From Syntrophomonadaceae bacterium (GTDB lineage Bacteria; Bacillota_D; Dethiobacteria; DTU022), in the NCBI GenBank assembly GCA_003562605.1, contig PWUG01000116.1, positions 1 through 8,913 of the forward strand: a DNA stretch of 8,913 nt, in the 5' to 3' direction. Position numbers and translations under genes: made by a program. The notes beneath the pieces were generated by a model that was not told where the DNA came from, ran no database searches, and saw nothing but the letters and a program-made list of their open reading frames with translations. Within the stretch, counting starts at the first letter, position 1, and each line of letters begins with the position of its first letter. Shown in pieces: positions 1-8,913 of this stretch.

Positions 1-753
1 CCGTTCCAATTTAATGGTAGCACCGCTCGTGGTTTATTCTTTGGAGTTGAGCTGGAGGTTGAACACCCAGACCCTACATGTTGGGAGGATTTAGCGGAGT
101 TTGCGACTGACGATCTTGGGTTTCACTGCGAAGAGGATGGTTCAGTCAGAGGTTTTGAAATTATCTCAAATCCGTTTTCCTGGACATACTATGAGTCAGA
201 CCAAAAAGAACTATTCAATGATTTGTTAACAGCAGCGCAATCTCAAGGTTTTAAGTCTTATGATTCAGGTAACTGTGGAATTCATATACATTTATCTAAA
301 AAGGCTTTCTCAACTCAAAGGTTGCTGAATTTCTTGACTTTTATGTACTCGAACTTAGAATATATCAACTGTATCTCTCAAAGAGATTACACCAATGGTT
401 CATGTTCATGGCATATGAGCAAAGAGTGTAAAGATAGCATTACACCTGAGCGCTTGAAGGTAAAAGCTGAGCGTAAAACTGATAGGGAACGTTATACCGC
501 TGTTAATTTGTCGAACCCTGATACCATAGAAGTAAGGATATTCAGAGGTACACTAAACAAAGAATCATTCTTTAAAAATCTGGAATTTGTTAAGGCATTG
601 TATGAGTTCTGCGGATTTGTTGATCTGACTGAAACCACTTTAAAAGAAAATGCAGTACTCTATTTTCATGATTACATCGAAGCTAACAGCGAGAAGTACA
701 GCAACCTTTACAGCTTTCTAAAAAAGAAGGGTTTTTATTCTCTTAATAATTAA
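1..753 (+). CDS. Amidoligase-family (COOH-NH2 ligase) protein, 5' end outside window
   Basis: The frame is open from the first base, so the start lies upstream; 250 codons are visible. The motifs fit the putative amidoligase family (Pfam Amidoligase_2, glutamine-synthetase/GCS-like fold): GVELEVE at visible residues 15-21, DGSVRGFEIISNP at 46-58, GIHIHLS at 93-99, and a C-terminal block with VNLSN (about 168-172) and TIEVRIFRGTL (about 175-185). The acidic and histidine residues would be expected to hold Mg-ATP, as in related ATP-dependent ligases. Family members are predicted to form amide or peptide bonds; the substrate here is unknown. A class II glutamine amidotransferase follows after 79 bp, which suggests ammonia from glutamine is the amine donor. 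The ending after FYSLNN looks natural. Family call is confident; function is inferred. Confidence 0.8.
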   Translation, partial: PFQFNGSTARGLFFGVELEVEHPDPTCWEDLAEFATDDLGFHCEEDGSVRGFEIISNPFSWTYYESDQKELFNDLLTAAQSQGFKSYDSGNCGIHIHLSKKAFSTQRLLNFLTFMYSNLEYINCISQRDYTNGSCSWHMSKECKDSITPERLKVKAERKTDRERYTAVNLSNPDTIEVRIFRGTLNKESFFKNLEFVKALYEFCGFVDLTETTLKENAVLYFHDYIEANSEKYSNLYSFLKKKGFYSLNN

Positions 754-756
754 TTA

Positions 757-811
757 TACCATGACCAGGACGTCAAGGTCATTAACGACTTTGACGTCAT
801 AATGTCAGGTA
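757..811 (+). promoter_or_regulatory. Long imperfect RNA hairpin before the amidotransferase gene (possible RNase III site)
   Basis: GACGTCAAGGTC (769-780) pairs with GACTTTGACGTC (787-798), a 12-bp stem with one G-U pair and a 6-nt loop (781-786). Below an asymmetric internal loop, TGAC (762-765) pairs with GTCA (804-807), and TACC (757-760) with GGTA (808-811), leaving one bulged A. No U-tract follows, so this is not an intrinsic terminator. The Shine-Dalgarno of the next gene (TAAGGAGT, 818-825) begins 7 nt after the structure. T7 early mRNA is cut by RNase III at intergenic hairpins of this general kind; that role is inferred. Confidence 0.55.
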
Positions 812-832
812 CTACCATAAGGAGTCAATACT

Positions 833-1621
833 ATGTGTATCATAATCTATAAACCGAAAGATAAAGAGTTACCGAGTAAAGAAGTATTAGACACATGCTT
901 CTCAAATAATGCCGATGGTTGTGGGTTGACATATTACGCTAATGGTTATTGGCATACACGCAAGGGCTTTATGACATTCGAAGACTTCTACCATACACTA
1001 AACAGGATGAGAGCTAAAATTGAGAACTTGCCCGTGATTATACACTTTCGAATGTCAACTTGCATAGGTATTGAACCGGAAAAAACTCATCCCTTTCCGA
1101 TAACCAAAAATAGCAAACTATTGAATACGATTACATACAAAGCCAAACAAGTTTTAGCTCATAACGGTATTTTGGGCTCGGGTGATACGGATGAGCGACT
1201 AACAGATACCCAAGTATTTATTAAAACCTTTATTGTGCATGTTAAGGGTTTGTTACACTTGCCGCAAATAACAGACCTTATATCGGATAATTCCCTTGGG
1301 AGTCGAATCATTATAGGGGACGGTAACAAAGTTCGTATGTATGGCTCCTGGACTGAGGACGGCGGCATTTTGTACTCCAACGTAGGGTATAAAGAAAAAA
1401 GTTTAATCTATGATGATTGGGTATGGCATGAAGACGAAGACGAAGACAAGCTCATCAATAGTATAGATGACTCAATTTGTCCCCATTGTTACCTGGAGGA
1501 TAGATTGGTCGAAGTATATCCAACTGAACAAGAATCCCTTGATGGCATTCGACCGGTCGAGTGTCAAAACTGCGGGACAGTATATGACCATAACACTTTA
1601 AATATTGTAGACGGTTTATAA
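833..1621 (+). CDS. Class II glutamine amidotransferase (Ntn-hydrolase) with C-terminal zinc ribbon
   Basis: 262 residues. The protein begins Met-Cys, so after Met removal the Cys becomes the N-terminal nucleophile typical of GAT-II/Ntn hydrolases. Other family marks are HFRMST at residues 71-76 (the Arg that holds glutamine in GlmS-type enzymes), AHNG at 109-112 (oxyanion-hole Asn-Gly) and TDTQ at 124-127 (the Asp that binds the glutamine amine). The expected reaction is hydrolysis of glutamine to glutamate, releasing ammonia. After the GAT domain and an acidic linker (about 196-206) come CPHC (216-219) and CQNC (244-247), a likely zinc ribbon. No synthase domain is fused, so a partner must use the ammonia; the upstream amidoligase is the obvious candidate. 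The start is fixed by TAAGGAGT (818-825) and by the need for Cys2. Confidence 0.85.
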   Translation: MCIIIYKPKDKELPSKEVLDTCFSNNADGCGLTYYANGYWHTRKGFMTFEDFYHTLNRMRAKIENLPVIIHFRMSTCIGIEPEKTHPFPITKNSKLLNTITYKAKQVLAHNGILGSGDTDERLTDTQVFIKTFIVHVKGLLHLPQITDLISDNSLGSRIIIGDGNKVRMYGSWTEDGGILYSNVGYKEKSLIYDDWVWHEDEDEDKLINSIDDSICPHCYLEDRLVEVYPTEQESLDGIRPVECQNCGTVYDHNTLNIVDGL

Positions 1622-1637
1622 GAAAGGATTCCCGACC

Positions 1638-1943
1638 ATGAAATTTAATCTTGAAAATGATGTAGTCTTAAAAAAGATTGAAAAAAGTATCAACGCACCT
1701 TGGGTAATGGTATATGTAAGTCCCTTGGGTAGATCAATTATAATTAAGTTTTCTATGGAGCCGAAAGACAAATGGCAAAATGGGATTTTTGAAAATTCCA
1801 CATATGCCATAATTATAGCAGACAATAAGCAGGTTTTAGAAAAGATATCCGGCTATGGATTACCGAAAATGCGCAAGGGGCGTTATAAAGATGTAAATGA
1901 CCTTATTAATAAAATTAATAAGTTTATAGAACGAGGTAAATAA
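1638..1943 (+). CDS. Small hypothetical protein, third gene of the amidoligase block
   Basis: 101 residues; family not recognised. It starts 16 bp after the amidotransferase stop with an AAAGGA (1623-1628) ribosome-binding site, so the two are probably co-transcribed and co-translated. The sequence reads as an alpha/beta domain: hydrophobic strand-like runs at about 22-28 (WVMVYVS), 33-37 (SIIIK) and 56-60 (YAIII), then a basic C-terminal stretch from about 76 ending in a likely amphipathic helix (about 85-99). There is no signal peptide or membrane segment and no cysteine. It is A+T-rich like the two genes before it. It could be an accessory subunit or substrate of the amidation cassette, or an unrelated early host-takeover protein; the sequence alone does not decide. 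Confidence 0.75.
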   Translation: MKFNLENDVVLKKIEKSINAPWVMVYVSPLGRSIIIKFSMEPKDKWQNGIFENSTYAIIIADNKQVLEKISGYGLPKMRKGRYKDVNDLINKINKFIERGK

Positions 1944-2012
1944 GTTTATAATCATGCCTTTGGGAGTCAGGATTCCAGACGCTTCTTGACTCCCGGTAAC
2001 ATGCTTATAAAC
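1944..2012 (+). promoter_or_regulatory. 69-nt inverted repeat / long hairpin just before the RNA polymerase gene
   Basis: All arms share one centre at 1978. GTTTATAA (1944-1951) pairs with TTATAAAC (2005-2012), CATG (1953-1956) with CATG (2000-2003), and GGGAGTCAGGA (1962-1972) with TCTTGACTCCC (1984-1994, one G-U). An internal loop lies at 1957-1961/1995-1999 and the apical loop at 1973-1983. About 23 pairs form besides two possible G-U pairs in the internal loop. It begins right after the preceding stop and ends 11 nt before the polymerase Shine-Dalgarno GGAGGTG (2024-2030). No U-tract follows. An RNase III processing site or a translational control element for the polymerase is the likely role (inferred). 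Confidence 0.6.
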
Positions 2013-2035
2013 TATAACCTAACGGAGGTGCAACA

Positions 2036-4561
2036 ATGTCATTCAGAAAGCAAATCAACGACACACTTCTTGAGAAACAAACTAAGCTGGAATTACAAGG
2101 ACATCAATTCGGCAGAGATAGGTATCTGTCCCGTGTAGCTGATACCCACAGAGAACAACTTAAAGACAACGCTCAATTGAAACCTGAGGTTGGACTGATT
2201 CAGACCTACCTTCCACTGGTAGCTGAGAGGATTCAAGAGAAGTTTGATAAACCTGGTACGAATCCCAAGGTTGTAATAGACATTCAAAAGAATATCCAAA
2301 TCCTTGAACCGGAACGTTTGGCCTACCTGACCCTCCGGCATCTGGTAAACATTACGGATGACACCGCACTGACCGCCAATATGATTAAACTTGGCAGACA
2401 AGTCCAGGCTGATATTGATTATGCGTGGTTTCAAAAGAAAGCTCCGGGGTATCTTAATAAGATCGAAGAGAAGATCAAAGACAAGCACCTGGGGTATCGG
2501 CATGGGTTTTTAAAGAAGGCCGCTTATAAGGTTGAGATTTATGATGAAGAAGGTAACATCATCATGAAAGGCATACCTTCCCAAAAATGGTCCATCCAGG
2601 AGCAGACCTTAGTGGGAAAATTCTTACTTGGAATTATTCACAAGCACACCACCCTAATCAAGTTAGAAGAACGCACCAAAGTTGTCAGAAATTCCGCTAT
2701 GGTGGGTAATTTCCAGCCGACTGACTTCTTATCCATCAAGATCAACCCAGACGTTCGTAAGATGATTCAAGAAAAACATGATCGGATTGCGGACCTGTCT
2801 CCGGTTGTATTACCGGCTGTTATACCGCCCAAGCCGTGGATTAAAACCAAAGGTGGGTGTTTTCATTCTACCTATGGACAGCTCCAAGCCAAGATGGTCA
2901 GAACTCATAAGGATTTTATCCAGGACTACCTGGCAGAGCAAGAGCTGGACTCCGTTATGACAACCCTTAACCATATCCAAGACGTTCCTTTCAGGATCAA
3001 CACCAATGTCCTGGATGTCATGAAAGAGTCCTATCCTTTAGGCATTGGCAAGCTCCCTGCCCCGGAAAAGGAACTGGTAGAAATAGATGACCGCTGCCCC
3101 ATTGGTGAAATCAGCCCGTTTGAAGGGTATGATAAAGAAAATCCTGAGTTCAAGGCTTGGCAACGCTTGAAGGCAAGGGCATATGACAAGTTCCATAAGG
3201 AGAACAGCAAGCGCACCTCCCTCTTATGGAAGTTCAAGATAGCAGACATGTTCAAGGATGAGCCTGAAATGTACTTCTTCTGGAACATGGATTACCGAGG
3301 ACGGATCTATCCTATGCAGCCTTACATCAACCCTCAGATGGACGACTCCGGAAAAAGCTTAATTGAGTTCGCTCATGGTAAACCAGTCGGCCCGACCGGG
3401 GGCAAGTGGCTTGCCATTCATGGTGCCAACGTCTACGGTCAAGACAAATGTCCTTTGTATGAAAGGGTCCAGTGGGTCAATGAACATGAAGAACAGATCC
3501 TTGACTCCGCTAACAACCCCTTGGATGGATCGAGGTTCTGGACCAAGGCTGACAAACCTTTTCAATTCCTGGCCTTCTGTTTTGAATGGCTTGGATATAA
3601 AGAACAAGGTGAAGCCTTCGTATCCAGACTACCGCTGCATACCGATGGGACATGTTCTGGACTGCAACACTTCAGCGCCCTATTGAGAGATGAGATTGGT
3701 GGGAAGTCTGTCAACCTGATACCCGGCAACACAAAGGCCGATGTTTATCAAGAAGTGGCAGACGTTGTGAATGAAATCTTGATTCAAGATGCTGCCAATG
3801 GTGATGAGTTCGCAAAGGCATGGCTTAAGAGGGGTGTGGATCGTAAGGTTGTGAAAAGAAATGTCATGACCTTCTGTTATGGGGCAACCAAAAGAGGTTT
3901 TGCTGGTCAACTACTGTCCGACACTGACCCGCTACCTGAAGGAGTTGATGAGTTCAAGGCTTGCGTTTATCTTGGCAACAAAAATTGGGAAGCCGTAGAA
4001 AAGGTCCTGGTCAAGGCAGTGGAAGCCATGAACTACCTTCAAAAGCTTGCTCACTTTGTTACAAAGCATGGTCAGGATATAAGATGGACCACTCCGACCG
4101 GGTTCAAGGTTGTTCAGGATTATGTTAAAACTAAATCGAAACGAATTGATACATGGTGGGGAGGTCTCCGTGTTCAACTACAAATCCAAGTTGACACCAA
4201 TAAGAAAGACACCGTTGGTAGCAAGAACGCCATTGCTCCTAATTATATCCATTCCCTGGACGCAAGCCATCTCATGCTGACCACTGACAAATGTTATAAA
4301 GAAGGCATCAATGACCTTTCCTTCGTTCATGATTCCTTTGGTGCCCACGCCTGTAACATGGAAGACTTAAACCGTATCCTCCGGGAGACCTTCATTGAAA
4401 TGTATTCCGGGGATCTTCTGGAAGACTGGACCCAAGAAGTAAGAGCTTCCTTAGATGATTCTTTGCGGGCTGAATTTGATGACCTTGTTATAAAGCACAG
4501 ACCTATCATGGGTGGTTTGGATCTGGATGGCGTCATGGAGTCCAATTACTTTTTCTGCTAA
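2036..4561 (+). CDS. T7-like single-subunit DNA-directed RNA polymerase
   Basis: 841 residues against 883 in T7; homologous along its length. Catalytic residues line up: Asp537 in LPLHTDGTCSG (T7 D537), Lys607 and Tyr615 in VVKRNVMTFCYG (T7 K631, Y639) and Asp766 in SFVHDSFG (T7 D812). WNMDYRGRIYPM matches the T7 YNMDWRGRVY block, and the protein ends in SNYFFC, like the essential FAFA-type terminus. The specificity loop (about 694-722) holds Arg703, Asp705, Arg712 and Gln714, apparent equivalents of T7 R746, N748, R756 and Q758; Asp at the N748 position is the T3 state. The start has GGAGGTG 5 nt upstream. The gene lies between a long hairpin and an intrinsic terminator, so it is probably an early gene read by host polymerase; its product transcribes the downstream operon. 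Confidence 0.98.
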   Translation: MSFRKQINDTLLEKQTKLELQGHQFGRDRYLSRVADTHREQLKDNAQLKPEVGLIQTYLPLVAERIQEKFDKPGTNPKVVIDIQKNIQILEPERLAYLTLRHLVNITDDTALTANMIKLGRQVQADIDYAWFQKKAPGYLNKIEEKIKDKHLGYRHGFLKKAAYKVEIYDEEGNIIMKGIPSQKWSIQEQTLVGKFLLGIIHKHTTLIKLEERTKVVRNSAMVGNFQPTDFLSIKINPDVRKMIQEKHDRIADLSPVVLPAVIPPKPWIKTKGGCFHSTYGQLQAKMVRTHKDFIQDYLAEQELDSVMTTLNHIQDVPFRINTNVLDVMKESYPLGIGKLPAPEKELVEIDDRCPIGEISPFEGYDKENPEFKAWQRLKARAYDKFHKENSKRTSLLWKFKIADMFKDEPEMYFFWNMDYRGRIYPMQPYINPQMDDSGKSLIEFAHGKPVGPTGGKWLAIHGANVYGQDKCPLYERVQWVNEHEEQILDSANNPLDGSRFWTKADKPFQFLAFCFEWLGYKEQGEAFVSRLPLHTDGTCSGLQHFSALLRDEIGGKSVNLIPGNTKADVYQEVADVVNEILIQDAANGDEFAKAWLKRGVDRKVVKRNVMTFCYGATKRGFAGQLLSDTDPLPEGVDEFKACVYLGNKNWEAVEKVLVKAVEAMNYLQKLAHFVTKHGQDIRWTTPTGFKVVQDYVKTKSKRIDTWWGGLRVQLQIQVDTNKKDTVGSKNAIAPNYIHSLDASHLMLTTDKCYKEGINDLSFVHDSFGAHACNMEDLNRILRETFIEMYSGDLLEDWTQEVRASLDDSLRAEFDDLVIKHRPIMGGLDLDGVMESNYFFC

Positions 4562-4582
4562 CCTAAACTTTAAATCTTTTTA

Positions 4583-4622
4583 GCCGGAAACGCTTTGTTC
4601 ATCAAGCTTTCCGGCTTTTTTT
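4583..4622 (+). terminator. Intrinsic terminator after the RNA polymerase gene
   Basis: GCCGGAAA (4583-4590) pairs with TTTCCGGC (4608-4615). The stem continues past one bulged C with GCTT (4592-4595) and AAGC (4604-4607), leaving an 8-nt loop. Seven T residues follow (4616-4622). It starts 21 nt after the polymerase stop codon and lies immediately before the phage promoter, so it should end host-polymerase early transcripts. T7 likewise has an early terminator, although there it lies further downstream, after gene 1.3. Confidence 0.92.
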
Positions 4623-4626
4623 GTGG

Positions 4627-4649
4627 ACAGCCCCCTCACTATAGAAGAA
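4627..4649 (+). promoter_or_regulatory. T3/T7-type phage RNA polymerase promoter
   Basis: CCCTCACTATAG at 4633-4644 matches T7 from -9 to +1 (CTCACTATAG) and T3 from -11 to -3 (CCCTCACTA). The predicted start is G4644. Upstream of -12 it resembles neither phage. The position is right for the first phage-polymerase promoter, 4 nt after the terminator U-tract and 65 bp before the SSB start codon. No second copy was seen in the window by eye. Confidence 0.88.
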
Positions 4650-4670
4650 CAAAATAAATTCAAGTTCTTC
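4644..4670 (+). promoter_or_regulatory. 5'-terminal stem-loop of the phage-promoter transcript
   Basis: GAAGAAC (4644-4650) is complementary to GTTCTTC (4664-4670), with a 13-nt A/T-rich loop. The first stem base is the predicted +1 nucleotide, so the mRNA would begin with a 7-bp hairpin. Such structures protect 5' ends from decay, and the T7 gene 10 leader has a comparable element. The AAAGGAGA ribosome site (4693-4700) stays outside the stem. Confidence 0.65.
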
Positions 4671-4708
4671 ATAACAATAATTCCACTTACATAAAGGAGA
4701 TTACACTT

Positions 4709-5347
4709 ATGTCAAAGAAGAAGAAAACATTTGTTACACCTGTCACTGAATGTCGGTATCCATTCCTGGATAAACCTGACACCCAGTTCGACAAGGATGG
4801 AGTCTATCGGATTCAGTTGGTATTCGAGAAAGATGATGACTTTATCGAGAAAGTTAAGAAGGCTTCTCTTCGGGAGTTTGAGAAAGCTAAAGAATCCATG
4901 AAACCTAAAGATGCTGCAACCTTAAAGTACCACTGTCCAGCCAAACCAATCATTAATGATGATGGAGATGACACAGGTCAGGTGGAGTTAAGCTTTAAAT
5001 CCAAAGCATCCTTCACGGATCATAAGACAGGTGAGAGACGAGCGATCAAGGTACCTGTCTTCGATGCCAAGGGTAAACCATTGAAGGTTATCCCCAGGAT
5101 CGGTAATGGATCGAAAGTCAGCATCGCCTTTAATGTAGCACCCCACGTGGTCACAGGTACATTCTATTACACCACATATTTGAACGCTGTTCAGATTGTT
5201 GAGTTGTTAGAGTTCAACCCGGATGGAACCAGTTACGGTTTCGGTAAACACACCGAAGGTTTTGATGTTAATGACATCGAAGAAAAAGAGCCTGAGTTTG
5301 ATAAAGAGCCAGGGTCCCACGAAGACGACGACGACTCTCCATTCTAA
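4709..5347 (+). CDS. Single-stranded DNA-binding protein, T7 gp2.5-like
   Basis: 212 residues (T7 gp2.5 has 232). A basic N-terminus (SKKKK) leads into an OB-fold-like core: a strand-rich region at about 29-40, another at about 91-102, and GSKVSIAFNV to YLNAVQIVEL at about 134-166, the pattern seen near the end of the gp2.5 core. The tail from about 186 is strongly acidic and ends EDDDDSPF. In T7 gp2.5 the acidic tail and terminal Phe contact the polymerase and the primase-helicase and compete with DNA. It is the first gene after the phage promoter, has AAAGGAGA 8 nt before ATG, and overlaps the endonuclease start by 1 nt (TAATG). The role is coating single strands and organising replication and recombination. 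Order and tail make the call firm despite low sequence similarity to T7. Confidence 0.9.
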   Translation: MSKKKKTFVTPVTECRYPFLDKPDTQFDKDGVYRIQLVFEKDDDFIEKVKKASLREFEKAKESMKPKDAATLKYHCPAKPIINDDGDDTGQVELSFKSKASFTDHKTGERRAIKVPVFDAKGKPLKVIPRIGNGSKVSIAFNVAPHVVTGTFYYTTYLNAVQIVELLEFNPDGTSYGFGKHTEGFDVNDIEEKEPEFDKEPGSHEDDDDSPF

Positions 5348-5781
5348 TGTATAAGAACAACCACGGCGTTGCCAACGGATATAGATCTGGACTTGAGAAG
5401 GTCATTATGGAATACCTCAATAAGAGGGGTGTTCCATATTCATATGAATCTCATCGAATCCCCTTTGTTGAACCAGCAAAACGCCGCACATACACACCAG
5501 ACTTTTTCCTTCCGAACGGAATCGTCATTGAGTCTAAGGGGAGGTTTCTATCGAAGGATAGGCAGAAACACATCCTTATTAAACAGCAGTATCCTGACTT
5601 GGAGCTACGCTTCGTGTTCTCCAATGCTAACTCACCCATCTATAAGGGTTCAAAGACTTCTCTATCCAAATGGGCTGAGAAGTATGGATTCGAGTGGGCT
5701 GATAAGATGATTCCGGATACCTGGATCAAGGAGCCTCCAAACCTTAAATGGATCAAAGCTTTAGAGAGGTTTAAAATATGA
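5347..5781 (+). CDS. Endonuclease I / Holliday-junction resolvase, T7 gp3-like
   Basis: 144 residues (T7 149). Matches T7 endonuclease I nearly end to end: RSGLEK near the N-terminus, YTPDFFLPNG (49-58), ESKG (62-65), the FVFSNA block, YKGSKTS and the C-terminal WIKEP. The catalytic set Glu17, Asp52, Glu62, Lys64 corresponds to T7 E20, D55, E65, K67 with a constant offset of three, so it is expected to be active. The enzyme resolves branched DNA before packaging and, in T7, helps degrade host DNA. There is no Shine-Dalgarno; the ATG shares its A with the SSB stop (TAATG), so it is probably translated by coupling. The next Met (residue 21) would lose Glu17, which supports this start. It overlaps the helicase start by 4 nt. 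Confidence 0.97.
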   Translation: MYKNNHGVANGYRSGLEKVIMEYLNKRGVPYSYESHRIPFVEPAKRRTYTPDFFLPNGIVIESKGRFLSKDRQKHILIKQQYPDLELRFVFSNANSPIYKGSKTSLSKWAEKYGFEWADKMIPDTWIKEPPNLKWIKALERFKI

Positions 5782-7256
5782 CGAGACTGATCGAGGGGGC
5801 TTTGGCCCCCTTGAAATCAAAAAGAATAAGAGTTGATACATGCAAGCTGTTCGGGTTTAAGTGTGCCAAACTTGATACTGATAACCATCTCTATATAGCA
5901 GAGTACCGAGATGTTTATGGTCAAGTGCAGTGCCAAAGGATCACCAAAATTGAACAACAGTTCACATATTGGAATGGCCCTTGGACAGGTGCTCAACTAT
6001 TTGGACAACATCACTGCCAGGAACGCTCAAAGAGGCTTGTCATAGCCAAGAATGAGATAGATGCCATGACCATATCCCAGGCATTCAACAACAGTTGGCC
6101 CGTGGTTGCGATACCAGGGTATGAGAACGCCTTGCCTATGTTAAAACGTAATCTGGAATGGTTGAACTCTCATCATGAAATAGTCCTGGCCTTCGACTCA
6201 ACCGATGCAGGACGTCAAGCTGTGGATGATGTGGGTTCTTTATTCCCACCCGGTAAAGTCAAGATCATGAGATACAAGGAGTTCCATGATGCCTCCGAGA
6301 TGCTTATGGAAAATGCGGGGGATACCATCGCACAGTGTGTCTTTCAAGCTAAAGAGTTCAGACCTGATGGTATTGTCATGGGTTCGGAGTTATGGGACGA
6401 CATCATTGCCCCACCACCTGCAGGCTTGGAGATACCTTATCCGGATCTTAACCGAAGACTGAAGGGACTGAGACAAGGTAGGATCTATCTACTGACAGCC
6501 GGGTCCGGTTTAGGCAAGTCCACCCTGGCCCATGAGTTAGGCTATCACATGTTAACCGAGCACAACCAAAAGATCGGGATCTTTGCTTTAGAAGAACCAC
6601 GTAAGAGATTGGCTGAACGTTATATAAGCTTTGCCCTCAACCGTCCTATCCATCTGGACCGGACAGGCGTGACTGATGAAGAGCTACGCCAAGCCTATGA
6701 CAGGACCATCAATAATGACAACTTTGCCCTATATGACCACCGAGGGTCAAAGGATATTGATTCTATTTTAGCCAAGGTCCGCTTCATGGCAGTAGGATTA
6801 AGTAGACAATGGATCATCTTCGACCATATAAGCATTGTGGTCAGTGGTCTTGACGAGATTGGAGAGTCCGAGCGTAAGACGATTGACAGGCTTATGACTG
6901 GCTTGTCCTCTATGGTTGAGGAACTGAACATAGGGTTCATTGCAGTGGTCCACCTGAAACGGAAAGGAGATAAAGGGAAGAGTTACAACGAGGGGAAAGC
7001 CGTATCCTTATCAGATTTAAGAGGGTCCGGCGGTTTGGAGCAACTGTCCCATGCTGTCGTTTCGATGGAACGTAATCAACAAGACGAAGAGTTAAAGAAC
7101 TACTCCAAGTTAAGACTTCTGAAGGACAGAGACGCAGGGGATACAGGCGAGTCTGACATTCTTCAATACCATACGGATACCGGACGGCTGACAGCCTGCC
7201 AGATCAACCCCTTTGAGCAGCAGAACTTTCAACAATACGAAGGAGAAGAATTTTAA
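5778..7256 (+). CDS. gp4-like replicative helicase with degenerate primase (TOPRIM) domain and no zinc domain
   Basis: 492 residues, close to the short T7 form gp4B (503), not gp4A (566). The N-terminal part (about 1-195) aligns with the T7 primase domain, but TEGEID is AKNEID here (Lys91 where T7 has Glu157) and FDMDEAGR is FDSTDAGR (Thr142 where T7 has Asp209). Glu93, Asp95, Asp140 and Asp171 remain. No zinc-binding CxxC domain precedes it, and endonuclease I occupies the upstream DNA. The RecA-like helicase part is intact: Walker A GSGLGKST (242-249), Glu272-Glu273, Walker B IIFDHISIVV with Asp349, VVHLK with His392, DLRGSG and Arg451 as probable arginine finger. It ends EGEEF; T7 gp4 also ends in an acidic, Phe-terminated tail that binds the polymerase. 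A 5'-3' ring helicase is certain; priming activity is doubtful. AGAGGT (5765-5770) and an ATGA overlap set the start. Confidence 0.95.
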   Translation: MTRLIEGALAPLKSKRIRVDTCKLFGFKCAKLDTDNHLYIAEYRDVYGQVQCQRITKIEQQFTYWNGPWTGAQLFGQHHCQERSKRLVIAKNEIDAMTISQAFNNSWPVVAIPGYENALPMLKRNLEWLNSHHEIVLAFDSTDAGRQAVDDVGSLFPPGKVKIMRYKEFHDASEMLMENAGDTIAQCVFQAKEFRPDGIVMGSELWDDIIAPPPAGLEIPYPDLNRRLKGLRQGRIYLLTAGSGLGKSTLAHELGYHMLTEHNQKIGIFALEEPRKRLAERYISFALNRPIHLDRTGVTDEELRQAYDRTINNDNFALYDHRGSKDIDSILAKVRFMAVGLSRQWIIFDHISIVVSGLDEIGESERKTIDRLMTGLSSMVEELNIGFIAVVHLKRKGDKGKSYNEGKAVSLSDLRGSGGLEQLSHAVVSMERNQQDEELKNYSKLRLLKDRDAGDTGESDILQYHTDTGRLTACQINPFEQQNFQQYEGEEF

Positions 7257-7257
7257 A

Positions 7258-7377
7258 ATGAAAACACTATTTGATGACCTTGGAATATGGATCGTATTTA
7301 CCTTGTGTATCATTGGCTTGAGCTTTCTTACAGTCGTTGGCTTTGTCAAGGGGCTGTGGAAGGAGGTAACAGGATGA
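7258..7377 (+). CDS. Small single-pass membrane peptide, 39 aa
   Basis: A 39-residue frame starts 1 nt after the helicase stop, with AGGAG (7241-7245) about 12 nt upstream. Residues about 9-30 form one hydrophobic segment (LGIWIVFTLCIIGLSF onward), preceded by two Asp and followed by Lys-Gly-Leu-Trp-Lys, which favours N-out/C-in by the positive-inside rule. It overlaps the next start codon by ATGA, whose strong AGGAGGT ribosome site lies inside this gene. Family not recognised. The early/middle position argues against a classical holin but does not exclude it; a membrane-targeted host inhibitor or superinfection factor is also possible. Confidence 0.6.
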   Translation: MKTLFDDLGIWIVFTLCIIGLSFLTVVGFVKGLWKEVTG

Positions 7378-7517
7378 CAACGATAATGAAATGGATTGAG
7401 TGGCTTGATTGTGGGCCAGTTGGGAACCAATACCCAGGATATTTAATCAATCTGATGCTCCAACGTAGGGAGTCCAGATGGTACATAACAGAGAGGGAAT
7501 TATGGAAGATGAAATAA
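7374..7517 (+). CDS. Small hypothetical protein, 47 aa
   Basis: 47 residues. The start is set by AGGAGGT (7361-7367), one of the best ribosome sites in the window, 6 nt before ATG, and by the ATGA overlap with the membrane peptide; the same frame is open further upstream, but without such a site. The protein is compact, aromatic and basic: four Trp, a GNQYPGYLINLM stretch in the middle and RRESRWYITERELWKMK at the end. It has no cysteine pair, membrane segment or known motif. It overlaps the following gene. Function unknown. Confidence 0.65.
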   Translation: MTTIMKWIEWLDCGPVGNQYPGYLINLMLQRRESRWYITERELWKMK

Positions 7518-7699
7518 ACAAAATATTAGCTGAGACTGAGGAAACACTTCTTCAATTACTGGATGAGATGAAAGCACAGGTGGAAGAGTCCATCCGAGTA
7601 ACCGAAGAAATAACCAAGATGTTACAAGAACAGTCCATGCGGGCGCAGTGTAAGGCTATGTGGACAGAGTTCAAGGAGAAATATTACTTATGGAAGTGA
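7502..7699 (+). CDS. Small acidic coiled-coil protein, 65 aa
   Basis: From ATG 7502 it is 65 residues, almost entirely helical, with a heptad-like run of Leu, Ile and Met at about 5-45 (EINKILAETEETLLQLLDEM and on) and many Glu, so a short coiled coil is likely. The end (about 50-65) is more basic and aromatic. Two starts are possible: 7502 with GAGAGGGA just upstream, or 7478 with AGGGAG (7467-7472), which adds eight residues and a longer overlap with the previous gene. The shorter one is preferred for the smaller overlap, with modest confidence. It shares 10 nt with the next gene, whose AAGGAGA ribosome site lies inside it. Function unknown. Confidence 0.65.
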   Translation: MEDEINKILAETEETLLQLLDEMKAQVEESIRVTEEITKMLQEQSMRAQCKAMWTEFKEKYYLWK

Positions 7700-8214
7700 C
7701 TATAATCAAAGAAGCTGGATACGAAGAGGCTATCACTGGCCTAAGTCTATCATATAACACATCCTTTGAACGGGCAGAACGTGTGGCAAACAATCTTTTC
7801 GATAAAGAGAAGGGACACAACAAGTTTCTGGAATCCATGATGGTTTGGATAGATATAAGAGCCAAGAGGCTTTGGTGGCAACAGATGGACACCTACCGTG
7901 TAGGTATAACCAAACAATCTGAATCTACCATGCACACTTTGATGCGGAGAGGTTTTAAACCAACGGACTTTGGTGGTTCCATTTACCCCGAAGTTCTGGC
8001 TCGTCTTGAAAATGCCAGACAACAGGGCAACTTCAACGAGGTTATAGATAACCTACCTCAAAGCTACCTTCAACGTAGACTGGTCTGCACGAGTTATAAA
8101 GTATTGCGTCATATTATGGCCCAACGCCGGACGCACAAGCTACCCGACTGGCGTTACTTTATCGAGAGGATCGTTGCGCAGATCCAACATCCAGAGTTTC
8201 TCCATAATGTTTGA
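7690..8214 (+). CDS. ThyX-fold-like protein (flavin-dependent thymidylate synthase relative) with altered catalytic motif
   Basis: 174 residues from ATG 7690, chosen for AAGGAGA (7674-7680); an upstream Met at 7660 has no good site. Two blocks follow the ThyX pattern. GHNKFLES (42-49) then VWIDIRAKRLWWQQMDTYR (52-70) resembles the ThyX HxSxLEH...FTFEI...SRxxxxQxxRHR stretch. LPQSYL (122-127), a Thr, then KVLRHIMAQRRTH (137-149) and a Trp resembles LPxSTYT...RSLMNFLNLRADSHAQWEI. Arg70 would match the last Arg of RHR and Arg146 the dUMP-binding Arg174 of the Thermotoga enzyme. However, RHR reads TYR here, and the QSES serines (77, 79) do not align exactly with the activator Ser. ThyX makes dTMP from dUMP with FAD and methylenetetrahydrofolate. 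This could be a diverged enzyme acting on another pyrimidine, or a non-catalytic relative. The fold call rests on motif spacing only. Confidence 0.55.
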   Translation: MEVTIIKEAGYEEAITGLSLSYNTSFERAERVANNLFDKEKGHNKFLESMMVWIDIRAKRLWWQQMDTYRVGITKQSESTMHTLMRRGFKPTDFGGSIYPEVLARLENARQQGNFNEVIDNLPQSYLQRRLVCTSYKVLRHIMAQRRTHKLPDWRYFIERIVAQIQHPEFLHNV

Positions 8215-8524
8215 TAATTGCTGTCTGTGTCCACTGTTCGGACTGAAGGTGGACACCATTAAACAGAAGATGGGTGAGTCCTTGGAAGAAGTGGTAGCAT
8301 CCATCCAACAAGGACACATGGCAGAACTTCAAAGACTCCAAGCCAGGGTAGAAGTCCCCAAGTTTGTGTTCAGACATGACCAGATTAAAGATTGGCCTGA
8401 AGACTTACTGGAATCAATGGTTGAGGATGTTGCTGAAGGTTTAAAGAAAGAGTTGAAGCGGTATTTGAAAGAGTACCTAACCAACCCCAACGCTAAATAT
8501 GAATTTAAGGAGATACAAATATGA
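8207..8524 (+). CDS. Small hypothetical helical protein, 105 aa
   Basis: 105 residues from ATG 8207, which overlaps the preceding stop by 8 nt. No clear Shine-Dalgarno precedes it, so coupling is likely; ATG 8270 (Met22) is an alternative but also lacks a site. The N-terminus has a cysteine cluster (FDNCCLCP, residues 2-9) that would be lost with the later start. The rest is mostly helical and charged: an amphipathic helix at about 24-48, a short break (VPKFVF, 50-55), then an acidic-to-basic helix at about 64-90 (EDVAEGLKKELKRYLKEYL). No known domain recognised. It carries the TAAGGAGA ribosome site of the next gene in its last codons and overlaps it by ATGA. Confidence 0.65.
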   Translation: MFDNCCLCPLFGLKVDTIKQKMGESLEEVVASIQQGHMAELQRLQARVEVPKFVFRHDQIKDWPEDLLESMVEDVAEGLKKELKRYLKEYLTNPNAKYEFKEIQI

Positions 8525-8913
8525 TCGGACAAAGTAATCCATTATTCACGTGGTTTGGAAAAATACAGACCGAGAAGGAAAACCTCCTTGCACAAAACAG
8601 GATGTTGAAAGAGGTTATAGAAAGTAAAGAGCAGTTGGGCCAAGAGCTTGAGTATACTCGGGCGGCTTTGGAGGAAGCAATGGAAAGACAGCACGGGGAT
8701 TTCCTAAGCGACTACCTCACCTTAACTAACAACGGTATTAACGTTGAAGTTGTTGAAACACACTCACTGGAACTTGGTGAGCTGACATACAGGATCAACA
8801 TACCAAGACAGTGGATGAGAACCAGGAACCGCACAGAATACACCCCTCATATGGAACCGATGCTGAACAGGGCAGCACATGAGTTTGCCCACGTCATTAT
8901 GGACCGCCTGAGA
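8521..8913 (+). CDS. Hypothetical coiled-coil protein with HExxH string, 3' end outside window
   Basis: 131 codons are open to the window edge. The start is firm: TAAGGAGA ends 8 nt before ATG, and ATGA overlaps the previous stop. Residues about 16-60 are a charged, heptad-like helix (KIQTEKENLLAQNRMLKEVI, later QELEYTRAALEEAMERQ), a probable coiled coil. A compact part with strand-like stretches follows (about 61-98, with INVEVVET and LTYRINIP). Just before the edge, NRAAHEFAHVIM contains HEFAH (120-124), which fits the zinc-metallopeptidase HExxH pattern, but the third ligand would be outside the window and the match may be chance. The replication-module context does not point to a protease. 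Family not recognised. Confidence 0.75.
   Translation, partial: MIGQSNPLFTWFGKIQTEKENLLAQNRMLKEVIESKEQLGQELEYTRAALEEAMERQHGDFLSDYLTLTNNGINVEVVETHSLELGELTYRINIPRQWMRTRNRTEYTPHMEPMLNRAAHEFAHVIMDRLR

What the first reader, a model, noticed from the sequence alone, without database searches (positions are those of the whole stretch)
1..1943. Amidoligase plus class II amidotransferase cassette in the early region of a T7-like phage
Seen: an amidoligase-family protein, a Cys2 GAT-II and a 101-aa unknown in a row, directly before the RNA polymerase gene. Known: comparative genomics has predicted that stand-alone COOH-NH2 ligases work with GAT-II proteins to make amide or peptide bonds, including in phages; the substrates are mostly unknown. 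Inference: the pair amidates a host or phage target (for example a peptide, cell-wall precursor, protein side chain or nucleotide precursor) early in infection. The early position suggests host takeover or defence evasion.
Basis: partly seen in the sequence, partly recalled or inferred. Interest (0 to 1): 0.78.

Follow-up and report, generated by a model that had tools for sequence, protein, structure and literature searches.

The report
Phage amidoligase–amidotransferase gene pair
A T7-like virus of bacteria carries, just before its RNA polymerase gene, two enzymes that nearly always sit side by side in related loci and probably take nitrogen from glutamine to cap an acid group on some still unknown target; such pairs were already known in other phages, but what they modify is not known.

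Summary
Bases 1-753 encode the catalytic part of an Amidoligase_2 protein, cut at its 5' end by the contig edge; its predicted structure (pLDDT 88.7) matches glutamine-synthetase/YbdK-fold ligases. Bases 833-1621 encode a Cys2 class II glutamine amidotransferase: below the Pfam cut-off, but with the class II active-site residues conserved and a structural match to EgtC, GlmS and PurF. A 101-aa unknown and a T7-like RNA polymerase follow.

The pairing is close to obligatory. Of 78 viral loci found by the ligase alone, 77 carry the amidotransferase, 75 of them downstream (median gap 4 bp); the profile hit nothing else in those 911 kb. Starting from the amidotransferase, 44 of 53 loci carry the ligase (36 strong, 8 weak matches). 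No third gene recurs; the 101-aa gene is not part of the module.

Most likely it is a two-subunit, glutamine-dependent enzyme that amidates a carboxylate. The target is unknown: Cys-rich, zinc-finger-like arrays in most relatives' ligases hint at a macromolecule; cell-wall precursors are the published guess. Pairs in other phages and in larger phiEco32/LUZ24 cassettes are in print. This is a new, divergent member of a known kind.

The parts
1..753 (+). Amidoligase_2 (glutamine-synthetase-like COOH-NH2 ligase), catalytic domain; 5' end cut by the contig edge
   Evidence: Pfam PF12224 E 2.6e-10; AlphaFold2 pLDDT 88.7, pTM 0.90; PDB matches YbdK, GS, glutamate-cysteine ligase, PafA
43..57 (+). 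GxELE motif (residues 15-19) of the ligase
   Evidence: G15, E17 and E19 each in 56 of 57 sequences
136..159 (+). D46 to E53 (DGS...E) motif of the ligase
   Evidence: D46 and E53 in 57 of 57
274..291 (+). CGxHxH motif (residues 92-97) of the ligase
   Evidence: C92, G93, H95, H97 in 57 of 57
529..555 (+). ExRxFRGTL motif (residues 177-185) of the ligase
   Evidence: E177, R179, F181, G183, L185 in 57 of 57
754..832 (+). Spacer with a strong RNA hairpin (stem 769-780 / 787-798) and a ribosome-binding-site-like AAGGAG before the amidotransferase gene
   Evidence: MFE -28.2 kcal/mol, z -5.0, 0 of 200 shuffles as good; sequence
833..1621 (+). Class II (Ntn-hydrolase) glutamine amidotransferase, 262 aa, predicted catalytic Cys2
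   Evidence: Family invariants; profile to GFAT-1 and PurF; structure matches EgtC, GlmS, PurF
836..838 (+). Codon of the predicted nucleophile Cys2
   Evidence: C2 in 38 of 38
1043..1207 (+). Predicted glutamine-binding and oxyanion motifs H71-R73, T76, H86-P87, H110-N111-G112, D125
   Evidence: Conserved; aligned with human GFAT-1 HTRWATHG / HP / HNGI / DT
1478..1573 (+). C-terminal zinc-ribbon-like CPHC...CQNC of the amidotransferase (C216, C219, C244, C247)
   Evidence: Sequence; the four Cys are invariant in the 6 sequences of A4; lower-confidence part of the model
1638..1943 (+). 101-aa protein of unknown function (phrog_3308); not part of the conserved module
   Evidence: no relative in the other 175 sources
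1944..2035 (+). Spacer with a strong RNA hairpin before the polymerase gene
   Evidence: MFE -34.2 kcal/mol, z -6.0, 0 of 200 shuffles as good; inverted repeat I1
2036..4561 (+). T7-like single-subunit RNA polymerase
   Evidence: RNA_pol E 1.9e-122; 34.9% identity to LUZ100
4582..4622 (+). Rho-independent-terminator-like hairpin plus T run after the polymerase gene (my reading; the simple terminator scan does not list it)
   Evidence: z -4.1, 0 of 200 shuffles as good
4635..4644 (+). CTCACTATAG, exact match to the recalled T7 promoter core, the only exact one in the window

Best explanation
The two genes encode the two halves of a glutamine-dependent amide-forming enzyme. The class II amidotransferase uses Cys2 to split glutamine and release ammonia. 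The glutamine-synthetase-like amidoligase uses ATP to activate a carboxylate on its substrate, probably as an acyl phosphate, and joins the ammonia to it. They are probably made together, early in infection. My best guess at the target is a carboxylate on a protein or peptide, because most relatives' ligases carry an N-terminal array of CxxC zinc-finger-like modules and about half of the amidotransferases have CxxC pairs near the C-terminus, which suits docking to a macromolecule more than to a small metabolite. Shown: both folds (by prediction), the conserved catalytic residues, the near-obligatory adjacency, the lack of a recurrent third gene. Inferred: ammonia transfer between the subunits, the amidation itself, early expression. 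Guessed: the target and the benefit to the phage. The confidence is for the chemistry; for a protein or peptide target I would say about 0.3. The cell-wall rival shares this chemistry, so the odds overlap.
Against: No activity, substrate or ammonia channel has been tested. The window's own ligase N-terminus, where the zinc fingers would be, is off the contig. EgtC, the top structural match of the amidotransferase, is (recalled) a gamma-glutamyl hydrolase and not an ammonia donor. Ligase and amidotransferase distances across 71 loci correlate only modestly (Mantel r 0.33; largest of 2000 permutations 0.24), and the window's 7 nearest ligases and 7 nearest amidotransferases share only one locus (L020), which suggests, weakly, that partners have been exchanged. 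In 9 of 53 amidotransferase-first loci no ligase passed the profile, and 8 of the 44 positives are weak (E 2e-10 to 5e-4); of the 9, L162 and L163 have an upstream ORF with an FGIELE motif. 30 of 71 amidotransferases have no CxxC in the C-terminal part. The ligase profile found no ligase in the PDB by sequence at E 1; the fold rests on the predicted structure.
Confidence: 0.6

Rival explanations
1. Same chemistry, but the target is the cell wall: the pair amidates a carboxylate of a peptidoglycan stem peptide or precursor, to change the surface against superinfection or to alter lysis, as proposed for the larger phiEco32/LUZ24 cassettes.
For: Published proposal for phages with this gene combination, seen as passages in PMC10580990, PMC5498523, PMC11318856 and PMC11945000. 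In LUZ24 and phiEco32 an annotated amidoligase is followed directly by an annotated amidotransferase.
Against: The other cassette genes, tested with LUZ24 and phiEco32 queries, are almost absent from the 176 sources searched: ATP-grasp only in L047, COOH-NH2 ligase in L047 and L166, gamma-glutamyl cyclotransferase in L078 (single-sequence searches at E 1e-4, so distant ones may be missed). The LUZ24 and phiEco32 ligases match the window-family profile weakly (E 1.3e-4 and 2.2e-10), the phiEco32 amidotransferase at 0.0012, the LUZ24 one not at all. The passages I saw cite no test of the proposal.
Confidence: 0.25
2. EgtA/EgtC-like division of labour: the ligase adds a gamma-glutamyl or other aminoacyl group to a substrate and the Ntn-hydrolase partner removes a gamma-glutamyl group instead of donating ammonia, forming a make-and-trim pair.
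Confidence: 0.15
3. Nucleotide or DNA-base modification: the pair amidates a carboxylated base such as 7-carboxy-7-deazaguanine.
For: L166, an amidotransferase-first locus, carries a QueE-like gene (TIGR03963 E 8e-35, 120.5 bits against an equivalog cut-off of 260.1) and a COOH-NH2-ligase relative.
Against: L166 has no match to the window-type ligase. With the L166 protein as query no other QueE relative was found in the 176 sources. Of 187 listed neighbour ORFs from 75 non-redundant loci, 150 were scanned and no family recurs; the commonest Pfam family, PDDEXK_1, is in 4 of 150.
Confidence: 0.05
4. The pair is not an enzyme for this phage's own infection cycle but a selfish or defence-like cargo module moved between mobile elements.
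For: Several copies in one bacterial genome: Butyricicoccus pullicaecorum DSM 23266 has the ligase on five contigs. Presence in unrelated phages and on a contig titled Lokiarchaeota (L090). Possible partner exchange.
Against: No PADLOC model matches the 5 proteins tried at E 0.01; in the window it sits directly before the phage polymerase gene, not in an obvious cargo site; copies in bacterial contigs may simply be prophages (not examined).
Confidence: 0.1

Closest known systems
Mycobacteriophage Marvin gp105-gp106
   Same: Amidoligase followed by class II amidotransferase, same strand, adjacent; both match the profiles
   Different: 26.9% identity in the ligase; a Marvinvirus with a 65-kb genome; no match to the window polymerase in the stretch held
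Methylophilales phages MEP401 gp05-gp06 and MEP402 gp06-gp07
   Same: Two-gene pair upstream of the primase, helicase and DNA polymerase genes; amidoligase plus GATase reported in print for these phages
   Different: Zobellviridae; ligase 28-33% and amidotransferase 32% identical; the two genes overlap by 10 bases where the window has a 79-nt spacer
Podoviridae sp. ctgrD200 (MW202733)
   Same: The only other phage found here with both the pair and a match to the window's T7-like polymerase; ligase, amidotransferase, small ORFs, then polymerase
   Different: Ligase 27.7%, amidotransferase 29.6% identical; integrase gene upstream; ten small annotated ORFs between the pair and the polymerase
phiEco32 / LUZ24 putative peptidoglycan-modification cassette
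   Same: Annotated amidoligase with an annotated amidotransferase directly downstream
   Different: Adds COOH-NH2 ligase, RimK-like ATP-grasp and gamma-glutamyl cyclotransferase; the two ligases start about 30 residues before the GxELE-like motif, so have no long N-terminal Cys-rich region; only distant similarity

Membership tests
Amidoligase_2 (PF12224) | Profile score above the curated cut-off | tested here: met
   41 bits against 22
Amidoligase_2 (PF12224) | Glutamine-synthetase-like ligase fold with conserved acidic/His/Arg motifs | tested here: met
   Predicted fold; motifs:
Amidoligase_2 (PF12224) | ATP-dependent carboxylate-amine ligation | not testable with these tools
   Needs biochemistry
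Class II glutamine amidotransferase (GATase_4/6/7, Gn_AT_II) | Cys directly after the initiator Met | tested here: met
   C2 in 38 of 38 of A6
Class II glutamine amidotransferase (GATase_4/6/7, Gn_AT_II) | Pfam profile above cut-off | tested here: not met
   GATase_4 12.9 bits against 23; of the 22 members of A1, 8 match GATase_4 and 2 GATase_6 at E 0.01, the window none. I therefore call it a divergent class II amidotransferase and not a member of a named Pfam family
Class II glutamine amidotransferase (GATase_4/6/7, Gn_AT_II) | Ntn-hydrolase fold with HNG, Arg, His and Asp of the glutamine site | tested here: met
Class II glutamine amidotransferase (GATase_4/6/7, Gn_AT_II) | Glutaminase activity and ammonia transfer to a synthase | not testable with these tools
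   Needs biochemistry; a complex was not modelled
phiEco32/LUZ24-type peptidoglycan-modification cassette | Amidoligase plus amidotransferase | tested here: met
phiEco32/LUZ24-type peptidoglycan-modification cassette | Second COOH-NH2 ligase, ATP-grasp ligase and gamma-glutamyl cyclotransferase alongside | tested here: not met
   No relative among the window's ORFs and none named in the scans of 10 window proteins; the DNA upstream of base 1 is not available
T7-like (Autographiviridae-type) phage | Single-subunit RNA polymerase followed by SSB, endonuclease I, primase/helicase | tested here: met
   no capsid or terminase gene was identified on this contig

The most novel reading that the evidence does not exclude
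A two-gene, self-sufficient protein-modification system of phages: a zinc-finger-armed ligase picks a particular host protein (for example a transcription or defence protein) and its paired amidotransferase feeds it ammonia, so that acidic residues or a C-terminus are turned into amides early in infection. That would be a host-takeover modification by enzymatic amidation, found in many unrelated phages, with several ligases sharing one amidotransferase in some loci to hit several targets.
Probability: 0.22. Interest if true: 0.8.

Novelty: new member of a known kind. Interest (0 to 1): 0.42.

Why it matters
Amidoligase plus amidotransferase pairs are listed in phage genomes without a known substrate. 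The counts made here (77 of 78 ligase-first viral loci, the amidotransferase profile hitting nowhere else in their 911 kb, no recurrent third gene) say that the pair alone is the functional unit, so two genes may suffice for a biochemical test. If the target is a host protein it would be an unfamiliar phage weapon; if it is the cell wall it would settle the published superinfection proposal.

Tried and rejected
Rejected: (1) that the 101-aa gene belongs to the module: no relative in the other 175 sources. (2) That a third gene completes the module: the next most frequent family around the pair is in 27 of 89 sources (its representative L029 8029-9369 matches the window primase/helicase, so it is a replicative-helicase-like gene). 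Pfam and PHROGs scans of neighbour ORFs (at most one upstream and two downstream, + strand) from 75 non-redundant loci show nothing recurrent: 187 ORFs were listed, 150 scanned; the 37 left out include ligase or amidotransferase paralogues and replication genes, the rest were dropped only to keep to 150. (3) A known defence system: no PADLOC match at E 0.01 for 5 proteins. (4) Known RNA families: none at gathering threshold. (5) Deazaguanine modification as the common role: QueE only in L166.

Led nowhere: scans of viral contigs with the window ligase alone and the window polymerase alone found no relative; the window amidotransferase alone found one locus, L010. Sigma-70 scans gave no excess over shuffles: 19 found, 18.2 expected; 4 terminator-like sites against 7.7 expected. 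The ligase profile finds LIM proteins but no ligase in the PDB by sequence. NCBIfam gives nothing for the three window proteins.

Against my reading, told plainly: ligase and amidotransferase distances agree only modestly and partners may have been swapped; 12 of 34 ligase-first bacterial/archaeal loci did not match the amidotransferase profile, of which 10 have a motif-bearing class II ORF directly downstream and 2 (L093, L113) have none; 9 of 53 amidotransferase-first loci had no ligase by profile and 8 more only weakly; phage AR1086-1 (L004), Microcoleus phage (L009) and L082 have the ligase without the amidotransferase in the stretch held. Six plasmid records with a ligase match and most of the 25 phage records were not looked at for the partner. 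The amidotransferase profile A1 was seeded with 22 proteins, 5 of them from phage records already seen to carry the pair, so a slight circularity exists for those records, not for the 78 viral-contig loci. The 78 loci come from the best 80 of 231 confirmed stretches and many are related: the 88 amidotransferase ORFs fall into 50 clusters at 70% and 36 at 50% identity.

Full report
What is there. The window is a whole 8913-base contig (P0001). On the + strand it carries, in order: the 3' part of an amidoligase gene (1-753), a class II amidotransferase gene (833-1621), a 101-aa ORF (1638-1943), a T7-like RNA polymerase (2036-4561), a gp2.5-like SSB (4709-5347), endonuclease I (5347-5781), primase/helicase (5778-7256) and smaller ORFs. 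This is T7-like gene order. The top-ranked polymerase match is 34.9% identical (LUZ100), the top-ranked primase match 44.7% (Desulfovibrio phage ProddE), and every matched record is under 60% for polymerase, endonuclease I and primase, so no close named relative was found. Each of the three genes after the ligase has a purine-rich, ribosome-binding-site-like stretch before its ATG (sequence).

Pairing. Ligase-first: a scan of viral contigs with a ligase alignment gave 78 loci (best 80 of 231 confirmed). 77 of 78 contain an amidotransferase ORF by profile at E 1e-3, 75 in the order ligase then amidotransferase and 2 reversed, 76 within 200 bp, median gap 4 bp. In the 910,946 bp of these loci the profile hit 79 ORFs and all 79 lie within 500 bp of a ligase, so the profile is not promiscuous and chance cannot give this. 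Amidotransferase-first: 44 of 53 loci have a ligase by profile, 36 with E below 1e-40 and 8 with E between 2e-10 and 5e-4; 39 are within 200 bp. In tblastn of named phages, all 5 records matching the window amidotransferase carry an amidoligase upstream within about 1.1 kb. Bacterial and archaeal species genomes: 34 ligase-first loci, 22 with the amidotransferase by profile and 10 more with a motif-bearing class II ORF directly downstream, 2 without.

Module size. No third family is common: after ligase and amidotransferase the next is a replicative-helicase-like family in 27 of 89 sources. Pfam and PHROGs scans of 150 of 187 listed neighbour ORFs found no family in more than 4. Relatives of the ATP-grasp, COOH-NH2 ligase and gamma-glutamyl cyclotransferase of the LUZ24/phiEco32 cassettes turn up in only 1, 2 and 1 of 176 sources. 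So the pair looks like a minimal unit. Some loci hold two or three ligases (L028, L052, L060, L077, L078, L083 of 78; L105, L111 of 34; L144, L145, L149, L153 of 53), several of them with one amidotransferase, which fits one ammonia source serving several ligases.

Position and expression. The only exact match to the T7 promoter core (recalled) in the window is at 4635-4644, just after a terminator-like hairpin that follows the polymerase gene; counted with up to two mismatches, 6 matches equal chance (6.4 expected). This fits, but does not prove, transcription of the pair by the host polymerase before the phage polymerase takes over. The spacers 754-832 and 1944-2035 each hold a strong hairpin without a T run (z -5.0 and -6.0); by analogy with T7 early mRNA (recalled) they could be processing sites. 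The T7-like record MW202733 carries the pair between an integrase gene and the polymerase gene. Of the 25 phage records matching the window ligase it is the only one that also appears among the 30 listed (of 2598) polymerase matches, so the pair seems rare in T7-like phages.

How it most likely works. The parts are those of a two-subunit glutamine-dependent amidating enzyme. Predicted folds, residues and pairing are shown; ammonia transfer and amidation are inferred; the target is a guess. The cysteine-rich N-terminal regions of the relatives make a macromolecular target plausible. The published guesses are the cell wall and, for Marvin, secondary metabolites and phage-host interaction: PMC10580990 (passages) gives the first for phiEco32, citing Iyer et al. 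2009, and the second for Marvin; PMC5498523 (passages) describes a peptidoglycan modification cassette; PMC11945000 (passages) and PMC11318856 (passages) follow the cell-wall reading. Iyer et al. 2009 and the Marvin paper are not held and I cite them only through PMC10580990. An EgtA/EgtC-like make-and-trim pair is a serious rival because EgtC is the top structural match.

Novelty. Amidoligase plus GATase genes are in print for MEP401, MEP402 and over 30 metagenomic relatives and, by that paper's citation, Marvin, so this is a new and divergent member of a known kind. I found no paper in the held library that tests the function (searches: seen as listings and passages), but the library lacks most subscription papers.

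Against the first version I separated strong from weak ligase matches in the amidotransferase-first set, replaced 'directly downstream' by 'downstream' for the 75, gave the number of ligases without the searched motif, softened the partner-exchange claim (L020 is in both lists), and stated what was not examined.

Noticed in passing
L098, L101, L102, L106, L108: Butyricicoccus pullicaecorum DSM 23266 carries the ligase on five different contigs, each followed by a class II amidotransferase ORF (by motif, not by profile); B. faecihominis has two copies (L096, L097) and Butyricicoccus sp. Marseille-Q5471 three (L104, L109, L121). Polylysogeny or a multicopy element.
   Followed up: no
L153 6850-16786; also L144, L145, L149, L052, L060, L077, L083: Several ligases in one locus: L153 has three ligase-amidotransferase pairs within 10 kb; others have two ligases and one amidotransferase.
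   Followed up: partly
L166 4202-8621: An amidotransferase-first locus with a QueE-like gene and a COOH-NH2-ligase relative upstream, a possible deazaguanine amidation variant.
   Followed up: partly
L090 5917-8019: Pair on a contig titled Candidatus Lokiarchaeota; it could be an archaeal virus or a binning error.
   Followed up: no
window 754-832 and 1944-2035: Two strong hairpins without T runs flank the amidotransferase/101-aa genes, possibly RNA processing sites as in T7 early mRNA (recalled).
   Followed up: partly
window 1638-1943: 101-aa protein of phrog_3308; 45 of the 46 phage records matching it are Synechococcus phages; function unknown.
   Followed up: no
window 833-1621 and 1-753: The window's 7 nearest ligases and 7 nearest amidotransferases in the 71-locus set share only L020, a weak sign of partner exchange.
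   Followed up: partly
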